64,000 nucleotides of DNA from Faecalibacterium sp. An122. GTDB taxonomy: Bacteria > Bacillota > Clostridia > Oscillospirales > Ruminococcaceae. The notes beneath the pieces were generated by a model. That model did no database searches. It was not told the DNA's origin and was given only the letters and a program-made list of their open reading frames with translations. How positions within the stretch are numbered: the first letter of the stretch is position 1; each line of letters begins with the position of its first letter. The stretch spans positions 1 through 64,000 of the forward strand of contig NZ_NFLL01000010.1 in assembly GCF_002160895.1 (NCBI RefSeq), given 5' to 3'. Of this stretch, positions 1 through 64,000 are shown piece by piece. Both the position numbers and the translations under genes were made by a program.

Positions 1-165
1 AGTCCCCCATCCGGCCCTGCGGGCCGCCTTCCCCCTTGGGGAAGGGCGTACCAGAACGCCCCGGCCCGCCTGGCGGCCCCGGAAGGTACCGCACGGTTCA
101 GCGGAGTCCCCCCTCCGTCGCCTTCGGCGACAGCTCCCCCGCTGGGGGAGCCTGCGTCCCAAAGG
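1..165. repeat. Intergenic palindromic repeats, two GC-rich copies
   Basis: No gene is seen in 1-312. Two related GC-rich blocks, about 1-60 and 100-163, each combine a stem-loop (GGCCCTGCGGGCC; GTCGCCTTCGGCGAC) with a second one built on CCCC...GGGG (CCCCTTGGGG; CCCCCGCTGGGGG). Short elements of this layout resemble REP/BOX-like intergenic palindromes. The family assignment is a judgement from pattern, not a database match. Confidence 0.5.
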
Positions 166-219
166 CCCCCGGCCGGATCGGGTGGATTTCAAAAAACAAA
201 AAATATTTTTCCTTTTTTG

Positions 220-244
220 GCGCCCGCGCAAGCGGGCGCTTTTC
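220..244 (+). terminator. Intrinsic terminator (plus strand)
   Basis: Perfect 8-bp stem GCGCCCGC/GCGGGCGC with a GCAA loop, followed by TTTT. It would end transcription entering from before the window. Confidence 0.6.
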
Positions 245-262
245 GTTTGGAAAAGGCCGGAC

Positions 263-295
263 AACAAAAAATCCCCGGCCCAGAGGGTCGGGGAT
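263..295 (-). terminator. Intrinsic terminator of the ATP-grasp gene
   Basis: On the minus strand a strong stem (ATCCCCGACC/GGCCGGGGAT, 271-295) is followed by a T-run (263-270). It lies 18 bp past the stop of the ATP-grasp gene and probably closes the three-gene minus-strand cluster. Confidence 0.75.
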
Positions 296-312
296 GAAAG
301 ACGGGAAATGTT

Positions 313-1515
313 TTACTCGGTGGCCAGAACGTCTTTGTAGAACTGGTTCATTTCCTCCTCGGTGGAGAAGGTGGCCACATACATCTGGTTGCCCATGGCG
401 TCGGCCAGCGCGGCAGGAATGCGGTCCACCATCCGCATGTTGTTCTGGTAGCGCTGCATGATCTGCTCGTGGCTCAGGGCAAAGGGCTTGCCGTCCCGGC
501 GGCCGGCGTAGGCGCAGTAGAAGTGCTGGCCCACCGGCATGTCGGTGCCGCCGAAGGCCACCATGTCCGCCCAGATCTTGTAGACGTTGGTGGAACGGGC
601 AAAGTTGATCATGTCGGGGGTAAAGCCGCCGCAGGGCCGCATGTTGACCTCCAGGGCCACAATCTTGCCCTTTTCGCCCATGCTGGCCTGGTCCTCGGTC
701 ATGCGGAAGAACTCAAAGTGGACAAACCGGCTCTTGACGCCGAAGCTCTTGACCGCGGCCCGGCCGGCGGCGCGGGTGTCGTCGGGCAGGTCCTTCACAA
801 TGTAGTAGATGGAGTTGTCGCTGTTGTTGACGATGTCCATGATGGACATGGGGGTCACGTTGCCCGCCTCAAAGATGGGATTGCCGTGGGCGTCGATGAT
901 GGCGTCGTAGCTGTTCACCTCGGCGTGGACAAACTCCTCCATGATGTAGGGTGCAAAGGGATGGGCGGCGTACTTGTAGGCCAGGAACTCCTGCAGTTCC
1001 CGGTCGGAGGACAGCTTGTAGGTGTCGGAAGCGCCCACGCCGTTGTCCGGCTTGACCACCACAGGATAGCCCACCTCGTCGATGAACTTGCGGCAGCTCT
1101 CAAAGTTGTCCACCATGTGATACCGGGCAGTGGTGATGCCGGCCTTCTGGTAGAAGGGCTTCATCTTGCTCTTGTACTTGATGCGGGGAATGTCCTCCAG
1201 ATGGAAGCCGGTATTGATGTTGAAGTCGGTGCGCAGCCGGGCATCCTGCTCCAGCCAGTACTCGTTGTTGGACTCCAGCCAGTCAATCTTGCCGTACTTG
1301 AAGGCAAAGAAGGCCACGGCGCGGTACACCTCGTCGTAGTTCTCCAGGCTGCCCACTTTGTAGTACTCGTTCAGGCTCTCCTTCAGCTCGGGCATCAGTT
1401 CGTCGTAGGGCTGGTCGCCGATGCCCAGAACGTTCATCCCGTTGTTCTGCAGCTCATGGCAGAACTGCCAGTAATTGGTGGGGAAATTGGGGGAAATGAA
1501 GATGAAATTTTTCAT
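313..1515 (-). CDS. ATP-grasp domain ligase/carboxylase-like protein
   Basis: 400-residue protein with an ATP-grasp architecture: an N-terminal preATP-like region (NFIFISPNFPTNYW), a central block with PVVVKPDNGVGASDTYK (nucleotide-binding Lys and Gly-rich loop), and a C-terminal metal-binding stretch ALEVNMRPCGGFTPDMIN. ATP-grasp enzymes join a carboxylate to an amine or thiol through an acyl-phosphate; the substrate here cannot be read from sequence. The ATG at 1515 is chosen because AGAGGA lies just upstream; an in-frame GTG at 1533 would place that RBS inside the coding region. It is the last gene of a minus-strand cluster with two alpha/beta hydrolases, 127 bp after the preceding gene. 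Automatic pipelines may call such proteins biotin carboxylase-like, but no biotin-carrier partner is present. Confidence 0.85.
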   Translation of the reverse strand: MKNFIFISPNFPTNYWQFCHELQNNGMNVLGIGDQPYDELMPELKESLNEYYKVGSLENYDEVYRAVAFFAFKYGKIDWLESNNEYWLEQDARLRTDFNINTGFHLEDIPRIKYKSKMKPFYQKAGITTARYHMVDNFESCRKFIDEVGYPVVVKPDNGVGASDTYKLSSDRELQEFLAYKYAAHPFAPYIMEEFVHAEVNSYDAIIDAHGNPIFEAGNVTPMSIMDIVNNSDNSIYYIVKDLPDDTRAAGRAAVKSFGVKSRFVHFEFFRMTEDQASMGEKGKIVALEVNMRPCGGFTPDMINFARSTNVYKIWADMVAFGGTDMPVGQHFYCAYAGRRDGKPFALSHEQIMQRYQNNMRMVDRIPAALADAMGNQMYVATFSTEEEMNQFYKDVLATE

Positions 1516-1642
1516 ATGGATTCCTCTTTTCACAGTTCAGAACGGCCGGACCCCGGCCGGGGGCGATGTCGGAAAATACCGTTCCCGCCAGGGACGGAAA
1601 CGGCCGGGCGCCGCAGCCCGTGCCGCCGGACCAGCCGGTCCG

Positions 1643-2395
1643 TCAGCCCAGCAGATGGGGCATGTAGTAGATCACCTGCTTGTACCACCAGGGCCAGTCG
1701 TGGCAGACGTCGCTGCCCCAGATGTCCACCCAGACGGGGATGCCCTTCTGCTCGAAGATCTCCTTCATCCGCCAGGTGGTGGCGGGCTGCTCCCAGTCGC
1801 CCTGGCCGCAGCAGACCACCGCCTTTTTGGAGCGGTAATAGTCCATGAAGGGGTGATCGGTGGGGAAATTGGCCATGTAGTCCACCGGCGAATTGCGGTA
1901 GACCACCTCGTCCATATACCCGTCGAAGCCGTAGCTGGCGGTGTAGATGCCGCTGAGGGCCAGGCACCCGTCGAACAGGTCGGGGTGGCGCAGGTAGAGG
2001 TTGAGGACGTGGGTGGCGCCCAGGCTGCACCCGAAGGGGATGATGCCGGGCAGGCTGTCCCAGCCGTTCCGCTCGCAGGCGATCCGCTGCAGCATGGGGC
2101 AGGCCTCCTGGACGATGTAGTCCAGCCACTGCTCGTAGCGGCGAATCCGCCAATAGGGGTCCCCGGTCTTGTCCGACCAGGTCTCCTTGTCCATGGTGTC
2201 GATGGACAGGACCATCAGCTGGCCCGACTCAATCCAGGGCGCCAGGGTGCCGGCCATGTGGTAATTCTCAAAGTCGAAGAACCGCCCGTCCTGGCAGGGG
2301 ATGAACAGCATGGGCCGCCCGGCGTGGCCGTACAGCTTGCACTCCATCTCCCGCCCCAGAGCGGGGCTGTATTCCTTGAAATATTGCGTCTCCAT
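1643..2395 (-). CDS. Alpha/beta hydrolase, putative esterase
   Basis: 250-residue cytosolic protein without signal peptide. It carries a GxSxG-type nucleophile elbow (GCSLGA, about residue 135) and an N-terminal hydrolase core strand (PMLFIPCQDGRFFDFEN). A late Asp is plausible, and His in SDVCHDWPWW could complete the Ser-Asp-His triad. The start follows an RBS-like GGAGGCAGCA. It begins 10 bp after the other esterase gene and is followed by the ATP-grasp gene, so the three are probably co-transcribed. Two different hydrolases beside a ligase suggest release or transfer of an acyl or peptidyl product, but no substrate can be assigned. Confidence 0.8.
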   Translation of the reverse strand: METQYFKEYSPALGREMECKLYGHAGRPMLFIPCQDGRFFDFENYHMAGTLAPWIESGQLMVLSIDTMDKETWSDKTGDPYWRIRRYEQWLDYIVQEACPMLQRIACERNGWDSLPGIIPFGCSLGATHVLNLYLRHPDLFDGCLALSGIYTASYGFDGYMDEVVYRNSPVDYMANFPTDHPFMDYYRSKKAVVCCGQGDWEQPATTWRMKEIFEQKGIPVWVDIWGSDVCHDWPWWYKQVIYYMPHLLG

Positions 2396-2405
2396 TGCTG
2401 CCTCC

Positions 2406-3176
2406 TTAGACGTCGAGACCGTAGAACAGGGTCTCCATCACGAAGGGGAGCTGCCGCTCCCAACTGGCTTCGCTGTGGGTGCCGCCCGGCACAATCCGCT
2501 GGGTCAGATGCACCCCGCGGTTCATGACCTTGGTGCCAAAGGAACCAAAGTCCCGCCGCATGGTCTTATGATTTCCCATTTCCTCCGAGCCGTAGTCCAT
2601 ATACAGGATGGTGTCGGGCTGGATCTTGGCCCGGGTCACCAGGGCCTTGAGCTTGTCGGGAGCCACCCAGATGGAGGGCGACAGGGCCGCCGCCCGGCTG
2701 TACACGTCGTTGTACTTGAACAGGGCGTACAGGCTCATGAGGCCGCCCATGGAACTGCCTGCGATGAAGGTGTGTTCCCGGTCGGGCAGGGTGCGGCATT
2801 CGCTGTCCACAAAGGCCTTGAATTCCTGGATGAACCACCCCATGGTGTCATCCCCGTGGCCCTCAAACCGGCCCAGCTCCTTTTCCTCAAAGCGATAGGG
2901 GGAATATTCGTCCAGGCGCTCGTAGTGTTCCCCGGTGTTGCACTCCAGGGCCGCCACAATCAGGGGCACCCGGTTTTCGTCCAGAAACCGCTCCATCCCC
3001 CAGCTCTTGCCGTAGGTGGCATCGGAATCCCAAAAGACATTCTGCCCGTCGAACATATACAGCACCGGATACCGGCGGTCCGGTTCCCGGTCATAGTCCA
3101 CCGGCAGATAGAAATAGGCGGCACGTTCTTCCTCCCCGTTGACTGCGGGATAAGGCACGCTCCATTTTCTGACCAT
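2406..3176 (-). CDS. Esterase, IroE/Fes/D-like alpha/beta hydrolase
   Basis: 256-residue protein of the putative esterase (esterase D/Fes) superfamily. Visible marks are YPVLYMFDGQNVFWD near the N-terminus, the nucleophile elbow AGSSMGGLMSLYAL (Ser about residue 145), and GGTHSEASWERQLP near the C-terminus, which supplies the expected catalytic His. Relatives cleave esters of siderophores, formylglutathione or acylated sugars. No siderophore genes lie nearby, so the substrate is open. The ATG at 3176 has an AGAGAGGAAT-type RBS. This is the first gene of the minus-strand hydrolase/hydrolase/ATP-grasp cluster. Confidence 0.85.
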   Translation of the reverse strand: MVRKWSVPYPAVNGEEERAAYFYLPVDYDREPDRRYPVLYMFDGQNVFWDSDATYGKSWGMERFLDENRVPLIVAALECNTGEHYERLDEYSPYRFEEKELGRFEGHGDDTMGWFIQEFKAFVDSECRTLPDREHTFIAGSSMGGLMSLYALFKYNDVYSRAAALSPSIWVAPDKLKALVTRAKIQPDTILYMDYGSEEMGNHKTMRRDFGSFGTKVMNRGVHLTQRIVPGGTHSEASWERQLPFVMETLFYGLDV

Positions 3177-3315
3177 GGTTCATTCCTCTCTGGGCGGGCC
3201 GCTGCATCCGTCAGAAGCCGCTGCGGCCCTTCCCCACGCCCCGGCCTCCGGCCGCGGGCGTGTACATATAGTTTATCACAGTAAAGCAAAGTAGTAAAGG
3301 CTTTCTGCACCAAAA

Positions 3316-3603
3316 AACTCCCGCCGGACTTGCGGGGCGGGAGTAGAAACCGGCGGCAGCCTTTTAAAATCGGTCCGGCCTGGATGACATGTGCGTACAG
3401 GCCGGACACCGACCGGGAAATGTTGCGGCCAAGCTGTGCCCGCCGCAGGGCGGGTGCGGGCTTGGCCGGGACATTTTGTCGGAAAGGGGGGTACTGGGGG
3501 GAAAGCGGGACGGTCGTGCGAATGCACGCCGGAGCGGGTTCCCCTCAGGGCGTGTCGGCCCCCGACACGCCAAACTCCCGCCGGACTTGCGGGGCGGGAG
3601 TTC
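3316..3603. other. Hairpin-dense intergenic region with a duplicated stem-loop
   Basis: The 447-bp gap 3177-3623 has no convincing gene but five strong stem-loops. ACTCCCGCC/GGCGGGAGT occurs twice with an identical interior (3317-3344 and 3574-3601). Between them are GTCCGGCCTG/CAGGCCGGAC (3373-3407), CGGCCAAGC/GCTTGGCCG enclosing an inner CCCGCC stem (3426-3468), and GGCGTGTCGG/CCGACACGCC (3549-3571). The outer copies can act as minus-strand terminators, the 3317 copy with TTTTTT after it. The inner stems may be a small structured RNA or repeat debris. Confidence 0.55.
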
Positions 3604-3623
3604 TTTCTATCAGCAGACTGCGC

Positions 3624-4703
3624 TTAGTAGACCTTTTCCACGGGGACGATCCAGCCCTTGGTGTCGGGCAGGCGGCCCCACTGCATACCGGTCATGGTGT
3701 CGTACAGTTTCTGGGTGACGGGGCCGATCTTGCCGTCGCCGATGTAGGCGTGCTCGCCCTTCCAGACCAGTTCCTTGACGGGAGAAACCACGGCGGCGGT
3801 GCCGGTGCCGAAGACTTCCTCCAGCTTGCCCTCCTGGGCGGCCTTCATGACGTCGGCGATGGCCAGCTTGCCCTCGATGACCTCATAGCCCCAGTCCTTC
3901 AGCAGCTCGATGCAGCTGCGGCGGGTGACGCCGGGCAGAACGGTGCCCACGGTGGCGGCGGTGTAGACCTTGCCGTCGATCTTGAACATGATGTTCATGC
4001 TGCCGACTTCCTCGACGTACTTCTTCTCGACGCCGTCCAGCCACAGAACCTGGGCATAGCCCTGCTCCTCGGCCAGCTCGCCGGCCTTGATGGAGGCGGC
4101 ATAGTTGCCGCCGCACTTGGTGAAGCCGGTCAGGCCGGGTGCGGCGCGGATGTAGTCATCCTCCACGTAAATCCGCACCGGGTTGATGCCCTCGGCGTAG
4201 TAGGCGCCGGAGGGAGAGCAGATGATGCAGAAGGTGTAGTGATGGGAAGCGTGGACGCCCAGGCCCACGTCGGTGGCAAAGACAAAGGGACGGATATACA
4301 GGGAAGCGCCGTCGGCATGGGGCACCCAGTCGCGGTCCACATCCACGATGGCCTTGACAGCCTGGATGTAGTCCTCCTCGGGGATGGTGGGGATGCACAG
4401 ACGGTCAGCCGAATCCTGCATCCGCTTGGCGTTGCAGTCGGGGCGGAACAGCTGAATGGTGCCGTCGGCGGTGCGGTAGGCCTTCATGCCCTCAAAAATC
4501 TCCTGGGCGTAGTGCAGGACGGTGGTGGCAGGGTCGATCTGGAAGGGACCATAGGGCACGATCCGCGCGTCGTGCCAGCCCTGACCGGCGGTGTAGTCCA
4601 TCACAAACATATGATCACTGAAGATCTTGCCGAAGCCCAGCTTCGACTCATCCTGCGGCTTGGCCTTAGGAGAGGCGGTACGGGTGATTTTGATATCCAA
4701 CAT
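3624..4703 (-). CDS. ilvE: Branched-chain amino-acid aminotransferase
   Basis: 359-residue fold-type IV PLP aminotransferase, which interconverts Leu/Ile/Val with their 2-oxoacids using glutamate/2-oxoglutarate. Diagnostic segments are DYTAGQGWHDARIVPYGPF, QEIFEGMKAYR, the PLP-lysine region FTKCGGNYAASIKAGE, the EEVGSMNIMF strand and FGTGTAAVVSPV. The length matches bacterial/mitochondrial-type BCATs. The start ATG at 4703 follows AGAGGG. It has its own promoter (4784-4811) and a monocistronic layout. A BrnQ transporter for the same amino acids lies far away at 34678. No T-box or leader peptide is visible in the roughly 75-nt leader. Confidence 0.95.
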   Translation of the reverse strand: MLDIKITRTASPKAKPQDESKLGFGKIFSDHMFVMDYTAGQGWHDARIVPYGPFQIDPATTVLHYAQEIFEGMKAYRTADGTIQLFRPDCNAKRMQDSADRLCIPTIPEEDYIQAVKAIVDVDRDWVPHADGASLYIRPFVFATDVGLGVHASHHYTFCIICSPSGAYYAEGINPVRIYVEDDYIRAAPGLTGFTKCGGNYAASIKAGELAEEQGYAQVLWLDGVEKKYVEEVGSMNIMFKIDGKVYTAATVGTVLPGVTRRSCIELLKDWGYEVIEGKLAIADVMKAAQEGKLEEVFGTGTAAVVSPVKELVWKGEHAYIGDGKIGPVTQKLYDTMTGMQWGRLPDTKGWIVPVEKVY

Positions 4704-4783
4704 GATGTTCCCTCTTTTCTCACTCTTGCACGAAACGCGCCCGGGCCCACCGCCCTTGCCGCTTTCGCCAAATGTTAGTTCTT

Positions 4784-4811
4784 ATTATAATAACAAGTGA
4801 AAAATTTACAA
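4784..4811 (-). promoter_or_regulatory. Promoter of ilvE
   Basis: Minus strand: -35 TTGTAA (4806-4811), 16-bp spacer, perfect -10 TATAAT (4784-4789). The expected transcript start is about 75 nt before the ilvE ATG. The rest of the 309-bp gap 4704-5012 holds only the opposing promoter and a GCCGCT/AGCGGC stem near 4888. Confidence 0.65.
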
Positions 4812-4862
4812 GAGGGACGGCAGATATTTTCATCTTAGGGTGCTGTAAGTTGCGCGGGATTG

Positions 4863-4871
4863 TGCTATAAT
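4863..4871 (+). promoter_or_regulatory. Extended -10 promoter for the HAD genes
   Basis: TGC followed by TATAAT (4866-4871) makes an extended -10 element. No good -35 is seen at 16-18 bp. It lies about 140 nt upstream of the first HAD gene. Confidence 0.45.
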
Positions 4872-5012
4872 AGCACTGGGTTTCGGGGCCGCTGCAAAGC
4901 GGCTTCCAGGGCCTCATTTCGCGCAGCTGCGGCCAAAACGCCGTCCCGTCCCGCCGGTGAGGCGGCCCGGTGCAAAAGCTGTTCCACGCAACAAACAACA
5001 AAGGATGACTGT

Positions 5013-5666
5013 ATGATACAAGGTGTTCTTTTCGATATGGACGGCCTGATGTTCGACACCGAACCGCTGTGGGGCGAGTCCTGGGCGCCGGCGCTGGAAG
5101 TGTTCGGCCTGCCCTTCAAAACCGGCCTGGATCAGGCGGCCCGGGGCGCCGCAGGGGAAAACCTGCGGGCGGTGCTGCGGAGCTATTACGGCCCCGACTG
5201 CCCCGCCGAGGCCATCATCCAGACCTTTGACCGGATCGCCCACGAGAAATTCCTGGCGCCGGTGCCCAAGAAGCCGGGCCTGGATGAGCTGATGGACTGG
5301 CTGGACGCCCAGGGGATTCCCATGGCCGTGGTGTCCTCCAGCGGGGCGGACGTCATCCGCCGCAACCTGGACAACTGGAATCTGACGTCCCGGTTCCGGG
5401 CTCTGGTGTCGGGAGAGATGGTCACCCGCTCCAAGCCCGACCCCGAGGCCTTCCTGCTGGGAGCCAAAGCGCTGGGTGTGGAGCCGGCCTCCTGCCTGGT
5501 GCTGGAGGACAGCCACAACGGCGTCCGGGCCGGCGCAGCCGGCGGCTTTGTCACCGTCATGGTCCCCGACCTGATGCCCGCCGACCAGGAGATGCAGAGC
5601 CTCTACACCATGAAGTGCGACAGCCTCTGCGAGGTGCTGGACAAGCTCAAGGCAGGTGAACTGTAA
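5013..5666 (+). CDS. HAD-superfamily phosphatase, beta-phosphoglucomutase/Gph-like
   Basis: 217-residue subclass IA HAD hydrolase. Motif I is FDMDGLMFDTEPLW (nucleophile Asp8, acid Asp10), motif II VVSSSG, motif III KPDPEAFLLGAKALG, and motif IV VLEDSHNGVRAGAAGG. The four-helix cap lies between motifs I and II. Relatives are sugar-phosphate phosphatases or beta-phosphoglucomutases, and the substrate cannot be picked from sequence. ATG 5013 follows AAGGATGACTGT; the open frame extends upstream without another credible start. The second HAD gene begins 4 bp past the stop, so the two are translated from one message. Confidence 0.88.
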   Translation: MIQGVLFDMDGLMFDTEPLWGESWAPALEVFGLPFKTGLDQAARGAAGENLRAVLRSYYGPDCPAEAIIQTFDRIAHEKFLAPVPKKPGLDELMDWLDAQGIPMAVVSSSGADVIRRNLDNWNLTSRFRALVSGEMVTRSKPDPEAFLLGAKALGVEPASCLVLEDSHNGVRAGAAGGFVTVMVPDLMPADQEMQSLYTMKCDSLCEVLDKLKAGEL

Positions 5667-5670
5667 TACA

Positions 5671-6474
5671 ATGGGGAATATTCGCGCTGCATTTTTCGAT
5701 ATTGACGGCACCCTGCTGAGTTTTGCCACCCATCAGGTGCCCCCTTCCACCCTGCGGGCCCTGAAAGAGATGAAGGCCGCCGGCATCAAGCTGTTCATTG
5801 CCAGCGGGCGGCCTCCCTTCTACATGAAAGGGATGGAGGAAACCCTGGGTGTGCCCTTTGACGGCTATGTGCTGACCAACGGCCAGTGCTGCACCGACGG
5901 GGACCTGAACCCCTTCTACATCCAGGCCCTGCCCAAGGAGTCGGTGCCTGCCCTGCTGCGGTGGCTGGAAGCCCACCCTGACACCCTCTGCGCCTTCTGC
6001 GAGGACGAATACGTCTACCTGAACCGCCCGGCGGATCTGGTGGAGAAACGGTGCGAGGACGCCCATCTGAACCCGCCCCGGCACCCGGTGGGCGACCCGG
6101 CCCGGGCTCTGACCCATACCACCTACCAGCTGAATCTGTACATGCCCCCTGAGATGGACGCCCCCTTTGCCGAGGCGGTGCCGGGCTATCGGGCGGTGCG
6201 GTGGAACCCGGTTTTTGCGGATGTGATCCCCGCCGACGGCGGCAAGGCCGAGGGCCTGGCCCGGATGATGGCCCGCCACGGCCTCACCGCCGACCAGTGC
6301 ATCGCATTTGGAGACGGCGGCAACGACATTGAGATGCTGCGGGCCGCCGGTACCGGCGTGGCCATGGGCAACGCCTCCCCCACTGTCCAGGCGGCCGCCG
6401 ACTACGTCACCGATACGGTGGACCGGGACGGCATCTGGAAGGCTGCGGTGCATTTCGGACTGATTCAGGAATAA
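5671..6474 (+). CDS. Cof-type HAD-IIB phosphatase
   Basis: 267-residue Cof/HAD-IIB hydrolase. Motif I is FFDIDGTLLSF, motif II FIASGRPPFYM, and motif IV FGDGGNDIEMLRAAGTGVAMGNA; the alpha/beta C2 cap sits between motifs II and III. Family members dephosphorylate small sugar phosphates or flavin and pyridoxal phosphates. ATG 5671 is chosen with AGGTGA (5654-5659) as RBS; an in-frame GTG at 5656 lies inside that RBS. Adjacent HAD genes of different cap class suggest a small phosphatase operon, possibly metabolite-repair or catabolic. Confidence 0.88.
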   Translation: MGNIRAAFFDIDGTLLSFATHQVPPSTLRALKEMKAAGIKLFIASGRPPFYMKGMEETLGVPFDGYVLTNGQCCTDGDLNPFYIQALPKESVPALLRWLEAHPDTLCAFCEDEYVYLNRPADLVEKRCEDAHLNPPRHPVGDPARALTHTTYQLNLYMPPEMDAPFAEAVPGYRAVRWNPVFADVIPADGGKAEGLARMMARHGLTADQCIAFGDGGNDIEMLRAAGTGVAMGNASPTVQAAADYVTDTVDRDGIWKAAVHFGLIQE

Positions 6475-6630
6475 TTCCTGAAAAGTGATGCAGTCACAGA
6501 CAAACGGCAGAAAATCGGGTATACTAGGACCATCGAAAGCGAGATGCTTCGAAACCAAAAACCAAACGAAACGGCCGCGCCGTGCGGCCCCCACGATACA
6601 ACAAAGACAAACCAAAAAGGAGAGACTACC

Positions 6631-7014
6631 ATGAAAGAGTTGAAGTTCTACGTTTGCAGCCACTGCGGCAACCTGGTCGAGATGGTCCACAGCTCGGGCG
6701 TTCCCATGATCTGCTGCGGCGAGGCCATGAAGGAACTAGTCCCCAACACCGTGGACGCTGCCGGTGAGAAGCACAAGCCGGTGGTCACCGTGGACGGCAG
6801 CACCGTCACCGTGGTGGTCGGCTCTGTGGCACACCCCATGACCGACGCTCACCTGATCCAGTGGGTGGTTCTGGAGACCGAGCAGGGCGTCCAGCGCAAG
6901 GAGCTGGCTGCCAACGCCGAGCCCAAGGCCGTCTTCACCCTGGCCGAGGGTGACAAGGCTGTGGCCGCTTACGCCTACTGCAACCTGCACGGCCTGTGGA
7001 AGACCGAGGTCTGA
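6631..7014 (+). CDS. dfx: Desulfoferrodoxin / 2Fe superoxide reductase
   Basis: 127-residue superoxide reductase, which reduces superoxide to hydrogen peroxide without releasing oxygen and is typical of anaerobes. The N-terminal desulforedoxin-like Fe centre is Cys9, Cys12, Cys28, Cys29 (CSHC...CC). The catalytic centre fits His48, His68, His74, Cys117 and His120 (EKHKP, AHPMTDAHLIQWV, YCNLHGLW), the expected four His plus one Cys. ATG 6631 follows AAAAAGGAGAG. It is monocistronic, with a TATACT -10-like box at 6520 and a terminator at 7051. No rubredoxin partner gene lies next to it. Confidence 0.95.
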   Translation: MKELKFYVCSHCGNLVEMVHSSGVPMICCGEAMKELVPNTVDAAGEKHKPVVTVDGSTVTVVVGSVAHPMTDAHLIQWVVLETEQGVQRKELAANAEPKAVFTLAEGDKAVAAYAYCNLHGLWKTEV

Positions 7015-7050
7015 TTCCCCATCTGACCGGATCTGACATCCAGACATAGC

Positions 7051-7101
7051 ATCGCCCCCGCCCGGACCTGGCGCTCAGCCAGCCGGACGGGGGCGATTTT
7101 T
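7051..7101 (+). terminator. Terminator after desulfoferrodoxin
   Basis: Stem ATCGCCCCCG / CGGGGGCGAT with a longer imperfect base and a TTTTT tail (7097-7101). Confidence 0.8.
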
Positions 7102-7165
7102 GCTTTGCCGAAAAAGCAAAAAAGGAGTTGGAAAAAGGAATCGTGAATTGCAAACAGAAAATCCC

Positions 7166-9283
7166 TCAGCCCCGGACCATCTTGCCCAGAGCGTTGCGGG
7201 GAAGGGGCTGGTCGGTGAATTCCACCGACGTAATCCGCTTGTAGAGAGGCAGAGACCGGTTGGTCTGGGTCACAAAGGCCCGCACCTCGTCCCGGACGGC
7301 CTCCCGGCAGGAAATCCGGGCGCAGATTTTGCCGTCCTTCTGCTCCACCAGCACCTCCCGCACCGCGGGGTTCCGGCTCAGCAGAGTTTCCAGCTCCTCG
7401 GGGCTGACGTTTTCCCCGCTGGGCAGAATCATCAGGTTGTTTTTCCGCCCGGTGAGGTAGATATAGCCGTCGGCGTCGATGCGGGCCAGGTCTCCGGTGT
7501 GGAACCATCCGTCCCGCAGCACCGCCGCCGTTCCCTCGGGGTCTTTGTAGTAGCCCAGCATGACGGCGTCGCCCTTCATGCACAGCTCGCCGTCCTCCAG
7601 ACGGTATTCCATGTCCGGGTCCCGCAGGCCCACCGAGGACAGATGGGCGGCGTCCTGGGCGCTGTTCCAGCCGCCGTCCCCCACCGTCTCGGTGAGGCCG
7701 TAGGTCTGGATGATGGTAAAGCCCTGGGCGATGAGGTCGGCCAGCATCTGGGGGTCGTACATGGCGGCCCCGCAGGTGAACAGGCGCAGCTTGCCCAGGC
7801 GGGCCCGCTTCCCTTTCATCACATCGTGGTGGATGGATTTCAGGAGGGTGGGCACCACCGCCATGGCGTCGCTGGGCATGGCGGCCAGGTCCCGGTAAAA
7901 GCGCCGCAGATCGGTGCAGAAGTGCACCGCGTTCCCGCTGATGCTCCAGGAAATCAGGCTGCTGAGGGCCGCGATGTGGAACAGGGGCAGGACGCTGAAG
8001 GCGGCGAACTGATAATCCTCCGGCAGGCCAAACTGGTGCCGGACGGTCTCAAAAGGCTCGGTAAACAGCCGCATGGGGGCAAAGAGGTTGCGCTGGCTCA
8101 GCATAACCCCCTTGCTGCGGCCGGTGGTGTCGGAAGTAAAAACGATCAGGGCCAGAGCGTCCTGGTCGGGGCATTCGGTCAGCTCGGCCAGTTCGGTGCA
8201 GCCTGCAAAGGCGTGGATGTCCAGCACCGTGCCCTTATAGTCTGCAAAGGCCGGCTCCCGGTCGGAATAGACGCCGTCCGCCAGCAGGCAGTCCACGTCG
8301 GCCCGGGCCAGCTCATCCGACAGCTGGGCCCAGCTCTTTTCGATGTTCAGGGGGACGGCCACCGCCCCCGCCAGAATGCACCCGAAGATGGCCACCCCGT
8401 AGGCGTAGCCGCTGCGGGCCAGCAGGCCGATGTGACGGCCCTGCACGTCGGGCAGGCTCCGCCGCAGATAACCCACCATCCGGCGGATGTCGGCGGCATA
8501 GTCCCGGTAGGTGACCTCACGGACCCCGCCGGCTTCCTCGTCATACCACCGGACCGCCACCCGCTGGGGCCAGGCGGACTCCATGTTGATGACGTTCTGA
8601 TAGACGGTGGAAATCCAGAAAGTCTGGTCCAGAGACTGCTCCATGGCCTCCCGGGCCCGGGCGGAATCCCGGGCCTCAAAGGCCGCCAGAATCTCCCGGT
8701 ACCAGTGGAGGGCCACCGGCACGCTCTGGCGCCGGGCGTTCTGCCGGTAGGAGGACTGGATGGCGTCGTCGATGATCTGGTAGATCTGCTGCATCATGTT
8801 GCTGCGGGTCAGCCGGGCCAGCATGCAGTGGAACCGGCTGTCCAGCCGGGCAAAGGCGGCCAGATCCGCCTCGGACCGCTCCATCTGGTCCAGTAGCTCC
8901 CGCAGCTGGGCGATTTCGCCGTCGGTGGCCCGGCGGCAGGCGATCTCACAGATGGGCCCCTCCACCATCCGGCGGAAGGTCAGGATGTCCTTCAGGGTTT
9001 CCCGGCCCAGATACAGCATGGGCACCAGCTGGTTCAGGGCGGCCCCGGCCTCGGGACCCCGGATAAAGGAGCCCTCGCCGAAGCGGGTTTCCAGCAGGCC
9101 CAGACCGCTGAGCTTCTGCAGCGCGTTGCGGACGGTCACCCGGCTTACCCCGAACTGGGCGGCCAGTTCATTTTCGGAGGGCAGTTTGTCGCCGGGTTTC
9201 CAGCTGCCGGACAGAATCTGCTGGCGCAGCTGGTCAAAAACCTGCTGGCTGACGCTGCTCTTTACCACTTTTTGAATCGCCAT
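7166..9283 (-). CDS. FadR/GntR transcription regulator fused to acyl-CoA/acyl-AMP ligase
   Basis: 705-residue single open frame joining two complete families. Residues 1-75 are a GntR winged helix (QILSGSWKPGDKLPSENELA, VSRVTVRNAL, FGEGSFI). Residues about 90-225 are an FCD ligand domain (LDSRFHCML, ALHWYREIL). Residues about 230-705 are an ANL adenylating enzyme with TSDTTGRSKG (383-392), YGLTET (528-533), GWFHTGDLARID, YLTGRKNNLMILPSGENVSPEEL and the C-terminal PRNALGKMVRG, whose Lys701 should be the adenylation lysine. The P-loop has Asp385 where Gly is usual, and the FCD domain lacks the usual last His. ATG 9283 is chosen for its AAAGGAG RBS over an in-frame GTG at 9313. It has its own promoter and lies 71 bp downstream of a membrane-protein gene on the same strand. 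Inferred role: a repressor or activator that makes or senses an acyl-AMP/acyl-CoA. Confidence 0.88.
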   Translation of the reverse strand: MAIQKVVKSSVSQQVFDQLRQQILSGSWKPGDKLPSENELAAQFGVSRVTVRNALQKLSGLGLLETRFGEGSFIRGPEAGAALNQLVPMLYLGRETLKDILTFRRMVEGPICEIACRRATDGEIAQLRELLDQMERSEADLAAFARLDSRFHCMLARLTRSNMMQQIYQIIDDAIQSSYRQNARRQSVPVALHWYREILAAFEARDSARAREAMEQSLDQTFWISTVYQNVINMESAWPQRVAVRWYDEEAGGVREVTYRDYAADIRRMVGYLRRSLPDVQGRHIGLLARSGYAYGVAIFGCILAGAVAVPLNIEKSWAQLSDELARADVDCLLADGVYSDREPAFADYKGTVLDIHAFAGCTELAELTECPDQDALALIVFTSDTTGRSKGVMLSQRNLFAPMRLFTEPFETVRHQFGLPEDYQFAAFSVLPLFHIAALSSLISWSISGNAVHFCTDLRRFYRDLAAMPSDAMAVVPTLLKSIHHDVMKGKRARLGKLRLFTCGAAMYDPQMLADLIAQGFTIIQTYGLTETVGDGGWNSAQDAAHLSSVGLRDPDMEYRLEDGELCMKGDAVMLGYYKDPEGTAAVLRDGWFHTGDLARIDADGYIYLTGRKNNLMILPSGENVSPEELETLLSRNPAVREVLVEQKDGKICARISCREAVRDEVRAFVTQTNRSLPLYKRITSVEFTDQPLPRNALGKMVRG

Positions 9284-9317
9284 CGTCGGATGCTCCTTTG
9301 TTCCATAATACACTCTT

Positions 9318-9346
9318 ATTGTAGCATCCGGCCGGCGGTTTTACAA
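9318..9346 (-). promoter_or_regulatory. Promoter and possible operator of the GntR-ligase fusion
   Basis: Minus strand: -35 TTGTAA (9341-9346), 17-bp spacer, -10 TACAAT (9318-9323). The spacer contains the palindrome CCGGCCGG, and the elements themselves form TTGTA...TACAA arms, so an autoregulatory GntR site could overlap the promoter. Confidence 0.55.
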
Positions 9347-9354
9347 TCCGGCTT

Positions 9355-9876
9355 TCACTTTTTGGCTTCGGAGTGGCCTGCGGCGGCGATCTTGTTGCCG
9401 ATGGAGGCGAACAGCAGAGAACCGCCCAGAATGACGGCGCCGCCCACCCAGAAGGTGATCAGCTGGGAGCCGATGATGGCGGGGGTGATCTCCTCAAAGT
9501 TGACGGTGGCCACCGTCAGATAGGCAAAGGCCACGTTGTTGCAGACCACGGGGCAGACGGTGCCGCCCAGGATGATGACGGTGAGGATGACGCCGATGCT
9601 GAGGGCGAATGCACCCAGCAGGCCCATGTAGGGAGCCAGGCCGAAGGTGCCGGCATAAAGGGCCAGCGCTGCCACCAGACCCAGGGTGCCGCCGGCGAAA
9701 ATCATGGGAATGTTCTTCATGTCTGCGCCCAGGGCGAAGAAGAAGATGGTGACGAAGTACAGGGGCCAGCCGGCAATGCCCAGGGCGACGGCGGCCACGT
9801 TGACAATGAAGATCCAGACCAGCACGCTGGCGGTCACGATGACGTGATGACGGTCAGGTTTTTGGAAAATGGACAT
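9355..9876 (-). CDS. DUF1097-like integral membrane protein
   Basis: 173-residue hydrophobic protein with five to six predicted membrane helices (for example VTASVLVWIFIVNVAAVA, IFAGGTLGLVAALALYAG, IGVILTVIILGGTV, LITFWVGGAVILGGSLLF). Length and pattern resemble the DUF1097/YcdZ family, whose function is not settled; transport is a guess. The gene lies 71 bp upstream of the GntR-ligase fusion on the same strand and has its own strong promoter carrying a perfect palindrome. It is therefore the most likely target, or partner, of that regulator. Confidence 0.7.
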   Translation of the reverse strand: MSIFQKPDRHHVIVTASVLVWIFIVNVAAVALGIAGWPLYFVTIFFFALGADMKNIPMIFAGGTLGLVAALALYAGTFGLAPYMGLLGAFALSIGVILTVIILGGTVCPVVCNNVAFAYLTVATVNFEEITPAIIGSQLITFWVGGAVILGGSLLFASIGNKIAAAGHSEAKK

Positions 9877-9941
9877 AAGGCTCCTCCTATGGATGCACAG
9901 CCGCCCTCCATCGGGCGCCGCATGCAGGTTTTTCTCGGTCT

Positions 9942-9993
9942 ACCTGTAATACAGGTGCTTCAACAGGATACCATGTATACCTTTCGGTGTCAA
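9942..9993 (-). promoter_or_regulatory. Promoter plus palindromic operator candidate upstream of DUF1097-like gene
   Basis: Minus strand: -35 TTGACA (9988-9993), 17-bp spacer, -10 TATCCT (9965-9970). About 10 bp downstream is a perfect 6-3-6 palindrome, ACCTGT-AAT-ACAGGT (9942-9956), placed where a repressor would block initiation. Its length suits a GntR dimer; the link to the neighbouring GntR-ligase is inference. No gene is seen in 9877-10212. Confidence 0.6.
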
Positions 9994-10158
9994 TCCTTTC
10001 CCCAGATTTTTACCGCCCGGGCGAAAAAAGGTTGTTTTCTCCCCTGCCCGGCGTCCGGCGCCCCGGAAAAAGGGGCGGTTTGGGGCCGGCGGCCGGGGAC
10101 TTTGGTGACTCTGGCTCACCATACAACCCCCTGACCCGGCAAAAATCGGGAAAAGCCC

Positions 10159-10188
10159 TTGCCCTTTGCCCCGGGATGTGCTTATAAT
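10159..10188 (+). promoter_or_regulatory. Promoter of the half-size EamA gene
   Basis: TTGCCC (10159-10164), 18-bp spacer, TATAAT (10183-10188), about 25 bp before the coding start. Confidence 0.5.
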
Positions 10189-10212
10189 GGGCGTAGAAAG
10201 AAGGCATTTTCC

Positions 10213-10626
10213 ATGTGGTTTTTCTTCGCATTGGGGTCGGCAGTGTTTGCGGCCCTGACCTCCATCCTGGCAAAAGTCGGCATCGAAGGGGTGAACTCCA
10301 CCCTGGCCACCGCCGTCCGCACCGGCGTGGTGCTGGTGATGTCCTGGGGCATGGTGTTCCTCACCAATACCCAGGGCGGCCTGAAGGACATCAGCCCCCG
10401 CAGCTGGATGTTTCTGGTTTTGTCCGGCCTGGCCACCGGCGCGTCCTGGCTGTGCTATTACCATGCCCTCCAGATCGGCGACGCGTCCATGGTGGTGCCG
10501 GTGGACAAACTCAGCGTGGTGATTACCCTGGTGCTGGCCTTTGTGTTTCTGCACGAGCCCTTCACCGCCAAGTCCCTGGTGGGCTGCATCCTCATCACCG
10601 CAGGCACCCTCTACATGGTCCTGTAA
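10213..10626 (+). CDS. Single-domain EamA/DMT-family transporter
   Basis: 137-residue membrane protein with five hydrophobic segments: the start MWFFFALGSAVFAALTSILA, then TAVRTGVVLVMSWGMVF, WMFLVLSGLATGASWLCYY, VVITLVLAFVF and LVGCILITAGTLYMVL. It covers only one EamA repeat, whereas usual members have two (about 300 residues), so it probably works as a dimer, like SMR-type or YqxL/YnfA-size transporters. ATG 10213 follows AAGAAGG. It is flanked by a promoter at 10159 and a bidirectional terminator. Substrate unknown. Confidence 0.8.
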   Translation: MWFFFALGSAVFAALTSILAKVGIEGVNSTLATAVRTGVVLVMSWGMVFLTNTQGGLKDISPRSWMFLVLSGLATGASWLCYYHALQIGDASMVVPVDKLSVVITLVLAFVFLHEPFTAKSLVGCILITAGTLYMVL

Positions 10627-10644
10627 TAACGGCATGAAAACACA

Positions 10645-10682
10645 AACCGCCCCCGCTGCCATAAGGCACAGCGGGGGCGGTT
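10645..10682. terminator. Bidirectional terminator between convergent genes
   Basis: Perfect 13-bp stem ACCGCCCCCGCTG / CAGCGGGGGCGGT with short T-rich flanks on both sides. It separates the plus-strand EamA gene from the minus-strand MarR gene. Confidence 0.8.
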
Positions 10683-10707
10683 GTACTGTTTTGGGTGGGG
10701 TTGGCTG

Positions 10708-11238
10708 TTATTCTGCGCACTCCGGTGCAGCACCGGCATCGGGCGCAGCGGCGGGCGACTCGGGCCTGGCCTGCCGGATGGGGGCGGCGGCCTTGGTGGC
10801 GGGCAGCTGCAGCTCGGGCATCAGCTCATCGTTGATGATGGTCAGCATTTCTTCCATTTTGGCCACATCTTCGGGTGAGAACCGTTCCCGCACCCGCTCG
10901 ATGACGGTGTGCAGGTAGGAGTAACTGATGCTGTAGTAGTCGATATACTTCTGGGTGGGGCGCAGATGATACTCCCGCCGGTCGGTGGTGGATTGGATCT
11001 TTTCCACGTAGCCCTTGCGGACCAGGCTGCCGATCTTATAGGCGGCGTTGGGGGTGGAAATCTGCATCATGCGCGAAAACTCGGCGATGGTTGGTTCGCC
11101 CAGGGCCATGATGCCCTCCATGCAGAAGGATTCCACAGTAGTGAGCGTGGCTTCCCGCGTGGCGAACCGATGAAATACCTTTTGGTAAAAGTGAAGCTTG
11201 AACTTGGTATAGACGGCCTGGAACGCGTCCTCCAGCAT
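10708..11238 (-). CDS. MarR-family transcription regulator
   Basis: 176-residue protein with a MarR winged helix: TLTTVESFCMEGI, the recognition region PTIAEFSRMMQISTPNAAYKIGSLVRKGYVEK, and the wing STTDRREYHLRPT. The C-terminal 40 residues are an Ala/Pro-rich tail not typical of the family. Start ATG 11238 follows AGAAAGGGGG. A TATACT -10-like box lies about 35 bp upstream. It is transcribed alone, and its target is unknown; autoregulation would be usual for the family. Confidence 0.85.
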   Translation of the reverse strand: MLEDAFQAVYTKFKLHFYQKVFHRFATREATLTTVESFCMEGIMALGEPTIAEFSRMMQISTPNAAYKIGSLVRKGYVEKIQSTTDRREYHLRPTQKYIDYYSISYSYLHTVIERVRERFSPEDVAKMEEMLTIINDELMPELQLPATKAAAPIRQARPESPAAAPDAGAAPECAE

Positions 11239-11338
11239 GGGTTTGCCCCCTTTCTGAGCGTATCTAAAGACAGTATATCATATTTTCGACCGGAGGGAAA
11301 GACCCTGCATGAGGAAAGTATGACCGCCGGCGGAATAT

Positions 11339-12391
11339 TTACTCCGCCGCAAAGCCCACGGTGGTGGGCATACCCTGCCAGGAAGTGCCGTCGGCCCGAT
11401 AAAAATGCCGCTGGGCCGACCCGTCGGCCAGGAGATAATCCACCGCAAAGACCTCCCCCTGCTGGACCGGCCAGGGGAAGTTATTGTAAGGCAGCACATC
11501 TCCGATGAGGGGCAGGGCCTGGACGTCCTCATAGGCGTCCTGAATCAGCCAGAAGGTTCGGGACTGGTACTGCGGCATCCGGCCGGACAGGTCCTGCACC
11601 GCCAGGCAGAGGGCGGAATACTCCTTCCCGCCCAGAGCGACGGCGGAAGTCAGGCCGGCGGTGGTGTAGTCCACCCCGGCGGTCAGATTCCGGGCCAGAA
11701 GGTTTTCCCCATAGATCTGCCGCAGCTGGTTGGCCAGACAGGGCACTGTCCCGGTGGAAAGATCGTTCTGATAGATGTCCGAATGGGCCGACCCGGTGAT
11801 GACCATGACGCTGGTGCCGGCGGGCAGGGCGTCAAAGGCTTCCTTGAAGTTGAGCACCATCTGGTTTTCCCGGTAGGCGCCGTCCAGGGTCTGGTAATAG
11901 GTTTTGCCCTGGCCGATGATTTTCTGGGTCAGGTCCCAGTCGGATGAGCCCATCTGGCCGGTGAGCATCAGGCCCATCAGATACCGGCGGCCGGTGGTGT
12001 CGTACTGGTGGCCCACGTCAAAGCCGTGGAACACCGTCTCGGGGCATTCCGCCTTGATGGCCTGGTAAAAATCCCAGGTGGCCTGGCTGTTGCCGGCGGT
12101 TCCTTCGGTGTCCTCGTACAGGCGGGTGAGGATGGCGTCATCCTCCGCCTTGATCCACAGGTTCATAAAGGCAGCCGTATAGGAGGGCACCTCGATGAAC
12201 AGGTCCCGCATCCCCTGGTTGTGATAAAAGTCTTTCCAGGCGGCCAGCTCCTGATCCAGATGGGCCTGGGTGGAGTGGTTTTCGCCGTAGAGATAGATCC
12301 TCCCTGTCCCCTGCTGGGCCGAAGCCGGCACAGCGGCCAGGGTCAGCAGCAGAAAGCAGAGGGCGAACAGTCCTGCAAATGCCTTTTTCAT
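11339..12391 (-). CDS. Secreted TraB/ChaN/EreA-like (Tiki superfamily) protein
   Basis: 350-residue protein with a cleavable signal peptide (MKKAFAGLFALCFLLLTLAA...ASA). The mature part begins with IYLYGENHSTQAHLDQE, matching the GExH motif of the EreA/ChaN/TraB/Tiki superfamily. Later His motifs GFDVGHQYD and VITGSAHSDIY are placed as in that fold. Superfamily members include erythromycin esterases, haem-binding ChaN and Tiki proteases, so the activity here is uncertain. ATG 12391 has GGAGGTT upstream; the frame is open further upstream, but that would bury the signal peptide. Transcribed alone. Confidence 0.7.
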   Translation of the reverse strand: MKKAFAGLFALCFLLLTLAAVPASAQQGTGRIYLYGENHSTQAHLDQELAAWKDFYHNQGMRDLFIEVPSYTAAFMNLWIKAEDDAILTRLYEDTEGTAGNSQATWDFYQAIKAECPETVFHGFDVGHQYDTTGRRYLMGLMLTGQMGSSDWDLTQKIIGQGKTYYQTLDGAYRENQMVLNFKEAFDALPAGTSVMVITGSAHSDIYQNDLSTGTVPCLANQLRQIYGENLLARNLTAGVDYTTAGLTSAVALGGKEYSALCLAVQDLSGRMPQYQSRTFWLIQDAYEDVQALPLIGDVLPYNNFPWPVQQGEVFAVDYLLADGSAQRHFYRADGTSWQGMPTTVGFAAE

Positions 12392-12509
12392 GGTGAAACG
12401 GAACCTCCTTTCCGATGGGAAAACCTCCCCGCCCGCATGAAGGGGCGGCGCGCCGGGCAGACTAGGGTGGATCTGAGAATGCATCTATGCTGGACCGTTC
12501 GCCCCAAAG

Positions 12510-12833
12510 ATGCAGCTGCAAGGCGCAGGAGCGCCGCACTCCTTTGTGGAATGCAAGCGACTGCAACGCGGCAGATGCGCTTTGGGGCAGAATGAGACAG
12601 TGTGGAGGTATTTTCAGATCCACCCTGACCTCACATTCACCGAAAGGGGGCGTATTGCCGCGCCGGATTACAGAGAGCTTTACTTTGAAATGTTCCGGGC
12701 CAGCGAGGCGGCCATCCGCCTGCTGCAGCAGGCCCAGGCCCGGGCCGAAGAGGCCTATCTGGCGGCCCAGCCGCCGCCGCTGGAACTTCCCGACGACCCG
12801 CCCGACGACCGCCGGGCCGGGCCGCCCTGCTGA
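12510..12833 (+). CDS. Small hypothetical protein, start uncertain
   Basis: 107-residue frame that I do not recognise. The C-terminal 75 residues look protein-like (a charged amphipathic helix YRELYFEMFRASEAAIRLLQ, then a Pro/Asp-rich tail). The N-terminal 30 residues overlap a hairpin-rich DNA stretch (12501-12588), and ATG 12510 has no good RBS. A GTG at 12600 would give a 77-residue protein but also has a weak RBS. It converges on the thioesterase gene, ending 3 bp from it. Confidence 0.35.
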   Translation: MQLQGAGAPHSFVECKRLQRGRCALGQNETVWRYFQIHPDLTFTERGRIAAPDYRELYFEMFRASEAAIRLLQQAQARAEEAYLAAQPPPLELPDDPPDDRRAGPPC

Positions 12834-12836
12834 AGG

Positions 12837-13223
12837 TCAGCCCCGCTTGGCCTGGGCCTTGGCGAAGAACTTGGCGTCGTCGATGACAAACCGCTGATGC
12901 ACCCCGTGGCCCACCGGGCCCTTTTCGTCCCGCATGGTCACCGAGAAGGTCAGCTTCCGGCCGTCCACCGCGATCAGCTCGCTTTCACAGGTGACGGTCA
13001 TTCCCACCGGGGTGGGGGCGGTGTGCTCCAGCGACAGCTGGGTGCCCACCGTGCCGCAGCCCGGGTCCAGCTGGGGGGCTACGCTCTCCCAGCAGGTCTT
13101 TTCCGCCAGGGCCGCCAGGGCCGGGGTGGCGAATACCTCCAGGGTCCCGCTGCCCATGGCGCGGGCGGTGTTTTCAGGGGTGACGGCCACAGATGCCTGG
13201 CCGCGGATTCCAGCTTCCAACAT
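12837..13223 (-). CDS. Hotdog-fold thioesterase, FlK-like
   Basis: 128-residue hotdog protein. Visible pattern: ENTARAMGSGTLEVFATPALAALAEKT near the N-terminus, GTQLSLEHTAPTPVGMTVT as the central strand-helix, and LTFSVTMRDEKGPVGHGVHQRFVID at the C-terminus. This matches the fluoroacetyl-CoA thioesterase-like family, which hydrolyses small acyl-CoAs. The FlK catalytic Thr-His-Glu set cannot be confirmed without alignment. ATG 13223 follows AAGGAGG. It is single on the minus strand, divergent from the metal-efflux operon. Confidence 0.8.
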   Translation of the reverse strand: MLEAGIRGQASVAVTPENTARAMGSGTLEVFATPALAALAEKTCWESVAPQLDPGCGTVGTQLSLEHTAPTPVGMTVTCESELIAVDGRKLTFSVTMRDEKGPVGHGVHQRFVIDDAKFFAKAQAKRG

Positions 13224-13399
13224 GATGTATTTCCTCCTTGCAGGGGCCGGGCCTTTGGGGCTGCGGCCCTGATTTTTTGTCTGTCTTAAGAATACCACAT
13301 TTTGGGCCCCGGCGCACCTGTTTTTGACCGCTTTTTCCAGGGAATTCCCGGCGGGGCGGAGTTTGTCAGAACATACGTGATTTTTTTATCATTTCCCTC

Positions 13400-13449
13400 T
13401 TGACTTCCCGCGGCGCGGTGCTATAATGAACACATGAACAGATGCTCAT
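13400..13449 (+). promoter_or_regulatory. Promoter and SmtB/ArsR-type operator of the metal-efflux operon
   Basis: -35 TTGACT (13400-13405), 16-bp spacer, perfect -10 TATAAT (13422-13427). Immediately after is ATGAACA-GA-TGCTCAT (13434-13449), matching the ArsR/SmtB 12-2-12 operator core (ATGAACA..TGTTCAT) with one changed base. It covers the expected transcript start, so a bound repressor would block initiation. Confidence 0.8.
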
Positions 13450-13475
13450 ATATTGAGGACAAAGGAGGATGCAAG

Positions 13476-13793
13476 ATGGAACAGCAGGCCAAGACCACAG
13501 CCGATGGGATGCCGGACGACGAGATTCTGTACGAGCTGGCGGACCTGTTCCGGGTGTTCGGCGACTCGACCCGGATCAAAATTCTGTATGCGCTCCACGA
13601 CCAGGAGCTGTGCGTGCAGGATATTGCCGCGGCGGTGGCCCTGAGCCAGTCGGCGGTGAGCCATCAGCTGCGGGTGCTGAAGGACTCCAAGCTGGTGCGC
13701 TTTCGCCGGGAGGGCAAGACCGTCTATTACGCGCTGGACGACGACCATGTGCGGAGCATTCTCTCCCTCGGGATGGAGCACATCGAAGAATGA
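13476..13793 (+). CDS. ArsR/SmtB-family Zn/Cd-sensing repressor
   Basis: 105-residue winged-helix repressor (LADLFRVFGDSTRIKILYAL, recognition region LSQSAVSHQLRVLKDSKLV, wing RREGKTVYYAL). The C-terminal helix carries Asp89, His91, His102 and Glu105. This reproduces the spacing of the alpha-5 zinc site of SmtB (Asp104, His106, His117, Glu120), so it is expected to sense Zn or related ions and release DNA when loaded. The alpha-3 Cys box of ArsR (CVC) is absent, though LCVQ has one Cys. ATG 13476 follows AAAGGAGG. First gene of an operon with a metallochaperone and a P1B ATPase. Confidence 0.92.
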   Translation: MEQQAKTTADGMPDDEILYELADLFRVFGDSTRIKILYALHDQELCVQDIAAAVALSQSAVSHQLRVLKDSKLVRFRREGKTVYYALDDDHVRSILSLGMEHIEE

Positions 13794-13823
13794 CACCAAG
13801 CGGATGGAAAGGACTGGTACATC

Positions 13824-14045
13824 ATGAAAAAGACCTATAAGATCGACGTGGACTGCGCCAACTGCGCCAACAAGATGGAGGCCGCCGCCCAGAAAACCCC
13901 CGGCGTCAAGAACGCCACCGTCAACTTCATGACCCTCAAGATGAGCGTGGAGTTTGAGGAGGGCCAGGACCCCAAGGCTGTGATGCCCCAGGTGCTGGCC
14001 AACTGCAAAAAGGTGGAGAGCGACTGCGAGATCTTCGGGATCTGA
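13824..14045 (+). CDS. Heavy-metal-associated (HMA) domain metallochaperone
   Basis: 73-residue ferredoxin-like HMA domain with the metal loop VDCANCANKME (CxxC). The Asp just before the first Cys is as in the DCxxC loop of ZntA, which favours Zn/Cd/Pb over Cu. It is a free-standing version of the domain missing from the N-terminus of the ATPase encoded downstream, and it likely hands metal to that pump. It lies 30 bp after the repressor gene, in the same operon. Confidence 0.88.
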   Translation: MKKTYKIDVDCANCANKMEAAAQKTPGVKNATVNFMTLKMSVEFEEGQDPKAVMPQVLANCKKVESDCEIFGI

Positions 14046-14270
14046 GAAGCGGTTTTCCACAGAACCGGGGGATAAAAGCGGCAGTTTTCCACTTTTTCCA
14101 CCGGTTTTTCCACGGTTTTTGAGGAAAACTTCAAAAATAACGAGAAAAAGTGGTTTTTGTTCCACAGATTTCTGGGGAAAACCTGTGGAATCTGTGGACA
14201 AACGCCGCCCTGTGTCGAAATGGTGTGGAAAAACAGGGCCGGACAGCCTGCAAAAGGAGGCTTTTGTGAT
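14046..14270. other. Repeat-rich spacer with DnaA-box-like motifs
   Basis: This 225-bp AT-richer gap inside the metal operon contains at least seven copies of TTTTCCAC or its complement. Three (TTTTCCACA at 14051, TGTGGACAA near 14194, TGTGGAAAA near 14223) match the DnaA box TGTGGATAA/TTATCCACA at 8 of 9 positions. It also has a perfect inverted repeat CCACAGATT/AATCTGTGG around 14162-14197. No gene is seen. dnaA, dnaN and rpmH are not in the window, so the main origin is unlikely; a DnaA-titration or regulatory site is possible. Confidence 0.45.
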
Positions 14271-16166
14271 ATGAACGCCAAGCAAAAGAAGATGCTGTAC
14301 CGGATCATCGCGGCGGCGGTGCTGCTGGTTGTGCTGCAGCTGCTGCCGGCGACGCCGGTGCCGGTGGGGGTGCTGTATCTGGTTCCCTATCTGGTGGTGG
14401 GCGGGGACGTCCTGCGCAAGGCCATCAAGGGCATCCAGAACCGCCAGCCCTTTGACGAATGCTTCCTGATGGCAGTGGCCACCGTGGGCGCCTTCGCCCT
14501 GGGGGAGTACATGGAAGGCTGCGCCGTCATGCTGTTCTATCAGGTGGGCGAACTGTTCCAGGCGGTGGCCGTGGGCAAGAGCCGCCGGAGCATTGCGGCC
14601 CTGATGGATATTCGGCCCGACTACGCCAACCTGGAGCAGCCCGACGGCACCCTGGAACAGGTGGACCCCGACGAAGTGGAGGTTGGGTCGGTGATTGTGG
14701 TGCAGCCCGGCGAGCGGGTGCCCATCGACGGCGTGGTGGTGGAGGGCACCTCCACCCTGAACACCGCGGCCCTCACCGGTGAGAGCCTGCCCCGGGACGC
14801 CAAAGCCGGGGATGATGTGATTTCGGGCTGTGTCAACCTCAGCGGCGTGCTGCGGGTCCGCACCACCCGGGAGTTTGGGGAGTCCACCGTCTCCCGGATT
14901 CTGGACCTGGTGGAAAACTCCAGCATGAAGAAGGCCCGCACCGAGAACTTCATCACCCGGTTTGCCCGGGTGTATACCCCGGCGGTCTGCTACAGCGCCC
15001 TGGCCCTGGCGGTGCTGCCGCCTCTGGTGCTGATGCTGCTGGGCCAGCCCGCACAGTTTGGGGACTGGGTCTACCGGGCCCTCACCTTCCTGGTCATCTC
15101 CTGCCCCTGTGCCCTGGTCATCTCGATTCCCCTGAGCTTTTTCGGGGGCATCGGCGGAGCCAGCACCTGCGGCATTCTGGTGAAGGGCTCCACCTATCTG
15201 GAAGAGCTGTCCCGCACCAAAATCGTGGTCTTTGACAAGACCGGCACCCTGACCCGGGGCGTCTTTGAGGTCACCGGGGTCTACCCTGCCGACGGCGGGG
15301 ACCGGGATTCCCTGCTGGAGACCGCCGCCCTGGCCGAGAGCTATTCCAAACACCCCATCTCCCAGAGCCTGAAACAGGCCTTTGGCAGAGAGCTGGACCC
15401 GGCCCGTGTGTCGGACGTGGAGGAGCTGGGCGGCTATGGCATCACCGCCCGGGTGGACGGCCGGAATGTGGCGGTGGGCAATGCCCGCCTGATGGCCAAA
15501 CTGGGCCTGACCCCCACCCCGCCGGAACAGACCGGCACCGTGATTTATCTGGCCGTCGATGGCGCTTACGCCGGCGCGGTGGTGATTTCGGATGTCCTCA
15601 AGCCCACCGCCGCCAAGGCCATTGCGGGCCTGAAACGGGCCGGCGTCCGCCGCACCGTCATGCTCACCGGCGATACCGAGCCGGTGGCCAAATCGGTGGC
15701 GGATCAGCTGGGCATCACCGAATACCATGCGGGCCTGCTGCCCGAGGATAAGGTCAACCGGGTGGAATCCCTTCTGGCCGAAAAAGGCCCCCGGGAGAAT
15801 CTGGCTTTCGTGGGTGACGGCATCAACGACGCGCCGGTGCTGTCCCGGGCGGATCTGGGCATCGCCATGGGCGCTCTGGGCTCGGATGCCGCCATTGAGG
15901 CGGCGGACATCGTCCTGATGGACGACGACCCCGCCCGCATCGCCCTGGCCATGGACATTTCCCGCCGCACCGTGCGGATTGTCTATCAGAACATCGTCTT
16001 TGCCCTGGCGGTCAAGGCCGCCTGCCTGCTGCTGGGCGCTCTGGGCCTGGCCGGGATGTGGCTGGCCATCTTCGCCGACGTGGGCGTCATGGTGCTGGCC
16101 GTCCTCAACGCCACCCGCGCCCTCTATACCCGGGATCTGGTCCGCCGCAACGGCCTGAAATCCTGA
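14271..16166 (+). CDS. P1B-type Zn/Cd(/Pb)-exporting ATPase
   Basis: 631-residue P-type ATPase for metal export across the cell membrane. The translocation motif is Cys278-Pro-Cys280 (ISCPCALVISIP), phosphorylation site Asp322 (DKTGTLT), ATP-site HP motif YSKHPIS, hinge LTGDTEP and GDGINDAPVL (about 515-524). The last helices carry VKAAC and FADVGV, the Lys and Asp typical of the Zn/Cd subgroup (P1B-2). The usual N-terminal HMA domain is missing and is supplied by the separate 73-residue protein. ATG 14271 follows AAAAGGAGG; the frame runs further upstream through the repeat-rich spacer but has no good start there. Last gene of the operon, closed by the terminator at 16199. Confidence 0.93.
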   Translation: MNAKQKKMLYRIIAAAVLLVVLQLLPATPVPVGVLYLVPYLVVGGDVLRKAIKGIQNRQPFDECFLMAVATVGAFALGEYMEGCAVMLFYQVGELFQAVAVGKSRRSIAALMDIRPDYANLEQPDGTLEQVDPDEVEVGSVIVVQPGERVPIDGVVVEGTSTLNTAALTGESLPRDAKAGDDVISGCVNLSGVLRVRTTREFGESTVSRILDLVENSSMKKARTENFITRFARVYTPAVCYSALALAVLPPLVLMLLGQPAQFGDWVYRALTFLVISCPCALVISIPLSFFGGIGGASTCGILVKGSTYLEELSRTKIVVFDKTGTLTRGVFEVTGVYPADGGDRDSLLETAALAESYSKHPISQSLKQAFGRELDPARVSDVEELGGYGITARVDGRNVAVGNARLMAKLGLTPTPPEQTGTVIYLAVDGAYAGAVVISDVLKPTAAKAIAGLKRAGVRRTVMLTGDTEPVAKSVADQLGITEYHAGLLPEDKVNRVESLLAEKGPRENLAFVGDGINDAPVLSRADLGIAMGALGSDAAIEAADIVLMDDDPARIALAMDISRRTVRIVYQNIVFALAVKAACLLLGALGLAGMWLAIFADVGVMVLAVLNATRALYTRDLVRRNGLKS

Positions 16167-16198
16167 TCCCCTGCCCCATCCGCATTCTGAAACAACAC

Positions 16199-16244
16199 AG
16201 CGCCCCGGAGGCATCCCAAACGGATGCGCCCCGGGGCGCTTTTT
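16199..16244. terminator. Bidirectional terminator
   Basis: Stem AGCGCCCCGG/CCGGGGCGCT with inner GCATCC/GGATGC and a TTTTT tail. It ends the metal operon and also faces the minus-strand YwaF-like gene. Confidence 0.85.
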
Positions 16245-16254
16245 GCGTGCAGAA

Positions 16255-17010
16255 TCAGATTTTTTTCCGCCGTTTGCGGAGCAGGTCCGCCGCCGTCCAG
16301 GGCAGGTACAGGACCGCCCAGACCGCGAAGACAATCAGCAGCAGGCCCAGAATGTAGGCGGGACCAAACAGCTGTTCGATGACCTTCAAAGCGGCGTTGC
16401 CGTAGGAACCCCGCAGAAACATAAAGTTGGTGTCCAGGAAATGGTTGCAGAGGGCCGCGGCGGCGGTGTCCAGCGCCAGCACCCCAAAGACCGCCGGCAG
16501 CCGCCGGACGCTGGGCCGGAACCCGCCTCCCAGCAGCAGAACCGGGTACAATACCAGCATGATGTGGACGGTGCTGGAATGAAGATGCATCACGTTCCAC
16601 AGGGGCAGGGCCTGCCAGGAGGGAAACAGCAGAGCCGCCAGCGCCCCCGGCAGACAGAGGGCGTAGAGCACCTCGGCGGCGATGGGGTTGGGCCGCAGGG
16701 TGTACCACAGACAGATGAACAGGTTGATGCTGCACAGATGAAAGGGCAGAAACTGCCAGACGAACTGGCCGGTGGCCAGAGCGGAAACGTCTTTCAGCAG
16801 TTCGTCGGCCAGCAGCAGAAGGGTCAGAACGGCCAGCACCCGCCGCCGTCCCCGGTCCCCCAGCCGCCGGAACCCGAAAAAGCCCGCCGTGCACAGAACC
16901 GCGCACAGTCCCAGCCAAAAGAGATGCACCGGGCCGAACAGGGCAAAGGACTTGTAATCCCCGCCCCGCAGCTGGAGCATGGTGTCGATGGTGTCCCAGA
17001 ATGGAGACAT
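16255..17010 (-). CDS. YwaF/TP0381-family integral membrane protein
   Basis: 251-residue protein with about seven membrane helices. Family-like signatures are WQFLPFHLCSINLFICL, HLHSSTVHIMLVLYP and LDTNFMFLRG, matching the TIGR02206/YwaF (TMEM164-related) group, whose biochemical role is unknown. Start ATG 17010 follows GGGAAGGGCAC. It lies 24 bp after the asparaginase gene on the same strand, so the two are likely co-transcribed. Confidence 0.82.
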   Translation of the reverse strand: MSPFWDTIDTMLQLRGGDYKSFALFGPVHLFWLGLCAVLCTAGFFGFRRLGDRGRRRVLAVLTLLLLADELLKDVSALATGQFVWQFLPFHLCSINLFICLWYTLRPNPIAAEVLYALCLPGALAALLFPSWQALPLWNVMHLHSSTVHIMLVLYPVLLLGGGFRPSVRRLPAVFGVLALDTAAAALCNHFLDTNFMFLRGSYGNAALKVIEQLFGPAYILGLLLIVFAVWAVLYLPWTAADLLRKRRKKI

Positions 17011-17034
17011 AGTGCCCTTCCCCCTCCCGGACGA

Positions 17035-18042
17035 TCAGTGATAGAAGGTGTCGAAGTTGATCTGGCGATAGAATTTTTCCTGCAGCTCCTGGAAGTGGTC
17101 GCACTTCTGGGCCAGCAGCCACATGCTCTTGGTGATGACGGCCTCGATGGTCATGTCGTGGGCTTCCAGGAAGGCAAACTGATCCTTGACCCGGCGGCCC
17201 ACCTCGTAGATGCCCACGTCGCTGCCCTCGTAGGTGACCTGGGTGGTCATAATCAGCACCTTGTGGGTGTCCTCGTACCGGCCCAGACCCCGGGCAAAGC
17301 CCTCCATCAGGGATTCCGGGATGCCGCCGGCGCCAAAGCTTTCCACAATCACGCAGTCGTACAGTTGAAAAATTGCCGGCAGCAGATCGGGCCGCATGCC
17401 GGGGGTCAGTTTCAGCAGAAAGACCCGCTGGTCCAGGGCGTGGCTGAACTGGACCGGCCCTTCGGGCAGCGGGGTCTGGATGTAGTGGACCAGCCGGTCC
17501 CCCTGGACCTGGGCCAGATGGGGGAAATTCACCGATGCAAAGGCGTCGTAGCTGATGGTCTTGTTTTTCTTGGCCCGGGTGCCGGCAATGACCAGGCCCC
17601 CGAACACCACCATCACCCCGTGGCTGCGGGGATCCAGCGCACAGATGACGCTGTCCCGCAGGTTCTTTTTGGCGTCGGTGATCTCGTTGGAAATGGGCTG
17701 CTGGGAGCCGGTGAGGATGATGGGCTTGGCCGCGTTCTGGACCAGATAGCTCAGCGCCGCCGCCGTGTAGGCCAGGGTGTCGGTGCCGTGGCAGAGGATG
17801 AAGCCGTCGTAGCGGTCGTAGTTTTCTTCGATGGCCCGGGCCATGTCCAGCCAGTGGGCGGGGCTCATGTCGGTGCTGTCGATGCTGCACAAGGCCAGGG
17901 TGTCGGGCTGGCACAGCTTGGCCAGACCCGGAAGATGGGCCAGCAGTTCCCCGCTGGAAAGCACCGGCCGCAGGCCCTGCGGGGTCCGCACACAGGCAAT
18001 GGTGCCGCCGGTGGTAATAAACAGAATTTTCTTTAAACTCAT
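17035..18042 (-). CDS. ansA: L-asparaginase (type I-like, cytosolic)
   Basis: 335-residue asparaginase, which hydrolyses asparagine to aspartate and ammonia. N-terminal FITTGGTIACVRTPQGL supplies the first catalytic Thr and ILCHGTDTLAYTAAALSYL the second Thr-Asp pair; the ILTGSQQPISN and VVFGGLVIAGTRAKKN blocks are also family-typical. There is no signal peptide, so it is the intracellular type. ATG 18042 follows GGAGGC; the frame continues upstream but lacks support. First gene of a pair with the YwaF-like protein. Confidence 0.93.
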   Translation of the reverse strand: MSLKKILFITTGGTIACVRTPQGLRPVLSSGELLAHLPGLAKLCQPDTLALCSIDSTDMSPAHWLDMARAIEENYDRYDGFILCHGTDTLAYTAAALSYLVQNAAKPIILTGSQQPISNEITDAKKNLRDSVICALDPRSHGVMVVFGGLVIAGTRAKKNKTISYDAFASVNFPHLAQVQGDRLVHYIQTPLPEGPVQFSHALDQRVFLLKLTPGMRPDLLPAIFQLYDCVIVESFGAGGIPESLMEGFARGLGRYEDTHKVLIMTTQVTYEGSDVGIYEVGRRVKDQFAFLEAHDMTIEAVITKSMWLLAQKCDHFQELQEKFYRQINFDTFYH

Positions 18043-18189
18043 AGAGTGCCTCCGTGATATTGGATCCCGTCCAGTATAGCACAAACCGGCCCGCTGGTGT
18101 GTAAAATTTCCTGGGAAAGTCCCCGCCTTGCTTTTTGGTCCGGGGTGCGGTATCATGAGGGCATCCAAACCAACGACGGGAGGTGCGCT

Positions 18190-19320
18190 GTGAAAAAGAG
18201 CAAAAAGAATGTCCTGGGCAAACTTTTGACCTGGGTTTTGATCCTGCTGCTGGGCATGGCGGCGGGCTATCTGGGGGCCTCGCTGGCGGCCGAAATCGGG
18301 ATGGCGTCCGACGCCCTGCCCTTCCTGATTCTGGGTCTGCTGGCAGGCTTTTTCATCCAGATTATTCTCCACGAGGGCGGACATCTGGTGTTCGGCCTGG
18401 CCACAGGCTACGGCTTTGTGTCCTTCCGGGTGGGCAGCCTCATGCTGATCCGCCGGGACGGCCGGTTCCAGTGGTGCCGCTACCGCCTGTCGGGCACCGG
18501 CGGCCAGTGCCTTCTCGCCCCGCCTCCCTGGCGGGAGGAAGGGTTCCCGGTGTTCGCCTACAATCTGGGCGGACCGCTGATCAATTTTGTGTCGGTGCTG
18601 CTGTGCGGGGCGCTGGTGGTATTGTTCCGCCGGAGCAGCCCGGCACTGGCCTGCATCTGGATCGGAATCGGCCTGGCGGGTCTGTATCTGGGCCTGGTGA
18701 ACGGCATTCCCCTCAAGATCAGCGGGATGCCCAACGACGGCTACAACGCCCTGCATCTGGGAAAAGATCCGGTGAGCCGGCGGGCCTTCTGGGCCCAGCT
18801 GGCCATCAACGCGGCCCAGATGGAAGGCCGGCGGCTGCGGGATATCCCCGAAGAATGGTTTATTCTGCCGGGGGATGCAGGCCCCGACGACCCCATGAAA
18901 GGGGCGGTGTGGGTGTACCGGTACAGCCGGCTGGTGGATCAGGGCCGCTATGAGGAGGCCTCCGCCCTGCGGGAACAGCTGCTGCAGGAGAACGGCAAAC
19001 TGGCCGCCGTCCATCAGTATGCACTGCAGGCAGACCAGGGCCTTTTCGACCTGATGGATGGCCGCATCAGCCAGGGGCTGGACATTCTGGGCAGCTCTGA
19101 GATCAAGGCGTTTTGCCGCCAGATGAAGGGCAACCCGGGGATTGTGCTGGTGCAGTATGCGGCGGCCCGTGCCGCCGGCAAAACCCAGGAGGCGGACCGC
19201 CTCCGGGCCCGGCTGGAAAAGGACCTGGATGCCTGGCCCTACCCCGGGGACGCCGACGCCACCCGGGAACTGCTGGCCCGGGTGGAGGACCGGCTGGCCA
19301 GCGCGGCGGAAAAGGAATAA
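18190..19320 (+). CDS. M50 (site-2-type) membrane metalloprotease with C-terminal helical domain
   Basis: 376-residue protein. The membrane core carries the zinc motif ILHEGGHLVFGL (HExxH, about residues 61-65) and a later NGIPLKISGMPNDGYNAL segment that supplies the conserved Asp ligand. Four to five helices are predicted. The C-terminal 170 residues are soluble and helical (SRLVDQGRYEEASALREQLL), TPR-like in feel. Start GTG 18190 is favoured by GGGAGGT 4-10 bp upstream; no ATG fits. Site-2 proteases cleave membrane-embedded anti-sigma factors or signal peptides, but no such partner is adjacent. A TTGCTT/TATCAT promoter is plausible near 18130-18156. Confidence 0.85.
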   Translation: MKKSKKNVLGKLLTWVLILLLGMAAGYLGASLAAEIGMASDALPFLILGLLAGFFIQIILHEGGHLVFGLATGYGFVSFRVGSLMLIRRDGRFQWCRYRLSGTGGQCLLAPPPWREEGFPVFAYNLGGPLINFVSVLLCGALVVLFRRSSPALACIWIGIGLAGLYLGLVNGIPLKISGMPNDGYNALHLGKDPVSRRAFWAQLAINAAQMEGRRLRDIPEEWFILPGDAGPDDPMKGAVWVYRYSRLVDQGRYEEASALREQLLQENGKLAAVHQYALQADQGLFDLMDGRISQGLDILGSSEIKAFCRQMKGNPGIVLVQYAAARAAGKTQEADRLRARLEKDLDAWPYPGDADATRELLARVEDRLASAAEKE

Positions 19321-19416
19321 AAAGGGCCGGTTTGTAAGTCAGTTACAGACCGCGGGCGGAAAATGTGCCATACTTATTTAGAAGAGAAAACAACGATACC
19401 CAGGAGGAACAAGGAT

Positions 19417-20289
19417 ATGGCGAATGTGGTGATTATTGGTTCGGGTCCGGCGGGCATTTCCGCCGCGCTGTATACGGCGCGTGCCGGGGTGGATACCACC
19501 GTCCTGACCAAAGGCCCCGGGTCGCTGGCCCGGGCCGAGGGCATCGAGAATTATTACGGCGTGCCGGGTAGCATCTCGGGCGCCGAGCTGGAGCGCCGGG
19601 GCATCGAGGGCGCCAAGGAAGTGGGGGTCAAGTTTGTGGAGGCCGAGGCCGTGGGCCTGACCTTCACCGACAAGCTGACGGTGGAGACCCTCAGCGGAGA
19701 GTATCCCGCCGACGCGGTGATTCTGGCCACCGGTGCGTCCCGCACCGCGCCGCCGGTGCCGGGCCTGAAGGACCTGGAAGGCCGCGGCGTGAGCTACTGC
19801 GCCACCTGCGACGCCTTTTTCTACCGCGGCAAGGATGTGGCGGTGATGGGCAGCGGCGAATACGCCCTGCATGAGGCCTCGGCCCTGCTGCCTCTGGCCA
19901 AGAGCGTCACCCTGCTGACCGGCGGCGCTGAGCTGACCGCCCAGTTCCCCCCGGAAATCACCGTCCGCACCGAAAAGGTGGAGGCCATTCTGGGCCAGGG
20001 CAAGGTGTCCGGCGTCCGGCTGGCCGGCGGCGAGGAACTGCCCCTGGATGGCGTCTTTATCGCCCTGGGCGTGGCGGGCAGCACCGCCCTGGCCCGCAAG
20101 ATGGGCGCCGAAGTGGACGGCAACAAGATTGTGGTGGATGCCAACATGATGACCACCATTCCCGGCCTGTTTGCCGCCGGCGACTGCACCGGCGGCCTGC
20201 TGCAGGTGGCGAAGGCGGTGTATGAGGGGGCCGTGGCCGGCAACGAGGCCGCCAAGGCCCTGCGAAAGGGCGGTTTCTATGGAGCGTAA
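19417..20289 (+). CDS. Thioredoxin-reductase-like FAD disulfide oxidoreductase
   Basis: 290-residue flavoprotein of the low-Mr thioredoxin reductase family. FAD site VIIGSGPAGISAALYTARAG, redox-active Cys128-Cys131 (YCATCDAFFY) and C-terminal FAD motif PGLFAAGDCTGG are present. The NADPH side is unusual: VMGSGEYALHEA stands in for GGGDSA, and the HRRxxxR clamp is not visible (LLTGGAEL there). It may therefore use another donor, as ferredoxin- or flavin-linked clostridial variants do. ATG 19417 follows AGGAGGAAC. It overlaps the start of a Crp/Fnr gene by 11 bp. Confidence 0.85.
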   Translation: MANVVIIGSGPAGISAALYTARAGVDTTVLTKGPGSLARAEGIENYYGVPGSISGAELERRGIEGAKEVGVKFVEAEAVGLTFTDKLTVETLSGEYPADAVILATGASRTAPPVPGLKDLEGRGVSYCATCDAFFYRGKDVAVMGSGEYALHEASALLPLAKSVTLLTGGAELTAQFPPEITVRTEKVEAILGQGKVSGVRLAGGEELPLDGVFIALGVAGSTALARKMGAEVDGNKIVVDANMMTTIPGLFAAGDCTGGLLQVAKAVYEGAVAGNEAAKALRKGGFYGA

Positions 20290-20998
20290 AGAAGCAGAGG
20301 ACAAAGGCTGCCTGGCCTGCTGCTTTCCCTTTTGGGACAAGCTGACGGCGGAACAGCAGGATTTTCTGTGCCGGTTTGCACGTCCGGTCCATTACGACAA
20401 GGGGGCCCACGTCCACAGCCCCACCGAAAACTGTGTGGGCATTCTGCTGCTGCGTTCGGGCCAGCTGCGGGCCTACCTCCTGTCGGAGGAGGATGGCCGG
20501 GATGTGACATTGTACCGGCTGTTTGCGGGGGATGTCTGCATCCTGTCCGCCTCCTGCGTGCTGGATTCGGTGACCTTTGACGTCCACATCGACGCCGAGG
20601 AACCGGTGGAGGCCTACTGCATCGGCGCCGGCGCCTTCAAGCGGGTGATGGATGAGAACATCTACGTCCGCTGCTATGCCTATCAGATGACGGCCGAGAG
20701 CTATTCTGAGACCATGTGGGCCATGCAGCAGATTCTGTTCATGAGCGCCGACCGGCGCCTGGCCATTTTCCTCACCGACGAGCTGGCCAAGACCGGCGGC
20801 AATGACCTGCGGATGACCCACGACCAGATTGCCCGCTATATGGGTAGCGCCCGGGAAGTGGTGAGCCGGATGCTGAAATATTTCGCCCAGGAAGGGCTGG
20901 TCAAGCTCTGGCGCGGCGGCCTGACGGTGCTGGATAAACCCCGGCTCCAGAAGCTGGCCCGGGGCGAGGCCGGCAGCCGCCCCCGCCGCAGGCAATAA
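20279..20998 (+). CDS. Crp/Fnr-family transcription regulator with N-terminal Cys cluster
   Basis: 239-residue regulator with a cyclic-nucleotide-like beta-roll (VGILLLRSGQLRAYLLSEEDGRDVTLYRLFAGDVCIL) and a C-terminal Crp helix-turn-helix (MTHDQIARYMGSAREVVSRMLKYFAQEG). Cys11, Cys14 and Cys15 form an N-terminal CxxCC group that differs from the FNR iron-sulfur pattern but could be redox-active. Start ATG 20279 overlaps the oxidoreductase gene, so the two are translationally coupled; a redox-sensing role is inferred. Followed by a strong terminator. Confidence 0.88.
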   Translation: MERKEAEDKGCLACCFPFWDKLTAEQQDFLCRFARPVHYDKGAHVHSPTENCVGILLLRSGQLRAYLLSEEDGRDVTLYRLFAGDVCILSASCVLDSVTFDVHIDAEEPVEAYCIGAGAFKRVMDENIYVRCYAYQMTAESYSETMWAMQQILFMSADRRLAIFLTDELAKTGGNDLRMTHDQIARYMGSAREVVSRMLKYFAQEGLVKLWRGGLTVLDKPRLQKLARGEAGSRPRRRQ

Positions 20999-21035
20999 CA
21001 AAAAACAATCCGGGCATCGTCCCGCTCCTTTCGGG

Positions 21036-21065
21036 CAGGCCCCCGCCTTTCGAGGCGGGGGCCTG
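21036..21065 (+). terminator. Terminator after the Crp/Fnr gene
   Basis: Perfect 12-bp stem CAGGCCCCCGCC/GGCGGGGGCCTG with a TTTCGA loop. The T-tail is short (TTCTG). Confidence 0.7.
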
Positions 21066-21153
21066 TTCTGCGTCTGCCGCAGGAAAAAGGGTTTGCAAAT
21101 CCATTTTCCCGGCGGTACAATGGGGAAAAATGAGGAAAGGCGCGTGATGTCGG

Positions 21154-22485
21154 ATGATGACCCATGGATCAAAGCCCGCCCTGTGGGAAGCGGTTCCCGT
21201 TCTGCGGGCATCGGGACAGCCGGGCGCCCCGGGCACCCAGCTGGCTCTGGTGGAGGGCTGCCCCTGGGGGCCGGCGGTGTCCCGGGTGCTTCTGGTGCTG
21301 CCTAGGCCGGTTTGCAGCGATTCGGTGACGGCGGACCGGTTCCAGGTGTGGGAGGAAAAGGAAGCTTTTGATAAGGCCGAGCCGGTCCCGGCCCGGATGT
21401 TGTCCAGAACCCGGCGGACCGTCCGGCAGGCGGCCGCCGTGACGGCCGCCGGGGCCCCGACCCGTCAGGATAGCCCCTATATTCTTCTGACTCTGGCGGT
21501 GAGCCCGGCAGAGGGCTGCCCCTTCTGTTTCAATCCCCTGACCCAAAAGGCGGACTGGTGCGATCCCTACCGCCTGACAGTGACCCTCACCGCTCCCCTG
21601 TCCACCCCGGAAGGAAAACCGCTGGACCATCTGGAACTGGACCCGGAGCCCTCCATGGGGGTGCCCTGCCTGGCGGGAGTCCGGCTGGATGGGGTGTTCA
21701 CCGGTTCCGGGGGCCATACCCTGCACTATGCCTTCTATGGGCTGGACCACCCCGCCGGAGAAAAGCATCCGCTGGTGATCTGGCTCCACGGCACCGGCGA
21801 GGGCGGCACAAACCCGGCGGTGGCGGCGCTGGGCAATCAAGTGTCGGCCCTCTGGGGCGAGACCTTCCAGAAGGAAATGGGCGGGGCCTATGTTCTGGCT
21901 CCCCAGACCCCCACTTACTGGATGCAGTACACCGAAAAGGGCGACTGGAAGGACAACCCCGGGGTGTCCTCGGTGTACCATCAGGATTTGATGGAGCTGA
22001 TCCGGGCCGTCCTGGCGGAATACCCCGACATCGACCGCGACCGCGTGACGGTGGGCGGCTGCTCCAACGGCGGTTACATGACCATGGACCTGGTTCTGGA
22101 TGACCCGTCCCTTTTTGCGGCGGCCTATCCCATCTGTGAGGCCTACCGCGACGCCGGCATCTCTGACCGGCAGCTGAAAGCGCTGGCGGAATCCGGCCTG
22201 CCCCTCTGGTTTGTCTATGCGGAAAACGACCCCATCGTTCCTCCGGCGGCCCACGCCGCCCCCACCATCCGGCGGCTGCGGGCCATGGGGGCTGACCTCC
22301 ACGCCACCGTCCTGCCCAAAGTGGTGGATGAAACCGGCCTTTATACCCGGCCGAACGGCTCCCCGTATGAGTACAACGGACATTTCAGCTGGGTGTATTT
22401 CTTCCAGGGCCTGTGCACCGACGGCGGCGAAAGCCTGTGGCCCTGGCTGGCCCGGCAGAACCGGAGCGGGCGAAACAAGATATAA
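21154..22485 (+). CDS. PHB-depolymerase-type esterase
   Basis: 443-residue protein. The first 190 residues are a beta-rich domain of unclear family; the rest is an alpha/beta hydrolase: HPLVIWLHGTGEGGTN (oxyanion region), VTVGGCSNGGYMTMDL (nucleophile Ser), FVYAENDPIVP (Asp) and YNGHFSWVYF (His). Relatives are extracellular or cytosolic esterases active on acylated polysaccharides and polyesters. No signal peptide is apparent. Two adjacent ATGs at 21154/21157 have AGGAAAGG upstream. A small membrane protein gene follows after 35 bp. Confidence 0.8.
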   Translation: MMTHGSKPALWEAVPVLRASGQPGAPGTQLALVEGCPWGPAVSRVLLVLPRPVCSDSVTADRFQVWEEKEAFDKAEPVPARMLSRTRRTVRQAAAVTAAGAPTRQDSPYILLTLAVSPAEGCPFCFNPLTQKADWCDPYRLTVTLTAPLSTPEGKPLDHLELDPEPSMGVPCLAGVRLDGVFTGSGGHTLHYAFYGLDHPAGEKHPLVIWLHGTGEGGTNPAVAALGNQVSALWGETFQKEMGGAYVLAPQTPTYWMQYTEKGDWKDNPGVSSVYHQDLMELIRAVLAEYPDIDRDRVTVGGCSNGGYMTMDLVLDDPSLFAAAYPICEAYRDAGISDRQLKALAESGLPLWFVYAENDPIVPPAAHAAPTIRRLRAMGADLHATVLPKVVDETGLYTRPNGSPYEYNGHFSWVYFFQGLCTDGGESLWPWLARQNRSGRNKI

Positions 22486-22520
22486 CCCCCTGAACGTCAC
22501 CAGACGAAAGGAGCGCGGCA

Positions 22521-22784
22521 ATGGACATCAAAGAGAAACTTCAAACGCTTTCCCGTTATGGGGTCGAGCTTTTGCTGCTGGCTGCCTGGGCGGTGCTGAT
22601 GTTTTTTCCCGGGTGGGCGGACACGAGAGGATTTCAAATTTTTCTGGCGGTTTCCATTGCCTGCGCCGTGATCCATTCGCTGTGCAGGAAACAGTTTTTC
22701 CCCGGGCAGAACATCAGCAGAGCGGAGAAAACCGCGGCGGCTTGTTTGATCGCGGCGCTTTTTCTTAGGCTGGTGTTTTTCTGA
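22521..22784 (+). CDS. Small membrane protein, unknown
   Basis: 87 residues with two or three hydrophobic segments (VELLLLAAWAVLMFFPGWA, IFLAVSIACAVIHSLC, ACLIAALFLRLVFF). I do not recognise the family. A good RBS (AAAGGAG) precedes ATG 22521. It follows the esterase gene closely and may share its message. Confidence 0.65.
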   Translation: MDIKEKLQTLSRYGVELLLLAAWAVLMFFPGWADTRGFQIFLAVSIACAVIHSLCRKQFFPGQNISRAEKTAAACLIAALFLRLVFF

Positions 22785-22811
22785 GAGGGGGAGGCAAATT
22801 TTATTTTGGTT

Positions 22812-23072
22812 CGCCGCCCTGTTCAAGTCGGGCTTGGCCACCGCTTCGCTGCACAAAAAAGCAAAAACGCCCGGCGGGATACGCCGGACGTTTTGTTTTT
22901 AGTGGGCCAGCCAGGACCACCCGCGGGCTAAAAACGGTCCACAGGACCGTTTTTGCGAGCTGCGGCTCGCCGCCCTGTTCAAGTCGGGCTGGCCACCGCT
23001 TCGCTGCACAAAAAAGCAAAACGCCCGGCGGGGTACGCCGGACGTTTTGTTTTTTGGTGGGCCAGCCAGGAC
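22812..23072. repeat. 106-bp direct repeat carrying the tRNA 3' end and terminator
   Basis: Copies at 22812-22917 and 22968-23072 differ at only a few positions. Each contains a stem CGCCCGGCGG..CCGCCGGGCG-type hairpin that, read on the minus strand, is followed by a T-run (a tRNA terminator). Each ends in the last 16 nt of the tRNA. The left copy therefore carries a 16-nt tRNA remnant. Between them is another terminator-like stem, AAAACGGTCC/GGACCGTTTT (22931-22954). No gene lies here. Confidence 0.8.
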
Positions 23073-23131
23073 TTGAACCCGGGACCAAGCGGTTATGAGC
23101 CGCCAGCTCTGACCAACTGAGCTACTGGCCC
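23055..23131 (-). tRNA. tRNA-Met (anticodon CAT)
   Basis: 77 nt including encoded CCA (23055-23057). Acceptor GGGCCAG pairs with CTGGCCC. The D-arm GAGC..., anticodon stem GGCGG/CCGCT-type with loop CTCATAA, and T-arm with GGTTCAAGTCC are all visible. Anticodon CAT means elongator Met, or Ile if the C is lysidinylated. It lacks the unpaired C1:A72 initiator hallmark because position 1 is G paired to C. Confidence 0.92.
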
Positions 23132-23184
23132 GCAAATGCTTTGCATATGCTGTAACAGGCGGTTTGCAGTGCACTAATAAAATT

Positions 23185-23213
23185 ATTATAGCAGATTTGT
23201 GCTCAAATGAAAA
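23185..23213 (-). promoter_or_regulatory. Promoter of the tRNA
   Basis: Minus strand: -10 TATAAT (23185-23190), 17-bp spacer, weak -35 TTTTCA (23208-23213), about 54 bp before the tRNA 5' end. Confidence 0.5.
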
Positions 23214-23254
23214 GACTTTGGCTCGATTTCGCTCTGTGGAAAAAGCGCACATAA

Positions 23255-23745
23255 AGGCGGGATTGTGGTATAATAGCTGCGAGAGCAGCTATTTGACCAA
23301 GAAGTGCACGCTCCGCGCGGATTGGTATTTGTCCGCTCCGGCGGACACGGTATAATAACCGCTAAGGCGGTTATTTGACCAAAAGGTGCACGCTTCGCGT
23401 GGGTCGGTTTTTGTCCGCTTTGGCGGACACGGTATAATAACCGCTAAGGCGGTTATTTGACCCAGAAGTGCACGCTCCGCGTGGGTCGGTTTTTGCCCGC
23501 TCTGGCGGACACGGTATAATAGCTGCAAAAGCAGCTATTTGACCCAGAAGTGCACGCTCCGCGTGGGTCGGTTTTTGCCCGCTCTGGCGGACACGGTATA
23601 ATAGCTGCAAAAGCAGCTATTTGACCCAGAAGTGCACGCTCCGCGTGGATTGGTTTTTGTCCGCTTTGGCGGACACGGTATAATAGCTGCGAGAGCAGCT
23701 ATTTGACCCAGAGGTGCACGCTCCGCGCGCGGGGCATTTGTCCGC
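23255..23745 (+). repeat. Six-unit 82-bp tandem array with promoter-like and hairpin modules
   Basis: TATAAT recurs at 23269, 23351, 23433, 23515, 23597 and 23679, exactly 82 bp apart. In units 2-6 a TTGTCC or TTGCCC sits 16 bp upstream, so each could be a plus-strand promoter. Three inverted repeats recur: (T/C)CCGC..GCGG(A) between -35 and -10; ATAGCTGC/GCAGCTAT or ATAACCGC/GCGGTTAT over the start point, with paired changes on both arms; and CACGC-TCC-GCGTG followed by GG and a T-run. No protein is implied, since 82 is not a multiple of 3. No gene lies between the tRNA and 23893. Confidence 0.85.
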
Positions 23746-23892
23746 CCGAGAATACAGGAAACGGTGCGGCGATCGAACCGATTGATTTCGGGAGAAAGGG
23801 CACAGAACAGCATCCGGGCGATGCGGCCCGGTCAGAGAGAGCGGAGGGGTTGGGATGAAACACAACAAGCTACAGTACAGGGAGGCGGTCTG

Positions 23893-25197
23893 ATGCCCCA
23901 GACGAAAAACACCCGAACCACCACCCGGACGGCTCCCAGAGGCCGGAGCCGGGGCCGGAAAAAGTCCGGGGGCAAGGTAACCCGGCGGGCTTTTCTGGCG
24001 GGAGCCGGGGCGGCGGCCGTGGGGGCGGGAGCCCTCTGGCTGAGCCGGCAGAGCTGGATAACAGGCCCCGAGTCCCGTTCTTCCGGGCCGGGGGCCGGAG
24101 AATACCGGGCCATGTGGATCAGCTACATTGAGCTTCAGGGGATGGATTATGCCTCGGCGGAGGGGTTCCGGGCCCAGGCCGCCGCCATGATGGACAACTG
24201 TGCCGCCCTGGGGCTCAATACGGTGCTGGTTCAGGTGCGGCCCTTTGGGGACGCCCTCTATCCCAGCGCCCTCTATCCCTGGAGCCATATCTGTACCGGC
24301 ACCCAGGGGGTGGACCCCGGCTTTGACCCGCTGGACATTCTGTTGACCGAGGCCCACAACCGGGGCCTTTCCCTGGAAGGCTGGATCAACCCCTACCGGC
24401 TGCGGGCGACGGCCTCGTCGCCGGCCCAGCTGGCGGCGGAAAATCTGGCCAACACCCACCCGGAATGGGTGGTGGAGGTCAACGGCGGCCTTTATCTCAA
24501 CCCGGCCATCCCCGAGGCGGCGGCCTATGTGGTGGAAGGGGTGGCCGAGCTGGTGCGGAATTATCCGGTGGACGGGGTGCATTTTGACGACTACTTCTAC
24601 CCCACCACCGACCCTTCCATTGACGCGGCCCAGTTTGCCGCCAGCGGCGCCGCCGATCTGGCCGGCTGGCGGCGTCAGAATGTCACCGCCCTGGTCAAGG
24701 CGGCCCACGACGCCGTCAAGGCCAAGGACCCCACCCTGCGGTTTGGGGTCAGTCCCCAGGGCAACCCCGACAACGACCTGAACCAGCAGTACAGCGACGT
24801 TTACGCCTGGCTGGAGGCCTCCGGGGAGGAGGCCGTGGTGGATTACCTCTGTCCCCAGCTGTACTGGGGCTATGGATACCGGCTGTCCAGCGGGTCGGAC
24901 CGGTTCGCCTATGAGAACATCCTCCCGGAATGGCTGGCCATGCCCCGGGGGTCTGCGGCCCTGTACATCGGGCTGGGGGCCTGGCGGATTGGGGACGGCG
25001 ACGGCGGCTCGGACGAAAACAGCGTGGCACGGTGGTCCACCGGGCGGGCGCTGGCCGATCAGGTGGCGGACCTGCGGGCCCAGGGGGCCGGGGGTTATGC
25101 CTTGTACCGGTACGGTTCCCTGTTCGGAAATGAGGCCTGGCCCCAGCTGGCCGGGGCCGAGTGCGCGGCCCTGACCGAGGCAAACGCCCCAGAATAA
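23893..25197 (+). CDS. GHL10-type glycoside hydrolase-like protein, Tat-exported
   Basis: 434-residue protein of the glycosyl-hydrolase-like 10 (DUF187) family. The N-terminus is Arg-rich with a twin-arginine signal (TRRAFLAGAGAAAVGAGALWL, about residues 35-55). The catalytic-type TIM barrel follows: YRAMWISYIELQGM, NTVLVQVRPFGDALYPS, GWINPYRLRA, PVDGVHFDDYFYP and VDYLCPQLYWGYG. Family members act on the cell surface, probably on peptidoglycan or other glycans; one member (YngK) lacks a proven substrate. ATG 23893 follows GGGAGGCGG. It lies directly downstream of the 82-bp array, whose promoters point toward it. Confidence 0.88.
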   Translation: MPQTKNTRTTTRTAPRGRSRGRKKSGGKVTRRAFLAGAGAAAVGAGALWLSRQSWITGPESRSSGPGAGEYRAMWISYIELQGMDYASAEGFRAQAAAMMDNCAALGLNTVLVQVRPFGDALYPSALYPWSHICTGTQGVDPGFDPLDILLTEAHNRGLSLEGWINPYRLRATASSPAQLAAENLANTHPEWVVEVNGGLYLNPAIPEAAAYVVEGVAELVRNYPVDGVHFDDYFYPTTDPSIDAAQFAASGAADLAGWRRQNVTALVKAAHDAVKAKDPTLRFGVSPQGNPDNDLNQQYSDVYAWLEASGEEAVVDYLCPQLYWGYGYRLSSGSDRFAYENILPEWLAMPRGSAALYIGLGAWRIGDGDGGSDENSVARWSTGRALADQVADLRAQGAGGYALYRYGSLFGNEAWPQLAGAECAALTEANAPE

Positions 25198-25209
25198 GGC
25201 CGGAAAAGG

Positions 25210-25238
25210 TTGTGTCTAAGAGGAAAATGCGGTATACT
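25210..25238 (+). promoter_or_regulatory. Promoter of the lipoprotein operon
   Basis: TTGTGT (25210-25215), 17-bp spacer, TATACT (25233-25238); about 75 bp before the lipoprotein start. Confidence 0.6.
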
Positions 25239-25313
25239 AACAAGAAGTGATTGGAACACAACCACCAACGAGAATGAAAACGGGGCAAAGCGGCGTCTCT
25301 GCCCGGAGGTCTT

Positions 25314-25862
25314 ATGGAACGGAAAACAAAGATGAAACGGTTTTTTGCGCTGGTGCTGGCGGCGGCGCTGACCCTCAGCCTGGCGGGATGTGAGAGCATC
25401 AAAAACGGGGTGGCCAGCCTGATGGGCTTTTCCAACACCGCCCAGGAAGAGGACACCGAAAACTGGGCGGCGGCCACCACCGATCCCATCATGCTGCCCG
25501 AGGGCACCGATTCCACGGCCCAGTGGGCCAACGTGGTGTCAAACGGCACCCTCTACGGCATTTACAATGGCATCTGGAAGCGGAACACCGGTTATTTCCA
25601 GGTGGCGGGGGATACTCTGACCATCACGGCCTGCGGCACCGCCGAGGGCGTCCAGGAGTACAAGCTGGCTCTGTGGAAAAAGGTGGACGGCGGGGCCCAG
25701 TATGTGGACGGCTCCACCGGCTATATCCGCACCGACGGCACCAATTACCGCTATACCATCACCGGGCTGGACCCGTCGGCCCAGTACCGCATCACCGTCT
25801 CGTACGACTCGAGCCGGTATTATCTGTACGGAATGTTTGCAGCTGAGGGAATTGTGGGATGA
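25314..25862 (+). CDS. Lipoprotein of unknown function
   Basis: 182-residue protein with a lipoprotein signal (MKRFFALVLAAALTLSLAGC, lipobox LAGC, Cys about residue 26), so it should be membrane-anchored outside the cell. The mature part is beta-rich with YRYTITGLDPSAQYRITVSYDSS, a fibronectin-III/jelly-roll-like strand pattern. I do not recognise a named family. ATG 25314 has GGAGGT close upstream; ATG 25332 would give a more standard signal length but lacks an RBS. Its stop overlaps the next start (ATGA at 25859). Confidence 0.75.
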   Translation: MERKTKMKRFFALVLAAALTLSLAGCESIKNGVASLMGFSNTAQEEDTENWAAATTDPIMLPEGTDSTAQWANVVSNGTLYGIYNGIWKRNTGYFQVAGDTLTITACGTAEGVQEYKLALWKKVDGGAQYVDGSTGYIRTDGTNYRYTITGLDPSAQYRITVSYDSSRYYLYGMFAAEGIVG

Positions 25863-26791
25863 AAGTACAAACAAGAAACACCTTTTTGCTGGTGCTCTGC
25901 GCCCTGATCTGGGGCCTGGCCTTCGTGGCCCAGAGCGCCGGCTCGACGTTGGCGCCCTTTGCCTTTCTGGCCTGCCGCAGCTGGCTGGCCATCGTGTTCC
26001 TGTGGCCCCTGTGCCGCGTCTTTGATGCGGTCCATCGCCGCCGCGGGGAGCCCGCCGGCCCGCCCCAGGGGGAGGCCCGCCGCATTCTGCTGCGGGGCGG
26101 CCTGATCTGCGGCACCTTCCTCTTTGCCGCGTCGGCGGCCCAGCAGATTGGCATTACCCTCAACCCCTCCACCGCCAAGGCCAGCTTCATCACCGCCATG
26201 TATGTGGTCCTGGTGCCGGTGGTGGGGCTTCTGTTCAGCCGCAAGAGCCCGGCCCAGATCTGGGGCTGTGTGGTTCTCTCGGTGGCGGGCCTCTACCTGC
26301 TGTGCATGCAGGGAGACTTTGGCGGGGTGGAGCTCAGCGACGGCATTCTGCTGCTGTGCGCCGTGCTGTTCACCTTCCAGATTGTGTCGGTGGACCACTT
26401 CTCCCCCCAGGTGGACGGCGTGCGGCTGAGCATGCTGCAGTTTCTGGTGGTGGCGGTGGAGAGCACCATCGCCTCCTTCCTCACCGAGACGGTGACCCTG
26501 GCCGACATCACCGGCGCGGCTCTGCCGGTGCTCTACTGCGGCATCCTGTCCAGCGGCGTGGGCTATACCCTCCAGATTCTGGGCCAGCGGGACCTGAACC
26601 CTGCCATTGCCAGCCTGGCCATGTGCCTGGAGAGCGTCTTTGGCGCCCTGGGCGGCTGGCTGCTTTTGAGCCAGAGCCTCTCGGTGCGGGAACTGTGGGG
26701 CTGCGCCCTGATCTTTGCCGCCGTGGTGGGCGCTCAGCTGCCGCTGGGCCGCCTGATCCGGCGGCCGGCCCGCAGCAGCCGTGGCGGCTAA
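25859..26791 (+). CDS. EamA-family (DMT) transporter
   Basis: 310-residue drug/metabolite transporter with two EamA repeats and ten predicted helices (FLLVLCALIWGLAFVAQSAG ... PVLYCGILSSGVGYTLQILGQRDLNPAIASLAMCLESVFGALGGWLLL). The second-repeat signature is clear. Substrates of the family vary (amino acids, nucleotides, drugs). It starts in a 4-bp ATGA overlap with the lipoprotein gene and overlaps the following YgjP-like gene by 11 bp, so this is one operon. Confidence 0.9.
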   Translation: MKVQTRNTFLLVLCALIWGLAFVAQSAGSTLAPFAFLACRSWLAIVFLWPLCRVFDAVHRRRGEPAGPPQGEARRILLRGGLICGTFLFAASAAQQIGITLNPSTAKASFITAMYVVLVPVVGLLFSRKSPAQIWGCVVLSVAGLYLLCMQGDFGGVELSDGILLLCAVLFTFQIVSVDHFSPQVDGVRLSMLQFLVVAVESTIASFLTETVTLADITGAALPVLYCGILSSGVGYTLQILGQRDLNPAIASLAMCLESVFGALGGWLLLSQSLSVRELWGCALIFAAVVGAQLPLGRLIRRPARSSRGG

Positions 26792-27332
26792 GCAAGAGAC
26801 AACCCAGCTGCGTCAGGCCGGCGGCATCTGCTACCAGCTGACCCGGCGAAGGGTGAAAAATCTGAATCTCCGGGTCCGTTCCGACGGCACCGTGGCGGTG
26901 AGCATCCCCATGCGGGCCTCCCTCCGCCAGGCGGATGCTTTCGTGACGGCCCATGCGGAGTGGATCCAACAGGCCGTCCTGCGCCAACAGCGCCGGGCGG
27001 CCCGTCCTCTGCCCGACCGGGCCGCGGCCCTGGAACATTTCACCGCCCTGAGCCGGGCGGTGTTTCCCTCCTTTGCCGAGGCGCTGGGGGGACAGATGCC
27101 GGTCATCAAGGTCCGGGCCATGACCAGTCGCTGGGGCGTCTGCGTCCCCGCCAAACGGCAGATTACCTTTGCCCTGGCCCTTTGGAACGAGCCCGCTGCG
27201 GCCCAGGAATATGTGGTGGTGCATGAATTCTGCCATTTCCTGGTGCCCAACCACAGCCCGGCCTTCTGGGCCCAGGTGGAACAGCGGATGCCCGACTGGA
27301 AAGCCCGCCGCGCCCTGCTGCGGGAGAAATAA
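26781..27332 (+). CDS. YgjP-like metallopeptidase-domain protein (DUF45)
   Basis: 183-residue SprT/WLM-related zinc hydrolase domain: LRVRSDGTVAVSIPM near the N-terminus, RAMTSRWGVC, and VVHEFCHFLVPNHSPAFWAQVEQ with HExxH-like HEFCH plus a downstream His. YgjP-family proteins are small putative metallopeptidases of unknown target. It starts with GTG 26781 inside the end of the EamA gene, so translation is coupled. Followed after 20 bp by the flippase gene. Confidence 0.85.
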   Translation: MAAKQETTQLRQAGGICYQLTRRRVKNLNLRVRSDGTVAVSIPMRASLRQADAFVTAHAEWIQQAVLRQQRRAARPLPDRAAALEHFTALSRAVFPSFAEALGGQMPVIKVRAMTSRWGVCVPAKRQITFALALWNEPAAAQEYVVVHEFCHFLVPNHSPAFWAQVEQRMPDWKARRALLREK

Positions 27333-27352
27333 AAACCGGGAGGTACAAATCT

Positions 27353-28849
27353 TTGGAAAACCGTCGTGTCCCCCAGGAGGGACAGAATAAATACAGCAAG
27401 CTGGCCGGCAATACCCTGATTTTTGCCATTTCCAGCTTTTCGTCCAAACTGCTGACCCTGATTGTCCAGCCTTTCCTGACCTACGCCATGCGGGACGTGG
27501 AGAGCATGGGCATTTCCAAGCTGCTGAGCCAGTGCGCCAACCTGCTGATCCCCTTTGTGTCCATGGGCATGAGCAACGCCATCATCCGCTTTGGCCTGGA
27601 CCGCGGCAACAGCAAAAAGCAGGTCTTTACCAACGGCCTGTTGACCATTCTGCTGGGCTATGGCATTCTGCTTTTGTTCTGGCCGCTGCTGCGGCAGGTG
27701 CCGGGCGTGCAGGGGTATGAGATTCTCCTGTGCGTGTATGTGCTCACCAGCTGCCTGCGCACCCTCTGCACCCAGTTCATCCGCAGCCGCGAGATGAACC
27801 GTCTGGTGGGCGTGGACGGCGTGCTGTGCACCTTCGCCACCCTGATGTTCTATGTGCTGTACCTGGTGGTGCTCAAGATGGGCGCCGAGGGCTACCTGCT
27901 GGCCATCATCTGCGGCGACGTCACCAGCAGCCTGTTCCTGTTCTTCACCGGCAAGCTGTGGCAGTACATTGATTTCAGCTACATCAACCGCACCCTCTGG
28001 AAAGAGATGCTGCGGTTTTCCCTGCCCATGATCCCGGCCCAGATCAGTTTCTGGATCATCAACGCCTCGGACATGTTCTTTGTCAACGCCATGTGCGGCG
28101 GCATCCAGGGCCGCAGCGGCGCCGAGTGGAGCGGCCTTTTGTCCACCGGCTATTTCCTGCCCACCATCCTGAGCACCCTGGGCACCATCTTCTACGACGC
28201 CTGGCAGCTGTCGGCGGTCACCGAAGAACAGGACCGGGGCCGGTTCTTCACCACCGTGTTCCGCAGCTATTCCAGCGTCATGTTCTGCTGTGCGGCGGGC
28301 ATCCTCTGGCTGTGCCGGCCGGTGATGCTGGTCATGAAGTCCAGCTATTTTGATGCCTGGCAGTTTGTGCCCTACCTGACCCTGGCGGCGGTGTTCACCT
28401 GCTTCACCCAGTTCATGAACAGCATCTATGTGGTCTACAAGCGCTCCACCCACAGCCTCTACACCATGCTGGCGGGCGCCATTGCCAACTGCATCCTCAA
28501 CTATCTGGGGATTCTCTGGTTTGGCCCGGTGGGCGTCACCTATGCCTCTTTCCTGTCCATGGCGCTGGTCTTTGTGCTGCGGGCCATCGACAGCCGCAAG
28601 ATGATGGATCTGCGGCTGGAGCCCATGCACGTTCTGGTGAACGTGGTCTTTCTGGTGATTGAGGCGGGCATCACCCTGGCGGAGGTGCCCTGGTACGGCC
28701 TGTGGACCGGCCTGCTGTGCGCCGTGGTCATCCTCTACAATTTCAAGGGCGTCTGGGCCATGGGCCGGGTCATCCTTCCCCGCCTGCTGGGCCGCCGCGC
28801 CGCCCCCCTCGTCGCCTTCCTGGACCGTTACTTCTTTGAAAAAAAGTAA
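27353..28849 (+). CDS. Polysaccharide flippase, Wzx/MurJ-like (MOP superfamily)
   Basis: 498-residue membrane protein with about 12-14 helices, starting KYSKLAGNTLIFAISSFSSKLLTLIVQPF, the typical N-terminus of the polysaccharide_synt family. LKEMLRFSLPMIPAQISFWIIN is the mid-protein repeat. Such proteins flip lipid-linked saccharides across the membrane. The start is TTG 27353, supported by GGGAGGT (27338-27344). No glycosyltransferases flank it, so its glycan is unknown; it is the last gene of the run starting at 25314. Confidence 0.87.
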   Translation: MENRRVPQEGQNKYSKLAGNTLIFAISSFSSKLLTLIVQPFLTYAMRDVESMGISKLLSQCANLLIPFVSMGMSNAIIRFGLDRGNSKKQVFTNGLLTILLGYGILLLFWPLLRQVPGVQGYEILLCVYVLTSCLRTLCTQFIRSREMNRLVGVDGVLCTFATLMFYVLYLVVLKMGAEGYLLAIICGDVTSSLFLFFTGKLWQYIDFSYINRTLWKEMLRFSLPMIPAQISFWIINASDMFFVNAMCGGIQGRSGAEWSGLLSTGYFLPTILSTLGTIFYDAWQLSAVTEEQDRGRFFTTVFRSYSSVMFCCAAGILWLCRPVMLVMKSSYFDAWQFVPYLTLAAVFTCFTQFMNSIYVVYKRSTHSLYTMLAGAIANCILNYLGILWFGPVGVTYASFLSMALVFVLRAIDSRKMMDLRLEPMHVLVNVVFLVIEAGITLAEVPWYGLWTGLLCAVVILYNFKGVWAMGRVILPRLLGRRAAPLVAFLDRYFFEKK

Positions 28850-28854
28850 CCCCC

Positions 28855-29763
28855 GCTTTTTCGAGAAAAAGCTTGGCAAAAAGCTTTTTACCTGGTACCG
28901 CTGACTGCTGTGGGCCTCACAAACCCCTGCCGGCGACGAGGTCTCAGCGGCTTTAGGAGGCTCCCGGGCTGCGCCCCGGTACGATGCAAGGCTCAAGCAG
29001 AACCTGATTTTCTCTTTTTGAGAAAAAGCAGGCAAAAAGCTTTTTACCTGGTACCGCTGACTGCTGCGGGCCTCACAAACCCCTGCCGGCGACGAGGTTT
29101 CAGCCGCTTTAGGAGGTTCCCGGGCTGCGCCCCGGTACGATGCAAGGCTCAAGCAGAACCTGATTTTCTCTTTTTGAGAAAAAGCTTGGCAAAAAGCTTT
29201 TCACCTGGTACCGCTGACTGCTGCGGGCCTCACAAACCCCTGCCGGCGACAAGGTTTCAGCCGCTTTAGGAGGTTCCGGGGCTGCGCCCCGGTACGATGC
29301 AAGGCTCAAGCAGAACCTGATTTTCTCTTTTTGAGAAAAAGCTTGGCAAAAAGCTTTTCACCTGGTACCGCTGACTGCTGTGGGCCTCACAAACTCCTGC
29401 CGGCGGCAAGGTTTCAGCCGCTTTAGGAGGCTCCCGGGCTGCGCCCCGGTACGATGCAAGGCTCAAGCAGAACCTGATTTTCTCTTTTTGAGAAAAAACA
29501 GGCAAAAAGCTTTTCACCTGGTACCGTTGACTGCTGCGGGCCTCACAAACCCCTGCCGGCGGCAAGGTTTCAGCTGCTTTAGGAGGCTCCCGGGCCGTGC
29601 CCCGGTACGATGCAAGGCTCAAGCAGAACCTGATTTTCTCTTTTCGAGAAAAAGCAGGCAAAAAGCTTTTTACCTGGTACCGCTGACTGCTGCGGGCCTT
29701 ACAAACCCCTGCCGGCGACGAGGTCTCAGCCGCTTTAGGAGGTTCCCGGGCTGCGCCCCGGTG
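28855..29763 (+). repeat. Tandem array of six 156/157-bp repeats
   Basis: The junction ACCTGGTACCG recurs at 28890, 29046, 29203, 29360, 29516 and 29672, giving spacings of 156, 157, 157, 156 and 156. Each unit begins with a terminator-like stem (CTTTTTNNGAGAAAAAG) and AAAGCTT palindrome, contains GGTACC, a core with TTTAGGAGG, and ends CCCGGTACGATGCAA. Long frames open on both strands across it because 156 is a multiple of 3, but they are periodic and broken by the 157-bp units; I treat it as non-coding. Confidence 0.85.
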
Positions 29764-29930
29764 AGTCCAAAGTTTTGCGAGGCCGAATCTGTCTTTTATT
29801 TTGATGTGCTGTTTTCCAGTAGATGGGAAAGCTCCATAAGTACAAGATCTCCGCTTCTGCTTCCCGCAGGGGCGGGGATTTTTGGTTTTATAGAGCTTTT
29901 GCGGGGGCCTGAAAACCAGGTTTGAGGTGG
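29764..29930. other. Non-coding spacer after the repeat array
   Basis: No gene is seen. A stem of ATCTCCGC with GCGGGGAT (about 29849-29880) followed by TTTTTGGTTTT resembles a plus-strand terminator. It may end read-through from the flippase operon. Confidence 0.4.
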
Positions 29931-30068
29931 TTTGCATCGTACCGTGCCGCAGGCACAAACGCCGGGTGCGAGCCGGAACATAACGGTCCCGCGGAACCTT
30001 GGGAGACCCGGAGAGTGTATGGTACACAGTGAAAAGTCTTTTGCTTACTTTTCTTCTAGAAAAGTAAG
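29931..30068 (-). repeat. Dispersed GGTACC/GGTACGATGCAA repeat, type A, inverted
   Basis: Reads on the minus strand as CTTTTCTAGAAGAAAAGTAAG-like stem, GTGTACCATACACTCTCCGG..., ending CGGTACGATGCAAA. It shares ends with the tandem units and interior with the copies at 36110 and 36674. No coding sequence. Confidence 0.7.
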
Positions 30069-30150
30069 GGGCTTGACGCAGAGAGGAAAATCCCTTAAAA
30101 TAAGAGCAGGCCCTGTGGTGGGGCCTACAAAACTTTTGTTTTGGTGCGGG

Positions 30151-30202
30151 AAAAGGCCCCGGGTCAGCTGTCCCTTATGGGACGGTGAGCTCGGGGCCTT
30201 TT
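30151..30202. terminator. Strong bidirectional hairpin
   Basis: AAAAGGCCCCG/CGGGGCCTTTT outer stem with inner GTCCC/GGGAC. It works as a terminator in either direction and separates the repeat region from the AAA gene. Confidence 0.7.
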
Positions 30203-30218
30203 CTATGGATACGGAAAA

Positions 30219-30262
30219 CAAAAAGCCCCTGTCCGGCCGGCGCATGCCGGGGCAGGGGCTTT
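30219..30262 (-). terminator. Terminator of the AAA gene
   Basis: Minus strand: CAGGGGCTTT partner CCTG stem (30222-30262) with inner CCGGC pairing, followed by TTTTTG. It lies 11 bp past the AAA stop. Confidence 0.8.
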
Positions 30263-30273
30263 GGTGTTGGGGG

Positions 30274-32370
30274 TTAGTCGTCGTCCAGATCCAGGTCCCC
30301 GGGAAGGATCAGATCCAGGGGCGCGTCCGGCTCGGCCACCAGACGGCGGCTCTGGTTGTAGATGGCCCGTTCCAGGGTATTCCGGGCCAGGCGTCCGTTG
30401 CCGGCGGTGCGGCTGTCGGCCGCCTGCCGCCGCTGGTAAAAGCCCAGCAGCGGGAAGGTGCACTGTTCGTCCAGACGGTATCCCCGGGCCGACGCCAGCG
30501 CGGCGGTGATGTCCAGCAGCTGGTCGGCGGTGTAGTCGGGGAACTCAATCTGGTTGGGGAACCGGCTGGCCAGGCCGCTGTTGGCGGTCAGGAACTGCTG
30601 CATTTCTTTGGTGTAGCCTGCCAGAATCACCACCAGATCGTCCCGGTGGTCCTCCATTCCCTTCACCAGGGTGTCGATGGCCTCCAGGCCAAAGCTGTCC
30701 TGTTCCCCGCGGTAGAGGCTGTAGGCCTCGTCGATGAACAGCACGCCGCCCAGGGCGCTCTCGATGACGCTGTTGGTCAGAGGGGCGGTGTGGCCGGTGT
30801 ACCGGCCCACCAGGTCGCCCCGGCTTACCTCCACCAGCTGACCGCCCCGCAAAGCGCCGATGGCTTTCAGATACCGGGCCACCAGCCGGGCAATGGTGGT
30901 CTTGCCGGTGCCGGGGTTGCCGGTGAAGATCATGTGCATGGACAGGCTGGCGGTTTTCATTCCCGCGTCGGCCCGCCGCTTCTGAACCTGTACGTTGTCC
31001 GCCAGGCCAAAGACGTATTCCTTCACTTCTTTCAGGCCCACCAGGGCGTCCAGCTCCCGGCGCACCTCGTCGATGTCCCCGTTCCAGGCCGGGGGCAGCA
31101 GGTCCAGCAGGGGGGCCGGCTCGCTCTTGTCGATGGAGAACCGCAGCACCCCGTCCTGAACGTCCAGAGCCACGCTTCCCTGGCGGAAACTGTCATTCCG
31201 CAGGCAATACTCGCTGAGGGCCCGGAACATCTGGTCGCAGCAGGCGGCCAGACCGGCGGCCCCTTCCCGCTCGGTGGTGAAATCCGCCACATAATCCCGG
31301 ACGTTGGCCCCTGCGGTCAGGGTCAGTTTCAGCTGGCGGAGGCAGCGGCGGGCCAGCTCGTTGATCTGCTGGGCCGCCAGGGCCTGGAGATGGTCGGCGG
31401 TAAAGGGCTGGGTCTGGCACACATCCCCGATGGCCGACACAAACCCGGCCCCCAGCAGGTCGGCCATGGCGTCCCGGCCCTTGTGGGAGAAGAAGATCAG
31501 ATATTTCCCCTGGGGGGTAATGCGGCTGACGGCGCCGGGCGCCAGGGCGCTGCCGGCGTCCACCAGAATCCCCTCCCGGTTCACCAGATAGCGGGAGGTC
31601 AAAGGCGCGGAACCCTTCACCGCCAGGCTGGCCAGGGTCTTGAGGAAGGCCGGACAGCACCGCTCGTAGTGGTCAAAGAGAACCATCTCCCCCGGGGCGT
31701 ACAGGGCGGCATACAGGTCCTGCAAAAAGAGCCGCTCGGCGCCGGGGTCGGCGTAAAGGGCCAGATCCATCCGGGCGGCCTGGTCGCTCTGGAGCAGGCC
31801 CCGGGCCGCCATCAGGCGGGCGGTCTCGGCCAGGGCAAAGTGGCGCCCCGTCCCGCTGGGGCCCCACAGCAAAATCACATTCCGTGCCCGGGGACCCGAA
31901 GTCCCCAGCACAAAGGGCCGCCGCATGGCCCGCACCAGGGCGTCCACATAGGCGTCCTGGCCCAGAACCGTCTTTTTCACCTCAGCGGCCAGACCCTCAA
32001 AGCTGCCCATGTGCTCGACCGGGGTGTCGGAGGTGCCCCGGGCCAGCAGCCCGTCCGCCTCCATGTCCCGCAGAAGCTGGCGGCTCTCCTCCAGGGCCTG
32101 GCGGGTGCTGCTCTGGTCCTGGGCCCGCAGGGCGGCATTCTGCTTTTTCAGGAGGGCGTCGAGGGTTTTCTGCTGTTCCTGCAGGGCTTTGTTCAGGTCA
32201 GGCATCCCGCTGGCCCGGGCCGGACGGGGTCCCGCGGCCTTCCCTGCCGGCTTTCCCGACGGCTTTGCGTCCTCTTTGGCGGCTTTTTCGGCCGTGCCGC
32301 CGCTGCGCACCCGACCCTGTGAGCCGAATACACTGTTCATCAAACTTTCCCAGTCGTCGTTGTAGCCCAT
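30274..32370 (-). CDS. Two-domain AAA protein: degenerate ClpB-like plus CbbX/SpoVK-like ATPase
   Basis: 698-residue protein. Residues about 60-115 are a coiled-coil linker (LNKALQEQQKTLDALLKKQ). The first AAA module (about 125-400) is ClpA/B-like, but its Walker A reads GPSGTGRH (Lys replaced by Arg) and its Walker B FDHYE, so it probably cannot hydrolyse ATP. The second module (about 430-698) is intact CbbX/SpoVK type: GNPGTGKTTIARLVARY, GRYTGHTAPLT pore region, VLFIDEAYSLYRG and sensor residues in ILAGYTKEM. CbbX/SpoVK/EccA proteins remodel or extract partner proteins. ATG 32370 follows GGAGGGTG. Monocistronic with its own promoter and terminator. Confidence 0.85.
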   Translation of the reverse strand: MGYNDDWESLMNSVFGSQGRVRSGGTAEKAAKEDAKPSGKPAGKAAGPRPARASGMPDLNKALQEQQKTLDALLKKQNAALRAQDQSSTRQALEESRQLLRDMEADGLLARGTSDTPVEHMGSFEGLAAEVKKTVLGQDAYVDALVRAMRRPFVLGTSGPRARNVILLWGPSGTGRHFALAETARLMAARGLLQSDQAARMDLALYADPGAERLFLQDLYAALYAPGEMVLFDHYERCCPAFLKTLASLAVKGSAPLTSRYLVNREGILVDAGSALAPGAVSRITPQGKYLIFFSHKGRDAMADLLGAGFVSAIGDVCQTQPFTADHLQALAAQQINELARRCLRQLKLTLTAGANVRDYVADFTTEREGAAGLAACCDQMFRALSEYCLRNDSFRQGSVALDVQDGVLRFSIDKSEPAPLLDLLPPAWNGDIDEVRRELDALVGLKEVKEYVFGLADNVQVQKRRADAGMKTASLSMHMIFTGNPGTGKTTIARLVARYLKAIGALRGGQLVEVSRGDLVGRYTGHTAPLTNSVIESALGGVLFIDEAYSLYRGEQDSFGLEAIDTLVKGMEDHRDDLVVILAGYTKEMQQFLTANSGLASRFPNQIEFPDYTADQLLDITAALASARGYRLDEQCTFPLLGFYQRRQAADSRTAGNGRLARNTLERAIYNQSRRLVAEPDAPLDLILPGDLDLDDD

Positions 32371-32404
32371 AGCACCCTCCGGTTGTTCTTTCTCTGTTGA
32401 TTCA

Positions 32405-32433
32405 AGTATAGCGGGTGCCGTGGTTTTTTGCAA
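32405..32433 (-). promoter_or_regulatory. Promoter of the AAA gene
   Basis: Minus strand: -10 TATACT (32405-32410), 17-bp spacer, -35 TTGCAA (32428-32433), about 35 bp before the start codon. Confidence 0.65.
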
Positions 32434-32516
32434 GCGGCAGCCGCGGGCAAATCCGGCCCTTTTGGGCAGAATATCCAAATCCTTGCAACAAAATGCGGAT
32501 TATATAGGAATAGCTC

Positions 32517-32545
32517 TTGCAATGCGGCCCGGTGTCCTTTAAAAT
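32517..32545 (+). promoter_or_regulatory. Promoter of the pullulanase gene
   Basis: -35 TTGCAA (32517-32522), 17-bp spacer, -10 TAAAAT (32540-32545); about 85 bp before the GTG start. Confidence 0.6.
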
Positions 32546-32631
32546 AAAGATATCATAGAATGCAGTGGGAACAGGCCGGCCTGCGGGCCGGTCTGTCCCT
32601 CAGCGCAGTTGACAGAAGGATGTGACGAGGT

Positions 32632-34587
32632 GTGAGCGTAAAGACCCCGAAAAGCCTGAGATCCTACTACGACAGCGAGAGGTTTGAGAAGGATTCCCTT
32701 TACGACGGGCCCCTGGGGCCGGACTATTCCCGCGAGGGGACCCGGCTGCGCCTGTGGGCCCCCACAGCGGAACAGGTCATGGTCAACCTCTACCGTCAGG
32801 GGGACAAGGGTTTCTGCATCGGTTCCCTCGCCATGGAGCGGCGGGAACACGGCTGCTGGACCATCTACCTGCCCGGGGACCAGCACGGGATGTACTATAC
32901 GTTCTCGGTGCGGGTCAACGGCCAGATCCGGGAAACCGGGGACCCCTACGCCCGGGCGGCGGGGGTCAACGGCCTGCGCAGCATGATTGTGGATCTGCGC
33001 CGCACCGATCCTTCCGGCTGGCAGTTTGACCGCCGGCCGGTGATCCCGCCTTCCCGGCGGGTGATCTGGGAGGTCAGCGTCCGGGATTTTTCCTGGGACC
33101 CCAACGGCGGGTTTGCCCGGCCCTGGCGGGGCAAATATCTGGCCTTCACCCAGGAGGGCACCACCCTGGCGGGGGACAACGTCTTTCCCACCGGGCTGAA
33201 TTACCTGCGCCGCCTGGGAGTGACCTACATCCAGCTGATGCCGGTGTTTGATTTCGGCAGCGTGGACGAGGCCCGGCCCCTCCGGCTTCAGTACAACTGG
33301 GGCTATGACCCCACCAACTATAATATTCCCGAGGGCAGCTACTCCACCGACCCCTATCACGGGGAGGTGCGGATTCATGAGTTCAAACAGATGGTGGCGG
33401 CCCTCCACAAGGCGGGATTCGGCGTGGTGATGGACGTGGTGTACAATCACATGTACCGCCACGAAAACGTCCTGAACAACACGGTGCCCTACTATTTTTT
33501 CCGCCAGAATCCCGACGGCACCTTCTCCAACGGCAGCGGCTGCGGGTGTGAGTTCTGCTGCGAGCGGCCCATGGCCCGCCGCTATATGATTGACTCCATC
33601 CTCTACTGGGCCAGAGAATACCACATCGACGGCTTCCGGTTTGACCTGATGGGCCTGTTTGACGTGGAGACCATGAACGAAATCCGGGCCGCCCTGGACA
33701 GACTGCCCCGGGGCAAGGAGATTCTGATGTACGGCGAGCCCTGGCAGGGCGGCCAGAGCATGCTGCGCCGGTACGAGGCCAACAAGGCCAACCTGCAGAT
33801 GCTCAGCACCCGCATCGGCGTGTTCAGCGACGACACCCGGGACGCCATCAAGGGCAACTGCTTTGACGCCCGGGACCCTGGCTATGTGGAGGGTAAACAG
33901 GGGGCTTTCTGGGATATCGGCGCGGCGGTGGGGGCCTGGTGCCTCCACGACCGGGTGAATCCCCGGGCTCCCAGCCAGATCATCAGCTATGTGTCGGCCC
34001 ATGATAACCTGACCCTCTGGGATAAGCTGATGGCGGTCCGGTTCAAAAAACCCGACTACAACGCCAGCCCCGACGTGATTGTGGCCCAGAACCGGCTGGC
34101 GGCGGGGATTTATCTGACCTGCATGGGCACGCCCTTTATGCAGGCCGGCGAGGAATTCGCCCGCACCAAAAAGGGCATCAAGGACAGCTACCGCTCCCCT
34201 GCCTCCATCAACCAGCTGGACTGGAGCCGGGCGGCCAGTTTCCATGGCCTGGTGGACTATTACCGGGGGCTCATCGCCCTGCGGGCCCGGTTCCCCCGGC
34301 TGGGGGACGGCAAACTGGAGAGCGCCCACGCCGTCGAATTCTTCTCCCTGGAGCCGCCCCTGGAGGGGTGGCATCTGGAGGCCGCCGACGGCGACGGCGC
34401 CGCCTGGCCTGAAATCGCCGTGTTCTATAACCCCACCGGCAGCGAGGCCACCGTTTCCCTGCCCGAGGGCCGGTGGCGGCTGCTGTGCGACGGCGTTTCC
34501 TCCAGTCTGTGGCGGGGCGGCGAAATCATCCGCACCGGCAGCACCGTCCTGCTTCCCTACAGTGCAACCATCCTGGGCGCAGTCTGA
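32632..34587 (+). CDS. pulA: Type I pullulanase / glycogen debranching enzyme
   Basis: 651-residue GH13 debranching enzyme hydrolysing alpha-1,6 branches of pullulan, glycogen and limit dextrins. An N-terminal CBM48 (LRLWAPTAEQVMVNLYRQG) is followed by the type I signature YNWGYDPTNYNIPEG, region II GFRFDLMGLFD (nucleophile Asp), region III ILMYGEPWQGG (acid Glu) and region IV YVSAHDNLTLWDK. The C-terminal beta domain ends with GSTVLLPYSATIL. There is no signal peptide, so it is cytosolic and likely acts on imported dextrins or stored glycogen. GTG 32632 follows ACGAGG. Monocistronic. Confidence 0.93.
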   Translation: MSVKTPKSLRSYYDSERFEKDSLYDGPLGPDYSREGTRLRLWAPTAEQVMVNLYRQGDKGFCIGSLAMERREHGCWTIYLPGDQHGMYYTFSVRVNGQIRETGDPYARAAGVNGLRSMIVDLRRTDPSGWQFDRRPVIPPSRRVIWEVSVRDFSWDPNGGFARPWRGKYLAFTQEGTTLAGDNVFPTGLNYLRRLGVTYIQLMPVFDFGSVDEARPLRLQYNWGYDPTNYNIPEGSYSTDPYHGEVRIHEFKQMVAALHKAGFGVVMDVVYNHMYRHENVLNNTVPYYFFRQNPDGTFSNGSGCGCEFCCERPMARRYMIDSILYWAREYHIDGFRFDLMGLFDVETMNEIRAALDRLPRGKEILMYGEPWQGGQSMLRRYEANKANLQMLSTRIGVFSDDTRDAIKGNCFDARDPGYVEGKQGAFWDIGAAVGAWCLHDRVNPRAPSQIISYVSAHDNLTLWDKLMAVRFKKPDYNASPDVIVAQNRLAAGIYLTCMGTPFMQAGEEFARTKKGIKDSYRSPASINQLDWSRAASFHGLVDYYRGLIALRARFPRLGDGKLESAHAVEFFSLEPPLEGWHLEAADGDGAAWPEIAVFYNPTGSEATVSLPEGRWRLLCDGVSSSLWRGGEIIRTGSTVLLPYSATILGAV

Positions 34588-34624
34588 GGGCGCCCTTCTC
34601 CCCTTGTGCGCCCCTGCCCCATTG

Positions 34625-34665
34625 AAAAAAGCCCCGCATCTTGCTGAGAGGATGCGGGGCTTTTT
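34625..34665. terminator. Bidirectional terminator
   Basis: AAAAAAGCCCCGCATC / GATGCGGGGCTTTTT perfect stem with A- and T-runs on opposite sides. It serves both the pullulanase gene and the convergent brnQ. Confidence 0.9.
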
Positions 34666-34677
34666 GACGTTTTCAGA

Positions 34678-36027
34678 TCAGGCGCGGGCCGGACGCAGGA
34701 AGTGGAGGGCCAGGCCGACGGCCAGGCCCACCGCGGCGGGACAAACCCAGCCCAGACCCAGGGTGAACAGGGGCAGATACTGTCCGACGGCCTCCAGGAA
34801 AGGTTTCAGGCCCAGAGCGGTCTGGGCCCCGGCGGGCAGGGCGTGAAGGAAGTCCACCACCGCCGCCGGCAAAGTAAAGGCGGTGACGCAGGCGTAAACC
34901 CGCTGGTCGTTGCCGAACAGGCCCCCGGCCAGGGACAGCAGAATCAGGGTGATGGCCAACGGATACAGGAACATCAGCACCGGCGTGGCCCAGGCCAGAA
35001 TGGTTTCCAGGCCAAAGTTGGCAGCTCCCAGAGAGAACAGCGAGAAGCCCACCGCCCAGACCCGGTAGGACGGGCCCTTGGGGAACAGGGCGCAGAAGGT
35101 CTCGGAACAGCTGGTGATGAGGCCCACGGCGGTTTTCAGGCAGGCAAAGGTGACGGTGACCGCCAGCAGCACCGCCCCAAAGGAGCCGAAATAGTGCTGT
35201 GCCATGGTGAGGAGCACCTCGCCGCCGTTGGAGGCGGTGGGATAGAGGGCCCGGGTCTGGGCGCCGGCCACCGCCACCGCCAGATAAATGACCCCCATCA
35301 GGCCGCAGCCCAGGCAGCCCGCCAGGACGGTGTTGGCGGCGATGGCTCCCGGCTCGGTGACGCCCAGGTCCCGGATGACGTTGACCACCACAATGCCGAA
35401 GGCCAGCCCGGCCAGGGCGTCCATGGTGTTGTAGCCTTCCAGAAAGCCGCTGACAAAGGCGGACTGGGCATAGCTGCCCTCGGGCGGCAGGTCGGCGATG
35501 GGGCCCATGGGCTGGACCAGAGCGGTCACCAGCAGAATGGCCAGGCAGATCAGAAACAGGGGGTTCAAAACCTTGCCCACCCAGGTGAGGATCTTGCCCG
35601 GCCGAAGAGAAAACCACAGCACCGCAGCGAAAAACACCAGGGAGAACACCACCAGAGCACCCTGGGAGCCCTGCCCGCCCAGAGCGGGCACCACGCCCAC
35701 CTCAAAGGGGACGGTGGCGCACCGGGGAATGGCGAAGAAAGGCCCGATGGTCAGATACAGCAGGCAGGTGAAAAACAGGCCGTAGGGCTTGCCCACACGG
35801 CTGGAAAGAGAGGCCAGGCCGTCGCACCGGCTGATGCCCAGAGCGGCGACGCCCAGCAGAGGCAGGCCCACGCCGGTGATCAGCAGGCCGGCCGATGCGG
35901 TCAGGACGCTGCCGCCGGCCAGCTGGCCCATGGACGCGGGAAAAATCAGGTTGCCCGCGCCAAAGAACAACCCGAACAGCATACTGCCCACCGCCGCCAG
36001 CTGGCGGAAAGAAAGGTTCTTTTTCAT
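34678..36027 (-). CDS. brnQ: Branched-chain amino-acid transporter (LIVCS family)
   Basis: 449-residue sodium- or proton-coupled carrier for Leu/Ile/Val with about 12 helices. Family signatures are MLFGLFFGAGNLIFPASMGQ, the LGISRCDGLASLSSRVGKPYG segment, TIGPFFAIPRCATVPFEVGV, YNTMDALAGLAFGIVV and the GLITSCSETFCALF region. ATG 36027 follows AGAAGGTG; an ATG at 36045 lacks that spacing. It faces the repeat cluster at 36110-36812 and is monocistronic. Confidence 0.93.
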   Translation of the reverse strand: MKKNLSFRQLAAVGSMLFGLFFGAGNLIFPASMGQLAGGSVLTASAGLLITGVGLPLLGVAALGISRCDGLASLSSRVGKPYGLFFTCLLYLTIGPFFAIPRCATVPFEVGVVPALGGQGSQGALVVFSLVFFAAVLWFSLRPGKILTWVGKVLNPLFLICLAILLVTALVQPMGPIADLPPEGSYAQSAFVSGFLEGYNTMDALAGLAFGIVVVNVIRDLGVTEPGAIAANTVLAGCLGCGLMGVIYLAVAVAGAQTRALYPTASNGGEVLLTMAQHYFGSFGAVLLAVTVTFACLKTAVGLITSCSETFCALFPKGPSYRVWAVGFSLFSLGAANFGLETILAWATPVLMFLYPLAITLILLSLAGGLFGNDQRVYACVTAFTLPAAVVDFLHALPAGAQTALGLKPFLEAVGQYLPLFTLGLGWVCPAAVGLAVGLALHFLRPARA

Positions 36028-36109
36028 CCAAACACCTTCTGTCATGGTATTCTATTTCTTTCATGATAACATACTTAAACATGAAAGTACACATCCTTTT
36101 TCTTGATCC

Positions 36110-36245
36110 TTTTTCTTGAAAGAAAAAGGATGCAAAAAGAACTTCACTGGGTACCATGCACTCTCCGGGTCTCCGAAGGTTCCGCGGGGCCGTTACGCTC
36201 CTGCTCGTTTGCTGCGTTCGGGGCTGTGCCCCGGTACGATGCAAA
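36110..36245 (+). repeat. Dispersed repeat, type A, direct
   Basis: Begins with a stem TTTTTCTTGAAAGAAAAA, then ACTGGGTACCATGCACTC, an interior shared with 29931 and 36674 (GGGTCTCCGAAGGTTCCG), and ends CCCCGGTACGATGCAAA. It lies upstream of brnQ. No gene is seen in the 986-bp gap 36028-37013 apart from these elements and the tkt promoter. Confidence 0.7.
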
Positions 36246-36267
36246 GTCTTTTTGCAACCTGGTTTCT

Positions 36268-36389
36268 CTTTTTCAGAAAAGGCGTTCACTGGGTACCATG
36301 TACTCTGGCCGCTCTTTATAGGGTGACAGAGGGTTGCAGACTGTGCCGCACTCACGTTGGGTCCGGGCTGTGCCCGGGTACGATGCAAG
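36268..36389 (+). repeat. Dispersed repeat, type B, direct
   Basis: Shares ends (CACTGGGTACCATG, GGGTACGATGCAAG) with type A but has a different interior, CTGGCCGCTCTTTATA...GTTGCAGACT. That interior is nearly the same as the inverted copy at 47804-47938. Confidence 0.7.
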
Positions 36390-36399
36390 GCCCGGCATA

Positions 36400-36666
36400 G
36401 CCCGATTTTACCCAGCGGCCGGGCTCAGGCTCGCTCCCGGCGTTTGTTCCTCTTGCGCTTAGTCGGTTTTTCGGCGCACCACGGTGGGGGGCTTGCAAAA
36501 ACTGAAGCACTGCTCCGGGTTGCCGTTACCCAAATTTTCTGCGCCGGATGCAGTCCGCTTGAAAATTTGGACGGCGGCCCCTGCTCCGCCTCGGCTGCGC
36601 AGCCAAATACAGCCCCCTGTTTTACAGCATTCTTTAGTACGCTTCGTACTCTAAATCCCGGGCTAC
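36400..36666. other. GC-rich non-coding island with long inverted repeat
   Basis: I see no gene. A perfect 10-bp inverted repeat CCAAATTTTC/GAAAATTTGG (36530-36570) encloses a 21-base loop region, and AGTACGCTTCGTACT forms a second stem near 36636. The frames open here have no start, RBS or family resemblance. It sits between type B and type A repeats. Confidence 0.4.
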
Positions 36667-36673
36667 ACTCAAG

Positions 36674-36807
36674 TTTGCATCGTACCGTGCCGCAGGCACA
36701 AACGCCGGGAGAGAGCTTGGAACATAACGGCCCCGCGGAACCTTCGGAGACCCGGAAAGTGTATGGTACCCAGTAAAGCTTTTTGCCAAGCTTTTTCTCG
36801 AAAAAGC
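36674..36807 (-). repeat. Dispersed repeat, type A, inverted
   Basis: On the minus strand: GCTTTTTCGAGAAAAAGC-type stem, AAAGCTTT, ACTGGGTACCATACAC, GGGTCTCCGAAGGTTCCG interior, ending CGGTACGATGCAAAC. Same ends as the tandem array. Confidence 0.75.
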
Positions 36808-36886
36808 GGAAGGAGGGCAATTTCCACAAAAAAGGCGCGACTGCGGCACAAAATTCCCCTCTGCTGTACATTTTGACAAAATCATC

Positions 36887-36915
36887 TTGACCTTTCCGGG
36901 CAGAATAGATAATAT
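36887..36915 (+). promoter_or_regulatory. Promoter of the transketolase genes
   Basis: TTGACC (36887-36892), 17-bp spacer, TAATAT (36910-36915), about 100 bp before the first gene. A TTGACA also lies at 36873. Confidence 0.65.
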
Positions 36916-37013
36916 TAAGTTGGAATACAGCGTGTCTCCGGCATTCCGGCATCAGTGCTCATGATGTATCTACCCATCCAGGAGACGAACCAGTGCAAAT
37001 GGAAGGACGATCT

Positions 37014-37868
37014 ATGACAAACGCAGAAAAACTTGCCCTGCAAAAACACGCCTGCCATATTCGGATCGGCGTGATCGAGAGCACCCACAGTGCCAAATGC
37101 GGCCATCCCGGCGGCAGCCTGTCCATCGCAGAGGTGCTGTCCTTTTTGTACTTCCGGGAAATGCGGGTGGACCCCGCCAACCCTGCCTGGCCTGAGCGGG
37201 ACCGCCTGGTCCTCTCCAAGGGCCACGCAGCGCCGGCCCTCTACTCTGCTCTGGCCGAGCGCGGTTTCTTCCCCACCGAGGAGCTTTTGACCCTGCGCCA
37301 TATGGGCAGCCGCCTGCAGGGCCATCCCAATATGAACACGGTCCCTGGCGTGGATATGTCCACCGGCAGCCTGGGCCAGGGTATTTCCGCTGCCTGCGGC
37401 ATGGCTCTGGGCGCCAAGGTCAAGGGCCTGGACGACGTGCGCGTCTACGCCATCGTCGGCGACGGCGAGATCGAGGAGGGCGAGTGCTGGGAGGCTTTCA
37501 TGTTCGCCTCTCACTACAAGCTGGATAACCTCTGCGTGTTCCTGGACCTGAATCACCTGCAGATTGACGGCGCCATCGAGAAGGTCATGAACAGCGCGCC
37601 CCAGGACAAAAAGCTGGAGGCCTTTGGCTTCAACGTGCTGTCCATCGACGGCCATGACTATGACCAGATCGAGGCCGCCGTGGAGGCGTTCCACGCCGAA
37701 AAGGGCCGCCCCACCTTCATTATCCTCAACACCACCAAGGGCAAAGGCGTCTCGTATATGGAGAACGACGCCGACTGGCACGGCAAAGCCCCTGGCGACG
37801 CCGACTATGCCACCGCGATGGACGAGCTGAAGGCCGCTCTGGCCCAGCTGGAAAAGGAGGAGGGCTAA
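37014..37868 (+). CDS. tktN: Transketolase, N-terminal subunit
   Basis: 284-residue thiamine-diphosphate-binding half of a split transketolase. Key parts: CGHPGGSLSIAEVLSFLYF, DRLVLSKGHAAPALYSAL, GSLGQGISAACGMAL and the ThDP motif VGDGEIEEGECWEA...DLNHLQIDG. It moves two-carbon units between sugar phosphates in the pentose phosphate pathway, with the C-terminal subunit encoded next. ATG 37014 follows GGAAGG; earlier in-frame starts (36993, 36999) would overlap that RBS. One base separates its stop from the next start. Confidence 0.93.
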   Translation: MTNAEKLALQKHACHIRIGVIESTHSAKCGHPGGSLSIAEVLSFLYFREMRVDPANPAWPERDRLVLSKGHAAPALYSALAERGFFPTEELLTLRHMGSRLQGHPNMNTVPGVDMSTGSLGQGISAACGMALGAKVKGLDDVRVYAIVGDGEIEEGECWEAFMFASHYKLDNLCVFLDLNHLQIDGAIEKVMNSAPQDKKLEAFGFNVLSIDGHDYDQIEAAVEAFHAEKGRPTFIILNTTKGKGVSYMENDADWHGKAPGDADYATAMDELKAALAQLEKEEG

Positions 37869-37869
37869 T

Positions 37870-38814
37870 ATGGCAGAAGTAAAGAAGATCGCCACCCGCG
37901 ACAGCTATGGCGCTACCCTCCGGGAGCTGGCCGCCGAGCATCCCGACCTGGTGGTGCTGGACGCCGACCTCTCGGCCGCCACCCGCACCTCCATGTTCCA
38001 GTCGGTGGCTCCCGACCGGTTCTTTGACTGCGGCATCGCCGAGGCCAACATGATCGGCGTGGCAGCTGGCCTATCCACCATGGGCATGACCCCCTTTGTG
38101 TCCAGCTTCGCCATGTTTGCCGCCGCCCGCGCCTTTGAGCAGATTCTCAACTCCATCGCCTACCCCCGCCTGAACGTCAAGATTGGCGCTTCCCACGGCG
38201 GCATCTCGGTGGGCGAGGACGGCGCATCCCACCAGTGCTGCGAGGACTTCGCCCTGATGCGTTCCCTCCCCGGCATGACCGTGATCTGCCCCTCCGACGA
38301 CATCGAGGCCCGGGCTGCCGTCCGCGCCGCCTACGAGATGAAGGGCCCGGTCTACCTGCGGTTTGGCCGTCTGGCTGTCCCCGTGTTCCATGACCCCGAC
38401 AACTATACCTTCACCATCGGCAAGGGCGAGAAGATCACCGACGGCAACGACATCGCCATCATCGCCACCGGCCTGGAGGTCAATGAGGCCCGCATCGCGG
38501 CCGAACATCTGGCCGAGCAGGGCATCAGCGCCCGGGTGCTGAACATCCACACCATCAAGCCCTTGGACGAGGAGCTGATCCTGGAGGCCGCCCGCGACTG
38601 CGGCCGGGTCATCACCTGCGAGGAGCACAGCGTCATCGGCGGCCTGGGTGAGGCTGTCTGCTCGCTGCTCAGCGAGAAGTACCCTGTTCCTGTCCGCCGC
38701 ATCGGCGTGCAGGACTGCTTCGCCTGCTCCGGCCCCGCATGGGACCTGATCCACGCCTTCGGCCTGGATGCAGCCACCATCGAAAAGACGGCCCACGAAA
38801 TGCTGGGCCGCTGA
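37870..38814 (+). CDS. tktC: Transketolase, C-terminal subunit
   Basis: 314-residue pyrimidine-binding and C-terminal half: RDSYGATLRELAAEHPDLVVLDADLSAAT, FFDCGIAEANMIGVAAGLSTMG, the FVSSFAMFAAARAFEQI loop, SHGGISVGEDGASHQ and the C-terminal VITCEEHSVIGGLGEAV. Glu of GIAEANM activates ThDP. Together with the upstream gene it forms the two-gene transketolase of many Firmicutes. The terminator at 38841 follows. Confidence 0.93.
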   Translation: MAEVKKIATRDSYGATLRELAAEHPDLVVLDADLSAATRTSMFQSVAPDRFFDCGIAEANMIGVAAGLSTMGMTPFVSSFAMFAAARAFEQILNSIAYPRLNVKIGASHGGISVGEDGASHQCCEDFALMRSLPGMTVICPSDDIEARAAVRAAYEMKGPVYLRFGRLAVPVFHDPDNYTFTIGKGEKITDGNDIAIIATGLEVNEARIAAEHLAEQGISARVLNIHTIKPLDEELILEAARDCGRVITCEEHSVIGGLGEAVCSLLSEKYPVPVRRIGVQDCFACSGPAWDLIHAFGLDAATIEKTAHEMLGR

Positions 38815-38840
38815 TCCCTCACCGGACAAAAAGCAAAACC

Positions 38841-38875
38841 AAGAGCCGGCGCAGATTTCTGCGCCGGCTCTTTTT
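38841..38875 (+). terminator. Terminator of the transketolase operon
   Basis: AAGAGCCGGCGCAG / CTGCGCCGGCTCTTTTT, perfect stem with T-run. Confidence 0.9.
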
Positions 38876-38956
38876 GCGCTGGCGGCCCCGGCCCGGCCGC
38901 CCGAAAGGGTGTCCCGCGGCAGGGCTCCCAAAGGTCAAATCCCAAAATGGCATAGC

Positions 38957-38993
38957 AAAAGCGGCGCGCCCGGAGGAATGGGCGCGCCGCTTT
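38957..38993 (-). terminator. Terminator of the thioredoxin gene
   Basis: Minus strand: AAAGCGGCGCGCC/GGCGCGCCGCTTT stem followed by TTTTGC; 26 bp past the trxA stop. Confidence 0.8.
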
Positions 38994-39018
38994 GATTTGT
39001 TGTTTCAGGTCCTATCTC

Positions 39019-39330
39019 TTACACATCCAGCAGGGCCAGGACGCCGGCCTTGGGACGGGAACCCACAGACTGGTTCACCAGTTTGCCGTTCTTGAACACC
39101 AGCAGAGTGGGGATGCTCATGACGCCGAACTGAGCGGCCAGGTCGGGCTGCTCGTCTACATTCACCTTGCCGACCTTGACGTCGGGGCGCTCATCTGCCA
39201 CCTGGTCCACAATGGGGGACAGCATCCGACAGGGGCCGCACCAGGTTGCCCAGAAGTCCAGCAGGACGGGCTTGTCGCTCTGCAGCACCTCGCTGTTAAA
39301 GTTCTCTTTGGTAATGGTCACAACAGACAT
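39019..39330 (-). CDS. trxA: Thioredoxin
   Basis: 103-residue thioredoxin with the active site FWATWCGPCRMLSP (Cys-Gly-Pro-Cys) and the cis-Pro loop VMSIPTLLVFKNG. It reduces protein disulfides in the cytosol using a thioredoxin reductase; a reductase-like gene is at 19417. ATG 39330 follows GGGAGGTAG. Monocistronic. Confidence 0.96.
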   Translation of the reverse strand: MSVVTITKENFNSEVLQSDKPVLLDFWATWCGPCRMLSPIVDQVADERPDVKVGKVNVDEQPDLAAQFGVMSIPTLLVFKNGKLVNQSVGSRPKAGVLALLDV

Positions 39331-39731
39331 CTTTTTCTACCTCCCACATTTCAGTTTGCGCTGTGCGCGGTTCGTTTTTTCTGAGCTTAGTATAGCCCAG
39401 ACGGGGCGGTTCTTTCCGTAACTGCGTCACCGAAAAAAAGACCCTAAAAAAACACGCGCCTTGCCGTCAAAAGGCCAGGCGCGGAAGTCTTGTTTATACA
39501 AGGATATAAAGCTATATATAGCACACATGTGCACACAAGTCAAGAGAAAATAAGATTTTTTCTCACTTTTTGGCATGGCGCACAAAATTGCGGGTTGATT
39601 TTTGCAAGTTTTTGCTGTAAACTTGTAACAGTAAACTAGCGGGTTTGACGCCTCATCCGCTTTTTGAAATTTCCGGCGGACCAACAGTCTGTTCGCCGGC
39701 GCCCAGGCAGGCAGCAGAGAGGAAGACCTTT
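39331..39731. other. Intergenic region between divergent trxA and GntR genes
   Basis: No gene seen in 401 bp. AT-rich part 39480-39640 includes ATATATAG and CACATGTGCACAC stretches and, near the GntR gene, CTGT-9-ACAG around 39613-39630. This could be the regulator's own operator. Promoters for both genes are expected here, but no clean -35/-10 pair stands out. Confidence 0.4.
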
Positions 39732-40466
39732 ATGCCCCGTTCCAAATTTGGTGATATCTACCGCGACTTAAAAACCAAGATTGAAGATGGCGAGTACCCC
39801 TACCAGTCCCTTGTCCCGTCCGAAAATACCCTCGTGTCGGTGTACGGGTGCTCCCGCAACACGGTGCGGCGGGCTCTGGCTGGCCTGATCGAGGCCGGCT
39901 ATGTCCAGCCCATCCAGGGCAAGGGGGTGCGTGTGCTCTACCGACCCGCCGCCAAGGCTCCCTTCACCCTGGGGCGGATGGAGAGTTTTCACGACACGGC
40001 GGTCCGCTGCCGCACCCACTATGAAACCCGGGTGGTCCATTTTTCCATGACCCAGACCGACAACGCCCTGGCGGCCGCCAGCGGCTTCCCTGCCCGGATG
40101 GACGTCTACCATGTGGAACGGGTGCGGATCGTGGAGGGCCGGGCCCTGATCCTGGACGTGAGCTATTTCCTGCGGTCGGTGGTGAACACCCTCACCCCCG
40201 AGGCCGCCGAACAGTCCATCTACGCCTATCTGGAAAAGGAGCTGGGCATCCAGATCATGACCAGCAAGCGGACCATCACGGTGGAGCGGGCCACCCCCGC
40301 CGACCGGCTGTATCTGGACATGGGGAGCTTTGACTGTCTGGCCGTGGTCACCAACCAGGCCTTCAACGCCGACGGCATCCTCTTTGAGTATACGGTCTCC
40401 CACTATCACCCGGAGTACTTCCGCTTTCAGGACACCGCCTGCCGCCGCACCCGTAAAACCGAATAA
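39732..40466 (+). CDS. GntR/HutC-family transcription regulator (TreR-like)
   Basis: 244-residue regulator: GntR winged helix at the N-terminus (FGDIYRDLKTKIEDGEYPYQSLVPSENTLVSVYGCSRNTVRRAL, wing QPIQGKGVRVLY) and a UTRA ligand domain (MDVYHVERVRIVEGRALILDVSYFL, FEYTVSHYHPEYFRFQ). Relatives repress sugar genes such as trehalose utilisation, but no phosphotrehalase or PTS gene lies nearby, so the regulon is unknown. ATG 39732 has GAGGAAGACC upstream. Terminator at 40496. Confidence 0.87.
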   Translation: MPRSKFGDIYRDLKTKIEDGEYPYQSLVPSENTLVSVYGCSRNTVRRALAGLIEAGYVQPIQGKGVRVLYRPAAKAPFTLGRMESFHDTAVRCRTHYETRVVHFSMTQTDNALAAASGFPARMDVYHVERVRIVEGRALILDVSYFLRSVVNTLTPEAAEQSIYAYLEKELGIQIMTSKRTITVERATPADRLYLDMGSFDCLAVVTNQAFNADGILFEYTVSHYHPEYFRFQDTACRRTRKTE

Positions 40467-40495
40467 GACCGCTTTGCGTCTTTGTGCCATTTGTG

Positions 40496-40534
40496 AAGGA
40501 GCCGCTGCGCCCAAAAGCAGCCGGGCTCCTTTTT
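40496..40534 (+). terminator. Terminator after the GntR gene
   Basis: AGGAGCC (40497-40503) / GGCTCCT (40524-40530) with a GCTGC/GCAGC inner stem and TTTTTG. Confidence 0.75.
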
Positions 40535-40650
40535 GATTTTTGGGGGCGTGGGGCCGGATTGCTTTCTACCCATTTCTGCGGTATACTAAACCTATCGGGA
40601 TGCTGTGGTGCATCCGCCCAATTCTTTATAAAAAGGAGGGACTGCTTTTT

Positions 40651-41175
40651 ATGACCAATGAAACCCTTGAGACACTCAAGACCCGGCGCAGCTGCCGTGC
40701 CTATAAGCCGGACCAGGTCTCGGAGGAGGAGCTGAACGCCGTGCTGGAAGCCGGCACCTACGCTCCCACCGCCATGGGCCTGCAGAGCCCCAAAATCGTG
40801 GTGATTCAGGACCCCGAAACCCGGGCCCTGCTGTCCCGGATGAATGCCGCCGTCATGGGCCGCGAAGGGTCCGACCCCATGTATGGGGCCCCCACCTATC
40901 TGCTGGTTCTGGCCGATGCCGCCCGGCCCACCGCCCAGCAGGACGGCAGCCTGGTGATGGGCAACCTGATGAACGCCGCCGCCAGCCTGGGGCTGGGCAG
41001 CTGCTGGATCAACCGCGCCCGGGAAATGTTTGACTCGGCCGAGGGCAAGGCCCTGCTGACCCGGTGGGGCATCCAGGGCGAATGGCAGGGCGTGGGCTTC
41101 TGCATTCTGGGCTACCCTGCCGCCGATCCCAAGCCCGCCGCCCCCCGCAAAGCCGACTATATCGTCCGGGTATGA
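40651..41175 (+). CDS. Nitroreductase family protein
   Basis: 174-residue FMN oxidoreductase: KTRRSCRAYKPDQVSEEEL (FMN phosphate Arg/Ser), GTYAPTAMGLQSPKIVVI and the central LGLGSCWINRAREMF. It is short for the family but keeps the core. It likely reduces nitro compounds or quinones with NAD(P)H; a dedicated substrate is unknown. ATG 40651 has an excellent AAAGGAGGG. The next gene starts in ATGATG overlapping the stop. Confidence 0.88.
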   Translation: MTNETLETLKTRRSCRAYKPDQVSEEELNAVLEAGTYAPTAMGLQSPKIVVIQDPETRALLSRMNAAVMGREGSDPMYGAPTYLLVLADAARPTAQQDGSLVMGNLMNAAASLGLGSCWINRAREMFDSAEGKALLTRWGIQGEWQGVGFCILGYPAADPKPAAPRKADYIVRV

Positions 41176-41843
41176 TGCGCCGGGACCGTCTGCCGAATCT
41201 TCCCGCCGACGGGGCGGGCCTGACCTGTCTGGAAGGCCCCGAGGGGGCCGCCTGCCTCTATGAGCTGGCCCAGGGCCAGGAAGAAGGCGCCGCCCTGCGG
41301 ATTCGGGGCGCCGACCTCACCGGCGAGGAGCTGGACGGGCTGGACCTGTCCCGCTGTCTGCTGGAGGACTGCCGCTTTACCGGCGCAGGCCTGCGCCGCC
41401 TCTCCCTCACCGACTGCATCCTGGTCCGCTGCGACTTGTCGGGAGCCCAGGCCTACGACAGCAGCCTGACCCGGTGCCGGTGGCAGGGGTCCAAGGCCCT
41501 GGGCTGCAGCCTGGCCGGAAGCCGGGCCCGGGGCTGGGAGGTGGTGGACTGCCGCCTGGACGCCCTCCGCCTGGACGGCGCCGCCCTGGAATCGGTCCAT
41601 GTGGTCCGGTCCAGCCTGGCGGGCGCCAATCTGTCCGGCCTCCGCTGGAAACAGGTGGAGCTGGACGAGGCGGACCTGTCAGGGGCCAATGTGGCGGGTA
41701 CCTCCCTCAAGGGGCTGGACCTGCGGTCCTGCCGCCTGGAAGGCCTCACCGCCGGCGACTCCCTGCGGGAGCTGCGGGGCGCCATTGTGGACCCCATCCA
41801 GGCCGCTGAGCTGGCCCGCCTGCTGGGCCTCGACATCCGATGA
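41172..41843 (+). CDS. Pentapeptide-repeat protein
   Basis: 223 residues of which about 70-205 are pentapeptide-like repeats (A/L-D/N-L-S/R-x, for example LDLSRCLLEDCRFTGAGLRR, SLAGANLSGLRW, DLSGANVAGTSL), predicted to fold as a right-handed quadrilateral beta-helix. Roles in the family range from DNA-gyrase protection (Qnr) to unknown scaffolding. The ATGA overlap with the nitroreductase stop implies coupling. Composition is extremely GC-rich and Leu/Arg/Ser-heavy. Confidence 0.85.
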   Translation: MMRRDRLPNLPADGAGLTCLEGPEGAACLYELAQGQEEGAALRIRGADLTGEELDGLDLSRCLLEDCRFTGAGLRRLSLTDCILVRCDLSGAQAYDSSLTRCRWQGSKALGCSLAGSRARGWEVVDCRLDALRLDGAALESVHVVRSSLAGANLSGLRWKQVELDEADLSGANVAGTSLKGLDLRSCRLEGLTAGDSLRELRGAIVDPIQAAELARLLGLDIR

Positions 41844-41871
41844 AACCAATCCCCACGCTGAAAGGAACGCT

Positions 41872-42363
41872 ATGAAGCCTGATTACAAGCTGGTCGCCAA
41901 GGCCAAATACATCCATTTGACCGCAGACCTCGCCGCAGAGCTGTGGCAGGAGTGCTACAAGAAGTATTATCCCCCCAAGCAGCTGGCCGCCCTGATCGAA
42001 AAACTGCAGAGCGCCGACGCCATCGAGGAGGACATCGACCGGGAGGTCAACTACTTCATCGTCCAGATGGGCGGCAAGCCCATCGGCTACTTTGCCTGGA
42101 AGATGGACAACACCGCCCTTCACCTGCTCCACGTCTATCTGCAGCCCGCATGGCGGGGCAAAGCCCTGGGCCGGGATATCCTCAGCTCCTGTGAGCGTCT
42201 GGCCCGCAGCGACGGCAAGGGCCGGGTCTACGCCGAGGTCCACACCAAAGCTCTGCTGGTGCTGGCTTTCTTCAAGGAGCGGGGCTACCGCCCCGGCGCC
42301 CCCGTCCAGAACGATGTGGACGGCATCCTGATGGACCTGACCCCGGTGGAAAAATTTCTCTGA
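41872..42363 (+). CDS. GNAT-family N-acetyltransferase
   Basis: 163 residues with the GNAT core: VQMGGKPIGYFAWKMD (beta-4), acetyl-CoA loop VYLQPAWRGKALGRDIL (motif A R/Q-x-x-G-x-A/G) and VLAFFKERGYRPG at the C-terminus. Substrate unknown. ATG 41872 follows AAAGGAAC, 28 bp after the pentapeptide gene, so it may belong to the same operon. Confidence 0.85.
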   Translation: MKPDYKLVAKAKYIHLTADLAAELWQECYKKYYPPKQLAALIEKLQSADAIEEDIDREVNYFIVQMGGKPIGYFAWKMDNTALHLLHVYLQPAWRGKALGRDILSSCERLARSDGKGRVYAEVHTKALLVLAFFKERGYRPGAPVQNDVDGILMDLTPVEKFL

Positions 42364-42466
42364 TTTCAGCACATTCTGCGCAAATAATGATTGCAATTTT
42401 GTTCAGTATGGTATACACTTGCATTAAACCATTAAAGCGTATCTTGCAATCAGTGAGGATTCTATC

Positions 42467-42772
42467 ATGGGTAAAGATCATCCGACCGGTAAATCCGGTC
42501 TGTACCAGGCCATCCTCCGGCTGGAAACGCCGGAACAGTGCTACCGCTTCTTTCAGGATGTGTGCAGCTACTCCGAGCTGAGCGCCATGGAGCAGCGCTA
42601 CGACATCGCCGAAATGCTGGCGGACAAACGGATTTATGCCGACATCAAGGAAAAGACCGGCGCGTCCAGCGCCATCATCAGCCGGGTGAACCGGGTCTTG
42701 TCTTCGGAGGGCAGCGTCCTGCTCCAGTTTGTGGAACAGGCCGGCCCCGACAGCCCGGATGACCCGACATAA
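42467..42772 (+). CDS. YerC/TrpR-related DNA-binding protein
   Basis: 101-residue protein of the YerC/YecD family, related to TrpR: LETPEQCYRFFQDVCSYSELSAMEQRYDIAEMLAD and the helix-turn-helix TGASSAIISRVNRVL. A trp-type repressor role is possible but not shown. ATG 42467 has GAGGATTC upstream; TATACA near 42412 may be the -10. The DJ-1 gene starts 22 bp after its stop. Confidence 0.87.
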   Translation: MGKDHPTGKSGLYQAILRLETPEQCYRFFQDVCSYSELSAMEQRYDIAEMLADKRIYADIKEKTGASSAIISRVNRVLSSEGSVLLQFVEQAGPDSPDDPT

Positions 42773-42794
42773 CATCAAAATGGAGGTAACACCT

Positions 42795-43370
42795 ATGAGC
42801 AAAGCAGTTGTATTTTTCGCTGAAGGCACTGAGGAGTGCGAGGCCCTTCTGGTTGTGGATCTGCTGCGGCGCGGCAAGATCGAGGTTGTGGTGGCTTCTG
42901 CCTCGGGCAGCCTGACGGTCACCGGCAGCCACAAGGTCACCATCACCGCCGACGCTCTGGCCGAGGATGTGGACTACAGCGATGTGGACCTGGTGGTGCT
43001 GCCCGGCGGCATCCCCGGCACCCCCAACCTGGCCGCCAATTCCACCGTGACCAGCACCGTCAAGGCCTTTGCCGAGGCCGGCAAGAAGGTGGCCGCCATC
43101 TGCGCCGCTCCCAGCATCCTGGCCGATCTGGGCCTGCTGGAGGGCAAGAAGGCTACCTCGCATTTCACCTTCCAGGATAAGCTGACCGGCGCTGTGGTGC
43201 TGGACCAGGAAGTGGTGGTGGATGGCAACATCACCACCAGCTACGGCCTGGGCGGCGCCATCCCCTTCGGCCTGGAGCTGGTGCGCCAGCTGGTGGGCCC
43301 CGATGAGGCGGCCCGCGTCCAGAAGGCCATCGCCTACAAGCACAGCCTGCTGTACAAGACCCACCGCTGA
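42795..43370 (+). CDS. DJ-1/PfpI-family protein
   Basis: 191-residue class I glutamine-amidotransferase-like protein: FFAEGTEECEALLVVDLLRRG, VLPGGIPGTPNL and the nucleophile elbow AICAAPSILADLGL with catalytic Cys, then TTSYGLGGAI. DJ-1 members act as deglycases/hydrolases or oxidative-stress sensors. ATG 42795 follows GGAGGTAAC. Likely co-transcribed with the YerC-like gene. Confidence 0.92.
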   Translation: MSKAVVFFAEGTEECEALLVVDLLRRGKIEVVVASASGSLTVTGSHKVTITADALAEDVDYSDVDLVVLPGGIPGTPNLAANSTVTSTVKAFAEAGKKVAAICAAPSILADLGLLEGKKATSHFTFQDKLTGAVVLDQEVVVDGNITTSYGLGGAIPFGLELVRQLVGPDEAARVQKAIAYKHSLLYKTHR

Positions 43371-43386
43371 TCCCACCCCAAAAAGC

Positions 43387-43418
43387 AAGGCAGACCCCCA
43401 CCGGGGCCTGCCTTTTTT
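43387..43418 (+). terminator. Terminator after the DJ-1 gene
   Basis: AAGGCAG / CTGCCTTTTTT with an inner CCCC/GGGG stem. Confidence 0.85.
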
Positions 43419-43426
43419 GTTTGCAG

Positions 43427-43466
43427 AAAAGAGCCCCCGTCCACAGCGCGGAACGAGGGCCCTTTT
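43427..43466 (-). terminator. Terminator of the amt-glnB gene
   Basis: Minus strand stem AAAAGGGCCCTCGT with ACGGGGGCTCTTTT, followed by the T-rich end. It is 46 bp past the P-II stop. Confidence 0.8.
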
Positions 43467-43512
43467 CAGAGGAAATGGATGGTTTCCCTTGCGGGAAAGG
43501 AACAGAGAAACG

Positions 43513-44377
43513 TTACTCTACGTCCTGCAGGGCGGCATAATCCTGCTCGCCGGTGCGGACCTTGACCACCTTGGCCACGTTGTAGACAAAGATCTTGCCG
43601 TCGCCGATGTGGCCGGTGTACAGGGCTTTGGTGGCAGCGTCGATGATGGTGTCCACCGGGATCTTGCTGACCACCACTTCCACCTTGACCTTGGGCAGCA
43701 GGGTGGCGTCCACCTCGGCGCCGCGGTACTTGGTGCCGCTTCCCTTCTGGAGGCCGCAGCCCATGACCTGGGTCACCGTCATGCCGGTGACGCCCACCTT
43801 GTTCAGGGCCTGCTTCAGGGCGTCAAACTTGGCCAGCTGGACAATCATGGTCACCTTGTGCATGCCGGTGTCCAGGCTGGCGGTGACGCCGCCCACAAAG
43901 TGGACTGCGGTGGAGCCCGCAAAATCATGGAAGCCCAGCTGTGCCAGCCAGCCGCCGCCCCAGATCCAGTGGCCCGAGATGGGATAGACAATCAGGCTGA
44001 TGGCCGCCGAGTAAACGCAGTAGGCGCTGAACTTGGTGCGCTCGGCCATGGAGCCGGACACGATGGTGGCGGCGGTGGCACAGAACACCGTCTGGAACAC
44101 CACATACACCCACAGAGGCAGACCGCCGAAGTCGTAGCTGCCCCGGATGAAGGGGTCAAACCCGCCGATCAGCGCGCCGGTGCCGCCGAACATCAGGCCG
44201 AAGCCCACGATCCAGAAGCAGGGTGTCCCGATACAAAAATCCATCATATTCTTCATGAGAATATGATGGATTTTTGGCCCGGGTGAGTCCTGTCTCGCAC
44301 AAGGCGAAGCCGGCCTGCATGAAAAAGACCATGAACGCTGCAACCAGCGTCCAGGTGACGTCCGCAGAATTGTACAT
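43513..44377 (-). pseudogene. amt: Broken ammonium transporter/P-II fusion gene
   Basis: The frame opens at ATG 44377 with MYNSADVTWTLVAAFMVFFM...CETGLTRAKN, a normal Amt start (AAAGGGG upstream). After about 37 residues it shifts: NMMDFCIGTPCFWIVGFGLM continues in another frame. The break coincides with a perfect 17-bp inverted repeat AAAAATCCATCATATTC at 44234-44274, one arm being native coding sequence. The second fault is downstream: Amt stops at HFVGGVTA (mid-protein) and joins directly to a P-II domain (HKVTMIVQLAKFDALKQ...). About 200 residues of Amt are missing. The P-II part keeps its core, including the T-loop and GDGKIF. No functional channel can be made; a P-II-like product is doubtful. 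Confidence 0.85.
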
Positions 44378-44410
44378 GAATCAAAACCCCTTTCTAACCC
44401 CTCAAACGAC

Positions 44411-44446
44411 AAAGGCACCGGGCGGAATGTTCCGCCCGGCGCCTTT
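44411..44446 (-). promoter_or_regulatory. Leader hairpin, possible attenuator of amt
   Basis: On the minus strand a stem AAAGGCGCCGGGCGGAA / TTCCGCCCGGTGCCTTT with TTTGTCG after it lies between the promoter and the amt start. Its terminator-like form in the 5' leader suggests attenuation. Confidence 0.5.
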
Positions 44447-44467
44447 GCCATCTGGTTTGTTGCGCTT

Positions 44468-44496
44468 ATGGTAGCACAGCCCGACCGCGAGGTCAA
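44468..44496 (-). promoter_or_regulatory. Promoter of the amt-glnB gene
   Basis: Minus strand: -35 TTGACC (44491-44496), 17-bp spacer, -10 TACCAT (44468-44473), about 90 nt before the amt start. Confidence 0.65.
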
Positions 44497-44592
44497 GCAA
44501 AAATTGATTCACGGCAGTGAATTTCGGCGTCTTGCCCGTCCGCCGCCCCGCGCAGGACCGTATTTTTGGGGACTTCGACGGGAAATCGGGGG

Positions 44593-45957
44593 TCAGGAAC
44601 GGGAGGACGCCCCCTCCTCCGGCCAGGCCAGCAGGCGGTTTTTGCGGAGCAGATAGTAGCCCACGCCGGCGGCGTCGGCCAAAAACCAGCCGATGGGCAC
44701 GGCGCTCCAGATGCCGCTGACCCCGATGGCGGGGATGGCCGACAGGAGGTAGGCCAGGGCCACCCGGGTGCCCAGAGAGATGACGGTGAGAACCACGCTC
44801 ATCCCGGGGCGGCCCAGGGCGCGATACAGGCCGTAAAGGAGGAACAGACAGCCAATCCCGCAGTAAAACGCCCCTTCAATGTGGAGATAGAGGACGCCGG
44901 CCTGGATGACGGCCACCTCCCCGGCCTCCACAAACAGGCCCATCAGAGGCTCGGCAAAGACCCACACCAGGGCCGACAGCACCACGCCAAAGCCCATGGA
45001 GGTCACCACCGCCCCTTTCAGCCCGGCGCGGATGCGGTCGGCCTTTTTGGCGCCGTAGTTCTGGGCAATGAAGGTAGAAAAAGCGTTGCCAAAGTCCTGT
45101 ACCGGTAGATAGGCGAAGGAATCGATCTTGACGGCGGCGGCGAAGGCGGCCATGATGGTGGGGCCGAAACTGTTCACCAGGCCCTGCACCATCAGAATGC
45201 CCAGGTTCATCACCGACTGCTGGATGCAGGTCAGGAAGGAATAGCTGGCCACCTCCCGCAGGCAGCTGCCCCGCACCCGCAGATAGGGCCGCAGGCCCCG
45301 GAACTGGGGGCACCGGGCCAGGGCATAGAGGGTGATGCCCACCCCCGAGACATATTGAGCAATGACGGTGGCCTCGGCGGCGCCGGCCACGCCCCGGCCC
45401 AGACCCAGCACAAACCACAGGTCCAGGGCGATATTCAGGCAGGCGGACACCGCCAGAAAGGCCAGGGGCGCCACGCTGTTCCCCACCGCCCGCAGGAAGG
45501 AGGCGAAATAGTTGTACAAAAAGATGGCAGGAATTCCGGCAAAAATCACCACCAGATAGGCCCGCATCAGCCCCCACACCTGGTCCGGCACCTGGAGAAA
45601 GACCTGAATCCAGTCCAGACAGGCAAAGGACACCAGATTGAGGACCACCGACACCCCGGCAATGAGGACAAAAGAGGAAACAATACTCTCCCGCAGGCCC
45701 GCCTCGTCCCGGCGGCCGAACCGCATGGAGAACAGGGCCCCGCTGCCCATGCACAGGCCCAGCAGGATGGAGGTCAGAAAGGTCATCAAGGAATAGGAGG
45801 AGCCCACGGCGGCCAGGGCGTCGGTCCCGGCGAACCGGCCCACAATCAGGGTGTCGGCCACGTTATAGCACTGCTGCAGCAGATTCCCCAAAATCATGGG
45901 GATGGCAAACAGCAGCATCGACCGCATGACCGGCCCCCGGGTCAAGTCCTGATTCAT
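44593..45957 (-). CDS. MATE-family efflux transporter
   Basis: 454-residue multidrug/MOP transporter with 12 helices: LTRGPVMRSMLLFAIPMILGNLLQQCYNVADTLIVGRF at the N-terminus, and FAAAVKIDSFAYLPVQDFGNAFSTFIAQNYGAKKADR in the second half. It uses a Na+ or H+ gradient to export drugs or metabolites. ATG 45957 follows GGAGGTAACGCC. It is divergent from the Lrp-type gene, which may regulate it. Confidence 0.93.
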   Translation of the reverse strand: MNQDLTRGPVMRSMLLFAIPMILGNLLQQCYNVADTLIVGRFAGTDALAAVGSSYSLMTFLTSILLGLCMGSGALFSMRFGRRDEAGLRESIVSSFVLIAGVSVVLNLVSFACLDWIQVFLQVPDQVWGLMRAYLVVIFAGIPAIFLYNYFASFLRAVGNSVAPLAFLAVSACLNIALDLWFVLGLGRGVAGAAEATVIAQYVSGVGITLYALARCPQFRGLRPYLRVRGSCLREVASYSFLTCIQQSVMNLGILMVQGLVNSFGPTIMAAFAAAVKIDSFAYLPVQDFGNAFSTFIAQNYGAKKADRIRAGLKGAVVTSMGFGVVLSALVWVFAEPLMGLFVEAGEVAVIQAGVLYLHIEGAFYCGIGCLFLLYGLYRALGRPGMSVVLTVISLGTRVALAYLLSAIPAIGVSGIWSAVPIGWFLADAAGVGYYLLRKNRLLAWPEEGASSRS

Positions 45958-46101
45958 GGCGTTACCTCCAAACCGAAAGTTATAACTTACGTTTCGCAAC
46001 CCATTATAGCGCCGGGGCGCGGCGGTGTCAACGGGCGGTTTCTTTTTTGGGGATGGGGTGGTATACTGTGGAAAAAACCACATGAGGGAGGCGTTTTGCG
46101 T

Positions 46102-46560
46102 ATGTTTCTGGAGGGGTTGGACGCGCTGGACCAGCGCATTGTCCGGCTGCTGATCGAAAACGCCCGGATGTCCTATTCCGACATCGGGCAGGCGGTGGGG
46201 ATTTCGCGGGTGGCGGTGAAAGCCCGGATTCAGGCCCTGGAACAGCGGGGAGTCATCGAGGAATACACCACCATCATCAATCCCCAGAAGATCAGCGGGG
46301 CGGTGTCCTGCTATTTTGAGATCGAGACCCGGCCCGACGCCCTGGCCGAGGTGACCCGGCGTCTGGCGGACAACGAAACCATTACCCAGATTTACCGGGT
46401 CACCGGCAAAGATAAACTCCACGTCCACGCGGTGGCGGCCTCGGGCGAGGAAATGGAAACCCTGATCCGGGAGGTTATCGACCCGCTGCCGGGGGTGGTG
46501 AGCTGCAGCTGCAATACCATTTTGTCCCGCATCAAGGATATCAAGGGCCTGCGACTGTAA
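46102..46560 (+). CDS. Lrp/AsnC-family transcription regulator
   Basis: 152-residue regulator: LDALDQRIVRLLIENARMSYSDIGQAVGISRVAVKARIQALEQRGVIEEYT (helix-turn-helix) plus a RAM/SAM ligand domain (VSCYFEIETRPDALAEV, ITQIYRVTGKDKLHVHAVA). It commonly senses amino acids. It is divergent from the MATE gene over a 144-bp gap, so that gene is a candidate target. ATG 46102 follows AGGGAGGCG; a GGTATACTG -10-like box is close upstream. Confidence 0.9.
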   Translation: MFLEGLDALDQRIVRLLIENARMSYSDIGQAVGISRVAVKARIQALEQRGVIEEYTTIINPQKISGAVSCYFEIETRPDALAEVTRRLADNETITQIYRVTGKDKLHVHAVAASGEEMETLIREVIDPLPGVVSCSCNTILSRIKDIKGLRL

Positions 46561-46678
46561 AAAACGCAACTTTTTCCACCCGACACACCGTGTCCGGTGG
46601 AAAATTGGTCGGTTCCCGGCCTGCGTCCTGGTTTTGGGCGGGGCGCTGTGGTATGCTGGGGTAAAAGGAGGCGGCGCA

Positions 46679-47224
46679 ATGGATCAAAAGAAGATCGGGG
46701 CCTTTCTCAAGGCCCTGCGGGCCGAGAAGGGCCTGACCCAGGAACAGCTGGCCGGTCAGATGCAGGTGTCCAGCCGGACGGTGTCCCGGTGGGAAACCGG
46801 GTCCAACCTGCCGGATTTGAGTATCCTGCTGGCTCTGGCGGATTTTTACGGGGTGGGGCTGCGGGAGCTTCTGGACGGAGAGCGGCGGCCCCAGACCCCG
46901 GCCCAGGACCCCGACAGCGAAGCCCGCGATACCCTGCTGAAGGCGGCGGGCTATTCGGAGGAGATCAACCGGCGGATTACCCGGAATATCCACTGGAGCG
47001 CCTGGCTGGGTGTGGCGGCTCTGGGAGTGTACATGGTGCTGGAAAGCCTGGGCTTTGCGGACAGCGGCCTGGCCGCAGCGGCGGCAGGCTTTGTGCTGGG
47101 GCTGGCCTGGGGGATTCTGCTGACCTTCGCCCTTCTCACCGGCCCCTGGGGCAAACTCTTCCATCGGGTCAAGATGAAGGTTTTGGGCCGCTTTTTTGAC
47201 AAAAAGACAGACCCCGGCGCCTGA
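46679..47224 (+). CDS. XRE-family regulator with C-terminal membrane segments
   Basis: 181 residues. The N-terminal 60 are an XRE/Cro helix-turn-helix (IGAFLKALRAEKGLTQEQLAGQMQVSSRTVSRWETGSNLPD). Residues about 105-160 hold two membrane helices (SAWLGVAALGVYMVLESLGFA, AAAAGFVLGLAWGILLTFALL), so the DNA-binding part is membrane-tethered. ATG 46679 follows AAAAGGAGGCG. Targets unknown. Confidence 0.82.
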   Translation: MDQKKIGAFLKALRAEKGLTQEQLAGQMQVSSRTVSRWETGSNLPDLSILLALADFYGVGLRELLDGERRPQTPAQDPDSEARDTLLKAAGYSEEINRRITRNIHWSAWLGVAALGVYMVLESLGFADSGLAAAAAGFVLGLAWGILLTFALLTGPWGKLFHRVKMKVLGRFFDKKTDPGA

Positions 47225-47803
47225 ATGATATTCCAAATGGGAGCGGATGGAGAAATGTTGCTCCTATACAATCTGTATTTATACGCCTTGTAAACGTAGG
47301 CTTGATCGGAGAAACCCCTCTCCCCTGCTCCGCCGGAGACGGCATGGCAGGATGAAAGCAGAAAAGGAATAAATCCTCGCCCGCTTGAAACGCAAATTGA
47401 AAACAGCCCGAAAAAATCCCCGTTCCAACCGGAGCGGGGATTTTCTTATTATTAAAAGAGGGAGAGCACGGCCGGCCACGACCCGCGGATTAAAAGGGGC
47501 CATGGGACGCGGCTCCCTGCTTTATTCACTGGATGTGGTCGACGTTCGTGTCTCTTGCGAAAATTGGGAGCGCGGCTCCGGGTTGCGGTGCCCTGCTTTT
47601 GCTTCGGGCGTCGCCGCGCCCTTGCAAAAGACAGACCGCGGCGCCAAGCACGCCTCGCTGCTTCGTCCACTGGACGCGCTTCGGTGTGCTTGCCCTTACT
47701 CCACCTCGGCTGGTTCTGCCGCAGGATGCGCTTGGGTGTACTTGCTATTGGACGCGGCCGCTGTTTTTGTCATAGGGACAGAAAAAATCCGTCTATGACG
47801 AAC
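47225..47803. other. GC-rich non-coding region with a terminator
   Basis: No gene is credible in 719 bp up to prfC. A terminator stem AAATCCCCG / CGGGGATTTT (47412-47446) follows the XRE gene. The remainder (47460-47800) is GC-rich with loose palindromes and open frames lacking RBS or family resemblance; its phrase CTCCGGGTTGC is also found in the island at 36400-36666. Confidence 0.4.
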
Positions 47804-47938
47804 TTTGCATCGTACTCGGGCGCAGCCCGGACGTAACGTGAGCGCGGCATAGCCTGCAACCCGCTGTCACTTTATAAAGAGCGGCCAGAGTGTATGGTAC
47901 CCAGTAAAGCTTTTTGCCAAGCTTTTTCTCGAAAAAGC
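47804..47938 (-). repeat. Dispersed repeat, type B, inverted
   Basis: Minus-strand copy with ends GGGTACCATACAC and GAGTACGATGCAAAG and an interior nearly the same as 36268-36389. The CGAGAAAAAGCTTGGC...AAAGCTTT stem abuts the prfC 3' end (47944). Confidence 0.75.
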
Positions 47939-47943
47939 GGGGT

Positions 47944-49554
47944 TTAGGTGTCGATGTTGCCGAATTCGCTGAGCTTAAGGTCTTCGTTGTGGTCGGTGGC
48001 CCAGCGGACAGCCCACTCGGAGGTGAAGAGGAGCAGACGGTTTCCGCGCATGTCCTCCACCGGTTTGGTATCGCTGGTCAGATCCAGATCCCGCAGGGTG
48101 TAGGTGTCGGGATCGTTCTGAATCCACCGAATCTGCTCAAAGGGCAGATGCTGCATCCGGATTTCCACGTTGTACTCGGTGTTCAGACGGTACTCCAGCA
48201 CTTCCAGCTGCAGAACGCCCACGACGCCAACCACAACTTCCTCCATGCCGCCGCCCACTTCGCGGAAAATCTGGATGGCGCCCTCCTGGGCGATCTGCTC
48301 CATGCCTTTCACGAACTGCTTGCGCTTCATGGTGTCCTTCTGCTCGATGCGTGCAAAATGCTCGGGCGCAAAGGTGGGAATGCCTGCAAACTGCACCTTC
48401 TTCTTGCCGGTGCACAGGGTGTCGCCGATGGAGAAGATGCCCGGGTCAAACAGGCCGATGATGTCGCCCGCATAGGCTTCGTCCACAATGGCACGGTCCT
48501 GGGCCATCAGCTGGGTGCCGGTGGCCAGCTTGATGTTCTTGCCCTCCTGGACATGGTAGGCGTCCATGCCGCGCTCGAACTTGCCCGAGCAAATCCGCAT
48601 AAAGGCAATGCGGTCCCGGTGTGCCTTGTTCATGTTGGCCTGAATCTTGAAGATGAAGCCCGAGAACTCCTCACGGCAGGGGTCCACGGCCTTGCCGGTC
48701 AGGCTGTCCACACGGGCCAGCGGGGTGGGAGTCAGACGCAGGAACTCCTGCAGGAAGGGCTCCACGCCAAAGTTGGTCAGAGCCGAACCAAAGAACACCG
48801 GGCTCAGCTCGCCCCGCAGAACCTTGTCCAGATCGAACTCCTCGGCGGCGCCGTCCAGAAGCTCGATTTCGTCCACCAGCTGCTGGTGCAGATAGGGGGT
48901 CAGCAGCTCGTCCAGGCCGGGATCCCCCAGCTCCAGGGTGATCTCGTCCACCTTCTTGACGCCGTTGGCGCGGCCGTCGCTCTCAAAGGCCAGAACCTTG
49001 CGGCGCATCCGGTCAAAGACGCCCTTGAAGTCCTTGCCGCAGCCGATGGGCCAGTTCATGGGGAAGGTCTTGATGCCCAGAATTTCCTCGATGTTCTCCA
49101 TCAGCTCAAAGGGATCCCGGGCTTCCCGGTCCATCTTGTTGATGAAGGTGAAGATGGGAATGTGCCGCAGGGTGCAGACCTTGAACAGCTTGATGGTCTG
49201 GGCCTCGACGCCCTTGGCGGCGTCGATGACCATGACCGCCGAGTCGGCCGCCATCAGGGTGCGGTAGGTGTCCTCCGAGAAGTCCTGGTGGCCCGGGGTG
49301 TCCAGAATGTTGACGCACTTGCCGGCGTAATCAAACTGCAGCACCGACGAGGTGACCGAGATGCCGCGCTGCTTCTCGATGTCCATCCAGTCCGACACAG
49401 CGTGGCGGGCGCTCTGCTTGCCCTTGACCGAGCCGGCCTGGTTGATGGCTCCGCCGTAGAGCAGGAGCTTTTCGGTGAGGGTGGTCTTACCTGCGTCGGG
49501 GTGGCTGATGATAGCGAACGTGCGGCGGCGTTCGATTTCTTCGCGATTTGTCAT
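47944..49554 (-). CDS. prfC: Peptide chain release factor 3
   Basis: 536-residue GTPase that recycles RF1/RF2 from the ribosome. G1 ISHPDAGKTTLTEKLL, switch I QRGISVTSS, G3 LDTPGHQDFSEDT, G4 FINKMDREARDP and the RF3-specific C-terminal part (EVGGGMEEVVVGVVGVLQLEV) are present; length is typical. ATG 49554 follows AGAGGTACT. Its 3' end touches the dispersed repeat. Confidence 0.95.
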   Translation of the reverse strand: MTNREEIERRRTFAIISHPDAGKTTLTEKLLLYGGAINQAGSVKGKQSARHAVSDWMDIEKQRGISVTSSVLQFDYAGKCVNILDTPGHQDFSEDTYRTLMAADSAVMVIDAAKGVEAQTIKLFKVCTLRHIPIFTFINKMDREARDPFELMENIEEILGIKTFPMNWPIGCGKDFKGVFDRMRRKVLAFESDGRANGVKKVDEITLELGDPGLDELLTPYLHQQLVDEIELLDGAAEEFDLDKVLRGELSPVFFGSALTNFGVEPFLQEFLRLTPTPLARVDSLTGKAVDPCREEFSGFIFKIQANMNKAHRDRIAFMRICSGKFERGMDAYHVQEGKNIKLATGTQLMAQDRAIVDEAYAGDIIGLFDPGIFSIGDTLCTGKKKVQFAGIPTFAPEHFARIEQKDTMKRKQFVKGMEQIAQEGAIQIFREVGGGMEEVVVGVVGVLQLEVLEYRLNTEYNVEIRMQHLPFEQIRWIQNDPDTYTLRDLDLTSDTKPVEDMRGNRLLLFTSEWAVRWATDHNEDLKLSEFGNIDT

Positions 49555-49716
49555 AGTACCTCTTGTCTTTCTCTGTCAATCTCTATAAAAAGGCTGCATA
49601 GCTTCGAGATGCACCGGGATTTACATGGGTGGTTCTCCTGTCTGTTGGATTCTGTTCCTAAAAAACACACATACATATATATTACGCCAAAACGGCCCCC
49701 GGTGCAAGGGGCTGGA

Positions 49717-50583
49717 CTACTTTTTTATGACAAAACAGGGCAGAGGGGCGGTGTCGGCCCAGTTGGCGAAGCGGCAGACCAGGACCGTATACTTAGTTAA
49801 AGGCAGCGCTTCCAGCCAGGCCAGGGCGGCCAGCTTCTCGCTGTTCCCGATGACTGCCCCGCTGTAGAGCACCGCCGACAGCACCCCGCCGGGGCGCAGG
49901 GCCTGGAGGGCGGCCTCCAGGGCCGGGATGCTGGTGTCGGCGCCGCTGTGGACCGAATGGTCGGCGCCGGGCAGCCAGCCGAAGTTAAAGACCACCCCGT
50001 CGGCGGTGCCGGGCTGGACGTAGTCCAGAAGATGGGCGTGGCTGTCCAGAATCAGGCGGCAGCGGCTTTCGGGGATGCCCTCCCGGGCCAGCCGGGCCTG
50101 GGTGGAGTCCAGGGCGGCGGGCTGGATGTCAAAGGCCAGCACCCGCCCTTCCTCCCCGGCCAGACGGCAGAGAAAGGCGGTGTCTCCCCCGTTGCCGCAG
50201 GTGGCGTCGATCAGGAGCCGGGGCCGGTCCAGGTGTCCCGCCAGAAAATCCTGGGCCAGCCGGACGGCGGTCAGGTCGGGCTTGCGGCGGCGGACCAGGC
50301 GGCCCCCTTGGGGCACAAAATCAAACTTGGCCCAGAACGCGGTTTCCTCCGGCACGTCGGGCAGGGGCGCGGTGAAGCAGCTGGCCGCCTCCCGGTCATA
50401 GCCGCCCAGCTGGTGAAGCACCTGGCGCAGAAGATAGGAGCCATAGCCCCGGCGGCGCCAGTCGGGCGCAATCCACAGGGCCGAAATATGGGTCTCGGGC
50501 CCGCTGGAGGCCACAGCGCAGCGGCCGATCTCGGACTTTTCTTTATAAAGGGCAAAGCCCTCCTCTGTTTGAACAAGGCGCAT
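49717..50583 (-). CDS. GNAT acetyltransferase fused to MnmM/YtqB-like methyltransferase
   Basis: 288-residue fusion. Residues 1-105 are a GNAT fold (ISALWIAPDWRRRGYGSYLLRQVLHQLGGYDREA...FWAKFDFVPQGG). Residues about 110-288 are a class I SAM methyltransferase of the YtqB family: LLIDATCGNGGDTAFLCRLAGEEGRVLAFDIQPAALD (SAM site), GVVFNFGWLPGADHSVH and VLYSGAVIGNSEKLAAL. Known relatives (MnmM) methylate the wobble uridine of tRNA; the GNAT part is an unusual addition whose substrate is not evident. ATG 50583 follows GGAGG. Monocistronic. Confidence 0.85.
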   Translation of the reverse strand: MRLVQTEEGFALYKEKSEIGRCAVASSGPETHISALWIAPDWRRRGYGSYLLRQVLHQLGGYDREAASCFTAPLPDVPEETAFWAKFDFVPQGGRLVRRRKPDLTAVRLAQDFLAGHLDRPRLLIDATCGNGGDTAFLCRLAGEEGRVLAFDIQPAALDSTQARLAREGIPESRCRLILDSHAHLLDYVQPGTADGVVFNFGWLPGADHSVHSGADTSIPALEAALQALRPGGVLSAVLYSGAVIGNSEKLAALAWLEALPLTKYTVLVCRFANWADTAPLPCFVIKK

Positions 50584-50791
50584 AAAGACCTCCTTTTGGG
50601 GCGGCCTGCTTTGGGAATGCAAGCAGGGGCCGCCTCCGCGCCGGAAAACGACTGGATTTCACATTTTCTTCACGGCGGCATGAAGCGGTTTTCACAATTT
50701 CAGGTTACACTATAATCAGCCAGAAGGGAAAGGTCAAGACCCTATCCCCCGCCTTCCCTTTTCCGCTCCTCCTGAAAGGATGATTTGAACT

Positions 50792-52135
50792 ATGGATAAC
50801 GAGAATAAATGGGAATACGACTATTCTTCCCTCTACCATTCCTCCGGCAACGGCAATGATACCGGCTATGCCAACGTAGGCAGCAGCGGGACCAACGCCG
50901 CCAATCAGTACGACGCCAACGGCGGCGGCAATCCGCCGCCCGTCACCCCCGACTACCGTCCGGTCCCCAACCCGGAGGAGCCTCCCCGCAAACCCCGGCG
51001 CGGCCGGGCCGGCCGGGTGCTCCGCAGCGTGCTGGCCCTGGTGTTGGCCGCGGCGGTGGGCTTTGCCGGCGGCTACGTGGGCAGCATGGTGGGCAACGAG
51101 CACCGTCTGGTGATCCAGGCCTCCGACCGGTCGGAGCAGATCAGCAATGCGCTGGCCTCCTCCACCTCCACCGGCGGGGACGACCTGTCCACCGCCCAGG
51201 TGGCGGCCCTGGTCACCCCCAGCGTGGTGCCCATCACCACCGAAGAAGTGATCTACTCCAACTGGTCCTGGTTTGGCCAGCGCCAGGTTGAGTCGGGCGC
51301 AGGCAGCGGCGTCATCATCAGCGACGACGGCTATATTCTGACCTGTGCCCACGTGGTGGACGGCGCATCCAACGTCACCGTCACCATCGACGACGTGGAC
51401 TATACCGCCACCGTCATTGGCTCGGACACCGCCAGCGACGTGGCTGTCCTGAAAATCGAGGCCGAGGGCCTGACCCCCGCCGTGGTGGGCGACAGCAACG
51501 CCCTGGCGGTGGGCGAAGAAGTGGTGGCTGTGGGCAACCCTCTGGGTAATCTGAGCGGCACCGTCACCAACGGCATCGTCAGCGCGCTGGACCGCGATGT
51601 GGCCATCGAGAACAACGACGGCTCCATCCTGAATCTGTCCCTGATCCAGACCAACGCCAGCATCAGCCCGGGCAACTCGGGCGGCGGCCTGTTCAACATG
51701 GCCGGCGAGCTGGTGGGCATCGTCAACGCCAAGTCGGAAGCTTCGGGCGCTGAGGGCCTGGGCTTCGCCATCCCCATCAACACCGCCATCGACATCGCCC
51801 AGGATCTGCTGGAGAACGGCTACGTCAGCGGCCGTCCCTATCTGGGCATCACCTATGTGGCTGTCACCGATGAGTCCACCGCCCAGCAGCTGGGCGTGTC
51901 GGCCTACGGCATCTATATTGTGGATGTGGCCGCAGGCTCCGGCGCCGCCAACGCCGGCCTGGAGCCGGGCGACCGGATCATCAGCATCGACGGCGCGGAG
52001 ATTGCCTCCCGCGACGATGTCACATCGATTGTGGATCAGCACACCGCCGGAGACACCATCTCCATCACGGTGGCCCGGAACGGCCAGATGCTGACCGTCT
52101 CCGCCACCCTGGGCGAGCAGACCCCCAACAACTGA
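50792..52135 (+). CDS. htrA: HtrA/DegP-type serine protease with PDZ domain
   Basis: 447-residue membrane-anchored protease. A Gly/Asn/Pro-rich cytosolic N-terminus (1-75) is followed by one helix (about 77-100), a trypsin-like domain with His (LTCAHVVDGA), Asp (TASDVAVLKI) and Ser (SPGNSGGGLFN), and a C-terminal PDZ domain (LEPGDRIISIDGAEI). It degrades misfolded envelope proteins. ATG 50792 follows AAAGGATG. TATAAT at 50711 with TTTTCA 16 bp upstream is a likely promoter. Terminator at 52222. Confidence 0.92.
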   Translation: MDNENKWEYDYSSLYHSSGNGNDTGYANVGSSGTNAANQYDANGGGNPPPVTPDYRPVPNPEEPPRKPRRGRAGRVLRSVLALVLAAAVGFAGGYVGSMVGNEHRLVIQASDRSEQISNALASSTSTGGDDLSTAQVAALVTPSVVPITTEEVIYSNWSWFGQRQVESGAGSGVIISDDGYILTCAHVVDGASNVTVTIDDVDYTATVIGSDTASDVAVLKIEAEGLTPAVVGDSNALAVGEEVVAVGNPLGNLSGTVTNGIVSALDRDVAIENNDGSILNLSLIQTNASISPGNSGGGLFNMAGELVGIVNAKSEASGAEGLGFAIPINTAIDIAQDLLENGYVSGRPYLGITYVAVTDESTAQQLGVSAYGIYIVDVAAGSGAANAGLEPGDRIISIDGAEIASRDDVTSIVDQHTAGDTISITVARNGQMLTVSATLGEQTPNN

Positions 52136-52221
52136 GTTTCATTGAAAACCCACCAAAACAGGTTTTACAGGTCCATTTTCCGGAATACAGAAACTCCCTT
52201 CTGATTTTCCTCCTTACAAAA

Positions 52222-52258
52222 GACTCCCCCGTCCCTAGACCCGGCGGGGGAGTTTTTT
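52222..52258 (+). terminator. Terminator after htrA
   Basis: ACTCCCCCG / CGGGGGAGTTTTTT; strong stem and T-run. Confidence 0.88.
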
Positions 52259-52347
52259 GCGCGTCCGGGCGGCTTGGGGCACAGAAAACGGGCCGCCGCA
52301 GGGCTTCGCAGACACCGAAACCCATGCAGCAGCCCGCTGCGCTGATT

Positions 52348-52713
52348 TTACGTCACGTCCTCCAGCAGCTGGGCCAGGCTGACGCCGTAGACTTTGGCCA
52401 GCAGGGTCAGATTGGACATGGTGGGCTCTGACTCCCCCGTCTCCCACTTGCTCACCGCCTGGCGGGATACCCCCACCGCTTCGGCCACATATTCCTGGGT
52501 GAGCTTGCAGCGGGTGCGGTGATCTTTCAAGGCCTGGGCCAGGGTTTTGGAAGGGGCGGCGGCCGCTTCCTGCCGGTCCTCCGGGGGCCGGCTGTGGCTT
52601 TTGACGTAGGTCCGCAGGGCCCGGATGAGGAAGACCACCAGGGTGACAAACAGGCCCAGAAACAGCAGCCCAAATACCAGGTTCACCGCAATTTCAATCA
52701 TTGCCAAGCGCAT
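52348..52713 (-). CDS. XRE-family regulator with N-terminal membrane anchor
   Basis: 121 residues: one membrane helix (EIAVNLVFGLLFLGLFVTLVVFL, about 7-29), a charged linker, then an XRE helix-turn-helix (LAQALKDHRTRCKLTQEYVAEAVGVSRQAVSKWETGESEP). The DNA-binding part is at the C-terminus, the reverse of the protein at 46679. ATG 52713 follows AAAGGAGTTG. Target unknown. Confidence 0.82.
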   Translation of the reverse strand: MRLAMIEIAVNLVFGLLFLGLFVTLVVFLIRALRTYVKSHSRPPEDRQEAAAAPSKTLAQALKDHRTRCKLTQEYVAEAVGVSRQAVSKWETGESEPTMSNLTLLAKVYGVSLAQLLEDVT

Positions 52714-52745
52714 CGAATCAACTCCTTTCCGGTAGTTCCAGGATA

Positions 52746-52780
52746 CAAAAAAGGAGCGGTTGCGTCCACCAACTGCTCCG
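52746..52780 (-). terminator. Terminator of the LytM-like gene
   Basis: Minus strand: GGAGC-GTTG...CAAC-GCTCC stem followed by TTTTTTG. Confidence 0.7.
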
Positions 52781-52808
52781 CAACCTCAGGTTGCAGAGCG
52801 AAGGCGCG

Positions 52809-54125
52809 TTAAAATTCCCGCCAGAACAGCCCGCCGCTGGTCTGGAACAGGGGCCAGGGACTGATGCTCTTGCTGCCCAGCTTGAAGTCCATGGTGAGGG
52901 TCTCCCCCACCTGGCCCACGGCGTCGCCCCGGGCCACCGTCTGGCCGGCTTTGACGTGGATGTCCGCCAGGCCGTAGAGATAGCTGCGCAGGCCGCAGCC
53001 GTGGTCGATGACCACCGTGTTCCCGGTGAGGCCCAGGTTCTGGGCCACCACAACCACCCCGTCGGCGGGGGCGCGGACCGCATCCCCCGGCACCGCATAC
53101 AGCAAGGTGGAGTTGGACTGGCCCGCCCGGGCTCCGCTCATGACTTTGGTCTGGCCGTAGTCCAGCAGGACGGTGTAGTTTTCCAGGGGGCAGAGGAAGG
53201 CCCCGTGCCACATCTTGTCCCGGGCCTCGGTGTCGTAGAGGGACCAGATCACGTTCCGGAACTCCTCGCCGGCGCCGTCGGGGGCGGGCGGGTCGGGCTG
53301 GGCCTCCGCCTCGCCGAAGTTCTTGGCGGTGACCACCAGAGAGGTGGTGAGGGTCTCGCCGTTGACGGTGACGGCGATTTCGTGGCCGCCGGCCGAGGCG
53401 TTGTAGGCCGCCGGTATGTAGCACCGCCAGCCCGCCGGGCTGCGGACACACTGGACGCTGCCCAGATCGGTCTCGATCTGGGGCTTTTCACTGCCCACCA
53501 TGCCGCTGATTTCCAGGGCGGCCACCCCGCCCAGCTCGATCCGCTCGGAGGACAGTTCCAGCTGGGCCGAGGCCTGGATGGTGAACCGGAAGGAATGCTG
53601 ATAGCAGCCCGATGCCCGGGAAGGCCGTTCCAGGCCGGCGTTGCGGAGGATGGCGCCGTCGGCGGGCCAGGTGAAGTCCGCCGGGGTCATCCCCTCCGGC
53701 AGACGCCAGACCGTCAGCTGGGCCTTGTATTCCCCGTTGGACGGGTAGAGGAAGCTGGCGTATTCGGAGATATCACCCTGGAAATAATAGGCGTCCCCCA
53801 TGCCGTCGGCGGTGATGGTCAGCTGGGCGGAGGTGGCCCATTCGGGCAGGGTCAGCTCGGGGTGGGCGTCGTAGAGGACCCCCAGCTTCTGGACCGACAG
53901 GGTGGAGGGCGAATAAAAGGCCTTGTCCAGCATCCCGCCGATCAACGGCACCTGCCAGCAGCTGCCGTTGACTTCCAGGTCCGCCCCGCCGAACTGGGCC
54001 GCCGGGTCGGGCTGGCTGCCGCTGGTGGTAAAGGAATAGCTGGCGGCCATGACGGCGCCCAGCAGGACGGCCACACCCAGCACCACTCCCACCAGCCACA
54101 GCAGAATGTTTTTCACGATCTGCAT
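52809..54125 (-). CDS. Membrane-anchored degenerate LytM/M23-like protein
   Basis: 438 residues with an N-terminal helix (ILLWLVGVVLGVAVLLGAVMAA) and a large extracytoplasmic part. The C-terminal 110 residues follow the M23 endopeptidase fold (AVPGDAVRAPADGVVVVAQNLGLTGNTVVIDHGCGLRSYLYGL...VKAGQTVARGDAVGQVG). The usual zinc ligands are missing: no HxxxD before the core, YGL instead of YxHL, and TMDFKL in place of LHFEL. It is therefore probably a non-catalytic activator or scaffold, as EnvC/SpoIIQ-type proteins are. ATG 54125 follows AGGAGGAATCAAG. Confidence 0.8.
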   Translation of the reverse strand: MQIVKNILLWLVGVVLGVAVLLGAVMAASYSFTTSGSQPDPAAQFGGADLEVNGSCWQVPLIGGMLDKAFYSPSTLSVQKLGVLYDAHPELTLPEWATSAQLTITADGMGDAYYFQGDISEYASFLYPSNGEYKAQLTVWRLPEGMTPADFTWPADGAILRNAGLERPSRASGCYQHSFRFTIQASAQLELSSERIELGGVAALEISGMVGSEKPQIETDLGSVQCVRSPAGWRCYIPAAYNASAGGHEIAVTVNGETLTTSLVVTAKNFGEAEAQPDPPAPDGAGEEFRNVIWSLYDTEARDKMWHGAFLCPLENYTVLLDYGQTKVMSGARAGQSNSTLLYAVPGDAVRAPADGVVVVAQNLGLTGNTVVIDHGCGLRSYLYGLADIHVKAGQTVARGDAVGQVGETLTMDFKLGSKSISPWPLFQTSGGLFWREF

Positions 54126-54185
54126 CTTGATTCCTCCTGTTTGGATTCACAGCACCCGCCGCCGTCCGCATCCGGCGCGGGATAG

Positions 54186-54234
54186 AAAAAGGGCGCACCA
54201 GCAGAAGCCGGTCAAAGGCTTCCACGGTGCGCCC
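54186..54234 (-). terminator. Terminator of the small membrane protein gene
   Basis: Minus strand stem GGGCGCACC / GGTGCGCCC followed by TTTTTC. Confidence 0.75.
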
Positions 54235-54276
54235 TGCATGCATCTTGGCAGATTTTCTGCGCAGAGCCTTCGAAAC

Positions 54277-54498
54277 TTACTCTGCGGTGTCCTCGTCGGC
54301 CTGCTCCACAGCCTCGGTGGCGGGGGCAGCGTCGGTGTCATCGACATCGGCGGGGACGGCCTCGTCCTCACCAAACAGCAGACGCTCGTATTCGTCCAGT
54401 TCCTTCTCGCGGCGGCGGAGATAGACAGCCACGGCGACCAGGGCGCCAGCCACGGCGGCCAGCGCAGCGACGACGGCGATCAGACAGGATTTCTTCAT
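54277..54498 (-). CDS. Small membrane protein with acidic tail
   Basis: 73 residues: one helix (SCLIAVVAALAAVAGALVAVAVYL) and a strongly acidic C-terminus (FGEDEAVPADVDDTDAAPATEAVEQADEDTAE). No family recognised. ATG 54498 has AAAAGGAGAG. The frame continues upstream to ATG 54633 (GGAGGG RBS), which would give a 118-residue version with an extra hydrophobic segment; both starts are credible. Confidence 0.6.
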   Translation of the reverse strand: MKKSCLIAVVAALAAVAGALVAVAVYLRRREKELDEYERLLFGEDEAVPADVDDTDAAPATEAVEQADEDTAE

Positions 54499-54689
54499 AG
54501 GTTGAGCACTCTCCTTTTTACGCATCAAGCGTTTTTTCAAATCATTGTACCGGCAGACAAGGTACAGCGCGATTTTCAGCATTCCAGTCAGTGCTGAAAA
54601 GATATGGATGGAAGTTTGAATGACGAGAGACATTTGAAATACCCTCCCAGCCGGCGGGGGCCGAAGTGTTCTGCCCCCGGAATAACTCT

Positions 54690-54718
54690 ATTATACCCGC
54701 TGTCGAACAAAATTACAA
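54690..54718 (-). promoter_or_regulatory. Promoter of the small membrane protein gene
   Basis: Minus strand: -35 TTGTAA (54713-54718), 17-bp spacer, -10 TATAAT (54690-54695). It gives a leader of about 185 nt to ATG 54498, or about 50 nt to ATG 54633. Confidence 0.6.
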
Positions 54719-54799
54719 CCGGAATCCACAAAATTTCCGTTGCCTGCCTCCGAAAAGTATTCCATATTGACCAACGCCTCGTCCTGCCTTTCTGGAAAT

Positions 54800-55855
54800 T
54801 TATCCCAGCAACACCTTGCGGTAGGCCTTGAAGGCCCCGGGCAGGGCGTAGCGGCCCTCCAGGTCCTCCCGGCTGGCCCAGACGCAGCCCTCCGGGGCGG
54901 GCTGAGCCGGCAGGGTCATCACCCAGCCGCTGAGATGCCATTCCACATGGCTGAAAATGTGCTTGGCGGCGGGCCGGGGCCGGGGCGCATCGCTGCCGGG
55001 CACAAGGCCCAGCCCGGCGGCCGCCTGACGGACGGCGTCGGGACCCTCCAGACAGACCCCTTCCAGGGCCGGGGGCTGCCACAGGCCGGCCAGCAGGCCG
55101 GTCTCGGGCCGCTTCTGGAGCAGCCAGGCCCCGGTCCCCTCCTGCCGGATCAGCAGCACCGTCACCGGCACCACCCGGCGGGGCTTGGGCTCGGCCTTTT
55201 TGGGCAGTTCCAGGGCGGTGCCGGCCTTCCGGCCCTGGCACAGGTCGGCCAGAGGGCACCGGCCGCACAGGGGCTCGCCTCCGGGCAGGCAGACCAGAGC
55301 GCCCAGCTCCATCAGGGCCTGGTTGTAGTCCCCGGGGTTGTCGGGGGGCTGGTGGGCCATCACCCGCTGGGTGAAGGTCCGCTTGACGGCGGCGTCGGTG
55401 ACGGGGGACGGGTCGTTGTACAGCCGGGCAAACACCCGCAGGACGTTGCCGTCCACCGCAGGAGCCGCCAGCCCGAAGCCGATGGAGGCGATGGCCCCGG
55501 CGGTGTAGGGCCCTACCCCGGGCAGGGCCAGCAGGGCGTCGTAGTCGGCGGGCAGGGCGCCGCCGTACTGCTCGCATACCACCTGGGCGGCCTTCTGCAG
55601 GCTGTGAACCCGGCGGTAGTAGCCCAGGCCCTCCCACAGCTTGTCCAGCCGTTCGGGCGGGCAGGCGGCCAGGGCCGGGATGTCGGGCAGTTCCTCGATG
55701 AACCGCTCATAATAGGGCAGCGCCGCCGACACCCGGGTCTGCTGCAGCATGATCTCGCTGACCCAGACGTGGTAAGGGGTGGGGTCGTCCCGGAAAGGCA
55801 GGGAGCGGCGGTTCTGGTTAAACCAGTCCAAAAGGGCGGGGGCAATGTTTTCCAC
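54800..55855 (-). CDS. mutY: A/G-specific adenine glycosylase
   Basis: 351-residue DNA repair enzyme that removes adenine opposite 8-oxoguanine. VSEIMLQQTRVSAALPYYERF, helix-hairpin-helix LPGVGPYTAGAIAS with AVDGNVLRVFARL (catalytic Asp), the 4Fe-4S ligands C-x6-...CGRCPLADLC, and a C-terminal NUDIX-like domain (VTVLLIRQEGTGAWLLQKRP, HIFSHVEWHLSGWVM) are all visible. GTG start 55855 has GGAGG about 10 bp upstream. It lies 88 bp downstream of asnS on the same strand, separated by a terminator. Confidence 0.93.
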   Translation of the reverse strand: MENIAPALLDWFNQNRRSLPFRDDPTPYHVWVSEIMLQQTRVSAALPYYERFIEELPDIPALAACPPERLDKLWEGLGYYRRVHSLQKAAQVVCEQYGGALPADYDALLALPGVGPYTAGAIASIGFGLAAPAVDGNVLRVFARLYNDPSPVTDAAVKRTFTQRVMAHQPPDNPGDYNQALMELGALVCLPGGEPLCGRCPLADLCQGRKAGTALELPKKAEPKPRRVVPVTVLLIRQEGTGAWLLQKRPETGLLAGLWQPPALEGVCLEGPDAVRQAAAGLGLVPGSDAPRPRPAAKHIFSHVEWHLSGWVMTLPAQPAPEGCVWASREDLEGRYALPGAFKAYRKVLLG

Positions 55856-55880
55856 AGGCGTGGTCCTCCATGGTGCAAAA

Positions 55881-55929
55881 TGAAAAAAGAAACGTCCGGT
55901 CTGGACGTGATGGACGTACAGGCCGGACG
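55881..55929 (-). terminator. Terminator of asnS
   Basis: Minus strand stem GTCCGGCCTG / CAGACCGGAC (10 bp, 15-nt loop) then TTTCTTTTTTC. It has the same stem sequence, bar one wobble, and the same loop length as the hairpin at 3373-3407. Confidence 0.8.
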
Positions 55930-55943
55930 GGGTGACAGATGGG

Positions 55944-57332
55944 TTACATGCCGTAGGCGGTGCGGGGGAAGGGCAGCACGTCCCGGATGTTCTGGATGCC
56001 GGTGAGGTACATCAGCATCCGCTCGAAGCCCAGGCCGAAGCCGGCGTGCTCCACGGTGCCGAAACGCCGCAGGTCCAGATACCAGTCGTAGCTGGCCTTG
56101 TCCAGGCCCAGCTCGTCCATGCGGGCGGCCAGCTTGTCGTAGTCTTCCTCACGCTGGCTGCCGCCGATCAGCTCGCCGATGCCGGGCACCAGCATATCGG
56201 CTGCGGCCACCGTCTTGCCGTCGGGGTTCTGCTTCATGTAGAAGCTCTTGATCTCCTTGGGGTAGTCGGTGACAAAGACCGGCTTCTTGAACACCACCTC
56301 GGTCAGATAGCGCTCGTGCTCGGTCTGGATGTCCACGCCCCACTCCACCGGGTACTGGAACTTCTTGTTGTTCTCCTTCAGGATCTCGATGGCCTCGGTG
56401 TAGGTGATGCGGCCGAACTCACTGCCGGCCACCAGCTCCAGGCGCTCGATGAGGCCCTTGTCGATGAACTTGTTGAAGAAGTCCATCTCATCGGGGCAGT
56501 TGTCCAGCACATAGCGGATGACGTACTTGGTCATGGCCTCGGCCACGTCCATGTAGCCGGACAGGTCGCAGAAGGCCATTTCGGGCTCGATCATCCAGAA
56601 CTCGGCGGCGTGGCGGGTGGTGAAGCTCTTCTCGGCGCGGAAGGTGGGTCCGAAGGTGTACACCTTGCCGAAGGCCATGGCCATGGCCTCGGCCTCCAGC
56701 TGGCCGGAGACGGTCAGGTTCACCGGACGGCCGAAGAAGTCCTCGCTGTAGTCGGTGCGGCCGTCCTCGGTCTTGGGCAGGTTGTCCAGGTCCAGGGTGG
56801 TGACGCGGAACATCTCGCCGGCGCCCTCGCAGTCCGAACCGGTGAGGATGGGCGAATGGGAGTAGACAAAGCCGTTCTCCTGGAAGAAGCGGTGGATGGC
56901 GTAGGCGGCCACGCTGCGGACCCGGAAAGCTGCGTTGAAGGTGTTGGTGCGGGGGCGCAGGGTGGGCATGGTGCGCAGATACTCCATGCTCATCTTCTTT
57001 TTCTGCAGGGGATACTCCTCCGAGGGGCAGGCGCCCAGCAGCTGGATGGAGTCGGCGTTCAGCTCAAAGGGCTGCTTGGCGCCGGGGGTGAGGATCAGGC
57101 GGCCGGTGACCTGCATGCTGGTGTAGAGGCCGGCGTGGGCCACTTCCTCGTAGTTGGCCAGCTTGGCGGCCTCAAAGACCACCTGCAGGGTCTTGAAGCA
57201 GCCGCCGTCCGACAGGGCGATGAAGCCGATGTTTTTGCTGTCGCGGATGTTCTTGGCCCAGCCGCAGACGGTCAGGACGGTGCCGTCGGCAGGGGTCTCG
57301 CGGTAGAGGGATGCAATCTCGGTGCGTTCCAT
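55944..57332 (-). CDS. asnS: Asparaginyl-tRNA synthetase
   Basis: 462-residue class IIb synthetase: OB-fold anticodon domain ([27 protein letters not shown]), motif 2 [28 protein letters not shown] and motif 3 [25 protein letters not shown]. It charges tRNA-Asn. ATG 57332 follows GGAGGTATC. It is regulated by the T-box leader directly upstream. Confidence 0.96.
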
Positions 57333-57352
57333 AAAGATACCTCCTGAAAAGT

Positions 57353-57640
57353 AAAAAGACAGCTTTCTCCCCGTACTCCAGGGCGAACAAGCTGTCTTGT
57401 AATGTCCGCGGTGCCACCTGAATTCACCGGCCGGCGGCCGGTCTCGTATGCTCGCGCCGCCCCATGCGGCGAAGCACTCCCCTGGTAACGCTGGGGTGGG
57501 CGGCGCACCTACTGCCCGCGGGGCGGGGTTCAGTTTGCAGCTCCCGGGTGTTCGTTCCCTTCCCCTGCGGGCAGGCTCTCAGCAACGCCTGCTCTCTGTG
57601 CCGTCGTGGGGGGAGGTACTTTTCCCGATCAAGGCTTTTC
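57353..57640 (-). promoter_or_regulatory. T-box riboswitch upstream of asnS
   Basis: Leader of about 290 nt. It contains the T-box sequence AGGTGGCACCGCGG (57406-57419, minus strand), followed by a terminator AAGACAGCTT...AAGCTGTCTTTTT (57353-57399) that competes with the antiterminator. Stem I with an AGTA loop-E element is at the far end, and an AAC triplet (about 57550-57552) in the expected specifier-loop position matches Asn. Uncharged tRNA-Asn binding should allow read-through into asnS. Confidence 0.92.
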
Positions 57641-57650
57641 AGATAGTGGC

Positions 57651-57679
57651 ACTATAGCATAACTGCGTACGTTTGTCAA
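57651..57679 (-). promoter_or_regulatory. Promoter of the T-box/asnS transcript
   Basis: Minus strand: perfect -35 TTGACA (57674-57679), 17-bp spacer, -10 TATAGT (57651-57656). The -35 overlaps the spoIIP stop codon. Confidence 0.85.
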
Positions 57680-58791
57680 CCCGCGCCGCCAAAAAGGGAC
57701 ACCAGCGCGTTGGCCGCCAGCTGTCCGGCGTAGAGGGCCTCGTTGAGGTTGTTGCCGTGGGTTCCGATCTCGATCAGCAGGCTGCCGGTGGTCAGGTCCT
57801 GGTTGTAGAACCGGTAGCTGAACAGCACCGGCCGGGTGAACCCGGGGTACATCCCCTCCATGGCGGATTCCCAGGCGGCGGCAAACCGCAGATTCTGCCG
57901 CCAGTTGGGCAGCGAGACGGTGGAGCCGTTGTCGCAGCCGCAGATCAGCATGACCTGGGCGGCCTTGCGGCCGTTGATCTCCACCACCGGGGCCATCCGG
58001 GCCCCGGCGTCGTTTTCGATGGCGTCCCGGTGGACGTCCAGCACCACCTTGATGCTGGGGTACTGGGCCAGATACTGCTGCACCACCGCCCGGCTGTTGG
58101 AATAGCTGCCGGTGTAGCTGGGATAGTCGTTGAGGGATTCGTCGTGAAGGGTGTTGATGCCGGCGGCGTTGAGGGTGTCGGCCATCACCCGGCCCACCGC
58201 GCACATATTGTTGGCCCGGTCGGTGGTGCGGGCCCCGTCCCCGGGGGCAAACCACAGCCCCGACGCCGGCCGGTAGCACTCGGTGGCGTGGGTGTGCATG
58301 ATGAGAACCTGGGGCTGGGCGCTGTTCAGCTCCACATTGAAGGGCAGCGGGTTCTGGATCTCGGCGGCCACCTCCGCCGAGGAGACGCTGGTGTTGTTCT
58401 TGATGGTGCCGGCGTCGCAGGCGATGTACTTTTCGCCGCTGCCCTGGCCGTAGGATGTCTCGATGACGGTGCCGGCGTCGGCGGGCTTCTGGTCGTCGGG
58501 GGTCAGCTCCACCAGATACTGCTCGATGGAGGTGTCGGGGACAGCTTCTGCCGCTGAGGAGGCCGCCATGCTGTCCGCCGTGCTCCCGGCGGAATCGGCC
58601 TGCCCCGCCGGGCTGAGGGCAAAGGCGGTGCGCAGGGCGGGCACCGGCCCCACCAGGGTTCCCGCCAGCGTCAGGGCAATCCCCCGCCCCCACAGGGTCA
58701 GGGCCAGCATCACCGCAGCCGCCCCCAGCGCCGCCCAGCCTGTCCCTGAACCGGCGCGGCCGCCCTGGGGGTCATGGTGGTTTTCCTGCAT
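57676..58791 (-). CDS. spoIIP: Stage II sporulation protein P
   Basis: 371-residue peptidoglycan amidase/endopeptidase of the engulfment machinery (DMP complex). N-terminal membrane helix, low-complexity linker, then the SpoIIP domain: VLIMHTHATECYRP (zinc His), VLDVHRDAI and LIEIGTHGNNLNEAL. ATG 58791 follows GGGAGGCAAACGG. It is encoded downstream of gpr, the same order as in Bacillus. Confidence 0.93.
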   Translation of the reverse strand: MQENHHDPQGGRAGSGTGWAALGAAAVMLALTLWGRGIALTLAGTLVGPVPALRTAFALSPAGQADSAGSTADSMAASSAAEAVPDTSIEQYLVELTPDDQKPADAGTVIETSYGQGSGEKYIACDAGTIKNNTSVSSAEVAAEIQNPLPFNVELNSAQPQVLIMHTHATECYRPASGLWFAPGDGARTTDRANNMCAVGRVMADTLNAAGINTLHDESLNDYPSYTGSYSNSRAVVQQYLAQYPSIKVVLDVHRDAIENDAGARMAPVVEINGRKAAQVMLICGCDNGSTVSLPNWRQNLRFAAAWESAMEGMYPGFTRPVLFSYRFYNQDLTTGSLLIEIGTHGNNLNEALYAGQLAANALVSLFGGAG

Positions 58792-58848
58792 CCGTTTGCC
58801 TCCCTTCCCGCATGACTTACTATCTGTTCTATGCGGGCGGGGCGGCGG

Positions 58849-59643
58849 TTATGCCTGACTGGACAGCCAGCAGAGCTGATTGACGGTGAGACGGGGCTGC
58901 AAAGCCCGGTTGATGGCGGCCCCCAGCAGGGCGGCCCCGTGGGCAATGACGCTGTCCAGGGCCCGGGGGATGACCACCAGGTCCTTGCTCTCCTCCGCCT
59001 CCATTAAAGTGGGGATGCCCGCCGCAATCACCGGCAGGCCCAGGGCGGCGGCGTCCAGATGGCGGGGATTGTCGGGGCTGGCCGGCGCCAGCCCGGTGTC
59101 GGAAAACTGAATGGTGCGGCCCAGCCGTTCCGGCTCGGAGGAACAGAGGCTGTCCACGCAGATCAGGGCGGTGGGGCGGACCGCCCGCACCAATGCCCCC
59201 GCCAGGGCCTGAAGGCTGATGCCCGCCGCCTGGGATACCCCCGGCGCCATGGCCGCCACCGGCCGGATGCCCCGGATGGGCAGGCCGTGGCCCGCCCCCA
59301 TGGTGACCAGAACGTGCTGGACGGTGCGGGGGCCCAGGGCGTCGGCGGTGACCTGGCGGTTGCCGATCCCCAGCACCAGCACCGGCCCTTCCGGGGGCAG
59401 CAGGTCGGCCAGCTCGGCCGCCGCCAGCTCGATGACGGTGTTGTCCCGCTCGTCCAGCAGGCTGACGCTGGGGGTCTCCAGGGTGACGTAGCGCCCCCGG
59501 GGCCGGGCCAGGCCGTCCCGGGCAATCTCCACCCGGGTCACCACCACCCCGCCCTGTCGCATGGTGGCCAGACGCACCCCGGCGGCGCTGCCGGCCTCCT
59601 GCCGGGCGCCGAACAGCTCGTCCGCCATGTCGGTAGATCGCAT
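58849..59643 (-). CDS. gpr: GPR endopeptidase (germination protease)
   Basis: 264-residue protease that degrades small acid-soluble proteins at germination. VLVLGIGNRQVTADALGPRTVQHVLVT and the PTALICVDSLCSSEPERLGRTIQFSDTG block are family-diagnostic. It is shorter than the Bacillus enzyme (about 370), lacking part of the N-terminal propeptide region. ATG 59643 follows AAAGGAGG. It is divergent from rpsT, as in Bacillus. Confidence 0.92.
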   Translation of the reverse strand: MRSTDMADELFGARQEAGSAAGVRLATMRQGGVVVTRVEIARDGLARPRGRYVTLETPSVSLLDERDNTVIELAAAELADLLPPEGPVLVLGIGNRQVTADALGPRTVQHVLVTMGAGHGLPIRGIRPVAAMAPGVSQAAGISLQALAGALVRAVRPTALICVDSLCSSEPERLGRTIQFSDTGLAPASPDNPRHLDAAALGLPVIAAGIPTLMEAEESKDLVVIPRALDSVIAHGAALLGAAINRALQPRLTVNQLCWLSSQA

Positions 59644-59732
59644 ATTGTGTCCTCCTTTGGCCCTCTGGGAGGCCTTGTTCTGGCCAAAGTGTGGGCAAAA
59701 AAATTTTTTTCAAACAAAATTTCAAAAAAAGC

Positions 59733-59761
59733 TTGCGCAGATGCGGCGAATATGGTATCAT
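59733..59761 (+). promoter_or_regulatory. Promoter of rpsT
   Basis: TTGCGC (59733-59738), 17-bp spacer, TATCAT (59756-59761); about 40 bp before the TTG start. Confidence 0.6.
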
Positions 59762-59800
59762 AAGATGCGCTGTTATAGGTAGCCAAGGAGGTGGAACGAA

Positions 59801-60061
59801 TTGCCTAACATCAAATCTCAGAAGGACCGCGTCGTGCAGGCTGCTGCAGAGCAGGCTCACAACAAGGCCATTAAGACCAACCTGAAAACAGTCGTCAAGA
59901 AGGCAAACGCTGCCATCGATGCCAAAGCCGCTGACAAGGACGCAACTGTCCTGGCTGCTGTTTCCGCGATCGACAAGGCCCGCGCCAAAGGCGTGCTGAA
60001 GAAAAACACCGCGTCCCGCAAGATCAGCCGTCTGGCCAAGCGCGCCAACAAGGCCGTCTAA
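59801..60061 (+). CDS. rpsT: 30S ribosomal protein S20
   Basis: 86-residue S20: PNIKSQKDRVVQAAAEQAHNKAIKTNLKT... and KKNTASRKISRLAKRANKAV at the C-terminus. It binds 16S rRNA early in small-subunit assembly. The start is TTG 59801 with AAGGAGGTG upstream; non-ATG starts of rpsT are well known and linked to autoregulation. Confidence 0.96.
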   Translation: MPNIKSQKDRVVQAAAEQAHNKAIKTNLKTVVKKANAAIDAKAADKDATVLAAVSAIDKARAKGVLKKNTASRKISRLAKRANKAV

Positions 60062-60067
60062 AGCCGT

Positions 60068-60376
60068 TCACGACTGGTTCGATACGATTGACGAGCAAAG
60101 CTCTCCGCGCCATGTATTCGGCAGGAGGGCTTTTGTTGTTTGTGTGGGGTTTTCCAGCAGGCCGTCGGGCCCGGCCGGAACGGCGGTTTCGGGGCAAAAC
60201 AGCCAGCCCAGAGCGTACCCCAGGCAGACCAGGCCGGCCAGCAGCAGAGCGGCAGGCCCAAAGCCCGGTTCCCCTCCCCCAAAGGCCCGGGCCAGTCCCC
60301 CGGCGGCCCAGTACAGGGAGGGCAGACAGGGCAGCGCCCCGGCGGCATAACGGCAGACCGAACGGATGTTTCTCAT
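60068..60376 (-). CDS. Small hypothetical membrane protein
   Basis: 102 residues with two hydrophobic stretches (YAAGALPCLPSLYWAAGG, AALLLAGLVCLGYALGWLF). No family recognised. ATG 60376 has AGGGGG upstream. Its 3' part lies in the rpsT downstream region, so its reality is uncertain. Confidence 0.4.
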   Translation of the reverse strand: MRNIRSVCRYAAGALPCLPSLYWAAGGLARAFGGGEPGFGPAALLLAGLVCLGYALGWLFCPETAVPAGPDGLLENPTQTTKALLPNTWRGELCSSIVSNQS

Positions 60377-60452
60377 ATGTAAAAACCCCCTTTTTCCTCC
60401 CAGCATAGCGCAGCCGGACGGAAAAAAGGGGCGCTGTATGTCGATGCTGTGA

Positions 60453-60809
60453 TTAGTTTTGGTCGTGGCTTTTCCCGATGAGGGAAAAGACCAGTCCGCA
60501 GAGGAGGCTGGCGGCGATGCCGGCGGCCCCCGCCTGCAGGCCGCCGGTGAGGCAGCCCAGCAGGCCCTGTTCCTCCACCGCCTGGCGGACGCCCTTGGCC
60601 AGCAGATGGCCAAAGCCCAGCAGGGGGACGGTGGCGCCGCTGCCCGCCAGCTCGGCCAGAGGGCCGTACAGCCCCAGAGCCGACAAAATCACTCCGGCCA
60701 CCACATAGCCGGTGAGGATGCGGGCGGGGGTCAGGCTGGTGCGGTCGATGAGGATTTGCCCGATGACGCAGAGACTGCCCCCCACCAGAAAGGCCCAGAC
60801 GTATTGCAT
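60453..60809 (-). CDS. spoVAE: Stage V sporulation protein AE (AEb)
   Basis: 118-residue membrane protein: YVWAFLVGGSLCVIGQILIDRT and PLLGFGHLLAKGVRQAVEEQGLLGCLTGGL. This matches SpoVAEb/SpoVAC-like channel subunits for dipicolinate uptake and release. ATG 60809 is 6 bp after GGAGGA; the spoVAD stop codon is inside that spacing, so the genes are coupled. Confidence 0.9.
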   Translation of the reverse strand: MQYVWAFLVGGSLCVIGQILIDRTSLTPARILTGYVVAGVILSALGLYGPLAELAGSGATVPLLGFGHLLAKGVRQAVEEQGLLGCLTGGLQAGAAGIAASLLCGLVFSLIGKSHDQN

Positions 60810-60811
60810 GT

Positions 60812-61831
60812 TCATTCCTCCTGTGCTGCGGCGGGGGCGGCCAGCTCCACCAGATGGGCGATGGCGGGGATGCTCTCCTTTTGGAGAAAGGTGGTCTGGC
60901 TCATGAGGGCCCCGGTGGCGATGAACACCACCCGTTTCAGCTCGCCCGATTCCAGCCGGGGCAGGATGTGGGCCGACAGGACGCTGGCGCAGCAGCCCGG
61001 CCCCGAGCCGCCGCTGTGGACCTGGGGGTCCGATCCGTAGAGCAGACAGCCGCAGTCCTCGTGATGGTAGGGGCCGATGCCCTCGGCTTCCAGCAGCTGG
61101 GCCAGCAGATCGCTGCCCACCCGGCCCAGGTCCCCGGTGTAGATGCAGTCCAGGGCGGCGGGCTGGGTGTGGGTGTCGGCCAGATAGTGCAGCAGGGTGG
61201 CGGCGGCAGCCGGGGCCATGGCGGCCCCCATGTTGTTGATGTCCCGCACCCGGTAGTCCTGGACCCGGCCAAAGGTGGCGGCCCGGATCAGAACCCCCGG
61301 CCCCGCCGGCCGCAGCAGGCAGCAGCCCGCGGCGGTGGCGGTCCACTGGGAGGTGGGGGTGCGGACGGCGCCGTAGCTCAGAGGGGTGCGGAACTGCCGC
61401 TCGGCGGCGCAGAAATGCCCCGACGCCATGGCCAGGATTCCCTCGGCCATCCCGCCGGCGCAGAGGGCGGCCCCCAGACCCAGGGCCTCGGCCATGGTGC
61501 TGCAGGCCCCAAACACCCCCGCAAAGGGGATGTCCAGCTCCCGCATGGTGTAGTTGGAGGCGGTGCATTGGGCCTGCAGGTCCCCCGCCAGAACCAGGTT
61601 CACCGACCGCTCGGCGGCCCCCGCCTTTTGCAGGCAGAGCCGGCCGGCCCGCAGCTGCAGGACCTTTTCGGCCGCCTCCCAGGTTTTCTGGCCCAGGCGG
61701 TTGTCCCGGCTCAGCTCGTCAAAGCCCTCGGCCAGAGGGCTGCGGCTCTCCTTTTTGCCGCCCACCGCCGCGTGTGCCGCGATGACCGGCGGCGCGGAGA
61801 AAATCAGGGTGTCGCCGTGCCGCTGCGCCAT
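60812..61831 (-). CDS. spoVAD: Stage V sporulation protein AD
   Basis: 339-residue thiolase-fold protein of the spore inner membrane that binds dipicolinic acid. PFAGVFGACSTMAEALGLGAAL, SHFCAAERQFRTPL-type and RVQDYRVRDINNMGAAMAPAAA blocks are family-specific; catalytic thiolase residues are not needed. ATG 61831 follows AAAGGAG. Middle gene of spoVAC-spoVAD-spoVAEb. Confidence 0.93.
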   Translation of the reverse strand: MAQRHGDTLIFSAPPVIAAHAAVGGKKESRSPLAEGFDELSRDNRLGQKTWEAAEKVLQLRAGRLCLQKAGAAERSVNLVLAGDLQAQCTASNYTMRELDIPFAGVFGACSTMAEALGLGAALCAGGMAEGILAMASGHFCAAERQFRTPLSYGAVRTPTSQWTATAAGCCLLRPAGPGVLIRAATFGRVQDYRVRDINNMGAAMAPAAAATLLHYLADTHTQPAALDCIYTGDLGRVGSDLLAQLLEAEGIGPYHHEDCGCLLYGSDPQVHSGGSGPGCCASVLSAHILPRLESGELKRVVFIATGALMSQTTFLQKESIPAIAHLVELAAPAAAQEE

Positions 61832-61926
61832 GGAATGCCCCACTCCTTTCGGATGTTTCCCAGGGCGGAGAAAATCAAATCTCTCGCCTTGTTTTTGCAA
61901 TATTTTCCATCCACTGGACGTATCCT

Positions 61927-62370
61927 CTATATGAGGCCCGCCAGCCACAGAATGAGTCCGTACACCGCCGAGGCCGCCGTGCCGTAGACAATCACCGGCC
62001 CGGCGATGGTGAACATCTTGGCCCCGGTGCCGGTGACCCGGCCCTCGGACTGAAACTCAATGGCCGCGCTGACCACCGAGTTGGCAAAGCCGGTGATGGG
62101 CACCAGACTTCCCGCCCCGGCCCGGGCCGCCAGCTTCTGGTACCACCCCAGGGTGGTGCACAGCCCCGACAAAAGGATCAGGGTGCAGCTGGTGAGGGTG
62201 CCGGCGGTGTCGGGGTCGGCCCCCGCCGCCAGATACCGCTGGCGGAACCATTCCCCCAGCAGACAGATGCCTCCGCCCACGCAGAAGGCCCACAGGCAGT
62301 CCCGCACTATAGGGGACGGCGGCCCGGCCTGCTGAACCCGGCGGGCGTATTCCTCGCTTGACAGATGCAT
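61927..62370 (-). CDS. spoVAC: Stage V sporulation protein AC
   Basis: 147-residue membrane protein, five helices: LWAFCVGGGICLLGEWF, SCTLILLSGLCTTLGWYQ, GAGSLVPITGFANSVVSAAIEF and KMFTIAGPVIVYG. SpoVAC acts as a mechanosensitive channel for dipicolinate. First gene of the operon; the forespore promoter is expected in 62371-62468, but I cannot pick it out. Confidence 0.93.
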   Translation of the reverse strand: MHLSSEEYARRVQQAGPPSPIVRDCLWAFCVGGGICLLGEWFRQRYLAAGADPDTAGTLTSCTLILLSGLCTTLGWYQKLAARAGAGSLVPITGFANSVVSAAIEFQSEGRVTGTGAKMFTIAGPVIVYGTAASAVYGLILWLAGLI

Positions 62371-62468
62371 AAAACCGTTCGCCTCACTCGTCTGTTTGGC
62401 AGATAGTCTGCCCGAGGTGCGGCGTGATTATACCAGATTCTACATTTCAGAACAGAGAGGTCTTTTGT

Positions 62469-63428
62469 ATGCAGCAGCAGCCTATGGCTCCTATGCCCAA
62501 TGATCCGTCCCACCGCCCGCGCCGCAAACTGACCCGGGCCGAAATCCGCCGCCGTCGCCGCCGCCGTGCGGCCCGGCGCCTCACCGTCTTTTTCTGTGCC
62601 CTGGCCCTGGTGGCGGGAGGCGTCTCCTTCGCCGTCACCCGGATGCAGGCCGCCGCCTCCAGCGCCTCCACCACCACACCGGCCAGCAGCACCCAGCCCG
62701 CCGGCTCGGCGGCGTCCGGCTCGAACAACAGCCCGGCGGCGTCCTCCTCTTCCCAGGCCGCTTCTTCGGCCCCGGCAGTGCCCCAGAACGCTCTGGGCCT
62801 CACCGCCGCCGAGGCCCAGGCCATGCTGAATGATTCCCGGATGGTGCTGGTGAACCACGACTCCCCCACGCCGGAGGACTACACCTTCGACACCAAGGAG
62901 TGCGGCTCGGCCACCGCCATCAACAAGACCCTTCAGACCGAGGCCGCCGACGCCTTCCTGGAGATGCAGGCCGCGGCAGCCGCCGACGGCGTCACCATCT
63001 GGATGCAGAGCGGCTACCGGAGTGTGTCCTACCAGACCACCCTGTACAACAACAAAACCCAGCAGTACCTGAACCAGGGCTACGATGAAGCCACCGCCCG
63101 GGAGCTGGCCGCCGGCATCGTCAACCCTCCGGGATATTCCGAGCACAACTGCGGCCTGGCCGCCGACCTGAACTGCCCCGACTTCACCGACCTGGACACC
63201 GGCTTTGAGAACACCACCGCCTTTGCCTGGCTGTGCGAGCACGCCGAACAGTACGGCTTCATCCTCCGCTACCCCAAGGGAGAGGAGGCCGAGGCCGTCA
63301 CCGAGATCACCTATGAGCCCTGGCACTGGCGCTATGTGGGCCCCGAAAACGCCGCCCGAATCAACGAAAGCGGGCTGATTTTTGAGCAGTATATCGCCGA
63401 GCTGCAGAAGATCGCCGCGGCGGTGTAA
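62469..63428 (+). CDS. D-alanyl-D-alanine carboxypeptidase, VanY/M15B type
   Basis: 319 residues: an Arg-rich N-terminus (RRRRRRRAARR) before one helix (LTVFFCALALVAGGVSFAV), a Ser/Ala linker, then the M15B domain with SGYRSVSYQ, the zinc motif SEHNCGLAADLN (SxHxxGxAxD) and EPWHWRYVG. It trims peptidoglycan stem peptides outside the membrane. ATG 62469 follows GAGAGGTC. It is divergent from spoVAC. Confidence 0.92.
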   Translation: MQQQPMAPMPNDPSHRPRRKLTRAEIRRRRRRRAARRLTVFFCALALVAGGVSFAVTRMQAAASSASTTTPASSTQPAGSAASGSNNSPAASSSSQAASSAPAVPQNALGLTAAEAQAMLNDSRMVLVNHDSPTPEDYTFDTKECGSATAINKTLQTEAADAFLEMQAAAAADGVTIWMQSGYRSVSYQTTLYNNKTQQYLNQGYDEATARELAAGIVNPPGYSEHNCGLAADLNCPDFTDLDTGFENTTAFAWLCEHAEQYGFILRYPKGEEAEAVTEITYEPWHWRYVGPENAARINESGLIFEQYIAELQKIAAAV

Positions 63429-63579
63429 AGACCCTGGAAACGGGGTGTGAAAGTTTTGGCCCGGATTGCATTTTGCAGTTTGATATGATAAGATAGTCAT
63501 GGTTTGCAAAAACCTGTATGCGTAGCGCTGCGCCCCGGGCGCACCAACGATACAATCGAGAGAAGGAAAAGGAAATATT

Positions 63580-64000
63580 ATGATGAAACGTAATTTCTTG
63601 TTTTCGTTGACTGCACTGATTCTCTGCGCTGCCCTGCTGGCAGGCTGCGGCGGATCTTCCGATGATGCCAGCAGCACCGCCAGCTCGGCGGCGTCTGCCC
63701 CCGCCTCCGCCGCCGCCGGCGAGACCCGCACCGATGATGCGGGTACGGCCGCTCCGAACAATGCGGAAAACGGTTCCGACCAGCTGTCGGCCATTGCGGA
63801 CCAGCTGCTGGAGGCCAACCCCATCTCCAACCAGTTTGAGATCTCGGCCATGAACATCGAGTACGACTTCGGCCTGGCGGCCGAGGACGTGGCCAGCTAC
63901 AAGGGCATCAAGAGCAATGACAACGGCGACGCCGGCCTGGTGCTGGTGATTCAGCCCGCCGCCGGCAAGTCCGAGGCCATCTGCGAGCAGCTGCAGACCT
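63580..64000 (+). CDS. Lipoprotein, DUF4358-like, truncated by the window end
   Basis: At least 140 residues. Lipoprotein signal (NFLFSLTALILCAALLAGC, lipobox LAGC), Ser/Ala linker, then ANPISNQFEISAMNIEYDFGLAAEDVASYKGI, which resembles DUF4358 lipoproteins of gut Firmicutes (function unknown). Start ATG 63580 with AGAAGGAAAAGG. The gene runs off the end. Confidence 0.75.
   Translation, partial: MMKRNFLFSLTALILCAALLAGCGGSSDDASSTASSAASAPASAAAGETRTDDAGTAAPNNAENGSDQLSAIADQLLEANPISNQFEISAMNIEYDFGLAAEDVASYKGIKSNDNGDAGLVLVIQPAAGKSEAICEQLQT

Follow-up and report, generated by a model that had tools for sequence, protein, structure and literature searches.

A FadR-type regulator joined to a whole acyl ligase in Faecalibacterium, possibly a repressor that senses through a copy of its own pathway's enzyme

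A regulator and a ligase in one frame

The locus studied here raises the question of why a complete transcription factor should be carried in one protein chain with a complete acyl ligase, and whether the enzyme half still serves as a catalyst or has become the sensor of the regulator. The gene lies in a stretch of 64,000 nucleotides from Faecalibacterium sp. An122 (hereafter the window) and occupies positions 7166..9283 of the minus strand as a single open frame, running from an ATG at 9283, with an AGGAG ribosome-binding site 5' of it, to a stop at 7166, with no internal stop; the same frame had been read in an earlier inspection of the letters alone (the sequence-only reading). Pfam analysis of the 705-aa chain identified a GntR winged-helix DNA-binding domain at residues 12-74 (9062..9250; PF00392, 4.9e-23, 81 bits against a cut-off of 27), an FCD effector domain at residues 99-219 (8627..8989; PF07729, 4.9e-23, 82.3 bits, cut-off 24.3), and an AMP-binding domain at residues 238-579 (2.2e-46). 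Because the alignments to CoA-ligase models and to solved ligases extend up to residues 701-705, the ANL ligase domain (residues 238-705; 7169..8572) is whole, and the AMP-binding fold was found over its whole length. That a complete GntR-FCD regulator continues in one frame into a complete ANL ligase, as first proposed, therefore stands on the Pfam matches, the unbroken frame and the end-to-end ligase alignment.

The nearest NCBIfam match of the regulator half is NanR. A structure model of the fusion (mean pLDDT 78.7, pTM 0.62) found its best Foldseek matches among ANL enzymes such as MenE, and, together with the alignment, it places a short, gapless junction between the last FCD helix (residues 207-221) and the first ligase helix (residues 227-236), which is about the point at which stand-alone ligases begin.

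The fusion was present in 13 of 31 Faecalibacterium genomes, and in 11 of these it is complete and free of stops; of the other two copies, one is split across two contigs (G010) and one is truncated by a contig end (G024), and both were excluded from the analysis of selection. Seven loci, ranging from near-identical down to 72% identity, all belong to Faecalibacterium, some of them from chickens judging by their names. Over the 55 pairs of complete fusions, the median dN/dS was 0.165 for residues 1-221 and 0.231 for the ligase, with 0.067 for the HTH, 0.249 for the FCD domain and 0.144 for the junction (residues 222-240), which indicates that both halves are under purifying selection. The 705-residue fusion is, in short, a real gene.

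Outside the genus the same GntR-FCD-ligase architecture was not seen in 396 genomes of the family (E 1e-90), 398 of the phylum (1e-45) and 391 of the class (1e-44), with the best two candidates scored in each genome, nor, among the matches listed, in 119 phylum genomes searched at 1e-22 with up to nine candidates scored; there is overlap among these family, phylum and class sets, and they may have failed to pick up a divergent fusion. No place in 72,556 plasmids covered 80% of the fusion query. When 148 family genomes were searched with the FCD domain, all the matches listed except that of the window were in frames of 459 aa or less. Scripted gene calls came from a simple codon-score method that sets some starts too early.

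Altered sites in the FCD and ligase halves

The metal site of FCD domains consists of an Asp and three His, and is not present in every member of the family. In the fusion the Asp and the first His are retained (DxxFH), and the two later His, presumed metal ligands, are replaced in all 11 complete copies, so that the partial loss of this site suspected from the window alone proved to be general. Other members of the phylum have stand-alone GntR-FCD proteins with 36-42% identity to the regulator half, and the five whose loci were inspected (L143, L067, L145, L144 and L142; 40-42% identical) all retain both of the histidines that the fusion has lost. In the 14 genomes of the genus that carry ligases and no fusion, the best GntR relatives are 27-41% identical.

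The ligase half is changed at two positions. The Gly of the ATP loop (TSG-TTG) is replaced by Asp385 (codon 8129..8131, minus strand; FTSDTTG in the window), a substitution of the usual P-loop residue already picked out in the sequence-only reading and now seen in 13 of 13 fusions. Gly was found in 52 of 53 rows of non-fusion ligases, the remaining row being unread, and in all 30 of a diverse set of ANL loci from the phylum, a comparison used for the ATP loop only as its hinge column misread many rows. At the hinge, where ANL enzymes have Lys or Asp, and where active ones may have Asp, the window has Asn615 (codon 7439..7441, minus strand), and the 12 fusions that could be read show Asn in ten, Gln in one and Asp in one (G005); Lys occupies this position in 52 of the 53 non-fusion rows, and the row that the pattern left unread (G009) was seen to have Lys as well. 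Other signatures of the family are retained: YGLTE (YGxTE), TGD, GR and the C-terminal lysine, noticed at the outset and identified here as Lys701 (codon 7181..7183, minus strand), are present in all 12 fusions that reach these motifs, the copy in L020 being cut before them. In a comparison of 12 of the 13 fusions with 24 chosen stand-alone ligases, 78 of the 110 columns that are at least 95% conserved in the latter are invariant in the fusions.

Since most active-site motifs are retained and the G005 hinge residue is Asp, some activity of the fused ligase may persist. However, the Gly to Asp change and the loss of the hinge Lys, both fixed across the fusions and seen in no paralogue that could be read, point rather to a sensor copy that is retuned or inactive, and we consider it quite likely that catalysis by this half is poor. 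Our inference is that the ligand pocket has been kept and the handling of ATP changed. No paper on ATP-loop mutants of 4-chlorobenzoate CoA ligase was found in the open-access literature, and the effect of the changed Gly is an expected one.

Identity between the fused half and the stand-alone ligases of the genus is 43-57%. A quick tree was built from 64 ligases, leaving out two short pieces and a 34%-identical relative in G010. It groups the 12 fused rows in a single clade (SH-aLRT 100) on a long stem (0.58), and a second clade (also 100) unites the ligase that lies directly behind the fusion in seven genomes with an unlinked ligase in four others. By its sequence, then, the fused ligase is a paralogue of the stand-alone ligases that it presumably controls, and since those paralogues handle the pathway substrate, a copy of one of them is a natural candidate for a new sensor.

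It had been suggested that the fusion would let an enzyme producing acyl-adenylate or acyl-CoA exert direct control over genes. The part of this suggestion that holds up is that the ligase half informs transcription: that it acts as a sensor is, in our estimate, reasonably likely. The role of a working catalyst fares less well, as the two altered positions speak for a sensor that has been retuned or inactivated. A trigger enzyme in the style of BirA, in which the ligase half would be active in the pathway while its occupancy or its adenylate also sets DNA binding, is unlikely in our judgement, even though the retained YGLTE, TGD, GR and Lys701, the purifying selection on the ligase half and the 78 unchanged columns all speak for it. 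An Asp in the ATP loop of every fusion, where the diverse ANL genes have Gly without exception, the loss of the hinge Lys in all 12 fusions read, and the coexistence of plain paralogues in the same genomes argue against such an enzyme.

The operator and its predicted regulon

The fusion is preceded in the same operon by a gene for a small, mostly helical, membrane-type protein (9355..9876, minus strand) with a conserved GGTVCPxxCNN stretch. This protein had no Pfam or NCBIfam match, and could possibly be a transporter of the pathway substrate. Among the 13 fusion genomes the gene precedes the fusion in 12 and is lacking in G005. Hexamers located by eye place the promoter of the operon (TTGACA, 17 bases, TATCCT) at 9965..9993 and a second, conserved promoter-like element (TTGTAA, 17 bases, TACAAT) just before the fusion at 9318..9346, both on the minus strand. 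Comparison of loci and genome scans pointed to a putative operator, the palindrome ACCTGTANTACAGGT, at 9942..9956, which is the single match in the window at two mismatches or fewer (shuffle mean 0.04). A TTGACA/TATnnT promoter followed some 10 bases on by the palindrome was found in every one of the 12 loci with the small upstream gene; the sequence is exact in ten, diverged in G007 and changed symmetrically in both arms in G024. The fusion gene of G005, on the other hand, has no operator of its own, which counts against the proposal. The site predicted at these 12 operon heads is a GT-N3-AC palindrome, and sites of the FadR subfamily typically have three bases between GT and AC (PMC4494728).

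Allowing one mismatch at most, a scan of the 31 genomes returned 34 places in 13 genomes, 21 of them exact. The raw number of sites is no evidence in itself, because a reversed control pattern matched more places (47). Placement is more telling: 26 of the 34 lie at promoters of the fusion operon, of a locus with ligase and acyl carrier protein (ACP) genes, or of an unlinked third ligase, and these comprise 20 of the 21 exact places and 6 of the 13 with one mismatch. In the 27 such loci the operator is present once in 26, the reversed control in one. The third ligase lies behind the fusion in seven genomes, and where it is unlinked it has its own operator in four of four. In none of the 14 genomes of the genus with ligases and no fusion was the operator found at one mismatch or fewer; against this, four of the 14 show other palindromes at the ligase promoter, that of G003 adjoining the -10 box. 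As fusion and operator are both confined to one branch of the genus, their co-occurrence amounts to roughly one event; stronger evidence than presence is that the operator sits at two or three unlinked promoters in each genome. We conclude that the predicted regulon very probably comprises the third ligase and the ligase/ACP genes as well as the fusion operon. At the ligase locus of G006 and G010, where the site is upstream of the -35 box, the regulatory sign may differ.

In the fusion genomes the stand-alone ligases occur in three settings: next to an acyl carrier protein gene, immediately behind the fusion, or by themselves. The ligase/ACP cluster is conserved in Faecalibacterium (L045:4701-13276, with counterparts in L043, L046-L062, L100-L105 and L109) and consists of a single or paired ligase gene, the acyl carrier protein gene and then a gene for an HxxxDG-motif protein, for which Pfam gives no more than a condensation match below threshold (E 0.01). 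These genes are divergent from those of an acyltransferase, a protein with no assignment and a GT4 glycosyltransferase, and the cluster perhaps encodes an acylated glycoconjugate pathway.

The presence of the acyl carrier protein gene in the predicted regulon, along with the docking surface of ANL enzymes that load carriers, would suit a ligase half that docks acyl-ACP or free ACP and reports carrier loading without binding the free acid; given that the motifs of the small-molecule pocket are conserved, we regard this as rather improbable. Still more doubtful is a ligase half that stands outside regulation altogether, an independent enzyme that simply shares its polypeptide with the regulator. 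Fusions of neighbouring genes are common and another ligase does follow the fusion in seven genomes, but the fixed changes of the ligase half occur in no readable paralogue, the FCD histidines are lost only in the fusion, and no unfused form was found among the 31 Faecalibacterium genomes. The frameshift, stop or assembly join against which the sequence-only reading had warned is ruled out by 11 complete, stop-free copies in separate genomes with dN/dS well below 1, and the chance of an artefact of assembly or frame is negligible.

Further evidence on the operator comes from the stand-alone homologues, whose gene neighbours are of sugar-acid type. In L143 the exact operator (6071-6085) lies behind a TTGACA-N17-TATAAT promoter and just before the regulator gene (6137-6826), and this homologue may be taken as a living stand-in for the unfused ancestor of the fusion regulator. 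L067 has AGTTGTATTACAACT 54 bases before the regulator gene and L145 has AGTTGTAATACAGGT 162 bases before it. The palindrome core TGTANTACA is thus present within 200 bases upstream in three of the five loci, with a chance of 0.3-0.9% in each. The other two loci, with no site in that interval, weigh against the pattern: L144 has near-matches of the operator before a TRAP transporter operon about 4.7 kb away, and L142 has one near-match about 900 bases upstream. The core also turned up, by chance or otherwise, in one of three control ligase loci from other genera (L146), which is likewise a point against, and of 20 chosen genomes that were scanned only two (G940 and G961) had the exact operator. 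As a separate observation, the L143 regulator adjoins dehydratase and DHDPS-type genes.

A proposed mechanism and its known relatives

With somewhat better than even confidence, and from sequence comparison, we favour a FadR-type repressor in which a retuned copy of a ligase from its own pathway has taken the place of the FCD sensor. A dimer of the fusion would bind ACCTGTANTACAGGT just after the -10 box, repressing the third ligase and the ligase/carrier-protein genes along with the operon that encodes it. Its ligase domain would bind the acyl substrate of the pathway, probably with AMP or as the acyl-adenylate, with little or no turnover of ATP, and its closing on substrate or adenylate, passed through the nearly linker-free junction, would change DNA binding so that the dimer lets go. 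The pathway would thus be made when its substrate is present, while the second promoter could keep a basal level of the regulator. The protein would descend from a regulator that, with its DNA site intact, lost the ligand site of its FCD domain and came to control acyl ligases and a carrier protein; the full sequence of steps, in which it lost the small-molecule site, kept the operator, gained a new regulon and came to sense through a retuned paralogue of the ligases it controls, we propose tentatively, at close to an even chance.

The proposed sensor has relatives in principle. The fusion resembles the FadR/FCD subfamily in its winged helix and FCD domain, in a GT-N3-AC palindrome beside the promoter and in homologues, 40-42% identical, with similar sites; it differs in adding a whole ligase and in having lost the FCD metal histidines, and it is predicted to act on acyl ligases and a carrier protein, whereas the FadR/FCD homologues sit among sugar-acid-type genes. 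With ANL acyl-CoA ligases (MenE, FadD13 and feruloyl-CoA synthetase) it shares a whole domain, the fold and most motifs, but it departs from them in the Asp at the ATP-loop Gly position, in the missing hinge Lys and in being joined to a regulator. NadR and ROK proteins are further cases of enzyme folds used as sensors by regulators, and BirA, with an adenylate as effector, offers an analogy for the fusion. BirA resembles the fusion in pairing a DNA-binding domain with an adenylating enzyme, although its ligase family is unrelated, its enzyme is active and it has no FCD domain, and MocR/GabR, a GntR subfamily, combines a GntR winged helix and an enzyme-like domain in a single protein, although the latter is a PLP aminotransferase fold directly behind the HTH, with neither FCD domain nor ANL ligase. 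Neither a biotin protein ligase catalytic domain nor a PLP aminotransferase-like domain was among the Pfam matches of the fusion. BzdR joins an HTH to a shikimate-kinase-like domain, and loss of the ancestral activity was essential there (PMC3602430). BzdR and the fusion are alike in that an enzyme fold has become the effector domain of a repressor, with activity loss suspected in the fusion; they are unlike in that the fusion has another enzyme fold, added behind a complete GntR-FCD regulator, and in that close paralogues of the fused enzyme are its predicted targets.

The initial claim that no regulator of this design had been described is in agreement with the open-access literature, in which we found neither an ANL-fold sensor in a transcription factor nor a GntR-ligase fusion, although such agreement is not proof; what is not new is the principle, since enzyme folds as regulator sensors are already known in BzdR, MocR and BirA. 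We know of no ANL-fold sensor domain in any transcription factor, and the fusion, if our reading is true, would be the first as far as is known. How regulators gain new ligands has mostly been guessed from finished products. Here the stand-alone regulators, the plain paralogues and the fusion are all extant for comparison, and, because stand-alone relatives with similar operators and unfused paralogues coexist with the fusion, both origin and mechanism are open to tests on one domain at a time. A cell may use a retired enzyme as a sensor of its own pathway. Should the ligase half indeed sense acyl substrates, natural biosensors could be drawn from ANL enzymes, and its ligand would show which substrate is used by a carrier-protein pathway of this common gut genus that has apparently not been described.

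The other eight of the 34 places returned by the one-mismatch scan were not counted as regulon. Three lie in terminator-like hairpins (G021 C4, G000 C12 and G022 C4), two lie inside genes (G000 C17 and G020 C11) and one is intergenic (G020 C23). A promoter-like one-mismatch place in G001 C1 (L093:4695-4709), between a phosphoglycerate-mutase-type gene and a gene resembling that of ribosomal protein L21, was set aside as it points at no called gene. Near the fusion of G010, on the opposite strand, there are a further ligase (34% identical) and a carrier-protein-like gene (L072:3578-8052). G005 has, in place of the small upstream gene, a region (L073:3496-8104) with genes for an asparaginase, a TMEM164-like protein and a weak peptidase M50 match, and also for a pyridine nucleotide oxidoreductase and a Crp-type regulator. 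The same genome has, on C172, a one-mismatch operator beside a promoter-like element and before an alpha/beta hydrolase gene (L094:1911-2891); it too was left out of the count, and the hydrolase is perhaps an extra member of the regulon.
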